Positions 1 to 64,000 of a stretch of 64,000 bases of DNA are shown in pieces. Numbering within the stretch: position 1 is the stretch's first letter; each line of letters begins with the position of its first letter. Source of the stretch: Cliona cf. orientalis. Its lineage: Eukaryota; Porifera; Demospongiae; Clionaida; Clionaidae. The notes under the pieces are model-generated. The model was not told the origin of the DNA. It saw only the letters and a list, made by a program, of their open reading frames with translations, and did not search any database. The position numbers were made by a program, and so were the translations under genes. The DNA lies in contig OZ005700.1 of assembly GCA_963930775.1 (NCBI GenBank), positions 4,784,609 to 4,848,608 on the forward strand. The letters run 5' to 3'.

Positions 1-134
1 CATAGCTGAAGCCAAGTTCAGGGTGTACCACTAACCACCGTGCACCACCTGTTGGTTTGAGGCCAATTATGTACTACACAGCTTGTCTGCTGCTAACCAT
101 ACAGTGCTACTGTGCCAAGTTATAGTAAGCCTTG

Positions 135-479
135 CAGTGGCGGATCCAGAGGGGGATCCGGGGGATCCAGGGGTGCACAGGAACCCCCCTTTTGGCTACA
201 CCTAGCACTAAGAAGTATACTGATGATAGGTAAATGGAACCCCCCTTTCTGGCTACAGAACTAAGAAAACTGCTGCTATGGCTCACCTTAGAATGCTTTA
301 GAAGAAATTCGTTCGAAAACAGATCGATTGGACTGAAAGAGCTGGTAGACTGTCTCAAAAACGATCGAAAGTGGGCGTGGTTTTGCCCAAAAGTGGGCGT
401 GGTTTCTAAAAATTCGCGCGCGCTTTGCGCGCAACAGTATATTAGAACCCCCCTTTTAGAAATCCTGGATCCGCCACTG
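135..479. mobile_element. hAT-like MITE, 345 bp
   Basis: The ends form an inverted repeat, CAGTGGCGGATCCAG at the left and its complement at the right, flanked by the 5-bp direct repeat CCTTG. The ends match those of the hAT transposon at 35216-38768 apart from one base. It has no transposase, so it is a non-autonomous relative. The interior has G/C-rich runs and shared subterminal CGCGCGCTTTGCGCGC-type sequence. Confidence 0.85.
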
Positions 480-550
480 CCTTGTATATAAGTGGGAGGG
501 GCTGCTCAAAATCGTTTGGGGGGGTTGCAACCCCCCCTAATCCGCCCCTG
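480..550. repeat. Truncated right end of another hAT-like MITE
   Basis: This stretch ends in TCCGCCCCTG, the right terminus shared by the other hAT-like MITEs, preceded by the usual G-run/C-run. No matching left end was found upstream, so only the 3' part remains. Confidence 0.5.
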
Positions 551-1098
551 TCTAGTGCTGCTCGTTTGTGATATAACGCAGCTGTCCGAAATATGCCAAC
601 CCTACTCTAGAACCCGAGCAAAGCGAGGGTTCTACAGAGTGCCTGAGGGCTTCTAAATCACGTGGAAACCTAGTAACCACGGTCTAACGTATTTAGATCC
701 TAGCAACAAGCTGAAAACTCTTGCAATGCTATGCAACAAGTCATAAATCGAGTGAAATACCATCATCTTCGAGGTCTTGTCAACCACCCAAGTGCCACGG
801 CAGCTATTGAACTTTTGAACTCAGATAGCCACTCCTATCGATCATCAAGTGTGCTTTTAATAGAATCACGCTTATTGCTGTGACAAGGCAAGCAGCATGC
901 AGCTCGGGCAAAGTGAAGGTTCTATGAGAGCCCTGAGGTCACATAGAAACCGACTAAACAGTGTCTAACAAGTTTAGATCATATAGTTTTGTATTGTTAA
1001 GAGCCAGAGGTTGTACGTGACTGAGATATAGATACCTGTCAGTAGCCATGCAGTATTTGTTACAGCCATCTAAGAAGATTTACAAGGGTTCTGTGAGT
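551..1098. other. Gene-free stretch, no feature seen
   Basis: No supportable reading frame is present. Two similar short motifs (CCCGAGCAAAGCGAGGGTTC near 607 and a relative near 905) suggest old hairpin-repeat debris. Confidence 0.5.
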
Positions 1099-1220
1099 AA
1101 TAGTTATTGACCAACTCCCGAAGTTTGTATGCAGTATAGAAGCACAAATCCCGAGGGAAAAGCCCGAGGGATGAGTGCTTCTATACTGCATACAAAGCGA
1201 GGGATTGGTCAATAACTATT
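1099..1220. repeat. Palindromic hairpin repeat
   Basis: Arms of about 55 bp run inward from AATAGTTATTGACCAA and meet at CCCGAGGG-AAAAG-CCCGAGGG. The whole 122-bp unit can fold into one hairpin. A diverged relative with the same CCCGAGGG centre lies at 11562-11695. Confidence 0.75.
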
Positions 1221-1753
1221 TTCTAGCCCATTGCTTCCATGGATACAATAAACATGATTTTAGCCCCCAAGAACTGTATGAATGATAGTAGACATATGGA
1301 CATGAGCCCTACAAGGAGGGGCTGTATCACATATACAGTACCTTGTATATCTTAGTAACCACATAGCAACAGGCTAGAAGTCTATTTAGAACCCTAGTTT
1401 GGACCAATCAGGCAATGAGATTTACAGTATTTGTAACTATTTTAACCCCCAATTTCCTGAGTAACACTGGCAGTTAATGCTAACGCGGGTTAACCCTTTC
1501 GGTCACAGAAAATTCATGAGCTCACCCAGCAAGCCTTCGTTAGGTACAGGGTCGACCAGGCTGCAGTTGTTGCCAGGAAACCGAACGAGCCACGCCCGAA
1601 TTATTGATCTCTGCAAACAGGTTGCTCAAGATGCAGCTCAAATGCAGCCCAGAGAGGGAATGCAAACAAAGTAATCGAGTCATGAGACATGCTAACATAT
1701 ACATTGCCTACAACACCACTCTTTTGCTTTTTTTTTTTTTCAAGGAGACCACA
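1221..1753. other. Gene-free stretch
   Basis: No coding signal was found. The motif TTAACCCTTTCGGTCACA near 1489 recurs near 18490, so part of this is dispersed repeat. Confidence 0.4.
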
Positions 1754-2143
1754 CACTAAGCAGAAAAAAAAATTGTCCGAAAACAACCACATAGTTGAGC
1801 TGGATGCATATTAGAGCCATACAATGCAAGCAGGCAGCCTATACACCAATTTTGACCAAAGTGGGTAATGGTCGTCACGTTTATGTGCACGTTGCCCCAC
1901 TCCTCACGTAGTGCGTGGGCGGAAAACATTGCAAATGCATGGCTTCTTATACAAACATATGGGATAACTTCACAGGGCCGTAACTTTAATTTTAATGTGT
2001 GAATCAAAATTCCCCAAGATCAAATCCTTAGTTTCAACTCATTCTGTGTGCCCATATAAAAATAAATTGTGGTATAATATGCTTTATAGACCCCTAAGAC
2101 TTTTCTTCTTCCCTATTCCTTTTTTCTTTTTTTCTACTTAGTG
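1754..2143 (+). mobile_element. CTTAGTG-family repeat, full-length short form
   Basis: It starts CACTAAGCAGAAAAAAAAA and ends TTTCTACTTAGTG, an inverted repeat of about 15 bp. The interior shares long blocks with the clusters at 18.7-22.9 kb and 31.7-40.5 kb, for example GAGCTGGATGCATA and GGCCGTAACTTTAATT. No coding capacity is visible. CACTA-like ends are suggestive, but no clean 3-bp target duplication was found, so the superfamily is unassigned. Confidence 0.75.
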
Positions 2144-2404
2144 TGTTAACAAGGAGACCAGAACACTAAGCAGAAAAAACCTAACTTCTGTATCAGGTAA
2201 ATAATGAAGTCCAGGGATGAGGGTGAGCCTTACCAGCTGAAATGGCAAAAGAATAGATAGTTTTAATCATAGATAGTAGAAAGGGGGAAATCGGGGTTGG
2301 AAACTGTGACGTTTTTTTACGTAGGCAATACTAGTCCGGGTTATGGTCATGTGATCAATCGTACGTACTCGTATACCGTACGCGCGCGCCGTGTTTTACT
2401 AGCC

Positions 2405-3426
2405 ATGGCTGTCCAAGCTGAAAATGAATGCCCTGTACTTACGGTGTTGAACACTATAGGTCGTGAGGAGACCCTACTTGCAAAGTCTGAAAGAAATGAA
2501 ACGGTGAAAAGTCAGATCAAATCGATCATGGATGTCATAAAGTCACCGTTGGGGCCCGCTACTAAGATTGAAGCGTTCGACGCTGTTTTATCACGGGAGC
2601 TAGAGAGCCTTGTTACTAAAGGAGTTGATAGCAGAAACTGGGAGCTACTGTGGGTGAGCTATCATAAGCTGAGGCTGAAAAAATTGAAGGAAAATTATGT
2701 GGAAAAATTTCGGTCATGACCTGGGCTTGGGTGAACTAGAGCCAATTTTGGAACAAACAGTGCTCGACAGCGTTCTTGACCTTTTGATGAAACACACCCA
2801 AGACTCCAAGATTTCTAGTGGCAGTGGATCTTCCATTTCTCAATCCAGGGAATCTACTCTCTCTCACATAGAAAAGAATATCGTGAGATATGCTGCTGCA
2901 TATGCCGCCAAGAGCATTAAATAACGCTATGAGAAACTGGACACAGATGAAGCTGCTGAAATTGTGGAATGTCTATCTCAAATGGCTGTTAAAGGACCAG
3001 GAATCAATTTTTATGACTATACACAAGAGTGGACAAAGAAAGTTAATCGTGGTGGACTTTTTGAGGTGAATGAATCCACCTTCTTGTTATTCTGTTCCAT
3101 TGAGTTTAAAGTTCGACAGCTTCTAAATGACACGCCTACTAAATGGGAAAGAGGCAGACATAGAGAAAAAATTTCTGTCTGAATTAACTGCTGATGAAGA
3201 TATATTGTTTTATTGGTCGATGAACAGTGGTTTGCTTCCAAATGATGGGATGGGCTTGCTAAAGGAGATCCTGTCTATGTGGTTAACAATCCGAGGCCAT
3301 TCCATTGCTGGATCTTGGATGGAGACGTACAAATCTTTAAACTAAGCTAGAGTAAAGCTTAAGAAGAAACACAGTGCTGGGCTCAGAGAAAGCTTGAAGT
3401 TAAAAGCTGCAAAGAAGCAAAAGTGA
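2405..3426 (+). pseudogene. Accessory gene of a P-like transposon, decayed copy
   Basis: I do not recognise a named family. The frame starts at an ATG in good context (AGCCATGG) at 2405. It is broken by frameshifts near 2700 and near 3160, both in A-runs, and by in-frame stops at 2922-2924 and 3343-3345. It can be followed to TGA at 3426, ending in a very basic tail. Conserved blocks shared with the copy at 53069-54033 are LW-(x)n-H-x-LR, VRYAAAYA, NRGGLFEVN, ILFYWS and MWLTIRG. No signal peptide or membrane span is evident. Its function is unknown. Its repeated association with a P-like transposase is the main clue. Confidence 0.65.
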
Positions 3427-3778
3427 CATACACAAAAAATTTATAACTAAGTTTTAGAAATTTCATACTGCATAATTATTTATAGTGTTGTACAAAATCA
3501 TTATTTCATTATAAGTTTCCTTCTTTTGAACAGCACACGTCTTTTCCTGCATCGTCCATGTGCACGCTCCAACTATTAATTTTGAAGGTAGAGATACATT
3601 CTCATAGATAGAGAGGTAGCAAGGTCAGAACCATTCTACAGAAAGGGTAGCACCATAGATAATACACAGAGCACCAACATGGAGTATGGCACATTAATTA
3701 TGGGACTTTCCCTAGGAAATCAGTGTTTACACTAACATATTTAATTAGGATACCAGGTGTCACACACATGACACTTAC

Positions 3779-4081
3779 TTCATAAGCAGATGCACACAGG
3801 GTGTCTTTTGACTCGCCAGGTAGCCTTGTTCGTCGTCGCTGAAACAAGAATACTTTTATATTAGATAGCACCATCACATTCTGTCACAGTCAGCTATATA
3901 TAAACCTTGTTAACAATATCACAGCCCTGAACATAGGCAGCCTTGCTACATGCTTCTTATTTACCTTTCTTGGGCGGCCTACTGGTCCAAGTCTTTTCCT
4001 TTTCTCATAATTCTTGGGAATGCGTCCTAGATAGACGAAACTTTCTCCGGCCCATAACTCCAATAAGGATACACTATACAT
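3779..4081 (-). pseudogene. Remnant 5' exons of a P-like transposase
   Basis: An upstream exon (about 4081 down to 3965) contains IPKNYEKRKRLGPVGRPRK, with an AT-hook-like GRPRK, and ends at the donor GTAAAT. A 60-bp exon (3838-3779) follows, bounded by acceptor TTTCAG and donor GTAAGT. The PKNYE-(K/R)-(R/K)-K block also occurs at the start of the transposase gene at 49986 (YPKNYERKK). The catalytic exons are absent, so this copy cannot make a transposase. The rest of the element interior (3427-3778, 4082-4600) shows no other clear exon. Confidence 0.5.
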
Positions 4082-4737
4082 AAAAAATCAATTTAGCAAT
4101 GCATTTAGGTACACAAGAGGTGAATAGAAATCTTCAATTGGTCAAGATAGGATTGTATGTAATTTCACAAAAATCCCAAAGGTAGCGGGCATTTTGGCAT
4201 GTATTTTTATCACATATCCTCATTCTTCTTTGATGTTGCATCTAATTTTTGGGTGTATACCCTACTGTTGCATGCTCTGGTGTTGCACAAACCCTGTGGG
4301 TAAGCCTCCATCTCGCTAAGTCATACTGCCACACTAGTAAAATCCCAAAATTACGAAGAGCACCAATGATTGTGTACTATAGATACTTACAAATAATTTT
4401 GGGTAAGATAAGGTGCTTGGTCGTCGCCTGTTACCTCCAACAGCCTATCAGCGATAGCAGAAGTGCTTATCTCAGCAGTAAAACGACTTCCCACGCAAAG
4501 CGCGGGGGTTTATTAATGAGATTCATCGCAGCGCTAGCGCATGACGCGTAACGCGGACTCTGTACGTTAGAAATATGTAGGTCACGTGACAGTTTCCAAT
4601 CCCGTTTCCCCCTTTCTACTATCTATGTTTTAATATACCTGCGCCATAATAATATTATGTGTAAATCAGCTGATATCGATCCTGAAAAGCATAAGTTCAC
4701 ATCCATGGAGGTTGGGTATGCTAGCACTTGTCCCACC

Positions 4738-4822
4738 TGTCTTTCTTTCTCTCCCTCTCCCTCTTTCCTTTCACTCTCTCTCTCTCCCTCTTTTTCTTTC
4801 ACTCTCTCTCTCACACACACAC
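4738..4822. repeat. CT/CA-rich microsatellite
   Basis: An imperfect (CT)n tract runs into CACACACACA. A homologous reverse-complement tract lies near 23755-23815 in the other copy of repeat R4. Confidence 0.85.
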
Positions 4823-5590
4823 CCCTACCACCATGTATGTGCACGTACACAATCTCTTAGGTGGTGATCAGCCATCGATGAGTATGAGATGGTGAGAGGG
4901 AGGATCACCGAGTTCCACTGCCAAAGAGAAGGTGCTGAGAGAACTAGCTACTCGATCTAGGTCCTCGCACCATCTCTATGGCTGCTTGAGCACTTTCTCT
5001 ATCACCGTAGTTGTCAATGATGGCATAGGAGACAGGTTGTGAAACCTTTAACAACCTTCTGCAAACCTTCAAGAAGGCCTTTGATGGCTGCATAATATCT
5101 TTGTACCACCTAGAAAGCTTTGTCATAATTTGATTTATATGTATTTTATTCAATGTTTCTATGGTGAAATAACAAGAAATTTATACTATTTTTAACAGCG
5201 TATAACTTTGGAACCGCTCGATGGAAAAACTTCGTTCCAGTCTTATATTGTAGAGCAACACAAGAGCTATGGAATGGTACTTGAATCATGGGAATCCATC
5301 CTAGGGAACCAAAATGTGCCACTTTTTGCGCGAGGCACTTTTTGAGAGTAGCATGCACAAAAGCGGTCGCCGCGGAGCTCATGAATGTCTCCGGGTTATA
5401 GGACTTGAACGAGCAGAAAGTAGAAGAGTTGCTCTGTCTTCTGGTCTTTGTTTGGTGTCCTAGAAGTGAAAGATGGCTTAGATAGAACAGGTAAGAAAAA
5501 TAGATAAAAAAACGGCAAAAATTGCATGCACTGGAATGTGCCACCGGATGCACTTCCTGGATCTGCAACAATTGGACCGCTGGCTTAACG

Positions 5591-6472
5591 ACTGCAGAGT
5601 GTAAATTGTGGTTAGCTATAGCTACTGACTTTGCTTTTAATAGGCTCACTTACTTTGCCTCATACCCACACCGCAGGAGAGTATGAGTAAAGGTTATTAA
5701 AGATTGTGGGCGCATGTGCGTGCAATAGGTATCTTTCCCCTTCCTCGTGTGGCCTGGGTACGAGGTTAGTTCATAATGATAATAATGGTGTAAAATTGCT
5801 TTGTGTAGTGGTTACATGTGTGCAGTCACAAGGAGCAGCTGTTAGGCTGTCATCGAGTTTAATTTTACATCGATAGGGTGCACTCCCTCCTGGTGTAGAA
5901 TAGCTAAAATATTTATGCCAATAGCGTAAGTGTATACATAGGTGGAGGAAAACCATTGATTGGGTGCAGGGCATTATAATAGATAGATCGTATATGTATT
6001 ATTTTTATACCACTGCACCGTCCATAGAGCCAGTTCGGCCCTCATTAATTGCTATGCATGACTTAGCGGGGACTCTGGTAATCATAGTCCTTTGGGATAG
6101 CATACAGGGACATGAAATCAATAATCATGCAAGTTTAGTGTTACAGTGAATGCATGTGTAGCGCTATACATAACAATAACACTATTATATTTTATTGTTA
6201 TGATTATTTTATTATAGCTCTAATGACAGAGTCGGTGGGACATCCATCACAAAGTGAGTTTCACATTTCCTTTGGGCAGCATACACATTTTATGTTGCTT
6301 TATGTGTATAGCCTCGTCTGCAGGCCACTCCCATTTTTATACGCAGAGCAAACTTTTCCTCTACTAGAGGGTAATAAGTAGACCATCATCTAGGCATTGT
6401 CAATGTCCCTACACTGGCAATTTTTCAGCATACATTAGAATAATGTTTTTACCACTCGATCATCCATTGCAG
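5591..6472. other. Gene-free or intronic stretch upstream of the exonuclease exon
   Basis: No recognisable repeat or coding block was found. It probably contains upstream introns or exons of the exonuclease gene, but I cannot place them. Confidence 0.35.
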
Positions 6473-7183
6473 GTACAAGTACCGCCTCCTCCTCAACCAC
6501 CCTCCAACCGCCTCCGCAAGTATCTACCCCAGCACTCACGCACACACATACACGACAACGACAGGTTATAGGTTTAGATGCAGAGTATTTTTCCGTTTAT
6601 GATGATAAAAAAATGACCGGGGTAACCCTTCGGGGATATCCCGTGTAGGCCTTTTAGTGTTAGTTACTTGAAACGATGACAGATCGTGCAAAACTTTATT
6701 TAGGAACGTAGTAAAACCACGACTGACTAATAACGAGAGACTTTACATCAATACCAGGTTTATAGGGTTACATGGAGAGATTACCGCAATGGCATTCCTT
6801 ATGATGAAGCAATGGCTCAAGTGAAAAGTTTGTTGAAGGATGCCATTGTGGTAGGGCATGACATCAGAAACGACGAAAGAGCTTTATGCTTTAATCTTAG
6901 CAGTGTAGCCCACCGGGTCATTGACACAGCAACCAACCCTGGACTAAACGATCTTGTTCCCTCCGAGAAGGGCAAGATTAAGTCCAAGCTATCTGGACTG
7001 GCCTCTGCCCTTCTCGGCAGAGATATCCAGGGTGGTGCTGTGCATGACCCGGTGGAAGATGCCTTCGCTTCCTTGGAGATCTTTCTAAACCATCGTGAGA
7101 TCTTCGAGGAAGCGGTCTCTCCATGTAGCTCCAAGACAGCGACGCTACTGGACGGAACAGGACGGACTATTCGTATAGAGTAA
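6473..7183 (+). CDS. ExoIII/DEDDh 3'-5' exonuclease-like gene (REXO4/ISG20 type), partial or broken
   Basis: Two coding segments are seen. The first (6473 to about 6640) starts after an AG acceptor, has a Ser/Thr/Pro-rich linker, then VIGLDAEYFSVYDD, the Exo I motif with D and E at 6577-6585. The second (6758-7183) starts after ACCAG and contains VVGHDIRNDERAL (Exo II) and KLSGLASALLGR followed by HDPVEDA (Exo III). All five DEDDh residues are present, and TAA at 7181 ends it. Enzymes of this family trim rRNA or degrade RNA. The segment just after Exo I reads RVGLLVLVT in another frame, so either an exon boundary or a frameshift lies near 6620-6645. No 5' start was found. It converges with a minus-strand gene ending at 7265. 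Confidence 0.6.
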
Positions 7184-7264
7184 CTTTTTTTTTGTATATG
7201 TTTTGTTCCCAAAGTGTCATGTTTCTTTTTTGTTTGTTTGCTTTCAAAAAAAAAATACCATGTG

Positions 7265-8075
7265 TTAGTTTTTATTGTTTTGGAAGAGTGCTGGGGGAAT
7301 GAATAGCCAGTGGATTTTGGTGGTGTCAAGGGTAGACCGACGCTCCATCGCCTCATCACTGTCTCTCCCAAGATCTCGGTCACTGATCTCAGCTACCCCT
7401 CGCAGCGGAGACAAGGAAACCAGACATTTACATATTGAGCTCAGCTAGGCTGATGCTGATCTTTAACACATCCATCACTGACCTCGATTTGATGTTGCCA
7501 TTACCAGTGGTGTGTCATAATACTTTGGTGGAGAGGGGGAGTCGATCCCTTTCATCATTGCGTTGGAAGCCCCTGAGGGGAGGAGCACAGTCCCAAGTCT
7601 CCTTACATACATGTAACCATCCATAATTATAATCATTATTATATGTACTTACTTGAAATTTATGCATCCTTCCAGCAGATACGGTCACGTCCCATGCTAG
7701 GCTGACGCTGATCTTTAACACATCCATCACTGACCTCGATTTGATGTCGCCATTACTAGTGGTGTGTCGTAATACTTTGGTGGAGAGGGGGAGTCGATCC
7801 CTTTCATCATTGCGTTGGAAGCCCCTGAGGGGAGGAGCACAGTCCCAAGTCTACTTACATACATGTAACAATCCATAATTATGATCATTATTATATGTAC
7901 TTACTTGAAATTTATGCATCCTTCCAGCAGATACGGTCACGTCCAATCTCAACAGTAGAGATCATCATGCATTAGCTATGCTCTTGTTGGTGAGTTGTCA
8001 TACCTCGGTGGACTAGAGAAGGGCAGTTCAGTCACCTCTGGATCTGTGTGCACACCGCTGTTATCTGGAGAAGCT
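7265..8075 (-). CDS. Unrecognised multi-exon gene, 3' part
   Basis: Coding-like exons are read on the minus strand. About 8075-8006 has acceptor TTTAG and donor GTATGAC, with SSPPRYDNSP across the donor. About 7852-7735 and 7600-7483 are two copies of one exon encoding DSPSPPKYYDTPLVMATSNR, ending CGAG then GTCAGTG. A last exon ends TAA at 7265 and includes GVAEISDRDLGRDSDEAMER. The duplicated exon is about 118 bp, not a multiple of three, so using both copies would change frame. The family is unknown and exon joins are uncertain. It lies tail to tail with the exonuclease gene, 82 bp apart. Confidence 0.35.
7444..7944. repeat. 252-bp tandem duplication carrying an exon
   Basis: Two units (7444-7692 and 7696-7944) with a 252-bp period differ at only a few bases. 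Each contains one intron-exon-intron block of the minus-strand gene. Confidence 0.9.
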
Positions 8076-9087
8076 AAATAAAGACAGTTACTATGATTAG
8101 CTAGTTTGACAAAGTAGATGGAGCATGTGATATCTCTCTTATCTCTTATTTGTAGCCTTTTTCCATAACATTTTTGTGATTTAGTTACATTTCTATTGGC
8201 TGCAACTTCTGAAACTGTGAAGAGGCTATATTCATGTGCATGGCATTGAAGTGACATTGTAATACTGTCATACATCCTGTTGTGACAAGGGACAGCATTA
8301 TATTGCTAACCTCATATTTATCATTAACGCTACAGCTCCTCTATCACAGAATGACCCTGATGTGCTATCTCAAGTAGATCAACTAAGCATTTGGCACTTT
8401 AGTGCTTGTACATACAATTTGTGCACGATCAAAAATAGGATTCTATTAAAGGCTTAGGAACAGGATCTAATTAACCCCCCCCCCCCCCCCCCCCTCTGCT
8501 GAGCCTCGGTTCTCATGCCTACTACAGTTGTGTTAACAGTGTGTATTGGTGACTTCTGTGTGCAAGGACTGCTACCTTCTCAAAGGCACTGGACTGGATT
8601 TGGTACCAAGAAAGTGTAGGGTGAGACCAAAAAGAGCTAGCTACAATGCAAGTTGTAAATGCTCACACATAATTCACCAATCCTATGTCCACTGCTTACA
8701 CAATAGACATGAGAAGAAAGCAGTGGGCTGATTTTGGTTCCCAGATAGTGCATGTGGGGTGCTATAAGTTATGCACAGTAATAAAATGCTCATACAGAAA
8801 TCAACAATACTATGTCCACCGTTTATGTAATCGTGAGTGTGGACAAAGTTTCTAATCTTCTCTGTGAAAGAATTTCAGGTTGGTCCGGTGGTATGCTGCT
8901 CATGGCTATCTATATATCCACAGGATTACGTCGGCCAAGAGAACGCATGTAGTCTGGCTATCGCTACTTGAGGCTCTGAATTTTGCATGATTACACATCA
9001 TAGGTTAGCTACATCACAATAGCTGCATTGCTACTGCATGCATGAGGATTCTTTCTGGATATACAGCAGTATATATAATCACAAAGA
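7945..9087. other. Mostly gene-free stretch with minor repeats
   Basis: It contains a 20-base C run (8475-8494) and a diverged direct repeat (about 8597-8700 and 8731-8830, sharing ACTATGTCCAC-type blocks). Upstream exons of the minus-strand gene may lie here but were not resolved. Confidence 0.4.
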
Positions 9088-9421
9088 CATAGTTGCAAAG
9101 TTTATAAGAAGAGAAACCGGGACAAAGTAGAAAATAGTATTAATGCGCGCGAAGTGCGTGCGAAAATTTACGGACCACGCCCAGTTTTGATCGACCACAC
9201 CCACTTTCGGACGATCGTGTACTGCCATACCCACTAAACATCGAGATATACGGACTGAAATTCGATAATATACTGAGTTTATGCTTGTGCCACACCTCCA
9301 TTTGTACAATCGAGCTGGATTCCGAGACAATGCTGCAAAATCAGGTAAACCGGGACACAACCGGGACATAGGGCCAAATTCCGGGACTGTCCCGGCCAAA
9401 CCGGGACACTTGGCAACTATG
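9088..9421. mobile_element. MITE with CATAGTTGC ends
   Basis: The left end CATAGTTGCAAAGT and right end ACTTGGCAACTATG are inverted repeats, with ACCGGGACA motifs just inside both ends. It has no transposase. The superfamily is not clear. Confidence 0.6.
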
Positions 9422-9705
9422 CAAAGAAAGCAAGAGAGACAGGTAGATACCAATATGCTCAGTTACAAGTATACATGAAATTTGTGTCATTGTTTACTTT
9501 CCAGTACAGTGTCGAGAAGGACTCACTTTTAAAGATGATCTCCAGAGCCACTGTGCAGTCTTCCAGTTGCAATACCTACAGTAATGGAGTAGTGGGAACC
9601 ACTGACAGAACAGTGTGTTATGTTTCGCTGTTATTGCAGCTCTTCAGGGTGGCATACCCAGAATATATACTTTAACGGAGTGCCTTTCTGTTGTAGGGAA
9701 AAGTA

Positions 9706-10050
9706 CAGGGGCAGATCCAGGATCTATCAGAGGGGGGCTCTTACTAATAGAATGCGTGCAAAGCGTGCGCGAAAATTTTAAGCCCTGCCCACTTTGTGCG
9801 GTGACCACGCCCATTTCTCGCAAGATGGCATGTTCGTGGGTCTCTCCAAGACTTCATATCGACCAAATATTCACTAAGAAATGTCCAAGTGAGCTAGAGA
9901 CAGAGGCTTTAGTACTGTAGCTAGCTAAAAGGAAGGGGGGTTCTATGAAGCCTAGATTTTACACTACTACACAGGCTAAGTACTAGACAGCTAGTCAGAA
10001 AGGGGGGGTTCGAGCCCCTCGAGCGCCCCCCCCCCCTGTATCCGCCCCTG
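9706..10050. mobile_element. hAT-like MITE, 345 bp
   Basis: The ends CAGGGGCAGATCCAG and GTATCCGCCCCTG are flanked by the 5-bp duplication AAGTA (9701-9705, 10051-10055). It belongs to the same terminal family as the hAT transposon at 35216. Confidence 0.88.
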
Positions 10051-10612
10051 AAGTATACCTATGCACAGTTCATTTTATGTTGTGGGTCATTTTGCACCTG
10101 AGCGTACCAAAACTAATTACAAATACCAGGAGTAATATTCTGAGTCAAGGGCCCATTAGGTGGATCACATGCTCACATGCTGGGCCCATGGGACAGGATA
10201 TGAACATTTTATGTCTAGTGTGACCTGCAGGGTTTATTGCAGATGAGCTACAAGAAAGGGAGAGCAAGAGGTGCAGTGGCGAGTTCAGAATCTACTTTTA
10301 CATCAGCTCCCCTTCATGATCATAACCATCTATAGACCTTCTTTATTACATAACAGAAATATCTCACATGATATACTTGATAATGCGATGAACATTATTT
10401 ACGCTTTGCCCAACTGAGTAAATTATAATTATGCTAAACAGAGGAGTCACTGCCATACGCCCCGGACATCAATCTGTGATGACAATTTTGATCCTGCTAC
10501 AATGTATGTAAACGGAAAAGGGGCATGTGCGATCGTATACTGCAAATAAATGAACACCACTGGTGCTAAACCCTCAGCGCTGTCAGATTTATAGTAGTGA
10601 TATTATACTGGC
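10051..10612. other. Gene-free stretch
   Basis: Nothing coding is seen. A short block (GACAATTTTGATCCTGCTAC) near 10482 recurs near 13368, marking dispersed repeat sequence. Confidence 0.4.
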
Positions 10613-10800
10613 AAACTAGCCCACCAAAAAAGCTTAGAAAAAATTATTTTCGAAAGTGGAAGAAAAAAAAAAGATTTAAAGATCAAGCGGGATTCGAACC
10701 CATGACCACCTCTCCACCAGCACCAGTCCTAGTCCACTCAGCCAACCCAGCTCAACGCTGCTGGCTGCTGTTTTTTGCCAACTTAATACATCTCATCCAT
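10613..10800 (-). repeat. tRNA-derived SINE, minus strand
   Basis: On the minus strand a tRNA-Leu/Ser-like head has an A-box-like TGGCTGAGTGG and a perfect B box GGTTCGAATCC. An A/T-rich tail ending near TTTTTTGGTGGG follows. The same unit lies on + at 21145-21302. The two heads have diverged, so these are SINE copies rather than tRNA genes. Confidence 0.75.
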
Positions 10801-11082
10801 ATGTCCCCTGACCCCGCCTTCGTAACCCTCGCACATGCGTATAACTATTAGGCCTATGCCGTATATAGCGCGACACACCCAGCGTTCTATTTATACGAAA
10901 AATTAGCTGGCCGAGATCGGAGAAGTCAAGAAGCTTAGAATCAGCAAATGACTCCAAAACTAACGAACAAAGCGTTCTCTACGAAATCCACACAAATTAT
11001 GAGTTTGGAACGCCATAAGGAACCTTATAACATCGAAATTTGGACTCACAAATGAGGTATGTAGCAGTTAGCGTGGTAACAG

Positions 11083-11097
11083 ACAGACAGACAGACA

Positions 11098-11134
<37 letters not shown>
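11083..11134. repeat. (GACA)n(CA)n microsatellite
   Basis: A pure GACA run switches to a CA run at about 11100. Confidence 0.95.
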
Positions 11135-11136
<2 letters not shown>

Positions 11137-11250
11137 CGACTACCGTAACCCTCGCGCATGCGCCGAGGGTTAATAAGGATCAATGGTCTTTGATCAAGCC
11201 ATCAAGCAAGCTTCAAGACTCAAACGATCAAGGCCTATCTTTGTATTGAG

Positions 11251-11521
11251 GTGTAAGTACAAGCCACATTGAGACTACTATCCCTGTAAAATCAGTAGTC
11301 TCGTGCCCAGCCTTTTTGGTGCATGCAGAAAAAAGGTATGGTGGAATGTGCATGGTTCCGGCAATATCTCATTGCATCCTTTCAGAATAGTGTCGTGTAA
11401 AGTTCATACGAGGGCGATGAGCTCAAATGTAGCTGGCGAGGATGTGGATGATCCATGCCTACCTACTGGGACAGGAAAATCTCCCATTTTTACCCTGTGC
11501 GCATGCGCAAGGGGGTAAAGT
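11251..11521. repeat. Direct repeat R7, copy 1
   Basis: It matches 13390-13662 closely over about 270 bp. A shared reading (GEDVDDPCLPTGTGK) is kept in both copies, but the rest shows frame breaks and no start, so I do not call it a gene. A short fragment of the same repeat is at 15063-15121. Confidence 0.8.
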
Positions 11522-11561
11522 AATCGGTCAAGTTACTCTCCGAATACATATTACACAGGGT

Positions 11562-11695
11562 ATATGTAATAGTTATGTCATGGGCGCGAGGGATGTATGG
11601 CATTTATTGCACCGAAGCCCGAGGGCCTTGTGCCCGAGGGTTGAGGGCAATAAATGCCATGCATCCCGAGTGCGCGTGATATAACTAGTTTATAT
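11562..11695. repeat. Palindromic hairpin repeat, relative of 1099-1220
   Basis: Imperfect arms running from TAATAGTTAT to ATAACTA meet at GCCCGAGGG / GCCCGAGGG. The GGCATTTATTG stem is clear. Confidence 0.65.
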
Positions 11696-12342
11696 CCTGT
11701 GGGCATAGCTACCATATAGATACGTATAAAAATGAAAATACTAAAAAAGAAAGAAAAGACAAGCTTCTCTTAATCGAAACGGACACGCAAAGTCGCTCTC
11801 TGAGAACGTCAATCGAACTTCTGAACGTCTCGTGACCAAGGGGTGTGGTCAAATCCACACTGCTTGCTACAGCCATGCGACTCTTGATGATGAACTATCA
11901 TCGTTAGCGTGACCTGCAACGTCGAACTCAGAAGCCAAGAAATGAAGCTGACTATCGGCTATGTGCCTACGCAGTAAGCTTACCTAGATACGCCTATACT
12001 GTTTTGACTCGCGATCGATCGATTGACGCAGTGTTCTCCCCAGCATACCTAAGGCATGTCGGCCCAACAAGCCTTCAGTTCAGAATTTCCTTTGATGTGG
12101 GGAATAGGGAGATTCCAAAGGCTTTGATGTGGTCACAACCTCCACCCAAAATATGCCCTACTATCGTGCCTTGACATGTCTTAAATTTTGCTTGGGGAGA
12201 ACATTGCGATTGACAACTCCACCCATCGCTTCGAACTGGCAACCTCCCGCTACCTTTCCCACCATACGCTCCATTTAGTCTCGCGAGATGCTCCATTGAT
12301 AGTTTTACTTTTGTTGCTACTATTGTTTAAGGCCTGCAGCAT
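11696..12342. other. Gene-free stretch
   Basis: No repeat boundary or coding block could be supported. A weak tRNA B-box-like string near 12225 is not accompanied by an A box. Confidence 0.4.
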
Positions 12343-12451
12343 TTAATATTGCACTTTGATTTCCCTTGAGCCACTAATATTGCACTGTGGGTTTCCTGGA
12401 GCTATTCATATTGCATGTGGCTTACCTGAGGGTGTTCATATTGCACTGCTT
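12343..12451. repeat. Short tandem repeat, about 33-bp period
   Basis: Four degenerate units share ATATTGCA followed by a Tx(T/G)CCT(G/T)GAG-type block. Confidence 0.6.
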
Positions 12452-12821
12452 TTTTTTTGGGTTGTCTCTAGGAAGTGCATTATGGTGCATATTTTACTTA
12501 GCAACAACATAGTAACGGGATTGATATAAAGCGCGTTAGATACTCTCTTCCCTTCCTTATTATTTACTCTAGAACACAGGTATTGAGGGTATGTTCTCAA
12601 TACCAACACCTGTATATCAAATTGCTTGGCAAGGCCCACGAGCATCACAAACACTGTGTCTTTGTTGGTGACACCTATCGACTCTACCCATCCACTCCAG
12701 GCCATGTGTATACGTCACCTCTCATTTCTATGCAAACAGATGTGGGATGCAGATGCAATGTGCGACGGGGTATGTGCTCTATAGAGCTCAAATTGTTTCG
12801 TAGTGCACTGAGTAAGGGCAA

Positions 12822-13025
12822 GATTAAATACGTCAATTTTGACCAAAATGGGAAATGGTCACTGCGTTTATACGCGCGCGTGACCCACCCCTCACATAGC
12901 ATGTGGGCGGAAAACATTGCAAATGCATGGCTTCCTATTCAAACATACGGGATAACTTCAAAGGGTTTGGGTTCAGTTTGGGTTTGGTTCCCCAAGGTCA
13001 AATCCTTAGTTTCGACCCATTCTGC
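12822..13025 (+). repeat. Internal fragment of the CTTAGTG-family repeat
   Basis: It shares CATTGCAAATGCATGGCTTC, GGATAACTTCAAAGGG and GTTTCGACCCATTCTGC with the full-length copies but lacks both termini. Confidence 0.7.
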
Positions 13026-13389
13026 ATGCAGACTTTTCTCAAGATTATTGATTTGAAAGGCTTCATACTGGTATTAGGCAATAATATATCAGGCCGATCT
13101 GATTATACACTGATGCAATGGGGTAGGAGTGTCATCATGGAATGATGCACAGCTCTGATTGTTATTCATAACCCAGTCAGCCGTTAACTTCTGTATGGCG
13201 CAACTCCCCACAGCCTCGCCAACTAAGTAGCAAGTAGCGGAAGCATTTGCTCTCATACACAGGCACATTGTATGGCTAGTTATAGCCTAGTTTTTGTTTC
13301 TGTAGAGACTTTCTCAATTGTTGCTGTTTTGAGCTAATTAGCACTGTACATCACTCTGTGATGGCAATTTTGATCTCGCTACAATGCAT

Positions 13390-13662
13390 GGTGCAAGTAC
13401 AAGCCACATTGAGACTACTATCCCTGTAATCAGTAGTCTCATGCCCAGCCTCTATGTTGCATGCAGAAAATAAAAGTATGGTGAAATGCGTATGGTTCCG
13501 GCAATATCTCATTGCGTCCTTTCAGAATAGTGTCCGTAAAGTTCAGACGAGGGCGATAAGCTCAAGTGTAGCTGGCGAGGATGTGGATGATCCATGCCTA
13601 CCTACTGGGACAGGAAAATCTCCCATTTTTATCCCGCGCGCATGCGCAAGGGGGTAAAGTAA
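13390..13662. repeat. Direct repeat R7, copy 2
   Basis: It is a close copy of 11251-11521. Its right end, CGCGCGCATGCGCAAGGGGG, begins the next repeat family. Confidence 0.8.
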
Positions 13663-14310
13663 TGGGTCATGTCATCGTCGTTGTTGTTATAGTCGTTAGC
13701 AGAAAAATCGCCATATCTCGAGGTCTAGGCACCTGAGCGACTAGTAAGCACAATGAATCAGTCGCATTTGACGAAAAACGGGCTTCAGTGTGCTTCGAAT
13801 CGAGGGATATGGTCCACGAGCATCACAAATGGTGCCTTTTTGTTAGCCTCCGTAACCACAAGTGGCCACGAATGCATTATGCATGCAGGCCTTGTGCTTT
13901 CTGCTCATGCGCATAGCATTCAATATTATGGACTGGTAAAGGTCGTCAATAATGCTAGTGGCACATGCTACGCTAGTAAGCTATCCACAGACTGGAATGC
14001 AAAGTCCTATCGAATCAGAATGTATTACCAATATGTACCTAGTCTAGATCTGGTGCAGACAGAGAGTCAGTGGTGTTTTGGCTGGTCACATGATCACCAA
14101 GAGCCCTATAGCTATTATAATATTATTATAACCAATGGCTTATGGGATCTATAAGCCCTTGATGCATACTGGATTTGTACCAGTGTTTAGCTGTTATGCC
14201 TGTGTGCAAAACCTCAAAGAGTATGGTGAAATATTTATTCAACTTTGGTTCCAGTGGTATAAGTGAACTAGAGCTCTATAGAGCGCATACCCTGCACGCA
14301 CATTGCGCAA
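13630..14310. repeat. Repeat R8 region
   Basis: The left end (GCGCATGCGCAAGGGGGTAA, then AAAATCGCCA) and the right end (AGAGCTCTATAGAGCGCATA) resemble the ends of the segment at 55160-55575. The middle parts differ. No coding evidence. Confidence 0.45.
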
Positions 14311-15010
14311 TCTATAGATCTGTTTTTGTTGCTGCTTGGTTGGGCACAATACCAGACCCTTCCTCCTCCCGAAGTGGCTGGCCGACCAGACTATGTCAGA
14401 TTATGATATGTTACGAACGGAACGGAAATTTTCTCGAAGTACCTGATTACATGTTCTCGTATCCACACACGGATCAGAAACTCGTGAGATGTAGAGTTTA
14501 GTAGCCTAGCAAACCCAGTAAAAATCGGTGATGACGTGGAGCAATCTGATTGGGCTCCACTCCTGGCTGCGCTGCAGCAGGTACTAGTCTTGTACACATA
14601 GGCATAACACCAGATCCTTCCTCATCCTCCTCCCCCACCCCCCACCCCCCCCCCCCCCCCCACACACACACACAAACCTGGCGTTCCAAGTCCAGTAAAT
14701 CAGGCGACATACAGTTTGGAAGATGAGAAAAGTATCACAACTATGAGATTACTCACACACGTACAGCTACAGACACAAAACTTACCCATTATCTCGGCAG
14801 TGCGCGCTGACAGCGTTCACGTAGCACGATGGACGATATGTGTATGTGCAGATGGACAGGGGAGGGGCTGATGCATGCGCATTTGGAAGGGGTGGGGCTG
14901 AAAGCACGACCTTTGACCTTAAAATTGACGACCGACAGCGGATACCAAACAGTCATTCATGTCTCCTACAACGCTAAAAATGCTCAGCAGAGGGTAAGCG
15001 GCTAAAAGAG
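14181..15010. repeat. Repeat R5, copy A
   Basis: It contains GTAGCCTAGCAA, GATGACGTGGAGCAATCTGA and TCATTCATGTCTCCTACAAC blocks shared with 15450-16830 and with 30596-30920 plus 40795-41070. The empty P-like target GATTGGGC is at 14548-14555. A C-run followed by a CA-run lies at about 14644-14673. Confidence 0.75.
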
Positions 15011-15449
15011 AATTATATGAGCGCTTCTGGGGCAATTTGGGGATAAATCCACTCACGCAATCAAGTACAAGCCACATTGAAACGAATATCCATGTAATCA
15101 GTAGTCTCATGCCCAGCCTTTTCCGCTGCCATTTGATCGTCTGTTTGGTTGAGAATCAGGCACCGAGACAGGCATAGCACTCAGGTTTGCCAAGATTGTG
15201 CTTTCGAAGCTCCGGCCGGGTATAAGCTAGGCTGCGTGAATTGTGGATATAAGCAAAACATCGTGATCACGCCATCACTGATACTATTTATTGTTTGCGT
15301 GTCATAATTACGTCGGGTACGAGAATGTGCAATCAGGTACTTCGGGAAAACTTTAGTTTCGTTCGTAACATATCATAGTCTGACATAGTCTGGTGGGCCA
15401 GCCACTTCACAAGGGAGGAGGAGGAGGAAGGATCTGGTGTTGTGCCCAA

Positions 15450-16830
15450 ACTGGAGTTGTACCAGTGCTTGGCTGCTACGCCTGTGTGCAAAACCTCACT
15501 CGTGAGATGTAGTCTAGTAGCCTAGCAAGCCCTGTAAAAATTGGTGATGACGTGGAGCAATCTGATTGGGCCATAGATCATATAGACTACGTACCCGGGA
15601 TTGGAAACTGCTCACGTGAGCAATAGAGTTAATGCAATCCATGGCGGGCACTCCGTGTCCCCTAGACCGAGGCAGCTGAACATGGCTCTACTGCAGCCTG
15701 TGTTAGTGCTGTAGCTAAGTGGAGGCAACGAAAGTAAAGCTCTATGATGGAAGAATACTACTAGCAAAAATTTTTGAAGAGCGCAACTATCTACGGCAGT
15801 CTTTTCGGGGTACGAAGTTGTTCACTGCTATTTCAGTCGCCTTCGCCCATACTTGCCCCATAGGACGCTGTACAAAACAACTTTTGGACCTGTATCTCGA
15901 GTCCCGTGGCAGCAGCTACCAAAAACTGAAGTTCTACGTCAAAATATGGTGCCTCTGCACTAGGATAGCCACAATTTGGAGGATATACTGCTACCGCTGA
16001 GCCAGAAACAGTCAGAAGCACAAAAAAAGACGCCATTTTGAAGTCGCCTCGTTGTTGGGACTAGAACACCTCAGATACTGAACCAAGGAACTTCTCGTCA
16101 CTATAAATAGTTAGAAGAAGCCCTTGTCCACAAGGATAGCTAAGTTATAAGGTTGTAAGTGTTTCTATTTAGTAGCTATTGTCAAAAGTATTAGAAAAAT
16201 GTGTGATTTTTGGCCATTTTTTGTGATTTTTTCGCTATTTTTGTGGTTTTCCGTGCGACACGGATTGCACCAGTGGACTCTATTGCTCACGTGAGCAGTT
16301 TCCAATCCCGGTTACGTAGTCTATATGATCTATGATTGGGCTCCACTCCTGGCTGCAGCAGGTACTAGTCTCGTATACATAGGCATAACACCAGATCCTT
16401 CCTCCTCCCCAGTCATAACAATACAAACCTAGCCTTCCAAGCCCAGTAAATCAGGTGACATGCATACAGTTCCATAGTCAGGAAAGACGAGAAAACTATC
16501 AGTACGCCATAATACATACGACAGACACAGGCACCATGGATACAGACACAAAACTTACCAATTATCTCGGCAGTGCGCAGACAAAGTTCACGTGGCACGA
16601 TGGACGATATGCGCATGCGCAGATGGACAGGGGAGGGGCTGATGCATGCGCATTTGGAAGGGGTGGGGCTGAAAGCACGACCTTTGACCTTAAAATTGAC
16701 GACCGACAGTGGATACCAAACGGAGTCATTCATGTCTCCTACAACGCTAAAAATGCTCAGCAAAGGGTAAGCGGCTAAAAGAGACTTATATCAGCGCTTC
16801 TGGGGCAATTTGGGGATATATCCACCCACG
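15450..16830. repeat. Repeat R5, copy B (split by a P-like MITE)
   Basis: It matches copy A on both sides of the MITE at 15572-16334. The reading frame near 16536-16778 is shared with the other copies but is broken in copy A by a 2-bp loss and in copy C by a larger loss, so it is not called a gene. Confidence 0.75.
15572..16334. mobile_element. P-like MITE, about 763 bp
   Basis: Long inverted ends start CATAGATCATATAGACTACG and continue CCGGGATTGGAAACTGCTCA, then CGTGAGCAATAGAGT. The flanks duplicate ATTGGGC (or GATTGGGC). Two paralogous empty sites are in the window (14548-14555 and 30659-30666). The first half can be read for about 90 codons from 15719, but this resembles nothing I recognise. 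Confidence 0.88.
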
Positions 16831-17149
16831 CAATTAAATTGTACCAAGTTAGTAAATGCACTGAAATGCATGATAAGAGCATTAGAGATGATAATCAAGT
16901 GGTTGGTACGTTATCAACATAGCACAGGCTGAATTTTTTTGTTTCTGAAGTACTGGCTACTCCAAAATCATTATCTGGATTCAAGGCTAATATTATTATC
17001 GCGCATGCGGCATAATATCGCGACCTCCTAGATTGCGGCAAAGATGGGCGTGGCATTGTTAATTTAAGGGCGTGGTTTCTGGATGTCCGCTATTTAGAGG
17101 CAGTTTTGTATTGAAAAGTCACGTTGGGAGCTTGGATCTTGTCCGCTGT
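16831..17149. other. Gene-free stretch
   Basis: No feature was found beyond the end of repeat R5. Confidence 0.4.
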
Positions 17150-17715
17150 TAGTCTCATGACCCAGCCCCCTAAACGCACGCGAAAAGGGGTCTGGTAACA
17201 TTGTGTACAACGAGTTGTTGCAGCGGAATGCAATAATTGCGTACTTGCGGTTTCGCATTTTAAATTCGAAAACGATTCTACTTTTTGCTGGCCAAAACGA
17301 CCTGTTTTACAATCGCTATCGTTTCTACGATAGTTTCGTTGCCTCTATCACTCACCATTTCGAAGTAAATCTTCAGAGTTCGAGCGGTCTCTCGTTTGAA
17401 TTTGAAACTACAGTCACCTTTTTGCGTCCAGGACTGTTCTATTTTTGTTTGCCATCAGTCCTTCGGATCGTTTCGTCGTCTTTGCCGCACACACTTCTCG
17501 AGTAGATCAGTAGATCTTCGGTGCTGGTGGAGCACGAGCTCAAGAGAAAAAAGATGCATATGTTTATAATACGCGAATATATAATTATAGCGATTTGATT
17601 GCAAATGGAGCGATCTAATTGGTCGCGCCACATTCCAGAGTTTGGGACAACTCGTTGTGCACAATGTTGCCAGACCCCTTTTCGCGTGCGTTTAGGGGGC
17701 TGGGTCACGAGACTA
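17150..17715. mobile_element. Mutator-like MITE with long terminal inverted repeats
   Basis: Terminal inverted repeats of about 65 bp begin TAGTCTCATGACCCAGCCCC and continue CTAAACGCACGCGAAAAGGG. The flanks carry a perfect 9-bp duplication, GTCCGCTGT (17141-17149 and 17716-17724). Long inverted repeats with a 9-bp duplication are typical of Mutator-like elements. No transposase was found inside. Confidence 0.8.
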
Positions 17716-17754
17716 GTCCGCTGTCCGGAATCGAGAAGCGTCCGCTTCTCGGAG

Positions 17755-18460
17755 GTTGCTACTGTACTATAACTATGCTAAATTCAATCGGTAACACGGC
17801 ACTTGTCCGCTGTAGAGAGGTTGTCCGCTTCTCGGAGGGTCCGTTATCAGAGGCTCGACTGTGTTCCAGTTTTTGTCCACGCTCTTTGCACAGTCAAGGC
17901 GCAGGTAAGTAGCTCTCCTGATGCCTGCCCCATGGTCCACAAAAACGAAAAGCAAACCTGCCTGCCACTGTCTGTCTGCAAGCGCGGGTAAGTTTTGCAA
18001 TTTCCTGCGTCAGTTTTTGCCAAGGTAAACAGCCTCTATGTAATGATATACAAATGAAACGATAGCTTACGAGCCTCTACAGGGCCAGGTATAGTGTTTG
18101 AACTCTATCGAGTTACACGAACAGAAAGCGAACATAAAAACTTACTGCTCAGCTGCCATGTGACTCGTTTAATGGCGGCCCTCCAGGACAAAACCTTGTC
18201 TGACCACTCACCATCCTAGAGTTTTCGAAAAAGCGCTATACCTGGCCCTGCTCCGATCGATGGACTAGCGTGAACAACAGCGAAGTCAGTTCGTTCGAGT
18301 CTCTGGTCTTCAAAATTTGACGCAGGAACTTGGACTTTGTTTGCATCTGGAAAATGGTCGACGTTCGTTCACGTTCCCAACTAAACCGCATTAAAACATA
18401 CGTGAATTGTCGCAATCATTTATAAATTGCGCGTCGAATACTATCCCGTAACCTTAAATA
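17755..18460. repeat. Repeat R6, copy 1
   Basis: It matches 58312-58860 in inverse orientation over several hundred bp, for example GAACTGACTTCGCTGTTGTT and GACAAGGTTT-type blocks on the opposite strand. A shared splice-like CAG-GTAAGTAG occurs at about 17904. The minus-strand reading LLFVFVDHGAGIRRATYLRL is kept in both copies but has no recognisable domain. Confidence 0.7.
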
Positions 18461-18706
18461 AAAAATCTACCGTAGCTCGAGCTCAGCATTAACCCTTTCG
18501 GTCACAAATTGTTGTAACAATAAATTTTTCATGGACCGTATTTCGGCTAAATAGATATGCATTGGCGGCGGTTAGGGTACCGATAAGAAAACCTGGCCCA
18601 CACAATAGTCGCGGTCCCGCCGGCACTTTGAAGTGATGACGTCAAAGTGGTAAATTTGCTTTGAAGAAGCTTTCATCTATGCTTTGATCATTTCAAAAAT
18701 TAAAAC
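18461..18706. other. Short gene-free stretch
   Basis: It has TTAACCCTTTCGGTCACA, shared with 1489, and otherwise nothing recognisable. Confidence 0.35.
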
Positions 18707-19270
18707 ACTAAGTAGTTACACACTAAGTAGTTATACACTAAGTAGAAAAAAATATAGAAAAATAATTCACAGGGGAGTTGAGAGCACTTGGGGAGATAAT
18801 TTTTATATGGGCACGCAGAATGGGTTGAAATTAGAAATTTGACCTTGGGAAATTTTGATTCACGCCTTAGAATTAAAGTTACGGCCCTTTAAAGTTATCC
18901 CATATGTTCGTATAGGAAGCCATGCGTTTGGAATGTTTTGAGTCCCGGTGTGCGTTATTTAGAAAATCGCTAGGCCAGTACATGTATAGGCTACCATGCA
19001 GCTGGTAGCATATGCAGAGGCTTGCTGAATGGATGAAAAATCAACAACAGTAGCTGTCTTATTTTTGCTGAGAGGTAGGTGGTATAATACAGCTATACTG
19101 AGTTTTATATTGTGCATGCATGAATGTGTGGGAAAATTTTGTGCTTTTCCCCTAGCCTTGTGTGTGTGCTGTGGTGATCTTAACTACTAGTAGGAAGTAA
19201 TGTGTTGCTGGGGCCACTGCTACTGAACCTCAATTATGAATAATGCTGATCATATACTCTGGGCTCTACT

Positions 19271-19616
19271 TGTCTCATGCCCAGCCCCGTTTCACGCATG
19301 CGGAGAGAAGGGGTCTGGCCAAACGTGGGCCCGTGTCGCCCGTGCAACATACAGTGCGTGCCAATCAGACGCACGGATCAAGTCACATGATTGCACGGGC
19401 ATGAACAGAATGTACATATTAATTAATGATTGTACACTTGCACATTCGTACGAAATATAACCATCGGTATCCAAAGGAATGTTAATTTATTTGCGTTTCT
19501 TATTCACGCACACCATGAATACGTGACGGCATACATACATTCCTCGGCCATACGGGCCCTATACACGTTTGGCCAGATCCCTTCTCTCCGCATGCGTGAA
19601 AGGGGGCTGGGCGCGA
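19271..19616. mobile_element. Mutator-like MITE (second subfamily)
   Basis: The inverted ends are TGTCTCATGCCCAGCCCCGT and its approximate complement, continuing CACGCATGCGGAGAGAAGGG. CTCTACT flanks both sides. It is related to 32165-32510 and 34785-35140, which sit at the same position in homologous units. Confidence 0.75.
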
Positions 19617-21144
19617 GCTCTACTAGAATTAAGTTTTTTTTTCTATTAATTTTTATGGCTCTCCTATATGCATTCCACCAGTGCTTTGTGGTGTTTTCTG
19701 GATAATTATTTTTTTCTGCTTAGTGTATCGGCTTGCTTGTTATTAAACACTAAGTAGAAAAAAAAATAATATTTTAAATAATTAATTCAGGGGGGAACTG
19801 GGAGCACTTGGGGACATAATTTTTGCACCGGCGCGCAGAATGGATCGAATGCAGAGATTTGACCTTTAGGAATTTTGATTCACACCTTAGAATTAAAGTT
19901 ACAGCCCTTTGAAGTTTCCCCATATGTTTGTACAGGGAAGCCATGCGTTTGCAACGTTTCCGCCCACGCGCGCACATAAACGTGACGACCTTTACCAACT
20001 TTTTGACAAAATTGAAATTTAGGCTGCCTGCTTGCATTGTATGGTTCCACTATGCACCCAGCTCGATTATATGGTGGTTTTTGGACAATTTTTTTTCTGC
20101 TTAGTGTTCAGGTCGCCTTGTTACACACTAAGTAGAAAAGAAAAAAAAAAAAATTCGTGGGGGAACTGGGAACACTTGGGGACGTAATTTTTACATGGGC
20201 ACGCAGAATGGGTCGAAAAACGAGATTTGACATGAGAAAATTTTGATTCATGCCTTAGAATTGAAGTTACGGCCCTTTAAAGTTTACCCATATGTTTGTA
20301 TAGGGAAGCCATGTGTTTGCAATGTTTTGAGTCCCGGTGTGCGTTATTTAGAAAATCGCTAGTCCAGTACATGCATAGGCTACCATGGAGCTGGTATTGT
20401 ATCCAGAGACTTGCTGAATGGATGAAGAATCAGTCACAACAGTAAGTCTCCCGTTTTTGCTTAGAGGTAGGTGGGGTAATACAGCTATAGTTTTACATTA
20501 TGTATGTGTGAATGTGTGGGCCCATTGAGAAACATAGCTATCTAAAGTAATGATTGTTTTGTGCTTTTCCCCTAGCCTTGTGTGTGTGCTGTGGTGATCT
20601 TGAGTACTAAGTACGAAGTAACGTGTTGCAGGGGCCATAGGTACTGAACCTCTTCCCCTAGCCTTGTGTGTGTGCTGTGGTGATCTTGAGTACTAGTAGG
20701 AAGTAACGTATTGCAGCAGCCACTGAACCTCAACACTGATCATATATTCTGAGTTTCTATTAGGAGCATAAGACGGCCTTGTTTCTGATTGTATGGGCAT
20801 CCAGCTCAACTATGTGGTGGTTTCTGGACAATTTTTTACAGTAATACTCGAGATGACTATAATAATATTATCACTGTGGCTAGATTGCCGGGAACGGCAC
20901 CCAAAATATAAGGCTTAAAGAGCTGGCATAACTCACGTGATCTATAGGTAGCTAATAATAATAAGAACAAGCTATTACTGACCGATACACGGCAAGTGAG
21001 ACTAGTAGCGGGGGGATTGGGTTTAGGTAGTCGGTTGTTGACGAAGGGTTTGGGTTTCGGTGGTCGGTTGTTGACAAGCTCGAGGGTTCTGGGTTTCGGT
21101 GATCGGTTGTTGACTAGGGTTAGTATTATGGGTTTAAGGAGTAT

Positions 21145-21302
21145 AAATTTGGCAAAAAACAGTAGCCAGCAGCGGCGAGCCGGGTGGCCGAGTGGACTAG
21201 GGTCTGGGCTGGTAGGGCAGTGATCATGGGTACGAATCCCGCTTGGGGTATGACCTTTTTTTTTTCCTACTCTCGAAAATTTTCTAAGTTTTTTGGCGGG
21301 AA
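21145..21302 (+). repeat. tRNA-Leu-like SINE, plus strand
   Basis: The head has GGTGGCCGAGTGGACTAG (A box) and GGTACGAATCC (B box with one change), followed by a T-run and TTTTCTAAG. It is homologous to 10613-10800 in inverse orientation. Four flanking copies of a short CGGTTGTTGAC motif lie upstream (21030-21115). Confidence 0.75.
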
Positions 21303-21464
21303 CTAGAACCGGCACTCCAACGTGAATATTTCCGGTACCGTTCCCGGCACTCTAGCCACAGCGTAATATTATTATACTGTAGCGTGTGAATATTTAATAT
21401 AATATAGCTACATGCATGTTTCTAATTATGTGGCACTTTTATCTGCTTAGTGTACATGGTAGCT

Positions 21465-21534
21465 CCTTAGATGATTTTCAACAAGCTCTAACTGCGCCAC
21501 AGGCGCAGTTAGAGCGGGTGGAAATCATCTAAGG
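21465..21534. repeat. 70-bp hairpin
   Basis: The arms CCTTAGATGATTTTCAAC and complement meet at CTGCGCC-ACA-GGCGCAG. The same hairpin lies at 33795-33864 in the inverted cluster, with arms partly exchanged. Confidence 0.85.
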
Positions 21535-22412
21535 TACTTGGTGTTGTTACTATGGTATACCAATGCTAAATCGTACAGGCACTGTACACTGATTCAATTA
21601 TTGTGGGCTAGGGTAGCTGTTTTGAACATGACTTGACCATGGATGCTCTACTGAAGAATGGTTTTAGTGACATTAGATAATACCAAATGTACATAAAGTA
21701 TTGCAGTGTATGTATATGTATCTATCTACATGGTAAACGATCAATATAAAGTAAGCCTAAGTGCATATTAATTTGTGCGAACCTATACAATGCAGGTACG
21801 TATACTTATGTGCCGCAGTTTTTCTTTTCTGCTTAGTGTGCACGGTAGCTTGAAAAAAGATACAAAAAAGATACAAAATTAATTCATGGAGGGATTGGGA
21901 GCACTTGGGAACGTAGTTTTTACATGGGCACGCAGAATGGGTCAAAAAACGAGATTTGACATGAGAAAATTTTGATTCACGCCTTAGAATTAAAGTTACG
22001 GCCCTTTAAAGTTCACCCATATGTTTGTATAGGGAAGCCATGTCTTTGCAATGTTTTGAGTCCCGGTGTGCGTTATTTAGAAAATCGCTAGGCCAAGTAC
22101 ATGCATAGGCCACCGTGCAGCTGGTATTGTATCCAGAGGCTTGCTGAATGGATGAAGAATGAGCCACAACAGTAGCTTTCCCATTTTTGCTGAGAGGTAG
22201 GTGGCATAATACTGCAGCTACAGTTTTATATTGTACATGCATGGATGTGTGGGAAAGTACATCGAGTTGAGAAACATAACTAAAATTGTCAGGTGATTGT
22301 TTTGTTGTGCTTTTCCCCTAGCCTTGTGTGTGTGTGTGCTGTGGTGATCTTAAGTACTAGTAGGAAGTAACGTGTTGCAGGGGCCACTGGTACTGAACCT
22401 CAACACTGATCA

Positions 22413-22748
22413 CAGGGGCGGATCCAGAGCCTCCAATAAGGGGGGTGCTAAATTGAATATTTGCGTGCGAAAAGATTGGCCACTCCCCCTTTTTACGAAA
22501 CCACACCCACTTAATTGCCGCGAAGCGAGGCAACAACCAGAGAACGTGGAGAAATCAGTGGAACTCGAGTTTTTGTCTCTACAGACAGGTTTATAAGTCA
22601 GATTTTATAACTAAATGTATGTCAGATCGAGGTTTTTGGCTAGAAGGGGGGTGCTAGAGGTAGCTATGTCTATAGAAGTCTGTATATTGTCTTGGCTGAA
22701 GGGGGGGTGCTTGAGCACCCCAAGCACCCCCCCCTGTATCCGCCCCTG
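22413..22748. mobile_element. hAT-like MITE, 336 bp
   Basis: The ends CAGGGGCGGATCCAG and GTATCCGCCCCTG are flanked by GATCA (22408-22412, 22749-22753). The empty sequence CACTGATCATATATTCTG of the parent repeat is at about 20733. Confidence 0.92.
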
Positions 22749-22970
22749 GATCATATGATTATACTCTGAGTTTTGTAGGCTCTACTAGGAGCATAGACGG
22801 CCTGCTTTCCGATGATTGTATGGGTCTACTAAGCATCCAGCTCAACTATGTGGTAGTTTCTGGACATTTTTTTTTTCTGCTTAGTGTGTGGTCTCCTTGT
22901 TATTACATTAAATTGATTATTAAAACACTAAGAAAACACTAAACACTAAGTAGAAAAAAAAGAAATAATT

Positions 22971-24005
22971 CCAGCCGTTAAGCGGTCCAATTGTTGCAGA
23001 TCCAGGAAGTGCATCCGGTGGCACATTCCAGTGCATGCAATTTTTGCCGTTTTTTATCTATTTTTCTTACCTGTTCTATCTAAGCCATCTTTCACTTCTA
23101 GGACACCAAACAAAGACCAGAAGACAGAGCAACTCTTCTACTTTCTGCTCGTTCAAGTCCTATAACCCGGAGACATTCATGAGCTCCGCGGCGACCGCTT
23201 TTGTGCATGCTACTCTCAAGCGCTCACAAAAAGTGCCTCGCGCAAAAAGTGGCACGTTTTGGTTCCCTAGGATGGATTCCCATGATTCAAGTACCATTCC
23301 ATAGCTCTTGTGTTGCTCTATAATATAAGACTGGAACGAAGTTTTTCCATCGAGCGGTTCCAAAGTTATACGCTGTTAAAAATAGTATAAATTTCTTGTT
23401 ATTTCACCATAGAAACATTGAATAAAATACATATAAATCAAATTATGACAAAGCTTTCTAGGTGGTACAAAGGTATTATGCAGCCATCAAAGGCCTTCTT
23501 GAAGGTTTGTAGAAGGTTGTTATAGTTTTCACAACCTGTCTCCTATGCCATCATCACACATTGACAACTACGGTGATAGAGAAAGTGCTCAAGCAGCCAT
23601 AGAGATGGTGCGAGGACCTAGATCGAGTAGCTAGTTCTCTCAGCACCTTCTCTTTGGCAGTGGAACTCGGTGATCCTCCCTCTCACCATCTCATACTCAT
23701 CGATGGCTGATCACCACCTAAGAGATTGTGTACGTGCACATACATGGTGGTAGGGGTGTGTGTGTGAGAGAGAGAGTGAAAGAAAAAGAGGACGAGAGAG
23801 AGAGAAAGAAAGACAGGTGGGACAAGTGCTAGCATACCCAACCTCCATGGATGTGAACTTATGCTTTTCAGCTTCGATGTCAGCTGATTTACATATAATA
23901 TTATTATGGCGCAGGTATATTAAAACTATCTATTCTTTTGCCATTTCAGCTGGTAAGGCTCACCCTCATCCCTGGACTTCATTAGTTACATGATACAGAA
24001 GTTAG
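22971..24005. repeat. Repeat R4, copy 2 (empty site for the P-like element)
   Basis: It is the inverse match of 2181-5590 without the 2.36-kb insertion. The target octamer ATTAAAAC is at 23919-23926. A GA/GT microsatellite is at about 23757-23815. Confidence 0.85.
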
Positions 24006-24289
24006 GTACTTGCCTCACACTAGCCTTGAATCCCAAGTGAGCCTGGGTTCGAGGCTAGCCTCACACACGCTAGCTAGACTATACCAAATGATTCCGTCCA
24101 GATTCTTTCTTGAAAGTTTGAATATAGAAAGAAACTAACCATTTGAATGATGATGTCTACTCCCTAGAAACTTGAAGAGCACTCCCATCCTTGGTATTTA
24201 CTGGATAAATCATCAGACACTCAACAGAACTTCGAGAAGACGTGGAGAATACCACGCAGTTGTACTGAAATTTTCCGATTTTTGATGCC

Positions 24290-24668
24290 GTGTAACTCTG
24301 GAACCGCTCGATGGAAAAACTTTGTTTTAGTCTTATATTGTAGAGCAACACAAGAGCTATGGAATGGTACTTGAATCATGGGAATCCATCCTAGGGAACC
24401 AAAACGTGCCACTTTTTGCGCGAGGCACTTTTTGTGAGCGCTTGAGAGTAGCATGCACAAAAGCGGTCGCCGCGGAGCTCATGAATGTCTCCGGGTTATA
24501 GGACTTGAACGAGCAGAAAGTAGAAGAGTTGCTCTGTCTTCAGGTCTTTGTTTGGTGTCCTAGAAGTGAAGGATGGCCTAGATAGAACAGGTAAGAAAAA
24601 TAGATAAAAAACGGCAAAAATTGCATGCACTGGAATGTGCCACCGGATGCACTTCCTGGATCTGCAAC
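24290..24668. repeat. Repeat R4, partial copy 3
   Basis: It runs in the same orientation as copy 1 and matches about 5200-5570, including GGAACCGCTCGATGGAAAAA and CATGCACTGGAATGTGCCAC. Confidence 0.85.
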
Positions 24669-24839
24669 GCTTGTATATATTAATTTTTGGACCGCTGGCT
24701 TATGGACTATCTGCAAATTGATAGTATAACGTTCAATCACTGAATTGACAGTCAGTTAGACTGCTACCTTGGTAACAGACAGACACATGACTACTACAGT
24801 CAGCCAACTTTCCCCACCCCTTCTTGAGCTAGCTATAAT

Positions 24840-25110
24840 TATTACACAAGGATGAAGCAAGGATGGCAGTGCCAAAAAGTACACAAACAGAAAGATTTAG
24901 GGATAATCACATCTGCTACTCATATCTACGCTTTGCGGCTTTTCATGCTCCTTTGTCATTGATATCAACTCAACCTACTACTAGTTATACATAGTACTGA
25001 TTCCTGCATCCAATGTGTGGCTAGCTACTCAAAAAGCAAGCATAGGGATGAATAGTGATGTCCCTACAATTTGGCACTACCATCCTTATTTCATCCTCCA
25101 ATTTTATTAC
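24840..25110. repeat. Dispersed repeat R9 fragments
   Basis: It has the R9 blocks TACACAAACA, GGATAATCACATC and CTCAAAAAGCAAGCATAGGG. Other copies are at about 42060-42290, 42795-42940, 56590-56720 and 56850-57000. Confidence 0.7.
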
Positions 25111-25317
25111 ACTTGTTACTGTTTCTTTTTTTATTGCCTACTGGGCAATACCACCATGGCATGCTGTTTGCCTATTCAACCAGGAACTTCACATCCATCT
25201 TTCTTTAAGTTCACTGTCTCATACTTTTGTATCTTGTGCTGTCTATGTGTAGCTATGTGTGTATTAGTGTGTTGAGAATTTCTATATATGCAATTCGATG
25301 GTTGGGCCTAAATCGCC

Positions 25318-26410
25318 ATTTATTTGTCAGTTCGGTACAGGATCGCTGTACGTATATGTGTTCGAAATTTTGATTTGGTAGTTGCAAAATAGAGTACCAA
25401 ATTTAAATCCCCGCCAAATTTAAGAGGAGTAATGGGTGAGAACAGATACAACTTGTGTGAGAGAGAGACTATTAAGACAGAAAGCAATTTAGAAAATAAA
25501 GGATGGGAAATATTGAGATAATTGATATTAGAATCCCCCAAGAGAATAAAATTAGATAATAAAGAAGGGTTAATATGGGTGCACAAAGCAGTCAAAAGAT
25601 TGTCTTAAATAACAGGGTGGGAGCCAGGAGGGCGATAAAAAGGGCTAATGAAACCGATGAATAGTTCCAATTACAAGCTCCAGTTCAGGGCTACCAGTGA
25701 ACACAAAGTGATGAGTAAAAACAGAATTAAATAAACAATAAGACACCACCCCCATGTCTAGTGCGATCGAGACGAACTATAGGAGGATTCCACGCAAAGG
25801 TGTGAAGGAATCTTAATGAGATGCAAATGATATTCAGTGCCCTTTCAGGAAGTTCCGGCCAGGTTCCTGTCATGCCCATTGGTGGGAATTGAATGTATTA
25901 CGCTCTATGGGAATAGCATGCATTTATCGCGCTAGCCAAGCAAATAGTTGCTCTCTCAAAAAAGCACCTCAGCTACATAGGCTACATAGTGTACGGCACC
26001 CTAGAGTGTCGTAGCTAGCGCCGTCTCTCGGTACCTATCCTGAAGCTCTGTGCAGCCTCCAAAACGCACGCTATTCCCATAGAGCGTAATACATTTAATT
26101 CCCACCAACAGGTGTGACAGGAACCTGGCCGGAACTTCCTGAAAGGGCGCTGAATATCATTTGCATATCATTAAGATTCCTTCACACCTTTGCATGGAAT
26201 CCTCCTATATAATATACAAAACTCACTATCAATAATGTCACTGCTTAGCCATGACTCTACTATACACACACAATCAGGCTTGTACATATTGCAAAGAACT
26301 CTCTAATCTATCTTAGGCAATAGGCTGCTGGCATTAAAATATAAAATAGAAAAATGACCTGTGCTATCTGGATGTACAAAGGATGGAGAATTTGGAGGTT
26401 TATGCAGAGG
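25318..26410 (-). pseudogene. Non-LTR retrotransposon endonuclease (CR1/L2/Jockey type), interrupted
   Basis: On the minus strand the apurinic-type endonuclease start reads GHFSILYFNASSLLPKID and CVCIVESWLSSDIIDSE (26390-26220). A 430-bp element then intervenes, and the frame resumes with RLDRTRHGGGVLLF, HRF, YRPPGSHP and NFILLGDSNINYLN (25780-25500). The GDxNI and YRPPGS blocks are family signatures. Several frameshifts and stops are present, and no reverse-transcriptase part was found here. It is a dead fragment of the DNA-nicking domain. Confidence 0.7.
25778..26209. mobile_element. Inverted-repeat element inserted in the endonuclease fragment
   Basis: Arms of about 140 bp start TATAGGAGGATTCCAYGCAA and include GAAGTTCCGGCCAGGTTCC, with a central region of about 150 bp. 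The host reading frame continues on both sides, and the junction bases are TA-rich (TATA), compatible with a TA target. No transposase. Confidence 0.8.
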
Positions 26411-27018
26411 TGTGAGAGAAGGAATTTATGGAGCAATATGGTATTAGCTATACCAAGATATTATAGCGGGAGCTATTGTTGAGTAGCAGGAACCAGAATT
26501 TGAGTGAGAGGCCATCTGCGTGGCTAGGCTATATATATATATATATACGTAGCCATGCACCTGCAATAAAATTCCTTTACACCCATAAAATATCAGGGGA
26601 GAGGGCAGGACCCATGGCATGTTTCAGAAATACAATGGAGTAATTATGCTCTTGGCCTAAAATGTTCCCAGAAATCAATCTTTCCTTTTGCCTTAGTAAA
26701 GGCATCTATGGCGTGTGTATAATATGAGCGACCATGATGCCGTGAGAGCGCGGAGCACTATAAACGTTGATGTGTAAGCACTCTCACAGTATTGGTTGGC
26801 TGGAGATTTGCTTCTAGTAGAGTAGTGGATTCCAAAGTAGTCTACCAAATTATGCTAGTCTTAGCCGCTACAAATATCATTGGGCTCTTCCATTTAATAG
26901 GCATACACCCCCCATTGAGGAGTGATAATTACATCCTGAGGGGGCTTTTTTACGTGTTTCTTGAGGGTCCTTGTTTTGGCATTTTGGAAAAGCCCAGTTA
27001 ATGTTCCCACAAATCAAT
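26411..27018. other. Diverged direct repeats
   Basis: About 26693-26875 is repeated, more diverged, at 27019-27375. Shared blocks are CCTTAGTAAAGGCATCTATG, TTTGCTTCTAGTAGAGTAGT and GGATTCCAAA. No coding role was seen. A short (TA)n run is near 26530. Confidence 0.6.
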
Positions 27019-27435
27019 CGCCTTAGTAAAGGCATCTATGGCGCATAATAATATGTAGCTATACGACCATGATCATGCATGCCTGCCGTGAGAGAAGGTT
27101 CACCGTGATCCATCATCCAGTATTATAGTGCACGTCATGTAGTGGAACTGTTCCAGTTGGCGCGCTAGGTATATAACTAGCTACATGTAGCTAACCTTCT
27201 GTTGTTTTATAATCGCCGCCGGGCACACACCATCGCGGAGCACTATACTGAAACGCGGATGCGCGAACACTCGCACAGTATCGTTACATGGTTGGGGATT
27301 TGCTTCTAGTAGAGTAGTGGATTCCAAAATAGTCTGCCAAACCATGCTAGTTTTCACCATCTTTAGCCGCTACACTTGAAATAATTAGCTAAAAAATTAA
27401 GTGATACAGCAATATTTCACTCAATAAATGAACGA

Positions 27436-27671
27436 ACTTACTGGGGAGTTGGGGGATGTATTTTAGGGGTGGGGGTAGGTATGGGAGGTGGAGGTGGTGG
27501 GGGAGGAGGAGGTGATTGGGGTGGGTATCTGTTGTAAGTGTGTGCAGTGGGAATGCCGACAATGAACTACAATGCATAGTATTTGGCTGTATCCCTAGTG
27601 TTATAGTAATATGGTTGGTATCTTTCAGTAATAACATTATGAGCATCAGAATCAGAATTTGATCTATCCAT
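27436..27671 (-). pseudogene. Proline-rich exon-like reading frame, unrecognised
   Basis: On the minus strand an ATG at 27671 opens MDRSNSDSDAHN and TERYQPYYYNTRDTAKYYAL, then a TAG. The same frame continues IPTAHTYNRYPPQSPPPPPP to a possible donor CCCCA-GTAAGTTCG near 27436. The family is unknown. It may be a decayed exon or chance low-complexity coding. Confidence 0.25.
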
Positions 27672-27684
27672 TGTCACTGTTGCA

Positions 27685-27765
27685 TGATGTGGGACCAGCT
27701 GAGTCCTCCCACACTAAATATAATGGACGAAAAGCTCACTGTATCCTACAGTGAACTTACTGCCT
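27685..27765 (+). ncRNA. Degenerate hammerhead-ribozyme-like sequence
   Basis: It aligns with 41076-41158: CCAGCTGA, GTCC...GGAC stem II, GAAA, then a 7-bp stem III hairpin (CACTGTA-TCC-TACAGTG). The second part of the conserved CUGANGA box is missing (CTGA runs straight into GTCC), so catalysis is unlikely. Confidence 0.55.
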
Positions 27766-28357
27766 GTATGGACGTATCATCTGTGCCTGCAGTCTGTGTC
27801 TGTCAGTGATTGCTCTGTAGCTGCAGTCTGTGACTATCGCGGACCGACAAGTTACCTCCATGCTACTTATTCTGGTGGAAGTATCTGTGTGCAGGTCCAG
27901 GAAAATTTCACCATCAAGGAGTGTACATCAATGTTTTTCATGAACACGGCGCATGCGCACAGCGCACGCGCAAGAGGGCTTCTAGTCACGTGCAAATCAG
28001 GTGACCAGAAGTAATTCATCTATCCAGGTTTTGCGATAACCTAACAATCAGCTCTTCTCCCCGTCTTCTCTCTGTAAGAAGTAAGTAAAGATATTATTTT
28101 GAATACCGGCTCTTGTCATAGTTGAATAGTTGGTACCTGTAGGGTGACTATTATCTGATTACTGACTCATCATTCAGTTTTGTTTCCTTTTTCGACTCAC
28201 CTCTGTGGACTATAATCTATCTAATCTAGGGCTCCTTTTGTATGCAATGCAATTTTAATGCCCTTGCATTGCTATTTCCTTTCAGAATCTCTTTGCTGGG
28301 TCCCAGGTCCTGTCTCTCTTTGGGCAGCTTTCTCCAGCTTTGTCTTCCTTTGCACCA

Positions 28358-29709
28358 ATGGCTGATAATCCATCCTCCACCAATCCATCTTCCAGCTTGT
28401 AAGTTCAGTCCTGCAGAACCTAGTAGCTAGTCTATTACTTTTGCTGTTTCCTACTCCTAGGGCTAGTACTTCCGAAACGGCTAGTACTTCCAAACTTTCT
28501 AGGAAGAGAATACATTCATCCTGTGAAGATATATGGCCCAAACGGCGAAAAAAAAACGAAGCTAATAGTGTTTTTAGCCCATCAGAGTATGCTTGGAATT
28601 TGGTTGAACACATTCGAGTAGGCGAAGAGGATTTTGACTACACTGAGCACCATGGATTCCATCTGAATATGTAATTTTGTGTCGACATTGTGAACCTAAG
28701 TAACTCCTCTGGGCAAACGTTTAAATTGCCATTACCCCTACACCTGCCGGATGAAGTATATCCTAGAGCCAAGGTGCTAATTGATGCTGTTAGATGTCTC
28801 CCAAACCTGAGTAATGAGGAGATATATGAAGTAACACAACGTGGTTCAGCAGGCCGTAGTGCTCAAGCATCAGACTCAGATGATGAGTGTCACATATCCC
28901 TCTTCTCCCCCTCCATTTAGTCAATCTGAGCTGGTCATCGTAAACTACCGTATAGCGGGAAATTTTCGAGGGAGAAAACTTTCGCGGATCGGTAGGAAAA
29001 GAGCATTTCGCGGAGAAAACTTTCGCGGAATGCAAAAACTGATCGGATAATGGGTGTGGCATGCCTAGAATTTCGTGGAGAAAACTTTCGCGGATGGCTG
29101 AAAAATCGCGAAATTCGTGAAAGTTTTCTCCCTCGAAAGTTTCCCGCTATACGGTATGTGTTCGATCGGTTGCGAAGGGCATACTTTGCTGCACATGAGA
29201 TTGGCTGTACAGGGAAGCACTTCTTTCAATGCCTATTAGACTTTGCCATACGTTGCTTACCTGAAGACAGGCTTGGACATCACTTGGCACTTTTGAACAC
29301 ATCTACAGGACAAGTGCAACCAGGGGCATTTTTTATCAAATGGGCCGCAAAAAAACATGTATTGAGAAACACTCGGGAATCAGACATGATTACTTCCTGC
29401 TATGAACGGTATGGTGATGGAGTGTTGTATAACAAATGTACACACATTAATGAAATTGTGGCTAAAATTAAGCGAAGCACTGAAGATCCCATAACTACCA
29501 CTGCAGAAGCTCCCACACCTACTGCTGCAGAAGCTCAACACAATGAACAGATGATTGGGCTGTGGGCACCTAATCAGCAAGCAATACTTGGACTAGAATT
29601 TTATACTGAGTATGTTGTACCCAAGGTGCTGTTGTTGGAAAATAATCATCTACGCATGTTTTACCTAACAAATTGGTATTGGACCGTTCATTTGACTTGG
29701 TCAAGTTGA
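28358..29709 (+). pseudogene. Unrecognised gene, decayed and interrupted by a MITE
   Basis: Exon 1 is 28358-28398 (ATG, donor GTAAGT). Exon 2 starts at 28461 after TCCTAG and joins in frame, giving a Ser/Thr-rich then basic region (WPKRRKKNE). A single in-frame TAA at 28672 precedes more open frame (LPLPLHLPDEVYPRAK, about 28732-28780). A frame change occurs near 28860-28920. The MITE at 28948-29154 splits the next block, after which about 185 codons continue (HEIGCTGKHFFQCLLDF, VQPGAFFIKWAAKKHVLR, ESDMITSCYERYGDG) to the stop at 29707. Without the MITE and its TA duplication the frame is continuous across the site. I do not recognise the family. Confidence 0.5.
28948..29154. mobile_element. 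TA-flanked MITE (mariner-like), 207 bp
   Basis: The ends CCGTATAGCGGGAAATTTTC and complement are flanked by TA on both sides (28946-28947, 29155-29156). The internal motif GGAGAAAACTTTCGCGGA is repeated several times in both orientations. Insertion is within an exon. Confidence 0.88.
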
Positions 29710-30061
29710 CAAAGATGTGTATAGCATTCGTTTTATGTTCAAACACATAAAGCCCAATAATGAATTGCTGTTTTGTGTTTGTGCTTCCATTTATCTCATT
29801 TTGTGTTATGCTATAATCATGCTATTATTATAACATTATTATTATATTTGTATCATGCAGCATGACCTGTCCCTCATATGCCGTCTATATCTGTATCATG
29901 CAACATGTATGATACACAATCTTTAATAAAATAAACCATGATACTCATGCTGTATGCTCAAATCTCATTGGGATTATGTTCATGATACTCATGCTTTATG
30001 ATATATGTGAGACGATAAATCTATGATACTGCAGGTTCCAATGATATAGAGTAATAATAAT
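29710..30061. other. Gene-free A/T-rich stretch
   Basis: A possible 3' flank of the decayed gene. AATAAA occurs at 29926. Repeated CATGATACTCATGCT motifs lie near 29936-29995. Confidence 0.4.
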
Positions 30062-30417
30062 AATCCCGCGATTACGCCCCCCCTGCATTTTTAGCTCAAG
30101 TTCCTGCATAGGTACTTTTGTCTTGCGTATAAGCCCCCCCTCCCTGACTGTAAAATGGAGCCCATAAATCAACAAAAACAGTAGCTACAGCTAGCAAACT
30201 AGCCATTTGTGTCATATTATGCCTTACTTTGTCGTTTTTCTCGAGTTTTGCCCACCAAACAGCCAGAGAAAGTACAGAGATCGCGCGCCCACGTGGCATT
30301 CGACGGTCGGTAATGGTCGTCACACGGAAATGTAAGGATCCCGCGTATAAGCCCCCTCCCCACTTTTGCGCAATCCTAGCATGCACAAAGGGGGGGCGTG
30401 ATCGCGGGATTCTACGG
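30062..30417. mobile_element. MITE with ATCCCGCGAT ends
   Basis: The left end AATCCCGCGATTACGCCCCC and the right end GGGGGCGTGATCGCGGGATT are inverted repeats. The right flank CTACGGTA suggests a TA-target mariner-like element with an eroded left tip. A (TAA)n run borders it. Confidence 0.7.
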
Positions 30418-30595
30418 TAATAATAATAATAATAATAGATACTTCATCCAGGATAAGTAGCATGGTGATGGCTCTGTGTGAGTGGTTTGTGGGCTTTGGC
30501 TGCAGTCTGTAACCGACAAGCCACTTACACAGAATAAGTAGCATGGAGATAGCTCTGTGCCTTCAGTCTGTGGCTGTCGTGGACAGACAAACCAC

Positions 30596-30920
30596 TTTGA
30601 GATGTAGTCTAGTAGCCTAGCAAGCCCTGTAAAAATTGGTGATGACGTGGAGCAATCTGATTGGGCTCCACTCCTGGCTGCAGCAGGTACTAGTCTCGTA
30701 TACATAGGCATAACACCAGATCCTTCATCCTCCCCAGTCATAACAATATAAACCTAGCGTTCCAAGCCCAGTAAATCAGGCGACATGCATACAGTTCGAT
30801 AGTTAGGAAAGACGAGAACAGTATCAGTACGCCATATACTCATACAAATAGATATCATCTCACTACTATGATATTTAAGCTTTCTACAGTGCTATATACT
30901 GTGCACTATAGATAAGTCTT
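30596..30920. repeat. Repeat R5, copy C, left part
   Basis: It matches 14481-14720 and 16335-16505 and carries the empty P-like target at 30659-30666. It is interrupted at 30920 and resumes at 40795. Confidence 0.75.
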
Positions 30921-32164
30921 AAGGTACCATTAAATTGCGTGGGCGTGAGGTGGGGAATATGATACTTAAACCACATCAAAGTCATAAGTGAGGTGCATGC
31001 TGTGTAACCACGCCCTTTTAATTGCCCAGGTCTCAGGGGTGTGGCTGCTAGAGCCGGAAGTGTTCATTTAATATCCTCAATGGACCGGAAGCCGAGCCGG
31101 AAGGGAGGGGCCAGGCCACGCCCAAAATAGCACCACCCTGTGCCTCAAGGACCACCATTCTCAATCAAGTGCCGACTTGCCACCGGATGTCCACCGGAAG
31201 CCCACAATCAATCCCAATTAAAACACACAGCTTCCTCAAGGCCAAAACACACACAAACACTTCAAGGCCGTTCTGCCACACCGCCCACACAAGAGCTCAC
31301 CTCATTTCCTGTGTGGGCAGGGTAACAACACGTCATCACAACCACATCCGCTTCAAACCATCGTCAGCTTCCGTCCAGCCGTACGGTCCCCTCGATCGCA
31401 CCGGCGTACAGTGCCTCATTAACTGACATGGCCTCACCTTTGACCTCCTACCATGCCCCCAAAGCCTCCTCTCGGGGTTCAAAGGTCACCACCGCTTCCG
31501 GGATACGCCCACCTATCGCCGAGGCCAAGTCCCAGGCGCCGATGTCCAAGCACTGGCCCGTGAAGCCACGCCCAATCGGAAGCAATAAAACCTGCATTAA
31601 CGCACACGCACACACTCCACACAGTGCCAGGAACACGCCCACATGCTTAATTAGGCCTAATAAGCCTTTTTTTTTCAAGGCGACTAGAACACTAAGCAGA
31701 AAAAAAAATATCCGAAACCACCACATAGTTTAGCTGGATGCATAGTAGAGCCATACAATGCAAGCAGGCAGCCTGTACATCAATTTTGACCAAAGCGGGT
31801 AATGGTCGTCACCTTCATGTGCGCGCGTGGCCCCGCCCTTCACGTAGCGTGTGGGCGGAAAACATTGCAAACGCATGGCTTCCTATACAAACATATGGGG
31901 TAGGGCCGTAACTTTAATTCTAAGGCGTGAATCAAAATTCCCCAAGGTCAAATCTCTAGTTTCGACCCATTCTGCGTGCCCATATAAAAATTATCTCCCC
32001 AAGTGCTCCCCAACCCCCAAACATTAATTAATTATATAAATTCTTTTTTTTCAAGCAAGCCGATACACTAAGCAGAAAAAATAATTGTCCAGAAAACACC
32101 ACAAAGTACTGGTGGAATGCATATAGGAGAGCCATAAAATAGAAGAAAACTCCTAGTAGAGCCC

Positions 32165-32510
32165 TAGTCTCACGCCCAGCCCCCTTTCACGCATGCGGAG
32201 AGAAGGGATCTGGCCAAACGTGTATAGGGCCCGTATCGCCGAGGAATGTATGTCGTCACGTATTCATGGTGTGCGTGAATAAGAAACGCGACTAAATTAA
32301 CATTCCTTTGGATACCGATGGTTATATTTCATACGAATGCGCAAGCGCACAATCATTAATGTGCATTCTGTTCATGCCCGTGCAATCATGTGACTTGATC
32401 CGTGCGTCTGATTGGCGCGCACTGTATGTTGCACGGGCGACATGGGCCCTATACACGTTTGGCCAGACCTCTTCTCTCCGCATGCTTGAAAGGGGGCTGG
32501 GCATGAGACA
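32165..32510. mobile_element. Mutator-like MITE
   Basis: The inverted ends TAGTCTCACGCCCAGCCCCC and complement are flanked by AGTAGAGCCC on both sides (32155-32164, 32511-32520), a 9-10-bp duplication. Confidence 0.82.
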
Positions 32511-33794
32511 AGTAGAGCCCAGAGTATATGATCAGCATTATTCATAATTGAGGTTCAGTAGCAGTGGCCCCAGCAACACATTACTTCCTACTAGTACTTA
32601 AGATCACCACAGCACACACACAAGGCTAGGGGAAAAGCACAAAATAATTTTAGTCAGCTTTCCCACACATTCATGCATGCACAATGTAAAACTCAGTATA
32701 GCTGTATTATACCACCTACCTCTCAGCAAAAAAGAGAGCTATACTGTTGTGGTAGATTCTTCATCCATTCAGCAAGCCTCTGCTTATGCTACCAGCTGCA
32801 TGGTAGCCTATACATGTACTGGCCTAGCGATTTTCTAAATAATGCACACCGGGACTCAAAACATTGCAAACACTTGGCTTCCTATACAAACACATGGGAT
32901 AACTTCAAAGGGCCGTAACTTTAATTCTAAGGCGTGAATCAAAATTTCCCAAGGTCAAATTTCTAATTTCAACCCATTCAGCGTGCCCATATAAAAATTA
33001 TCTCCCCAAGTGCTCTCAACCCCCCTGTGAATTACTTTTCTATATTTTTTTCTACTTAGTGTATAACAAGGAGACCAGAACACTAAGCAGAAAAAAATTG
33101 TCCAGAAACCACCACATAATCGAGCTGGATGCATAGTAGAACCATACAATGCACCAGGCAGCCTAAACTTCAATTTTGTCAAAAGTTGGTAAAGGTCGTC
33201 ACGTTTATGTGCGCGCGAAGCCCCACCCCCCACGTAGCGCGTGGGCGGAAAACATTGCAAACGCATGGCTTCCCTATACAAACGTATGGGAATACTTTAA
33301 AGTGCCATAACTTTAATTCTAAGGTGTGAATCAAAATTCTGCGCCATCAAATTTCATATTTTGACCCATTCTGCGTGCCCGTATAAAAATTATGTCCCCA
33401 AGTGCTCCCAGTTCCTCCACGAATTATTATTATTTTTTTTTCTACTTAGTGTGTAACAAGCTACCGTGCACACTAAGCAGAAAAAAAAACAAAACTGCGG
33501 CATGTAAGTATAGCTACGTACCTGCATTGTATAGGTTCCCACAAATGAATAATAATGCACTTAGGCTTACTTCATATTGATCGTTTACCATGTAGATACA
33601 TACACTGCAATACTTTATGTACATTTGGTATATATTACTATGGTAACAACATCTAATGTCACTAAAACCATTCTTCAGTAGAGCATCCATAGTCAAGTCA
33701 TGTTCAAAACAGCTACCCTAGCCCACAATAATTTAATCAGTGTACAGTGCCTGTACGATTTAGCATTGGTATACCATAGTAACAATACCAAGTA

Positions 33795-33864
33795 CCTTAG
33801 ATGATTTCCACCCGTTCTAACCGTGCCTGCGGCGCAGTTAGAGCTTGTTGGAAATCATCTAAGG
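33795..33864. repeat. 70-bp hairpin, second copy
   Basis: It is the reverse counterpart of 21465-21534 with the same CCTTAGATGATTTCCA arms. Confidence 0.85.
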
Positions 33865-34784
33865 AGCTACCATGCACACTAAGCAGATAAAAGTGCCACA
33901 TAATTAGAAACAGGCATGTATATAACACTACAGTATAATATTATAGTCATCCCGAGTATTACTGTAAAAAATTATCCAGAAACCACCACATAGTTGAGCT
34001 GGATGCCCATACAATCGGAAACAAGGCCGTCTATGCTCCTAATAGAGCCTAGAAACTCAGAGTATTATGATCAGTGTTGAGGTTCAGTACCAGTGGCTGC
34101 TGCAATACGTTACTTCCTACTAGTACTCAAGATCACCACAGCACACACACAAGGCTAGGGAAGAGGTTCAGTACCTGTGGCCCCTGCAACACGTTACTTC
34201 GTACTAGTCCTCAAGATCACCACAGCACACACATAAGGCTAGGGGAAAAGCACAAAACAATTTTAGTTATGTTTCTCAACTAGATGTACTTTCCCACACA
34301 TCCACACATACATAATGTAAAACTATAGCTGTATTACCCCACCTACCTCTCAGCAAAAACGGGAGAGTAACTATTGTGGCTGATTCTTCATCCATTCAGC
34401 AAGTCTCTGGATACAATACCAGCTGCATGGTAGCCTACATGTACTGGACTAGCGATTTTCTAAATAACGCACACCGGGACTCAAAACATTGCAAACACAT
34501 GGCTTCCCTATACAAACATATGGATAAACTTTAAAGGGCCGTAACTTCAATTCTAAGGCGTGAATCAAAATTTTCTCATGTCAAATCTCGTTTTTCGACC
34601 CATTCTGCGTGCCCATGTAAAAATTACATCCCCAAGTGTTCCCTGTTCCCCCACGAATTATTTTTCTTTTCTATAGACTTAGTGTGTAACGATACACTAA
34701 GCAGAAAAAAATAATTATCCAGAAAACACCACAAAGTACTGGTGGAATGCATATAGGAGAGCCATAAAATAGAAAAAAAACTTC

Positions 34785-35140
34785 TAGTCTCGCGCCCAGC
34801 CCCCTTTCACGCATGTGGAGAGAAGGGATCTGGCCAAACGTGTATAGGGCCCGTATGGCCGAGGAATGTATGTATGCCGTCACGTATTCATGGTGTGTGT
34901 GAATAAGAAACGCAAATAAATTAACATTCCTTTGGATACCGATGGTTATATTTCGTACGAATGTGCAAGTGTACAATCATTAATTAATATGTGCATTCTG
35001 TTCATGCCCGTGCAATCATGTGACTTGATCCGTGCGTCTGATTGGCGCGCACTGTATGTTGCACGGGCGACATGGGCCCTATACACATTTGGCCAGACCC
35101 CTTCTCTCCGCATGTGTGAAACGGGGCTGGGCATGAGACA
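34785..35140. mobile_element. Mutator-like MITE
   Basis: The ends are TAGTCTCGCGCCCAGCCCCC and GGGGCTGGGCATGAGACA. The right flank AGTAGAGCCC is intact, while the left flank copy is eroded (AACTTC). Confidence 0.75.
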
Positions 35141-35215
35141 AGTAGAGCCCAGAGTATATGATCAGCATTATTCATAATTGAGGTTCAGTAGCAGTGGCCC
35201 CAGCAACACATTACT

Positions 35216-38200
35216 CAGGGGCGGATCCAGAAAATCTGGAAGGGGGGGGCTAGGTAGCTAGTGGGGGCGTGCGAAAGCACGCCCAAGCTAGGGGGGTCTG
35301 GGGGCATGCCCCCCCCAGGAAAATTTTAAAAATTACAACCTCTGAGACCGCTTCTGGTGGCTTCTGAGCCACATGTACAAGCAAAAAAAAACCAATCCAT
35401 TGGCACAAGCGTCTCTAATAAAACGAAAATTAGTGGGTGTGGTCAAACGTCCAACAAAAGTCAATATTGACTCAAAGCCATGGCAACACAGGCAAGTTAT
35501 AAATTACCCTTTTAAAGATGAGTAAAATTTGTGTAATATTATAATTATCAATCTGAAACCATGATTCTTGAATGATTGGCAGCAGTTAATTAACATTGTA
35601 TTAAGTTATAACTAGCTATAATTATTATACTATTGGTAGATATTGTCAGCGTTCAAGTTTAGGGGATACAGACAGACTATTCAATACACATGCGCCTCGG
35701 ATTCCTCTGGGCAAACTGTTGAACAACTTCATCAGCGCTACAGGGGATATCTCGATGAGTGTAAAGAAGTGCAAGACCATTTAGACGACGTTCTGTCATA
35801 GTACTTCGTAGGTATGTCTTGAGATATCGTAAACGACTAACGGATCGCTCACACTCAGCACTAGTGACTGCCAGTGTGCACGCTATCTTGAAGAGAACAT
35901 CAAGATTAGGGAAAAAGTCACTATCAATGCTCTGCAAGACTTTAGCAGGAGTGTTCAAGGTAGCAGCATCTTCAGCCCTTCTACGCCACATTGTACTCCA
36001 GCAGTGTAACTCTGTGTCCATGGATTCGGGAGCAGGCAAATCATCACTGTATTTGCTTACCAAGTCAGCAATATCTACTGAGGTAGGAATCTCCTCTGTT
36101 TCTACTAAAGTTGTTGGAAGGAGTAGCACAATCTGGCAAACTACAGACGAGGAATCATGATGAAACCTGGTATCTATCTCTGCAATTAGATGATCTAACG
36201 CAGGAATGGTAATAACTCGCTTATAATACTCGGAAGCTGATAATGCTGGTGTGTTACTGCGGTGCTGTTGCCTGTTAGTTGTTCTTGGAAGGGATTCTTG
36301 AACATTAACTGTTGAGGCAATTTGCATTGCTCTATCGTACAGGCGTGCATGCACGCTATCAACGTTTTCCCTGGCACTCTTGAGTGTTGTAAGGACCAAA
36401 CTAACATGGTTGTACGCACTCACAACATCTACATAACGGCCTTGAAGCTTTATGCTCAAAGCTTTTGTGTATGCCAGCACATCTTTGGTTATAACCAATG
36501 AAATGATGAAGGGAAATCTGCTCAAAGCAAGAAAGAGTGATTGTGCATCCGCTCTTGTTTCCCTATTCCACTCACCACCTGAATCCTTTATGTGCTCAAA
36601 GCAGTAGACCAAAGGCTCAAATAGGTCTATAAAGACCTCAAATGCTTCGTGTCGCTCAACCCACCGTGTCTTACAGATTGATTTGAGTTTGGTACGTTGC
36701 TCTCCTTCAGATGTTTCATTTATCCAACTCTCAAGAGCAAGTTGCCTCTTTGGAGAATTGGAAAAGAAACGACAAATGCTCTCAGCTGTGTCCATCATAT
36801 TTCTAATCTCAGCAACTGAACAGCACTTGACCACACACAGGTTAAGGGCATGTGCAGCACAGTGCGTGTACATTGCTTTTGGAAAAGCTTCTTGAATACG
36901 CGCTGCTGCACCCCTACTCTTCCCAGCCATCGCACCTGCTCCATCATATGTCTGCCCACGAATATTGGATGCTGAAAGCTGCCATTCATCGAGAAGACGA
37001 AGGATGTGATCTGCAATAGCACTACCAGTCACACCTGTCAAGCATTCACTGAAAGCCAAAAACCTCTCTTCAATGCATTTAGTACTGGGCTTTACATAGC
37101 GTATGCTGACCGCAAGCTGTTCATCATTTGCAGCATCAGTGGCTTCATCTACCATAATGGAGAAAAAAACGAGCTTCACGGATCTGTGCAAGAATGGTTT
37201 CACGAACAATACTGCCACAGATGTCAATGATTTCATTCTGGGTGGTCTTGCTGGTGTAGAGAGCATTGCGATGAGTAGAAGCCGTCCTCAGATGCTCAGC
37301 TAAAACTGTGTCACCACTGAGTGCCCTAAACTGAAGCAGTGCAATAAAGTTGCCAGGATTTAAACTACTACTACTAGATGGATCACTTAGCTGCTTCCAG
37401 TCATCGCGATGCCCTCTAAGAGCTATTCCTTGCCTACCACAGAAAATGACAGTTTCAGCTATGCTTTTGATCTTCTTCCTGTTCTCTGCCACAATCTGTT
37501 GTCGAACAGTAGAGAGCTGCTGGTCAATGGACAAACGCTTGTTTTCCATCACTGCCTTGAAACTCTGAGCTACTTCTACTGCCTGGAGGTGGTACTTACG
37601 TGCTGAGCTATTACTTGTGCCAGAAAAGTGCTCATGAAACTTATCACTTGCCTTTTTAAAGTTAGTAAAAGCACAGGTGACCAAGGCACTGTTTAAACCA
37701 TGCACCGAGTATGGATCCTTACTAAAGAGAACACAAAACTTACAATACCCTCCATTCTCCTTTTCAGAGTACACCAAGCCATTGTACAGGTTGAGCCAGC
37801 TATGCTGAAAGCTCCTCTTCTGTTTTCCAAACTGAGCAGCTGGAAAGCGATAAGAAGCAGAAGGGACAAAGTGCTTGGTCAAAACATGGTACTTTTCATG
37901 CTTAGTTAGAGGGCGTTCCCTCTTCAACTCTACAACACGGCCAAGATCTCCAGACAGTACTGCTGGGTGAAGAGCAGTTTCTTGCTCATCTGTCAACCTA
38001 AAAGAAAAAAAAATGTAAGCTAGGTGTAAAACCACCGGGATTTCACATACGTGGCAGATTCAGGTGAATCCTCCAGGTCGCTCAGGCTGTCAGCAACTGT
38101 AGCTTCCAGATTAGCAGATATACTCAATGTGTCAAGCTCAGTTGAACTGTTATAAACAAGAATAGCTGATGATGTACATTATTAATTTATTCTACAGCCA

Positions 38201-38768
38201 GAAGCCAGATATGCTAACAGCTGGTTCATATCAGCTATGCACGTACAGCTAATTGTCTTAGAATTTTCAAGTTTCCCTATAATATTATTTACCATTTCCA
38301 TAATTAATTTTATGACTTACCTCCCTGAAGAGCTGCCTCCAGCACAGAGCCTCTTTGCTGGCTCACACACAACTGCTTCAGCCTGTCTCCTTTGAGCCAT
38401 GTACTACACACTGCTGCTCTTCAAAGCGCGCGCGCGGGAACTGAACTCTGACCTTTAACCTCCTAGTGGAGTCCTGAAGGCTAAGTCACACCCATTTTTC
38501 CTGACCACGCCCACAAACATTGTTAACGTTTATAAATAAGTCCTCGACTAGACAAGAGTGGAGCCATTGTTTCCAGACAGGTTTGTTACTTTCCCTGACT
38601 TATGATTGAGCTATGTTTGATAAGCTAACCCCACCAGGGACTGGGAAGGAGCCAGGCAGGGCAGGGGGAGGGGGGGCTACAGCATTGTATGTAGTTGAAA
38701 ACCCAACTTTGCCAGGCTGGAGGGGGGGGGCTACAGCCCCCATAGCCCTCCCCCTGTATCCGCCCCTG
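35216..38768 (-). mobile_element. hAT transposon, near-complete, 3.55 kb
   Basis: The terminal inverted repeats CAGGGGCGGATCCAG / GTATCCGCCCCTG are flanked by ATTACT (35210-35215, 38769-38774). The empty parent sequence ACATTACTTCCTACTAG is at about 32578. The short 5-6-bp duplication and the DUF4371-type transposase fit the hAT5-like branch. It is inserted in a CTTAGTG-family unit. The three short MITEs at 135, 9706 and 22413 share its ends. Confidence 0.92.
35677..38400 (-). pseudogene. hAT-family transposase with TTF zinc finger and DUF4371, one frameshift
   Basis: Exons are read leftwards. 38400-38321 starts MAQRRQAEAVV with donor GTAAGT. 38146-38051 follows. A long exon from 37997 runs to TAG at about 35677. 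A TTF-type zinc finger (SFQHSWLNLYNGLVYSEKE then YCKFC) lies early. The DUF4371/RNase-H-like core has MVDEATDAANDEQ (first Asp) and TYDGAGAM (second Asp), and a C-terminal hAT dimerisation block has TSAECERSVSRLRYLKTYLR. The total is about 860 residues, normal for this group. The only break is in the A-run at 37163-37169: the frame reads REARFF before it and SIMVDEATD one base out of phase after it. It would catalyse DNA excision and integration if intact. Confidence 0.85.
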
Positions 38769-40796
38769 ATTACTTCCTACTAGTAGTTAAGATCACCACA
38801 GCACACACACAAGGCTATAGGGGAAAAGCACAAAATTTTCCCACACATTCATGCATGCACAATGTAAAACTCAGTATAGCTGTATTATACCACCTACCTC
38901 TCAGCAAAAAAGAGACAGCTACTGTTGTTGATTCTTCATCCATTCAGCAAGCCTCTGCATATGCTACCAGCTGCATGGTAGCCTATACATGTACTGGCCT
39001 AGCGATTTTCTAAATAACGCACACCGGGACTCAAAACATTCCAAACAAATGGCTTCCTATACAAACATATGGGATAACTTTAAAGGGCCGTAACTTTAAT
39101 TCTAAGGCGTGAATCAAAATTTCCCAAGGTCAAATTTCTAATTTCAACCCATTCTGCGTGCCCATATAAAAATGATCTCCCCAAGTGCTCTCAACTCCCC
39201 TGTGAATTATTTTTCTATATTTTTTTCTACTTAGTGTATAATTTCTACTTAGTAGTGTTCTACTTAGTGTTTAATTTCAAGGGGACCACACCCTAAGCAG
39301 AAAAAAATGGTCCGAAAACCATCACACAGTCAAGCTGGATGCATAGTAGAGCCATATAATGCAAGCAGGCACCCAAAGAGCAAATTATGTTTGGTAAAGG
39401 GTCGTCAACGTACCCCGCGCGCCCGTAAAATTTATTCCGCGTGCCCGTAAAATTTTTTTTGGCAAACATTGCAAGTGAATCGCTACCTATACAAACTTCA
39501 AAGAGCCATAACTTTAATTCTAGGGCGTGAATCAAAAAAGTCTCTCGATCAAAGTTCGTAATTTGGGCCATTCTGCGTACCCATATAAAATTTACGGTCC
39601 CAACCGCTCCCCAGAGTCCCAATAATTAAAATCTTTTTTTTTTTTTCTACTTAGTGTGTAACAAGGAGACCAGAACACTAAGCAGAAAAAAAATTGTCCA
39701 AAACCACCACGTAGTTGAGCTGGATGCTTAGTAGAGCCATACAATGCAAGCAGGCACCCTATACTCCAATTTTGACCAAAGTAGGTAAAGATCGTCACGT
39801 TTGTGTGCGCGCGCCTAACGGGGATTCCCCGTTTTTCACATAGCACGGGGCGGAAAACATTGCATACACATGGCTTCCCTATACAAACATATACGGGAAA
39901 ACTTCAAAGGGCCGTAACTTTAATTCTAAGGTGTGAATCAAAATTCCCCAGGATCAAATCTCTAGTTTCGGCCCATTCTGCGTGTCCATGTAAAAATTAT
40001 CCCCCCAAGTGCTCCCAACTCCCCCATGAATTAGATTGTTTATTTAAATTTCTACTTAGTGTATATAATTAGTGTATATAATTAGTGTATAATTAGTGTA
40101 TAATATTAGTGTATAATTAGTGTATAACAAGCAGACCACACACTAAGCAGAAAAAAAATTGTCCAGAAACCACCACATAGTTGAGCTGGATGCATAGTAG
40201 AGCCATACAATGCAAGCAGGCAGCCTATACATCAACTTTGACCAAAGTGGGTAATGGTCGTCACGTTGATGTGCGCGCGTGGCCCCGCCCCTCACGTAGC
40301 GCGTGGGCCGAAAACATTGCAAATGCATGGCTTCCTATACAAACATATGGGAAAACTTCAACTTTAATTCTAAGGCATGAATCAAAATTCTTTCAGGTCA
40401 AATCTCTAGTTTCGACCCATTCTGCGTGCCCATGTAAAAATAATTATCCCCCCAAGTGTGCTCCCAAACCCCCCATGAGTTAGATTATTTAATTATTTAT
40501 TTAATTATTTAAGTTTGCTTTTTTTTCTACTTAGTGTGTAATTTTTAAGTCGTTGCGGTTAATAGTTAAGAAAGAATGCTTTGATCTTGCTTTGAAGTGG
40601 GCAATTACTGGTGTTTTCTTCAGGGGCCACTTCCGGTCGCTAATTACACGCGCATAATCATCCCTGGCCGATTCTGGACACGCCCACCTTCGACCAAAAG
40701 CACTCGTATGGCCTCTTCGGCCACGCCCCTCCATGATTCGCTAATTGAATTAGCCAATCCTCACGCTCACGCCCACGCAATTTAATGGTACCTTAG

Positions 40797-41070
40797 TACA
40801 CACGACAGACAGACACAAAACTTACCAATTATCTCGGCAGAGCACGATGGACAATATGCGCGTGCGCAGATGGACAGGGGAGGGGCTGATGCCGAAGGGG
40901 TGGGGCTGAAAGCACGAACTTTGACCTTAAAATTGACGACCGACAGCGGATACCAAACGGAGTCATTCATGTCTCCTACAACGCTAAAAATGCTCAGCAA
41001 AGGGTAAGCGGCTAAAAGAGACTTATATCAGCGCTTCTGGGGCAATTTGGAGGATATATCCACCCACTCA
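40797..41070. repeat. Repeat R5, copy C, right part
   Basis: It continues the R5 sequence after the composite insertion (AAACTTACCAATTATCTCGG and ACAACGCTAAAAATGCTCAG). Compared with copy B it lacks part of the GCGCATGCGCATTTGG segment. Confidence 0.75.
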
Positions 41071-41075
41071 ATTAG

Positions 41076-41158
41076 TAGGACCAGCTGACGAGTCCTCCCA
41101 CTCAAAAAATTAGGGACGAAAAGCTAACTGTATCATACAGTGAACTTCCTGATTGTAT
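41076..41158 (+). ncRNA. Hammerhead-ribozyme-like motif
   Basis: All core elements are present in order: stem I strand ACCAG, box CUGACGA (41085-41091), stem II GUCC/GGAC (41092-41095 and 41114-41117) with an 18-nt loop, GAAA (41118-41121), and stem III of AAG/CTT plus ACTGTA/TACAGT around a triloop. The cleavage triplet UUC follows (cut expected after 41148), then the returning stem I strand CTG. It resembles the type I Schistosoma-style layout (CCAGCUGA-GAGUCC-GGACGAAA). Self-cleavage is inferred, not shown. It sits just past repeat R5. Confidence 0.72.
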
Positions 41159-41159
41159 C

Positions 41160-41750
41160 ATGAAGTGATTTCAAGGAAATGCGGTACCGTATTTTCCCAC
41201 AGCTTTGAGGCATGCTGCTGCCTGCTCTCTGTCTAATCAGAGTCGGTAGACTCTATAAGTAGGGATGGCACGGATATGCCATATATGTAATACATTACAA
41301 ATACCCAAATATCTCAAAACAGGTAACTTTATGAAATTTCTAAGTGTGAAATTCAGAATCTCCAGCAAATTATCTATCTAATAAGACCAAGATCATCCAT
41401 CAACTCAATCGTATATGCCAGAACCAGATGTTCAAAAAATGGCAATTTGTCAATCTTTCTTTCTTTCTAGTTTCCAGGGCTAGCTCAAGATTGCCTTGAC
41501 CTCTCATCTTTGTTTGAGTATAAATCCATTCCATTTAGTAGCGCGCAGTGCAGTGGCACGCTAATTCCGCGTTATCTTGACATTTAGTGGGTATGTACGG
41601 CGCATTGACAACACTGGGCGTGTCTGATACGCCATTTTGTGATATAATGCGCATGCTCAGAATGTGTTGCCATGGTGAAGTCATGTGACAGCTCCCTCGC
41701 CCTCGGCGATTCCCTAGCGCTTGTGCTCTGCTGGATCGATCGATCGTGGA
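41160..41750. other. Gene-free stretch
   Basis: No gene or repeat boundary could be supported. It leads into repeat R10. Confidence 0.35.
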
Positions 41751-42060
41751 TGTGAAACACAAGGCTCGAGGAACGGTAAGGCGCTAGGCAGGCACTAGGC
41801 ATAAGCGAGCTACTTGCTAGCGCGTGCAGTGCTAGTGCTCCGCTGGATAGATCATGGATGGCATGGAGCCTGTGCAAGGCTCGAGGGGCGGTAACAAACG
41901 CCGTCACAATACAGATCAGCTGCTGGCAACAATAAAACTTAGAACTTGGTTTTCTCCCTAAACGGAAGAGTCTCGTCGCTACTTCGGCCGCCTAAAGTTG
42001 CCTTCTTTGTCAGTCTGCTTCATTGCATAGGCATAGGGGCGTGGCTACGAATTTTGAGCA
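41750..42060. repeat. Repeat R10, copy 1
   Basis: It is inversely homologous to 57060-57370, sharing GGTAAGGCGCTAGGCA-like blocks, CCGCTGGATCGATC relatives and AACAATAAAACTTAG near the other end. Confidence 0.65.
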
Positions 42061-42290
42061 GATATGATCTTCAGCATTTCCCATCTTCTACACTGGAATA
42101 TTGACAGCAAACCATAAATAATAATGAATTATACTGAGAGCAATAAAAAAAAGAACAGAAACAAGTATAAAAACAATTGAATAAAATTGAAGGATGAAGT
42201 AGGAATGGCAGGATAAAAAAGTACATAAACAAGATTTGTAAGGGATAATCACATCCACTATACATCCCTACACTTGCTTTTTGAGGGGTG
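42060..42290. repeat. Dispersed repeat R9 copy
   Basis: It carries AACAATTGAATAAAATTGAA, GATGAAGTAGGAATGGCAGG and GGGATAATCACATCC. It is the inverse of 42795-42940. Confidence 0.75.
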
Positions 42291-42349
42291 CAAAAACAGT
42301 AATATCTTCCACACGCAAGTCAAGAGTGCTTAATGAACAAGTTAGGTGC

Positions 42350-42510
42350 ATGAAAGTTCTTAGCTTAACAAGGATGGGCACACACACTCTCATCACCCCA
42401 TCTACATCCTAAAGCTAGCTGGAAGAGAAAAAATCCGGGCAGCCGCCGGGAATCGAACCCAGGGCCACTGACTTGAGCCACCAGCGCTCTACCACTGAGC
42501 TACGACCACC
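42350..42510 (-). repeat. tRNA-like SINE, copy 1
   Basis: On the minus strand (42509-42439) a cloverleaf can be drawn: A box TAGCTCAGTGG, B box GGTTCGATTCC, and a seven-pair acceptor stem with G-U pairs. The anticodon loop reads GGCTCAA, lacking the normal U33, and no CCA-type processing context is visible. The first 154 bp are repeated exactly 288 bp downstream, so this is a SINE or tRNA-like repeat rather than a functional tRNA-Glu gene. Confidence 0.6.
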
Positions 42511-42637
42511 CTTAGGCACCCGAACTCCCCCCTTCCAGCTTTAAGGGCGAAAGTCAACCCTATACCCAAACTACGTTCACGGAGTCTGCCGGGATAATTA
42601 AATCACCAAAGCACAGAGCCCCAACAATAGTAATTAC

Positions 42638-42792
42638 ATGAAAGTTCTTAGCTTAACAAGGATGGGCACACACACTCTCATCACCCCATCTACATCCTAA
42701 AGCTAGCTGGAAGAGAAAAAATCCGGGCAGCCGCCGGGAATCGAACCCAGGGCCACTGACTTGAGCCACCAGCGCTCTACCACTGAGCTACG
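42638..42792 (-). repeat. tRNA-like SINE, copy 2
   Basis: It appears identical to 42350-42504 through GAGCTACG, then diverges so that the acceptor 5' strand is lost. A and B boxes are intact. An R9 copy follows immediately. Confidence 0.7.
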
Positions 42793-43093
42793 CATGATAA
42801 TCGAGAAAAGCAAGCGTAGGGACTAGTGTATAGTGGATGTGATTATATCCCTTACAAATCTTGTTTATGTACTTTTTTATCCTGCCATTCCTACTTCATC
42901 CTTCAATTTTATTCAATTGTTTTTATACTTGTAAAGATTGTGGTGAGAGCATTTCCCACTAGCATAGCCATAGCTTGATTCAGAAACTTGTACTGTATGA
43001 AAGCATTATTTCACAGAAAAGTGAGATTGGGATAAAAATTGAGAGAAATCTAGAGCATAATAGGTAGTATAATTGGCGCATAATGTGCGTGTC

Positions 43094-43443
43094 CACACTA
43101 AGTAGAAAAAAGAAAGCAAATTTAAATACATAATCTAATTCATGGGGGGTTTGGGAGCACTTGGGGGGACAATTTTTACATGGCCGCCGAGCTCTGCTTC
43201 TTGTATATCTCTTGTGAAGACCCGGTGAATGTTCCTAGTCGCCCAGCGGCCGCTCCCTGATGCTGGACGTACCCGTGAACTGGCAACACCGACGGCGGCT
43301 TGCTCACAGCCATAGAGGCCTATCCATGAAAGTAGTAAACGGAAGGTCAAAGATCAATACTTGCATGCAGAATGGGTCAAAACTAGAGATTTGACGGGAC
43401 AGATTTTTGATTCACACCTTACAATTAAAGTTATGGCCCTTTA

Positions 43444-43445
<2 letters not shown>
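43094..43445 (-). repeat. CTTAGTG-family repeat with an unrelated internal segment
   Basis: CACTAAGTAGAAAAAAG and the GGGAGCACTTGGGG block are followed by about 185 bp (43182-43368) not seen elsewhere in the window. The family sequence then resumes (CAGAATGGGTCAAAACTAGA). The foreign part reads openly on the minus strand (SWIGLYGCEQAAVGVASS), but I do not recognise it. Confidence 0.6.

Positions 43446-43482
<37 letters not shown>
43446..43482. repeat. (GT)n microsatellite
   Basis: An uninterrupted GT run of about 37 bp. Confidence 0.97.
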
Positions 43483-43484
<2 letters not shown>

Positions 43485-43539
43485 AACTCCATAACGCTGA
43501 TGTGTGTATGCAAATGTTTCACTGTATTAAGAATAATAT

Positions 43540-43790
43540 TGTACTGGATTACCGCAGTGCGTAGCTAGCTCCTCAATGAAATAGCAGACTTTATTGGATA
43601 ATGAGAGACTCTGACTGATAGAATGCAAGGGGTGCTATTTATATGGAGGGATGGCAACGAAATAAGGGCTTAGGTGAGAATGAACAGACTAGGTTACGTG
43701 AGGATAATAAGTCCATGAGACATTATTAATAATATGGTACACAACTACAAATCATAACAAATTAGTGTTCTATAGAGCCAGTTCATCACA
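43540..43790 (-). repeat. 3' LTR of the gypsy element
   Basis: 251 bp. On the element's strand it begins TGTGATGAACTGG and ends CCAGTACA. It reads identical to the other LTR at 48917-49167. Confidence 0.95.
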
Positions 43791-43803
43791 CTCTCCCCTC
43801 CTT
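43791..43803 (-). other. Polypurine tract
   Basis: On the element's strand AAGGAGGGGAGAG lies directly against the 3' LTR, the expected plus-strand primer position. Confidence 0.85.
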
Positions 43804-43815
43804 AAGTCACAGCAA

Positions 43816-46800
43816 TCAGTACAAGGTGGTCCCGTAACGCACAGGTGGGCGTCTGTCTCGGTTACTTCTTCGCAGTTCCGGATTTGGTTTATCACCAGGA
43901 GTATTGGTGTCTGTGTCCACATTCTGGGGATCGGTACTCTCAGGCGTTGATGTCTCCTGTTGGTACCAGTCTGGGGCATGAGCTCCGCCGTATTTCCACA
44001 GCCGGTTCCGGTGGACAACTTTTGGTTTTGTTTTTGGACCGAGTTGGATTCTGTATACCAACTCATTGATTTTCTTTGTGATGACGTATGGTCCTTGCCA
44101 TGGTCGTTGTAGTTTTGGGGTCAACCCTTTCTTTCTTTGAGGGTTATGTAGCCATGCAGCATCTCCTTCTTGCAGTGGTGGAGGTTCCATCTGCAAGTCG
44201 TGCTTCTGCTTCATTCTATTGGTCATTGTTTCAAGGTGCTCTCTTGCAAAATTGTGAACTCTCTCCATCTTTTCTTGCAAGGCGTGTGCATAGTCGCTTG
44301 CTCCTTGGTGTGGCTCTTCTTCAGGTCGCCCAAACATCAGATCAATTGGTAATTTTATTTCTCTTCCCAGCATCATCTTTGATGGGGAGCAGCCAGTAGA
44401 ATCATGATCAGCTGATCGGTATGCCATTACGAGGAATGGGAGATGCAAATCCCAGTCTCTCTGATTGTGATCTGCAAACTTGGACAACTGCATCTCAAGG
44501 GTCCGATTAAATCTTTCGACCATTCCGTCCGAAGCCGGGTGGTAGGGGGTAGTCCTTGTCTTCTTGATGCCAAGCAATTTGCACATTTCTGCGAATAAGA
44601 TCGATTCGAAATTTCTTCCCTGGTCGGAATGTATTTGCTGGGGCACTCCGAATCTGCAAATGACTTCCTTGATGAGTAGCTCGGCAATTGTGGTGGCTTC
44701 CTGGTCGGGTATTGGGAGAGCTTCCACCCATTTGGTAAAATAGTCTGCAATGACGACTATGTACTTGTTTCCAGACTCTGTGAGGGGGAGCGGTCCCAGT
44801 ACATCTAGAGCAATGCGCTCCATGGGGGATCCAACTATGTATTTCCCCATTGGTGCTTTGATCTTTTTCTGGGGCCCTCTCTTTTGTGCACACAGGTCAC
44901 AGTTGCGACACCAATCCTGCACATCTTTCCGGCACTGGACCCAGTAAAATCTCTGTCGAATACGGCCCAGGGTCTTGGCCCTGCCAAGGTGATCAGCTGT
45001 GAGCGTATCATGGAGCTCTTGCAGTACTTCTTGCCGAAGAGACCTTGGGAGAACGAGCTGCTTCACAGTGTCATCTCCTGAAGGAGTTTCCCAAAGCCTG
45101 TAGAGAACTCCGTCAAAGACTCTCAGACTCTGCCATTGTGCATAGTAGATCTTTGTCTTAGAGCTGTGTGGTGCAACGTCTTCCCAACTCGGTTTGTTGC
45201 TGCTTTTTCCAAACCACTCGAGTACTGGCTTGATATCTGGATCGTTAAGCTGGGCTTGCCGGAGCTCGTGTGCAGGTTTGTTGTGAACTGAATTAGATTG
45301 GTTTAACCGGAGTGTAGCAACTTCAGGAATATCACTTTCATCCTGGATTCTCTGCTGCTCTTGTGATTCTAGCTTATCACAATGCTTGCAGGCTTCATTC
45401 AGACATGGTCGTCTTGAGAGAGCATCTGCATTGCCATGCTTAGAACCGGGTCGGTGCTGCACAGTGAAGTCATATTGCTGCAGAGATTGTATCCACCGTG
45501 CAACCTGTCCTTCAGGGCGACGAAAATGTAGCAGCCATTGCAGTGCTGCATGATCAGTGCGGAGTAGGAACTTCCTACCATAAAGGTATGCATGGAAGTG
45601 CTCAATTGACTTCAGCATTGCCAGCAGCTCCTTCCGTGTCACACAATAATGACGCTCAGCTGTGGTTAGTGCTCGGCTAAAATATGCTACGACTCTTTCT
45701 TGCTCGTCAACTTTTTGAGATAGCACACCCCCAATTCCAAATGCACTTGCATCTGTGTCAAGGATGAACGCATGATTTGGATCTGGATAGGCCAGGATGG
45801 GAGGGTTTGTTAATGCCAGCTTTAATTTCTGAAAGGCGTCTTCTGCTTCCCGTGTCCAATCGAAGGGACTGGCCGTAGCCAACTGATGCAGAGGGTGTGC
45901 GATTTCAGCAAAGGAGGGTACAAAGCGCCGGTAGTATGAGCAGAGTCCGAGGAATCTTTTGATCTCCTCAGGTGTAGTGGGGCGGGGCCATTGAGCAACT
46001 GCTTCAACTTTGCCTGGATCTGGCGCAACTCCTTCTCCGCTCACTGTGTGGCCCAGAAACTTCACCTCTCGTTTAAAGAGTGCGCATTTCTTAGGGGAAA
46101 GCTTGAGCTTGGACTTCCTCAAACTCTTGAATACTTGGCGTAGATTGCTAATCTGGTGGGAGAAGGTACATCCTGGCACAACAATATCATCCAGGTAGAC
46201 TAGAGCAATGGATGTGGGCAGTCCGAGGAGTACTTGCTCCATCAGCCTCTCAAAAGTTGCTGGGGCATTACATAGCCCAAATGGCATTACTTTGAACTGC
46301 CACAATCCGCTTCCAGTCGAGAAGGCTGTCTTTTCCTTAGCGGGATCATCCAAGGGCACTTGCCAATATCCACTCTTGAGGTCAAGGGTAGAAAACCACT
46401 CTGCTCCAGCCAGGGCCTCGATGGTATCATCTATACGAGGCAAAGGATAAGAGTCCTTGTGTGTGACGTTGTTCAGCTTGCGGTAGTCCACACAGAATCT
46501 GGTACTCCCATCTTTCTTACTCACAAGGACTATGGGTGAGGACCAGGGGCTTGTGGATGGCTCAATCACATCTAACTCTTTCATTTCCTTGATAGCCCGT
46601 TCTGCCTCCTCCCTCTTACACAGTGGCAGCCTCCTTGGCTGCTGCCGTATTGGCGCTGCTTCTCCAGTATGAATGTGATGTTGCACTATATCAGTGCGTC
46701 CCAAGTCATGTGGGCCTGTAGAGAAAATGTCGGAGAATTCAGATAAGAGCTTGTGTATTTCTTGGCATTCGTTCTCTGCCAGATCACTAGTGCTGCGATC

Positions 46801-47642
46801 GTACAACTCCTTCAGATGTGGTGGAAGTATCTCACCGACATGCATCTTCCTAACATCACCAGCTAGCCGCTCATGGACATTGGCTTCAGGAATATGAACG
46901 GACTTCACATTCTCACAGTGAGCCAGCTCAGCTCCTTTACTGATCATTCGCTGCTGATGAGAGAGGTTAACCACTCGTAGTGGGACATGTTGTTCCTGAA
47001 TATTCACCAGCGTCCTTCCTACCAGTACACCATCAATACTAGCCGACGTTGTGGATCGCTCAAGCAGTCCCCACTGGTAGCTAGCTTTGGCTCCTTCTAT
47101 CTTCGCAGGAACTACGGTTTCTGATCGAGGGGGGAGCTGCACATGCTCTGCTAGCACAACCTTGCAACAAGTGGCCTCTGTAGCAGCTGGTTGCTCTTTC
47201 AGCGGAATTTCCTCTCCAGCAATTGTCAGTGCTCCCTCCTTGAGATTAACAAGACAATCATGGGACTGTAAAAAGTCAAGACCAAGAATGCAATCATCGT
47301 GAATATCAGCTACCCACAACTCTTGAGGTACCAGCAAGGATCCAATACCCAGCTGCAGTTGGCCTTTCCCATGAATGGGTGCTCTCTCCCCAGTGACTGT
47401 CCTGAGGCAGCTATTCACTGGCTCAAGGAGGTTCTGGTCCTCGCCACTCAAGATGTCTGGTCTCACAATAGATATGTTGCTGCCGGTGTCCACTGTGATC
47501 TCACAGGCTGCTCCGTTGACGGTACCTGGAATAGTAAGACTGCTACCACCTGCATAAATGGAACCAGTTTTAAAAATTTCAACAGGGGCTTGAGATTTCT
47601 CAGCCGGACTTTGCCCCGCAAGCCCGGCTAGTTCCCGTTTCC
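43816..47642 (-). CDS. pol: Gypsy Pol polyprotein (protease, reverse transcriptase, RNase H, integrase)
   Basis: It is read in the -1 frame relative to gag, entered by frameshift near 47637, to a stop at 43816 (about 1,275 residues). In order it has: an aspartic protease with DTGS and ILGLDF; reverse transcriptase with FCVDYRKLN, the catalytic YLDD and FLGH; RNase H with LDTDASAFGIGG; an integrase HHCC zinc finger (H...H...CRNCDLC); the integrase DDE core beginning DVLGPLPL, with HSDQGRNF; and a C-terminal GPYVI-type module ending with a proline/arginine-rich tail. No chromodomain was seen. It copies the element RNA to DNA and integrates it. All catalytic motifs are intact. Confidence 0.95.
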
Positions 47643-47643
47643 C
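47602..47643 (-). promoter_or_regulatory. -1 ribosomal frameshift signal between gag and pol
   Basis: The heptamer GGGAAAC (47643-47637 on the minus strand) is phased G-GGA-AAC in the gag frame, two codons before the gag stop. After a 7-nt spacer, a 28-nt hairpin (47629-47602) with stem AGCCGG/CCGGCT and a second CTTGC/GCAA(A)G helix follows. Pol is open in the -1 frame from this point. Confidence 0.85.
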
Positions 47644-48893
47644 GAATGGGAAACCTCTTCTTTCCTCAGCTCTGGGCAGTCCTTCCTCCGGTGGCCCTTC
47701 TGCTCACAATTCCAGCAGATTAGATTGCTCCTGCCACCTTGTGCCCTCTCTCTTCTGAACCTCTGTGGGGAAGATCCAGCAGGCTCCTGACTAAGTCTCA
47801 GTGCCTCCACCAGCTGCTGTAGAAGGTCTGCATTTGCATTCTGCTTGGATGGAGTGCACTCCTGCTGCTGTACTGGCTGCTTCTCCAACTGCACTTCTTG
47901 TACAACTCTAGCCCTCTGCTTGCTTGCCAACTGGTATGATTCGAGCTCCAGTGCAGTCTCCAATGCAGCTCTCAGTGTTGCGGGACGACTCTGCCTTATC
48001 CGCAAGCGCATATCCTCCTCCGGTAGGGCATCAATGAATTGATCTTTTGCCAGCACTTCCACCATCGACTCAGCAGCATCAGGATAGGCAAGTCGAACCA
48101 GTCGCTCGACGTCTTCCGACAGTTCCGGGAGGCTTTCTTCTCTCCGACGAGTACGGGCCTTTAATTTCATTCGGTTTAGTTCCGTCTGGTGGGCGGAGCC
48201 AAATCTGGCCTGCAGCGCTGCTGTAAGTGCTTTGTAGTCTTGCCGATGATCAGGGGGTAGGTTCACCAGCACCGTGGAAGCAGAGCCCCTCAAGCTGATC
48301 GCCAGGTAGGCAGCTTTGTCTAGATCATTCCACTTGTTGATTCGGGCCAGCATCTCAAATTGCGTGTGATACGCATCCCACGTCCCTTTTCCGTCAAAGG
48401 GGGCTGGTCGCTGCATGGCAGTACTGGCTGGGTTTCCAGCCCCAGGACCATGGGAGCTTAACGTGCTTCCCTCGCTAGATCCACTAGCTGCTGCTGTCTC
48501 AGGCGTAGTTCCCTCCGCAGGGATAAACGGTAGGGCTGTAGGACGTAGACCTGTCCTGTCAACTGTTCCCGAAAGTTCTCGCAATAATTCATCATGAAGT
48601 TCAGCTTTAAGGGTCTTCTGTCTCTCCCCCAGCTCTGCTTGCGACTTCTTTACGTTGGAAACGGCTTCCTCCACCTCTCCTAGTCGCCCGTGCACTGTCG
48701 TCTTGACGGAGTCTAAGTCCCCTGCCATAGATCGCACTTGTTCTTGAGTCTCCTCCTGCTTTCTAGCCACCTCATCCACTTTTTGTGACTGCTGCTTGGT
48801 CAGTAACTGTAGCTGCTCAGCCTGCTCATCCATTTTCGCTATCAGCAACTGCAACTGCTCTTCCATCTTTGAGGCAGATCTAGTAGTAACCAT
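47628..48893 (-). CDS. gag: Gypsy Gag structural protein
   Basis: 421 residues. It starts MVTTRSASKMEEQLQLL and is followed by a long glutamine/glutamate-rich coiled-coil-like region (about residues 5-110). A capsid-like region has PFDGKGTWDAYHTQFE (about 165-180) and RGSASTVLVNLP, and a single CCHC zinc knuckle CWNCEQKGHRRKDC lies near the C terminus. It ends GNGN at the TAG within the frameshift signal. It packages element RNA into virus-like particles. The start ATG lies 23 bases inside the 5' LTR boundary, just after the primer-binding site. Confidence 0.93.
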   Translation of the reverse strand: MVTTRSASKMEEQLQLLIAKMDEQAEQLQLLTKQQSQKVDEVARKQEETQEQVRSMAGDLDSVKTTVHGRLGEVEEAVSNVKKSQAELGERQKTLKAELHDELLRELSGTVDRTGLRPTALPFIPAEGTTPETAAASGSSEGSTLSSHGPGAGNPASTAMQRPAPFDGKGTWDAYHTQFEMLARINKWNDLDKAAYLAISLRGSASTVLVNLPPDHRQDYKALTAALQARFGSAHQTELNRMKLKARTRRREESLPELSEDVERLVRLAYPDAAESMVEVLAKDQFIDALPEEDMRLRIRQSRPATLRAALETALELESYQLASKQRARVVQEVQLEKQPVQQQECTPSKQNANADLLQQLVEALRLSQEPAGSSPQRFRRERAQGGRSNLICWNCEQKGHRRKDCPELRKEEVSHSGNGN

Positions 48894-48896
48894 TGC

Positions 48897-48915
48897 AATC
48901 CCACTCCTGACACCA
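48897..48915 (-). other. Primer-binding site (tRNA-Leu)
   Basis: On the minus strand TGGTGTCAGGAGTGGGATT starts one base after the 5' LTR. It is complementary over 19 nt to the 3' end of animal tRNA-Leu(CAG) with CCA. Confidence 0.85.
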
Positions 48916-48916
48916 C

Positions 48917-49167
48917 TGTACTGGATTACCGCAGTGCGTAGCTAGCTCCTCAATGAAATAGCAGACTTTATTGGATAATGAGAGACTCTGACTGATAGAA
49001 TGCAAGGGGTGCTATTTATATGGAGGGATGGCAACGAAATAAGGGCTTAGGTGAGAATGAACAGACTAGGTTACGTGAGGATAATAAGTCCATGAGACAT
49101 TATTAATAATATGGTACACAACTACAAATCATAACAAATTAGTGTTCTATAGAGCCAGTTCATCACA
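48917..49167 (-). repeat. 5' LTR of the gypsy element
   Basis: 251 bp, TG...CA, apparently identical to the 3' LTR. It should contain the promoter and polyadenylation signals. Confidence 0.95.
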
Positions 49168-49985
49168 ATATAATCAAAATGGGTTGAAAAATCATGAACC
49201 TCCGAGATAGGGACAACCTCCGAGCAAAGGACAAGAGGCCCGTTCCCAAAGTGTCCTTTGTTCGGAGGCTCGACTGTATAACTGTCTAATTTATTATTCA
49301 TGTGAACTTTGACCATGCGTGGGCGGAACACTATCCCGTAACCTTAATCATAGATAATATAGACTACGTAACCGGGATTGGAAACGCGCGCGCCGCCCCA
49401 TAGTGTTCTAGGCAACCGAGTGCGGCCGATGATTGTTCCTGATAAGGTTGTCTGGAGCAAATATTCGCGGTACCCGAGAAGAAGGAAGTGGTCAGGACTT
49501 AACGAGTGTGGGCGTTTCAGGTAGCTTCTAAGCATGCCAACTTACAGCGCTGATGCACGCTGAGTAGATAAAGCAAATAAAGAAGCAACGTACCTATTTA
49601 CACAGCATATTTGGGGCAGTTTGTTATGCAGCAAAGGTATAGACTCTTCTTTTCGGACTGTAGCTTAAAACTAAGTACTCTACAATGCTCATTCATGAGT
49701 TAAAAATGAAGTGTAAGAGTGTTAATATGAGGTTAGATGGTGGTTGGCTGTGGTGGCTGTGGAAAATACTTGCCATGGGGGTGAAAAAGGACTCAGTAGT
49801 GGATATAGCTAGGCAGACTTTGTAGGACTGTGGAGTTCCATAAACTGATGTCAGAAATAAAATTATTGGATTTTCAATCACTTTTACGTCCCTTATATGA
49901 GGTTAACTAGGATATTTGGTTTGGTATTAAATATTTATTACAGAATATCTAGTTCAAAAGTGGGCATTCACCCTTCATTTCCTTA

Positions 49986-52900
49986 ATGTATACTATGCAC
50001 AATGATATTGCAGATATGGGAGTAAGCAAATTGAGATTTAGGTATCCCAAGAATTATGAGAGAAAGAAGTATGCTGTTCGTTCTCTACCCATTTCGATAT
50101 CTCTTAGCAAGCATGTAATGGCTTATCGAGTGTTGGTTCCTTTGTACCTGATTACACCTCCTGAGCTTGTGGTCTCTCTACCCATTGCCTCATCGTACCG
50201 AGAATGCCCAGTACGCAATCTGTCGCATCTTCAGTCTAGACTGACAAGAGAGACGGGTAGTCTACCTGATGACTGGATTAATTTAACACAGTCTCACCCC
50301 TCCCCAGAAAAGATCGTGCTTGCCAAGTTTAATCTACATTCCATTCTTGGTGCTCCAGCCTGCGTCATCACAATTGATGACAATTTTACCTGGACGTTGG
50401 CATGCTACGGTGTTCAAGGTAGAATGTAGAGCACTTGATTCCCTTCCTGATACGCTCACATGCTTGCAAGATGTGAGTAGGGCCCTGCATATTGTCTCGA
50501 CTGGGCAGTTATGTGCAGGTAATGCTGCAACGGAATTCCAAGCGGTTGTTGACATGAATAATGGAGGAGCTTTCAAGGATCGAGCAGGTACTAACATTGT
50601 TATAATTAAGGCCCACCGCCCACATGCATGCTTTAGCTATCACCACGTCAATTGTTGTTATTTTATTACAGGAAAGCAAGTTGCTTACCAAGATTCATTG
50701 TCATTGCAACAGCCAACAATCAGATCGAGTTCCTGTGAATTCATTCTGCCATCAGGCAGCAAAAGTAAACGCTGTACAGCTTGCTCGTCGTTTCGATCCA
50801 ATCTGAGAATCCGTCAAAAACGTTTGATGTCTAGATCCAGTGAGATCAGAGTGTCCGTCTCAAGTCGTGCCCCTTACAGTAGTCTCTCTCAAGAAGAAAT
50901 GAAGAAACGAATGGCAAACCTTCAACAAGAGCTCAGCAGAATCAGGAAGCAAAATATGCGACTGAAAGCAAAAGTAGCTGAAGAATCAGAAAGTATTGGA
51001 GTTACAGTTGATAGTGACATACACCAGGACTTAGAGAAGATAATGGAAGAAGAAGAAGAGAAGAAGCCTACCTGCCACCAAAACTCATTTCAGAGACTAT
51101 TTTGGGAACAACAGCTTAATGCTGCACGGCAACGTAATGCTAACTCTATGAGATGGCACCCACTAATGATTCGTTGGTGTCTTTATCTCAGACACCAGTC
51201 GCAATCAGCATACGAGACATTAAGATCAACTGGATGCATTTCTCTCCCATCGCAACGTACACTGCGCGACTACACTCACTACATTCCAGCTACAACAGGC
51301 TTCAGTGTTGATGTTGACGAGCAACTCATGGATGCAGGTAAAATCCTTACCTGTGAGGACTATGAGAAATGTGTCATCTTGCTCCTGGATGAAATGCACA
51401 TCAGGGAGAATCTGGTTTTTGATAAGACTACAGGTGCACTTGTTGGCTTCGTGAACATCGGAGACACCAATTCTCATCTTCTTGAGTATGAACGCTCACT
51501 TCAGCAATTTTCCACTCCCAGACGTCCAGAGTTGGCCAAAACCATGATGGTCTTCATGGTTAGAGGGCTCTTCACCAGCCTTCGATTTGCATATGCCCAA
51601 TTTTCCTGTAAGAATGTGACAGCGGATCTCTTATTTGATCCCTTCTGGGAGGCAGTTTACAGACTTGAAAGATGTGGGTTTAAGGTAATTAAATCCTACA
51701 ATCATGCATAACTAGTTAAATTTTCTGTCAACATTAATTTTGTTCTAGGTGCTGGGAGTAACTTGTGACGGTGCTTCTACAAACCGCCGACTTATCAAGC
51801 TTCATGACACAAATGCAAGCCTGGTGTATAAGGTGAAAAATCCATATGCTACAGATGATCGAAGTTTTTTCTTCTTTTCTGACCCACCTCATCTCATGAA
51901 GACAACAAGAAATTGTTGGGCATCAAAGTGTAGAACTTTGTGGGTAAGCAAGTCGATATTCATGACAAAATAATAGGTGTATACTCTACCTGTATAATAT
52001 ATCCATGCACAGAATGATGGAAAGGAGATACTCTGGCAGCATTTGGTGACCCTGTACGAACAGACCAGACGTCAGGCTGGATTAAGCATCCTTCCAAAGC
52101 TCAAGTATGAGGACATGTACTTGAGTTCATTCTCGAAGATGAGAGTGGACCTTGCAACACAGGTATAAAATTTTTTATTTGTAGATAACGTTCTGTGCAC
52201 ATGCATGCACCAGCTAGGGTACGGTAGTCTGTCTGTCTGTCTGATACCACTCCACTGCCTGTCCTTGTTGTATAGGTACTAAGTGAATCAGTCTCCAAGG
52301 CACTGTATCTACTCGGAGGCACAGCTTGTGAGGGCAGTGCAAAATTTGCCGAAATGTTCGACAAGTACTTTGACACTCTGAATGTGTCAAACTTCACAAA
52401 TGGAAAGGTAAACAGGAAGCCATTTCAGTCTCCGTTCAGGTCAAGTGAAGATTTTCGATTGAAGGTAGCTAATTATAAAATTTAGTACATGTGGTACAAT
52501 AATTATTAAATTTATTTCATCAGTGGTTGGAAAGGGAATTTCTTCCTTACCTCGACAAATGGGAAGAGAGTGTAAGCAAGAGGGAAGGTTTTAAACCCTG
52601 TGAGCAGAAACGAATGATATTAAGTCGAGAAACTCTTCTTGGCCTAAGAATGACTGGTAAATGAACTTGTAATAAATTAATGTAACTATTATTGACATTA
52701 ATTTTATTTTTTGCAGCTCATTCATTCATTGAACTGGTTGAGTACCTCTTTACTCTCCCTGGCGTTAAGGTATTCTTAAGTCAAAGGCTATGTCAAGACC
52801 CCTTGGAAAAGTTTTTCGGTTGCCAGCGACAGAGGGGTGGTGCACATGACAATCCTAGTGTTCTTGACTTTTGCCGAAATACCCAGGCTTTGAGAGTTAT

Positions 52901-53027
52901 CAACAACCTTTGCGGAAATGTGAAGAAAGGAAACTGTCGCGGAAATAAAATGGACGAATCAATAGACATCAACGACAAAGAAAATGTGCCTCTCCCAAAG
53001 AGAAGAAAAATTATTAACAATCGTTAA
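49986..53027 (+). CDS. P-element-like transposase (THAP9/P family), multi-exon
   Basis: An N-terminal part (49986 to about 50420: YPKNYERKK, SSYRECPVRNLSHLQSRLTR, SLPDDWI) is joined out of frame to the next segment near 50415, so either a missed splice or a 1-base break exists there. From about 50430 exons join in frame at 50587/50672, 51684/51749, 51943/52013, 52162/52276, 52464/52524 and 52656/52717, all GT-AG, introns 59-113 bp. Domains: CX2C-like RCTACSSFR, a coiled coil (KKRMANLQQELSRIRKQ), RNase-H-like core with LLDEMHIREN and VTCDGASTNRRLIKLH, the GTP-binding-insertion-like region, and a C-terminal DPLEKFFGCQRQRGG block. The catalytic Asp residues are visible. It would cut and join the element ends. 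A basic KRRKIINNR tail could serve nuclear import. Confidence 0.82.
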
Positions 53028-53068
53028 CAATAATTATTAACTAGCATAAACTGCTGTACAACAATTAT

Positions 53069-54033
53069 TTAGCTATTTGGGTTACTTAATAGGTGCTTTC
53101 TGACACCTTTAGTTTTCTGGACACAGGTTTTTGTCTCCCTTTTGTGCCTTTCGACCCATCCATTAGCATAGGCGAAACCACGGATCGTGATCCATAAATC
53201 TGCTATCATTGATAAAAGAGCCTTCTGTACTTCTTGTTCCCAGCTTGCAGAAATGATTGACCAGTAAAATTGTACATCGTTGTCGACTAAGATCAATGGA
53301 ATGGTACTTTGTCTTAGATTAACATTCTCTCCAAACTCTATCCTACGAAACTGTTTGAGAAGCTGAAGTTCCATGGACGTAATTAGCATGAAGACGTTGT
53401 GGTTAACATGAATCAAACCTCCTCTATATATCAATCACCTTCTCCCAGTCTTTTGATTCGTGTGGACTTTCTTCTTCATCTTCTGTAAGCTCGGTTAAGC
53501 ACAAAATTAATTCGACTTTGTGCTCGTGGCCAGACCGATCCAGTTTCGTTCTTAGGGCTCTAGGGATATACCCGGCAGCGTACCTAAGTGCGTTTTGTTC
53601 TTCGTAAGTTAGGGTTGGGGTATAGGTTGTATCATCTGGTTTGGTGGTTACACATAACTTTTGCTTCAGTAAAATCCTAAAGAGTCTATCACTAATGTTT
53701 TGATACAGGATAGGGGTTGATTTGCTGCCAATGCTCGCGGTGAGAAACTGCTGCCATCTTTTCACAAAGTCTGAATGTGTTCTCAACTGGTGGAATGCTT
53801 CCCATATCCTTTCACGGTTTATTCTCGGTACTGTACTTTTTTGAACCAAACAACTGCTAAAAGAATCGAGTAGTCCTCTTAGAAAAGTGGTGAGGATTCG
53901 GTAGTTGATTGGCCGTGAAGTTGATTCTAGACTCCACCGTTGTAATTTGACAGCATCCTTATGGGCTTCAATGGTGGATGGTGATGGCAATTGAAAGCCA
54001 GGATCATCAACAACATCTTGTAGGGCATTTTTG
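53069..54033 (-). pseudogene. Accessory gene of the P-like transposon
   Basis: It reads from an acceptor-like CTGTAG near 54040 through ALQDVVDDPGF, INYRILTTFLRGLLDSFSS, IWEAFHQLRTHSDFVKRWQQ and LRYAAGYIPRALR to about 53425. A one-base frame change between WEKVID and YRGGLIHVN follows, then VQFYWS, LWITIRGFAYANGWVERHKR and a basic tail, with the stop at 53069. The order of motifs equals that of 2405-3426. No known catalytic motif is recognised. The start codon is unclear because the 5' flank contains a MITE. It is oriented against the transposase gene, and the two could share a terminator region. Confidence 0.6.
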
Positions 54034-54091
54034 AATCGCTGTGTCTACAGTGCCAGTACGGCACCGCAATTTAAGCGTTATAGTACCTGTA

Positions 54092-54416
54092 ATGCACCTG
54101 TCAATGGTATGCCCCACCACCCCTACATGGGGCAAATATGGGGACAATGTAGGAGATATGCAAAATCAAGCCTGCCCTAGGGGTGGGGCATTGTCATGCC
54201 CAAAATCAAGTGCTAATCAATAATGTTGAAGCTAACACAATGGGCATAGGTCAAGAAGTAAGCCAGCTGGCAACAAAGAATAGAATATGTGGGGGCTTTG
54301 CATAGCTTGAAGTGCCCCAGGGGTGGGGACTTATTGAAATTCGAAAGGAACAATCCCCACTTTGCCCCACATCGGCCCCATGTACGGGTAGTGGGGCATA
54401 CCACTGACAGGTGCAT
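54092..54416. mobile_element. MITE with ATGCACCTGTCA ends
   Basis: The ends ATGCACCTGTCAATGGTATG and GACAGGTGCAT are inverted, with GCCCCACCACCC / GTAGTGGGGC just inside. 325 bp and non-coding. It lies upstream of the accessory gene. Confidence 0.8.
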
Positions 54417-54618
54417 AAGTCCATATAAAATACTGTACTCTTACGTAGCCCTAGTCCCCGCCCCCTCCTGCATATGGCAATATAAATTTGTACATAACCG
54501 TATTATTATCGTGCAGCTGCGGCTAGATCATGTCACTTACAACTAACTTCCGGGTTTACTTCCTGAATAACACACATCCGATCCGCGTTACAGAGCGTAT
54601 GTTTTGGACCGTTACAGA

Positions 54619-54746
54619 GCGTATGTTTTGGACCGGGTCAAAGGTCAAATCGTGCGCTTTAACCATAGATCATATAGACTACGTAACCTATATGATCTAT
54701 GGTTAAAGCGCACGATTTGACCTTTGACCCGGTCCAAAACATACGC
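54619..54746. repeat. Perfect palindrome, 58-bp arms with a 12-bp centre
   Basis: The left arm starts GCGTATGTTTTGGACC and ends GATCATATA, and the right arm is its exact complement. The centre GACTACGTAACC plus the left arm's end equals a P-like terminus (54664-54688). The arms extend 45 bp beyond the transposon end into flanking sequence. Confidence 0.92.
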
Positions 54747-55159
54747 TCGGTGCGGCATGTGCAGTTGATCAGTGTTGGTACAGGGTTGTGGTGGTTTCTT
54801 GATGGTGGCTTTATTGATCTGGCGCACTAAGCTAATTGGGCAGTCGAAATAGTCATGTCTGTAAGTTGTATTAAAATGCTAATTCCTTAGTTGAAGTATA
54901 TATGTGTGAAGTTTAAAGTGTGCTATTTAATATGTTGGAACAATATTAATCAAACACTAGCTCTGGCGGACTTGTCAGCATATAAAATAGCGTTGAAGGT
55001 GACATTACAATGCTGCGTGCAGGAAAACGCTGGAGGGCAGTATTAATCTTGTCCCCAGCTAGCAGTCCTTAATTTCACAAGAGGGAGGAAGGCACGACAC
55101 CAGACCTTTCCTTCCTGCTATTGTGAAGGGGCTGGCTTGCCTGACTAGTCTGCAAAAAC
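54747..55159. other. Gene-free stretch
   Basis: No feature was found apart from the R8-like left edge near 55130. Confidence 0.35.
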
Positions 55160-55575
55160 TTGATATTTACCCCGCGCGCATGCGCAAGGGGTAAAGCAAT
55201 CGGTTTGTCAGTCTGTTGTCGTCGTCGCCGTCGGCACGAAAATCGCCAGATTTCGAGTTCTAGGCGTCTGTGTGTACTGTAAGTACAACCAATCGGTAGA
55301 TATCGGCGAAAAACTGGTTGTACCGGCTTCGAATTGCTCAATAAGGCTTACTGGTGCTACAAATCGTGCATTTTCTGTTCAACATGCCTGTGGTTTATCG
55401 ACCACACCTACTCTTTCATTAGCATGCATGCTGATGCGATTGCGCATGCTCAACCTCAGTGTTGGAAAGGGTCGTCAGGTCATAAAACAGCTCTGCCGCA
55501 GATCAGATTGTTGCAGTACTACGCTACAGTGGCTACAGAGCGCGCGGGGTATGTGCTCTACAGAGCTCTAGTTTG
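55160..55575. repeat. Repeat R8 relative
   Basis: It shares CCCCGCGCGCATGCGCAAGG, GCACGAAAATCGCCA-like and GGTATGTGCTCTACAGAGCTC ends with the 13.6-14.3 kb region and a tip at about 12770. Confidence 0.5.
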
Positions 55576-56183
55576 AAATTGACTGATCTCATTATTTCTG
55601 AATTTCTGACAGGTCTTCTGATTAGTCTCGTGTACCAGACCACGTGGCTGGTGATGCAATACATCCAGAGCTTGGGATGGTACATAAGACTAGTCTTCTG
55701 ATCTCTACATGTCTATCTGAGGGCCTATGATAATATGTTTCGACTGATGTACATGCATGTATCATGGCTCAATCTGCACTCAGGGGTATAAATTTGGCCT
55801 GATTTCTTTGCATGCACTCGCGCCGCAGTGCCCACGCTCAATTATGTCAGCAGGAGTGGTTTATCAAGCTCAATTAGTATCTCCATTACTGTCTATGGAG
55901 CGCTCTTACTGCACGAACTATGATACCGGGAACGGCCACTGTACCTGCCAGAATCCAGTCCAGGATGAATAAAGTTTAATTAATCTTTAAGTTGATTTTT
56001 CTTCCTTTGTGCATGGAGTTGTAGTACCCCAGGGCCACATGCTGTAGAACTGGTGGTAAGGTACAGTAAGTATACAGAGTGCCCAAAAATCAAAATTGGC
56101 AGTAAACACAATTTACCAAAACAGGGGTATAAATTTCACATGCACAATAACAAAATTATACAGGTTATGAAACTCTTGTTTCT
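55576..56183. other. Gene-free stretch
   Basis: No coding region or repeat boundary could be supported. Confidence 0.35.
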
Positions 56184-56506
56184 TTATGGGGTCCAGTAGT
56201 CTTCATCTATCCTGTGTTGGAGTTCGAGGGTGCTATATCTCACAACCTGTAAGAAATTAAAGTCCTTCAGTCATACATGTCCACACACTGCTTTACCTGC
56301 TTATCTAATGGCAGGTCTAGTTAAAATAGCTTTGGCTACGTACCTTTGCCCAAAAAGGTGAGCAAAAATCAAAGTTGGCGAAATTGCTAGTTCGGCATTC
56401 TCTCATGAAGAATCAGGAAAAGAATAAAAATCTACAGAAATACTGAACATCTTATGAAAAGACAATCCTACTTACCTCGAAGTGCTGATCCACCCTTCAG
56501 AGCCAT
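56184..56506 (-). CDS. Possible tiny three-exon gene, 49 residues, unrecognised
   Basis: On the minus strand exon 1 (56506-56476) starts AGAATGG and reads MALKGGSALR up to donor GTAAGT. Exon 2 (56399-56344) has an AG acceptor and donor GTACGT. Exon 3 (56246-56184) follows TTCTTACAG and ends LELQHRIDEDYWTP then TAA. The three lengths (31, 56, 63) join without a frame break to exactly 50 codons, and intron sizes (76 and 97 bp) fit the window's norm. I recognise no family, and chance assembly of splice sites is possible. Confidence 0.3.
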
Positions 56507-56589
56507 TCTAGTTCAGAAAAAAACATGCTGATACTGTAGCTACTCCATTTCTTGCTGAAGGGAGGAGAATAGGGCCTGATGTACACTAA

Positions 56590-57060
56590 TTGTATACAAG
56601 TATAAAAAACAATTGAATAAAATTGAAGAATGAAGTAGGGATGGCAGGATCAAAAAGTACACAAACAAGTGATAATCGTATCTACTATACATCCCTATGC
56701 TTGCTTTTCTCGACTATTATGCACCTATTAATGTTGACATGTTTGTTGAGTGCGGCATGTGGGAGATATTCAGGTTGTTCCCTAGTTGTCATAATGGTTC
56801 GAGTTTATCAATTTTGATTCAATCACATTATTACTGATTATTTTTGTACCTCTCAAAAAGCAAGCATAGGGATGTATAGTAGATACGATTATCTCTTGTT
56901 TGTGTACTTTTTGATCCTGCCATCCCTACTTCATTCATTCTTCAATTTTATTCAATTGTTTTGAATACTTGTTTCTGTTCTTTTTTTATTGTACTTAGTG
57001 TAATTTATCAATGCTACATGTATCTTATCACAACTTCTGTCCAGTGTAATTAAGTGGAAG
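56590..57060. repeat. Two R9 copies in opposite orientation
   Basis: 56590-56720 and 56850-57000 share GATGAAGTAGGGATGGCAGG-type and CAAGCATAGGGATGTATAGT blocks as an inverted pair around about 130 bp. Confidence 0.7.
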
Positions 57061-57370
57061 CTTAATGGAGGTGTCAAAATTAGTAGCCACGCCCCTCATT
57101 AACTTGCATTCATAATAGTATTATTTAGGCGGCCCATGAGACTCCTCTTAGGGAGAAAACCGAGTACTAAGTTTTATTGTTGGCAGCAGCTAGCTCAGTA
57201 CTCGGCATAATTTTATGATCTGTACGTTACCGTTCCTCGAGCCTTGTTCGGAAGCGTTCGTATGATAGTATATCTATGATCGATCCAGCGGAGCACTAGT
57301 GCTGCACGAGCTAGCGAATAGCTCGCCTATGCCTAGCGCCTTACCGCTCCTTGAGCCTTGCACCTTCATA
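57060..57370. repeat. Repeat R10, copy 2
   Basis: It is the inverse of 41750-42060 and contains ACTAAGTTTTATTGTTGGCA and CCTAGCGCCTTACCG. Confidence 0.65.
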
Positions 57371-57700
57371 TCCATGATCGATCAAGATTACAGGAAAGCA
57401 GTTACTAAAATTCTAATTAGAGAGTAGTACAACTTGTGCATGTCAAAGTGATCATTAAGACACAAGCTATAGAACCATACCAATAATATGTGACAATCCA
57501 CTTACTCCAAGCGTCAATTAGTGAAAAAAATGAAAGTGAAACGCACCTAGAATTGCAAGTTATCATGGGTATGTATCGGGCGTTTCCAATCTCTCTCCCC
57601 CCTCCTTAATCTGTGGTGCTGTGGCTGTTTTGCGGGATAGTATTCGACGCGGCTGAATGATTGCGCACGGACACTATTCACGTACGTTTTAATACAGTTA
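57371..57700. other. Gene-free stretch
   Basis: No feature was seen apart from a short R6-like motif (AGTATTCGACGCG) near 57642. Confidence 0.35.
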
Positions 57701-58306
57701 CCGTATATGTTCTAATATAGGCGCCACCCTAATTTAGGCGCCCTTTGGGACCTGCGCAATTTTTTCGGTTCTAATTTAAGGCGCCTTTCCGGACATCAAT
57801 TATTTTTAGGCGGCGCCTATTTAATTGGAACGTATTGCCACGCGCCGCGAATATGCCATGGCAATACCTCGGTACCGTACCGTACCGTCGATTGATCTAT
57901 CGAGCTAGCAGTTTAGATGTCAAACTAAGCTGTCTCCTACATTTACATAGGCACTTACCGACTACTTTGATGTCTTTCTGGAGTTAGAGACAATCGTTCT
58001 GATGGCTATGGTACCGACAACTCGAGAATGATTCAGCGATCAAAATGAAATTTCCAAAAAGAACTGAAACTAGAACCATATTTTTGTTGTTCTCACCACT
58101 ATGATATTCACTGCCACTAAATAGGACCGATTAGTGATAGCGCTTGTGCTCTGGCAAAACTTCCAGAACCGTTCTAATTGCAGCTCTTAGGCGCCTCCCT
58201 AATTTAGGCGCCCTTTGACCTGCTCGTGAATTTTTCGGTTCTAATTGGAGGCGCCTGCACGATCTGTAATTATTTTTTGGGGGCGCCTATATTAGAAAGT
58301 ATACAG
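57701..58306. mobile_element. TA-flanked MITE with GGCGCC-rich ends
   Basis: The left end CCGTATATGTTCTAATATAG and the right end (its approximate complement) are flanked by TA. Each subterminal region repeats TAGGCGCC, TTTCGGTTCTAATT and related motifs several times. Non-coding. Confidence 0.75.
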
Positions 58307-58311
58307 TAGTC

Positions 58312-58860
58312 AGAAATGCGAATGAACTGTCGACCATTTCCAGATGTAAACAAAAGTCAAAATTTCTGCATCAACTTTTAAAGGTCACTCGAACGAACTG
58401 ACTTCGCTGTTGTTCATGGTAGTCCATCGATCGGAACAGGGTCAAGTATAGTGCTTTTTCAAAAATTCGAAGATGGTGAATCATCAGACAAGGTTTATCC
58501 TGGAGGGCCACCATCAAGCGAGTTGCATGGCAGCTGATCAGTAAGTTTTATGTTCGCTTTCTGTTCTGTTCAACTTGATGGAATTCAAGCTCTATACTTG
58601 GACCTGTAGAGACTTGTAAGCTGTTTGCCTTGGCAAAAACTGATGCAGAAAATTGCAATACTTATGACCCATGCTTACAGACGGAGAGTGGCAGGTTTGC
58701 TTTTTGTTTTTGTGGTCCATGTGGCAGGCATCAGGAGAGCTACTTACCTGTGCCTTGACTGTGCAAAGAATGTGGACGTAAACTGGAATATAACTCTCAT
58801 TTATTATTCATGTGAACTTTGACCATGCATGGGCAGAACACTATCCCATATCCTTAACAC
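58312..58860. repeat. Repeat R6, copy 2
   Basis: It is inversely homologous to 17755-18460. The right edge (GAACACTATCCCATATCCTTAA) matches the flank of the P-like transposon at 49349. Confidence 0.7.
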
Positions 58861-59699
58861 TTAGTGCATATGCGAGGGGTACAGTAGTGGTTCTGTGTGT
58901 GTATCTGTTACCACGCTAGCTGCTACATGCCTGGTTTATACATTGAAAACATGGTGTCGTTAAGCTGCTTCGTTTAATGGTTCAGGCAGTATTTGCTAAC
59001 CACCATGGCCTTCTTCGCTTCTTGACAAGCTCTTAAATTTTAATGAAGGAGACAGCAAGTGCTTCATTCAAGATTAGTAGCGTGTAGCTATAGTGATAGT
59101 TCTTATTACTCTACTGACACATCACTGGTCGCTTCTTAGCTTTGCTTTGTACTAGATCTGCTGATTTGGCAGTGGTACTACATGTATTATGGAGTTGCGT
59201 GAAGTAGTGCATTCATGTGGTTACTCTATAACCCTGCTAACAGTAACAGTGTTGCTAGCTTAGCTTGCAAATTTGCAACATGCAGACTACTCTAGCTATA
59301 GCAAATACATTAGGCCATAGTAATAAAATTACTGGTTTCTCAGACCCGCCCGCATCCTCTTTTTGACTTTCAGCTCACTTTTTAATTTTTAGGTCAAAGG
59401 TCAAATTGATCACATGATCGCACCTTTGACCTAGTACCTCGCGCTCGTGTGTGCAAGAAGTAGCTAATAATCGCTAGCTGCTAGTCCAGTTGTTAGCTAG
59501 CTACGATGTTTGTACTGGTGACAGACTAAAAGGAGTGTCCATAAGGCTCCAGAGAAAGTAATTTTGATTGATATTCACAGTTTGGTAAGGCTATGCTAGG
59601 ATCATGAACCTTTTTTGTGCATGCAGTTGATGATATTCATTGATCCTATCTAGTATGGCACAAAAAAAATTGTCGCCCTCCCGCATACTATGAAAGCTG
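58861..59699. other. Gene-free stretch
   Basis: No gene was found. A short palindrome-like AGGTCAAAGGTCAA...GCACCTTTGACCTA lies near 59391-59435. Confidence 0.4.
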
Positions 59700-61799
59700 T
59701 GTGTCTGAGAAATCAGTTATTTTATTATCATGGCCTTAGCATGTGCAACTACTGCAGAAAGTATATTGAAATCAAGAATACAAGCGCTAATCGTGTTAGT
59801 GAGCATGTGTGTTAGTATATTCTTATGTCATCTTCCAGAACTTTCTGATCACGTGTCTAAGATCTTGAGATTGAGTTGTGTGTCGTTTTTGATTTTAGAT
59901 TTCTATCTGTGTTTTCTATCAATAAACATTGGATTACATACTACTAAGTAAAGAGGAGTGTGAACGGCTCCTTACACTGGTGTAGTCAGCAGGATCACGC
60001 CTGGGAGTGAACTGAGATAAGGTGATGGAACGCCTGGAAAAGCTGGAAGCCAAAGCATACGAGCTGCCCAAGGGACCCCCAGCTGCACCAAGGGGAAGTT
60101 CTGGCTGGAGGCCAGTAATTGTATGCCGAAAGTGCCATCGAGAAGGGCACTATGCTTGAGGATGTGCGTCACAACCGTTACCCTCCGGAGCAGACAGGCA
60201 GGATCCAGAGCCTGTGTCCTTACTCCCTGTGACTCACTCCTACCGCTTATTGGGGACAGTGAACGGGGTTTTCACTACCTTTATCGTGGATACCGGTGCG
60301 TCCATCACTGTGCTGGATGAGACCCTCTGGGAGAAAACCCACTGTGGGAAGTGTTCCCTGGAGCCATGGATGGGATGTCGTCTGGTTGGGGTCGAGGGTA
60401 CCCCACTCCACATTTGTGGGGTCTCAAATGTCGAGTTGAACTTTGCTGGTGAGACTTTTCACTGCCCCGTGTTGGTGGCCCGCTCCTTGACGTCAGAGGT
60501 TATACTCGGGCTGGACTTTCTGGAGGCAAATAATTGCACCTTGGAGATGGCAGATCGCAACCTTACTTTTCCTGAGTGAGGAGTAGCTGTCTCCCTGTTA
60601 GACTCTTCACCTGATCCGGAACTCATTCAAGCACGAGTAACCATCGACGAAACATTGACTATCCCTCCGTTCAGTATGCTGGAACCATGGCTAGAGTCAA
60701 TGGGAAGGTACGGGGTCAGACGTGGCTATTGCAGGAATGCAGAATGAAGCAGTTGCCTGTAAAGATCGCTAATGGACTGGTGAACTCTACCTGTGACCAG
60801 GTGCCAGTCAGAGTGCTCAACTCCAGTCCAGACAGCCGGGTGGTGTACAAAGGTACCAAGATAGCTATGGTGGAAGGGGTTAACGACGAACCCCGTCAAG
60901 CCATTCTGGCTGTGCAACCCGTGGCAAGAGAAGTATCACGGACAAAGCGACAAGCACTCAGCAAGATGGTAGAGAAGTGTGCGAGCGATCTTGGGGCTGA
61001 GCAGAAGGAACAGCTTCTTCAACTACTGATGGAATTTGCAGACATATTTGCTGATGAGGTGAACTGGGTCGTACTGACCGAATCACGCACAACATTGATA
61101 CAGGTAGTGCCCCACCGATCAGGCAGCCTGTCCGCAGAGTACCAGTGTGTCAGAAGGCAGAAATCAAAGACCTACTTGCCAACATGGAGAAGAAGGATGT
61201 AAGTCGACCGTCCAATAGCCCCTGGGCTTCGCCTATTGTGCTGGTATGAAAACGAGATGGCATTCATCGGTTTTGCGTAGACTACCGTAAGCTAAATGCC
61301 GTCACCCGGAAGGACGCATATCCCATCCCTTGGATCGATGACACCTTGGACACCCTGTCAGGTGCTTGCTGGTTCTCCACTCTGGATATGGTGAGTGGAT
61401 ATTGGCAGGTAGAGGTGGGGGAGAAAGATAGGGAAAAAAACTGCCTTTTGCACGCCCTACGGATTGTATGAATTTAATGTTTTACCATTTGGATTATGTA
61501 ATGGCCCTGTTACAGTACATTTCAGAGGTTGATGGACCTGGTGCTAGCTGGTCTGCAGATGTCGCAGTGCCTAGTCTACATTGATGACGTGATTATAGTA
61601 GAACACGCCTTTGACGAGCACCTTTGCAATCTATGAGAAGTCTTTGGACGAGTGAGGGGAGCCGGGCTGAAGTTCAAGCCGAGCAAGTCTGCTTTTCTGC
61701 AAGAGCGAGTGTACTACCTTGGACATAAAGTCTCTCGGAAGGGGGTAAACATTGGATTACATACTACTAAGTAAAGAGGAGTGTGAACAGCTCCTTACA
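59700..61799 (+). mobile_element. Second Ty3/gypsy element, truncated
   Basis: A 5' LTR-like sequence ends TGAACGGCTCCTTACA at 59976. One base later the primer-binding site TGGTGTAGTCAGCAGGAT (59978-59995) resembles the complement of tRNA-Ser with two changes. Gag-pol coding runs to about 61745. Then the last 54 bp of the LTR recur (61746-61799 equals 59923-59976 with one change). The LTR start was not located. Most of RNase H and all of integrase are missing. Confidence 0.75.
60023..61745 (+). pseudogene. Gypsy gag-pol fragment
   Basis: It contains a zinc knuckle (CRKCHREGHY...GC) with a TGA inside it at 60157, an aspartic protease with VDTGASITVLDE and ILGLDFLEANNC (60280-60535), then a stop and frame changes. 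Reverse-transcriptase blocks follow: SPIVLV, FCVDYRKLNAVT, WFSTLDMVSGYWQV and CLVYIDDVII (61220-61600), ending YYLGHKVS. In-frame TGA codons interrupt it near 61246 and 61636. The catalytic YIDD is kept. It differs clearly from the intact gypsy element at 43.5-49.2 kb. Confidence 0.85.
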
Positions 61800-62558
61800 T
61801 TTACATGCAGAAACCTCACTATGTAGAATCATTAGCAGTTAGCAATTAAGAGTATCGAGGTTCTTGGTTTGGTAATATATACTAATTTGCATAGCAAGTA
61901 CGCTTGTTATTGTTACACCAACACTGCAGGCAAGAATATTATTCGGGGCGAGCCTGAGTGAGCCCCGAATGAATACACGAGGGACAGGAAGCGGTTTTAT
62001 ATGTACATGTATATATGTGTTTGTGGGGTGATCATTTCAGCGGGAAGAGAGTTAAATTTTGAACGCATTAGGTAATGGTTGTCATGCGCATGCACACGCA
62101 TTAGCACTATACTACACAAAGGCATGAAACTGGATAAGATGAGTTTTGGACTACACTGGGTCCACAGTTAACATCACTGGTAGATCTATTTCCCTGAGCA
62201 TGAAGACGACTGCATGGAGTGTAGTCTACAATGCCCTGGCTACAGGTACTTGGACTCATGATGGTCGTGATGACTACACTACTACAGTACATCATTGGAC
62301 TACTAGCAATCTATGATACTTTCACTCTCAAGGTAGCTTTTTAGGCCTAGCTATGCTATTACTCGTGTAACTGACATACTACTCCAGCTCGATCTATGCC
62401 TTCATGCTTTCAAAGAGATCTTGACTTTCGCGAAGGCTTGCCCCGCACAGGCATAGATGATTTCATCACCACTAGTTATTATTACTGTACTTGATCTAAT
62501 TATTCGAACATTCTAATAGCCCGAACAGCAAGTTTAAGTAATTTATTTCCTTCCTAAT
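61800..62558. other. Gene-free stretch
   Basis: Small imperfect hairpins are near 61930-61965 (TTCGGGGC...GCCCCGAA) and 62395-62455. Nothing coding was found. Confidence 0.4.
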
Positions 62559-64000
62559 TCATCGAACATCTTGAATTTCAAGTTTTCTCATCCGCTCTAA
62601 ATCAACCGAACGGCCATGCAGGACGGTATGGCAGGAGCTCGAGACAACTCTTCCACGTTCCACGGGTAGGAAGGTTGATGCTGCCAGTGGTAGTACTTGT
62701 TGCTGAACAGGTGTGGCGGTGATTACTGGGGGCTTGGTAAGTGCAATGTCTGTACTTTTAGTATAGGGCTTCTTTGATGCATTGTTCAAAATGTCAGATA
62801 CATTGTACAGCTACCTGTTGCTTGGTGGATGTTCTCTTATATTACCTGATTCCTTCTGTGCCATGATCGATCACCTATGCATTCCATGACAATTAAGTTG
62901 TTTTTCCATACCGTAGGACGGATTTTAATTGCATAGTTTAATAATTGCATTCTAGTCAAGTCAGGCCAAATTGCGAGTCCAATAATTGCGATGGATGACC
63001 CTGCAGCTGTACTGTACGGTAGTATACGTGCACGTTTATGTTTGCAAATCTATTAATTGTGAAACGTAGAAAAACTCGCAATTTGCAATTAATAGATACT
63101 TGCAATTAAAACCCGACTTACGGTACCAAAAGAGTACAAATGATTTGCCGCAGTAGCTAATAGGGAATGATTAATTTTTAATCCCTGGATTCCTTCTAAC
63201 TTGCACATCAAGGCAACTGCATTTGACAACTTATTTTGTCTGAGTGGTATGCAAGAAAACCAACAGGTGTCCGATGGCTTTGTCAAAGGTGTGAGATAAA
63301 ATGTGTTATTTGGATGCAAAGAGCTCTGTATTTTTGAATATACAAACAAATCATTGGTCTGGGTTATCAATACTAGTGTTACCATAGTGAGGAACAACCT
63401 TTGGCGTATACCTTACTTTTGCCCCGGGATTAAGCTTGGAGCGATCTTTAGTGTAGAGCCCTTTTATAGCCTTTCACCAGGCTTTTCAATCAACTAGGGG
63501 AGGGTGATGCAACTGCTGATATTCATCACCGCTACGCAATGCAAAATAAAGATCCACCATGAAGATCGAGCAATGTACATGCATGTGGGTTATGATACAC
63601 AATGTACCTACATGTAATAACCTTATTACACAATTCTTCCTTCTTTTCTGGTGTTAGTGGTTTGCTTGCTTTCACTTTGATCTCAGTCCATCATTTTAGC
63701 ATCAAGAGATGATCGAAATTCAGTAAAAGAAGCATCTTTGAAGAAGTTGAGTTCTGGTCTTTCCATTTTGCCTCAAGTAGTACATATTGCCACATATGAG
63801 GTGGTGCAGTGTATTTGGAGGATATTCAGATCCATTCTGCTTTCTTCTAGATATGAAATATGTGAGCCAGTGGTGAAAGGTGGACACATTAATTGTTGCA
63901 AGAGGTTGAATTTCTGCATTACCACGTTCTCTTCTACTTTCGGCCCACTCGTCCCAAACTCTAATGCAGTATGCAGTGTCCTCTCTGAGTATGGCTTGCT
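62559..64000 (-). pseudogene. DUF3504/Crypton-type tyrosine recombinase-like gene, decayed, runs off the edge
   Basis: Read leftwards from the window edge: IRVWDEWAESRRERGNAEI, SEYPPNTLHHLICGNMYYLR (about 63980-63770), then out of frame ELNFFKDASFTEFRSSLDAK, LYFALRSGDEYQQLHH (around 63560, holding the likely first catalytic Arg), YTPKVVPHYGNTSI, NNTFYLTPLTKPSDTCWFS, KINHSLLATAANHLYSFG, then a MITE, then traces of the next block and SDILNNASKKPYTKSTD. The order matches KIAA1958/QRICH1/ZMYM-like DUF3504 proteins, which derive from Crypton recombinases. Several frameshifts are present, and the HSLR-type Arg has become Leu. An intact member would act as a recombinase or DNA-binding protein. Confidence 0.72.
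62911..63123. mobile_element. TA-flanked MITE, 213 bp
   Basis: The ends CCGTAGGACGGATTTTAATT and AATTAAAACCCGACTTACGG are flanked by TA (62909-62910, 63124-63125). TTGCAATTAAT motifs repeat inside. It is inserted in the recombinase pseudogene. Confidence 0.85.

Follow-up and report, generated by a model that had tools for sequence, protein, structure and literature searches.

The P element is a textbook transposon, and the C-terminal domain (CTD) of its transposase is known as a tethered domain. A stretch of 64,000 nucleotides from the sponge Cliona cf. orientalis (G000:C12:4784609-4848608; "the window" below is this whole stretch) holds a P-like element in which a second gene faces the transposase gene, raising the question of what this accessory gene encodes and why it lies beside a transposase. 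The sequence-only reading could not place the accessory protein in a known family and offered a cofactor, a targeting factor or a captured host gene as possibilities.

The element in the window

The stop codons of the transposase (+, 53025-53027) and of the accessory gene (-, 53069-53071) lie tail-to-tail with a gap of 41 bp, bearing out the earlier proposal of two convergent genes within one P-like element. The features of this copy are as follows:

49349..49386, +, left terminal inverted repeat, CATAGATAATATAGACTACGTAACCGGGATTGGAAACG; identical 38-bp motif in L002, L003/L039 and L042
50290..53027, +, P-like transposase coding region, several exons, putative start; tblastn matches 50290-52180 and 52701-53024; Pfam RNaseH_N and RNaseH_C
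51295..51690, +, RNase H N-terminal domain PF21787; profile match at G000:C12:4835903-4836298
52701..53027, +, last transposase exon with the putative catalytic Glu (QDPLEKFFG, about 52805); stop 73 aa past the Glu, basic end PLPKRRK
53069..54104, -, accessory (CTD) gene with a frameshift near 53424-53434
53072..53618, -, P-transposase-CTD-like part and basic tail of the accessory gene; approximate hand projection of P0001 residues 149-329
54092..54416, no strand, inverted-repeat (MITE-like) stretch in the 5' part of the accessory region; 52-nt arms, 88% complementary
54614..54751, no strand, palindrome; 69-nt arms, 96% complementary, no spacer

An inverted repeat does begin at 49349, where the left end had been placed, and its motif recurs in other copies; closely similar versions stand at either end of L043 and of L044, and L055 has a diverged one. 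The right end, formerly put at 54707, is not a clean repeat; the position falls within the palindrome, which replaces or disrupts the element's right end and leaves the window copy scrambled there. The MITE-like stretch is probably an insert in the accessory region. Since the accessory gene of the window consists of two ORFs in different frames (53069-53434 and 53424-53990) that overlap at 53424-53434, this copy is broken. In L002 and L003, the gene is open over 328 and 329 codons, respectively, with no stop across the matching stretch. Pieces of the window transposase scored above the Pfam cut-off for both PF21787 and PF21789.

A second accessory-gene fragment occurs at window positions 2555-3393 (+), and the sole tblastn transposase match in the window is that of the main element. 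Directly to the left of the element, positions 43816-48893 (-) contain a long pol frame of 1225 aa and a gag-like frame of 421 aa, which we take to be a Ty3/gypsy-like retroelement, and two overlapping frames (529 and 296 aa) at 35677-38035 (-) presumably represent a hAT-type transposase.

The complete copy and the end of its transposase

Locus L055 is bounded by perfect 39-bp inverted repeats (677-715 and 5547-5585 in locus coordinates) and flanked by the 7-bp duplication GACACAT, and its unfilled site is visible by eye in the surrounding tandem repeat. Flanking duplications of 7 bp were also found at L044 (CTTGCAC) and L043 (GTAGAAC), and in two of these three loci the duplication could be 8 bp if a terminal G is counted; all three have the terminal inverted repeats and the 7-8 bp target duplication characteristic of the P superfamily. 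L044 retains both repeats and the accessory gene, and no transposase was found in it by tblastn.

The L055 transposase could be assembled from six exons with GT-AG introns into 845 open codons, the borders being chosen by hand. The 845-aa protein exceeded the Pfam cut-off for PF21787, PF21788 and PF21789 (RNaseH_N, GTP-binding insertion and RNaseH_C), which is the RNase H fold interrupted by a GTP-binding insertion that defines the P superfamily in the broad sense. Together with PF21787 and PF21789 in the window and the inverted repeats, this confirms that the element is a P-like transposon. No other Pfam family matched the 845-aa protein at E<=1, and hence neither a CTD family nor THAP was detected in it. 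A transposase of Halichondria panicea in the database (LOC135337575) is related at 68% identity. Another P-like transposase (P0174) is filed under an uncultured Candidatus Thioglobus bacterium, and is probably host contamination of a symbiont assembly.

The L055 chain continues for 72 residues past the putative catalytic Glu and then stops at a basic end, about 170 bp from the stop of the accessory gene, its reading frame being complete without a further exon. Such an ending is common: among the 29 rows with the Glu motif, which include single copies repeated in overlapping loci, 24 stop 68-79 aa after the Glu, corresponding to 18 of the 21 distinct copies. Earlier stops were found in L002 (29 aa), L014 (9 aa) and L023 (56 aa), and two more rows are cut by locus ends. 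In the canonical P element and THAP9, catalytic domain and CTD belong to a single chain; here neither these stop positions nor the Pfam scan of the L055 protein shows such an arrangement. A genome search for in-frame CTDs with PF22824 and PF12596 returned no matches, even for the controls, and so carries no information.

The N-terminal THAP domain, the other trait of the canonical P element and THAP9, was likewise not found at E<=1 in the L055 transposase or in a 100-aa frame upstream of it. The genome contains at least 95 THAP matches, and one lies upstream on the same strand within 10 kb at one of the 140 listed transposase loci (C12:4016348) and at none of the 96 paired loci. That locus (G000:C12:4013593-4016518, +) is without a listed convergent partner, and both its matches contain stop codons; it may be a canonical THAP-bearing relative.

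Convergent partners across the genome

The genome searched comprises 217 Mb in 149 contigs, and all match lists are lower bounds, as the best candidates only were scored. The accessory family of the window element is termed type 1. Its first piece, used as a query, gave at least 81 matches in at least 77 merged loci, and PF21787 gave at least 118 matches in at least 111. A transposase lay within 10 kb of 61 of the 77 listed accessory loci, in every case convergent with the accessory gene downstream, and 16 loci were without one. One further query for each of the two genes enlarged the merged sets to at least 87 type-1 and at least 140 transposase loci. Within 5 kb, 61 of the 87 listed type-1 loci were paired (60 convergent and one, part of a nested cluster, with both genes on one strand) and 26 were unpaired; at 10.5 kb, the listed loci formed 64 convergent and two same-strand pairs. 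This is more than chance: all but one of the 61 pairs are convergent, and the probability that a random place has a transposase match within 5 kb is about 0.6%. The 61 pairs are not 61 independent events, because the copies are related: 47 accessory-bearing loci (some overlapping) fell into 19 clusters at 70% identity.

A closer tblastn examination of the 16 loci for which no partner had been listed at first revealed convergent transposase remnants in nine (L039, L040, L042, L043, L046, L047, L048, L050 and L051), a distant opposite-strand piece in L041, and none in L044, L045, L049 and L052. The remaining two, L053 and L054, carry transposase and accessory pieces on the same strand. On the other side, 50 listed transposase loci had no listed partner in the first search, and two of them were inspected downstream. 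The convergent gene of L056 belongs to a diverged type (type 2, see below). At L057, a stretch with a broken frame lies convergent to the transposase; by eye it resembles type 1 (YMSGYVAVKLL, IDRGGLYHV), and it has no Pfam CTD match. Since both have convergent stretches, the counts of unpaired loci are probably upper bounds. In this genome, then, the accessory gene is a conserved partner rather than a stand-alone homologue, as the sequence-only reading had suspected, with 61 of the 87 listed loci near a transposase and remnants at nine of the 16 seemingly lone ones. Searches for cross-species context in genome contigs, viral contigs and phages yielded nothing.

The same-strand loci bear on the idea of a join between CTD gene and transposase, made in RNA or in DNA (trans-splicing or an inversion of the 3' half), so that the active protein would be one chain. 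The split also falls approximately at the linker of the fly protein (PMC7776569, excerpted text). Against these points, L053 and L054 are short fragments, each gene has its own stop codon and basic end, and the two stops of L055 are well apart in a frame that needs no further exon, which together make joining very improbable.

The two genes appear to have been inherited together. When a single family was taken from every cluster whose last transposase exon could be read (11 of the 19 clusters), the distances of both proteins correlated (Mantel r 0.72, p 0.0002). For three near-copy pairs, with too few changes to carry weight, dN/dS was 0.28, 0.36 and 0.94 by NG86, and 0.22 and 0.56 by YN00 for the first two; in three wider pairs the synonymous sites were saturated, with dN of 0.37-0.52. 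At L039/L042 (G000:C1:6208693-6224178), near-identical accessory genes face each other about 5 kb apart, with flanks matching as in a large palindromic duplication.

The accessory protein and a probable transposase in two parts

The motifs named beforehand proved to be conserved in a 90-member alignment of accessory proteins, in which W103, G164, W206, R212, G213 and G214 are invariant. Pfam assigned no convincing family to P0001 or to the accessory pieces of the window. Across the family, 27 of the 90 proteins matched Tnp_P_element_C or THAP9_C at E<=0.1; of eight scanned singly, only P0116 passed the Pfam cut-off, and precomputed THAP9_C labels on 12 of 120 proteins were reproduced locally in none of six tested. 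In the predicted structure, residues 149-308 of the P0001 model match the fold of the P transposase CTD (6p5a), preceded by an extra N-terminal helical part (residues 1-148), and the top PDB sequence match of one member is also the P transposase CTD. The C-terminal half of the accessory protein thus has a predicted fold resembling the very domain that is missing from the neighbouring transposase, and the protein that had seemed impossible to place is probably a CTD relative. This likely identity could extend to many unnamed proteins, the family reaching 201 database clusters at E<=0.001.

This also weighs on the proposal of a captured host gene, or of a targeting factor unrelated to the transposase, riding in the element. 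The missing Pfam assignment would suit it, but the fold match, the PDB match, the absence of a CTD from the partner and the occurrence as a multi-copy family mostly adjoining transposases leave it the least probable of the readings considered; capture of a host gene is disfavoured on fold and pairing. The suggested cofactor came close, and a missing transposase domain made in trans is the more exact description.

The extra N-terminal part could alternatively point to a CTD-derived regulator, a repressor or decoy that would bind the ends or target DNA and compete with the transposase rather than work as its subunit. In flies, a naturally truncated P protein lacking the C-terminal third acts as a repressor (PMC7776569, excerpted text). 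Against this, no CTD is seen in the partner transposase, so that a regulator made of the CTD would act on an enzyme without that domain, and long co-inheritance fits a needed subunit better, though it is compatible with a regulator; we consider this reading unlikely, yet the strongest of the alternatives.

We therefore favour, with a probability of roughly 0.77, the reading that this is a P-like transposon moving by cut-and-paste whose transposase is split, the CTD being supplied in trans by the inverted gene. Gene 1 (+) would encode the catalytic subunit, with an N-terminal part without a THAP match followed by the RNase H fold with its GTP-binding insertion, and its chain ends in a short basic tail at roughly the position of the flexible linker in the fly transposase. 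Gene 2 (-), running inward from the vicinity of the opposite inverted repeat, would give a separate all-helical protein composed of an N-terminal helical part of about 150 aa, the P transposase CTD and a basic tail. Two separate proteins thus probably make up the working enzyme. The pairing and its orientation, the repeats held in common, the point at which gene 1 ends and the CTD-like predicted fold of gene 2 are observations; we infer that the two proteins assemble in trans, that gene 2 is needed for transposition and that the two are separately regulated. Both would meet in the transpososome, most likely with the CTD protein between the RNase H and GTP-binding parts, where it could hold transposon-end and target DNA like the tethered CTD of the fly enzyme. 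The fly CTD is all-helical, follows a disordered linker and has basic residues at its end; placed between RNase H and another subunit's GTP-binding domain, it touches both transposon and target DNA (PMC7776569, excerpted text). The natural truncated repressor of flies makes an independent supply of the CTD a plausible activity switch. With the natural split near a disordered linker, the role of the CTD is directly testable by omitting one gene. If true, the enzyme would be a naturally occurring transposase of two components, its catalytic part separable from the part that holds DNA, and the element would join the RAG1/RAG2-like ones as a DDE transposon with two convergent genes.

RAG2L is a kelch-type partner unrelated to the transposase, whereas the partner described here resembles one of the transposase family's own domains. 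The ProtoRAG elements likewise hold two convergent genes, RAG1-like and RAG2-like, in one transposon (PMC7204232, excerpted text). With the Drosophila P element and vertebrate THAP9, the present elements share RNase H with a GTP-binding insertion, inverted repeats, short target duplications and a helical CTD with a basic end; in those systems a single gene encodes a single chain that includes both a THAP domain and the tethered CTD (PMC7776569, excerpted text), whereas here the L055 transposase is without a THAP match and the CTD has a gene to itself, in inverted orientation. Galileo, of the P superfamily in Drosophila, has 7-bp flanking sequences (PMC3573991, excerpted text), as at L043, L044 and L055, and long, internally repetitive inverted repeats, and the excerpted text mentions no convergent CTD gene. 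No P-like element with a separate CTD gene was found among the listed titles and abstract openings of openly licensed literature. The parts are known, and within that scope no precedent for the split, inverted arrangement was seen.

The split may not be confined to type 1. Type 2 comprises 42 listed merged loci, with a transposase within 5 kb in 36, all convergent, and none in six; one further pair at 10.5 kb is on the same strand. The L056 transposase, above the cut-off for PF21787, stops 68 aa past the putative Glu and 23 bp from its partner's stop. By eye, type 2 is similar to type 1 in the order of its motifs (YR.CG, DRG, TR, LRD) and of its helices. The type-2 model has a mean pLDDT of 79; 6p5a was not among the 50 matches listed in either fold search, and comparison with CTD profiles was weak, so that kinship is not shown by profiles or fold search. 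Tentatively, and at somewhat under even odds, a whole branch of animal P-like transposons, represented in this genome by two or more lineages of deep divergence, could use a two-protein transposase whose end- and target-DNA-holding domain comes in trans from an inverted gene; this arrangement may be ancestral, with the one-gene fly P and THAP9 as later fusions, and its two promoters could provide a built-in activity switch. One type-2 partner has a relative in Amphimedon queenslandica (LOC109584445) at 41% identity.
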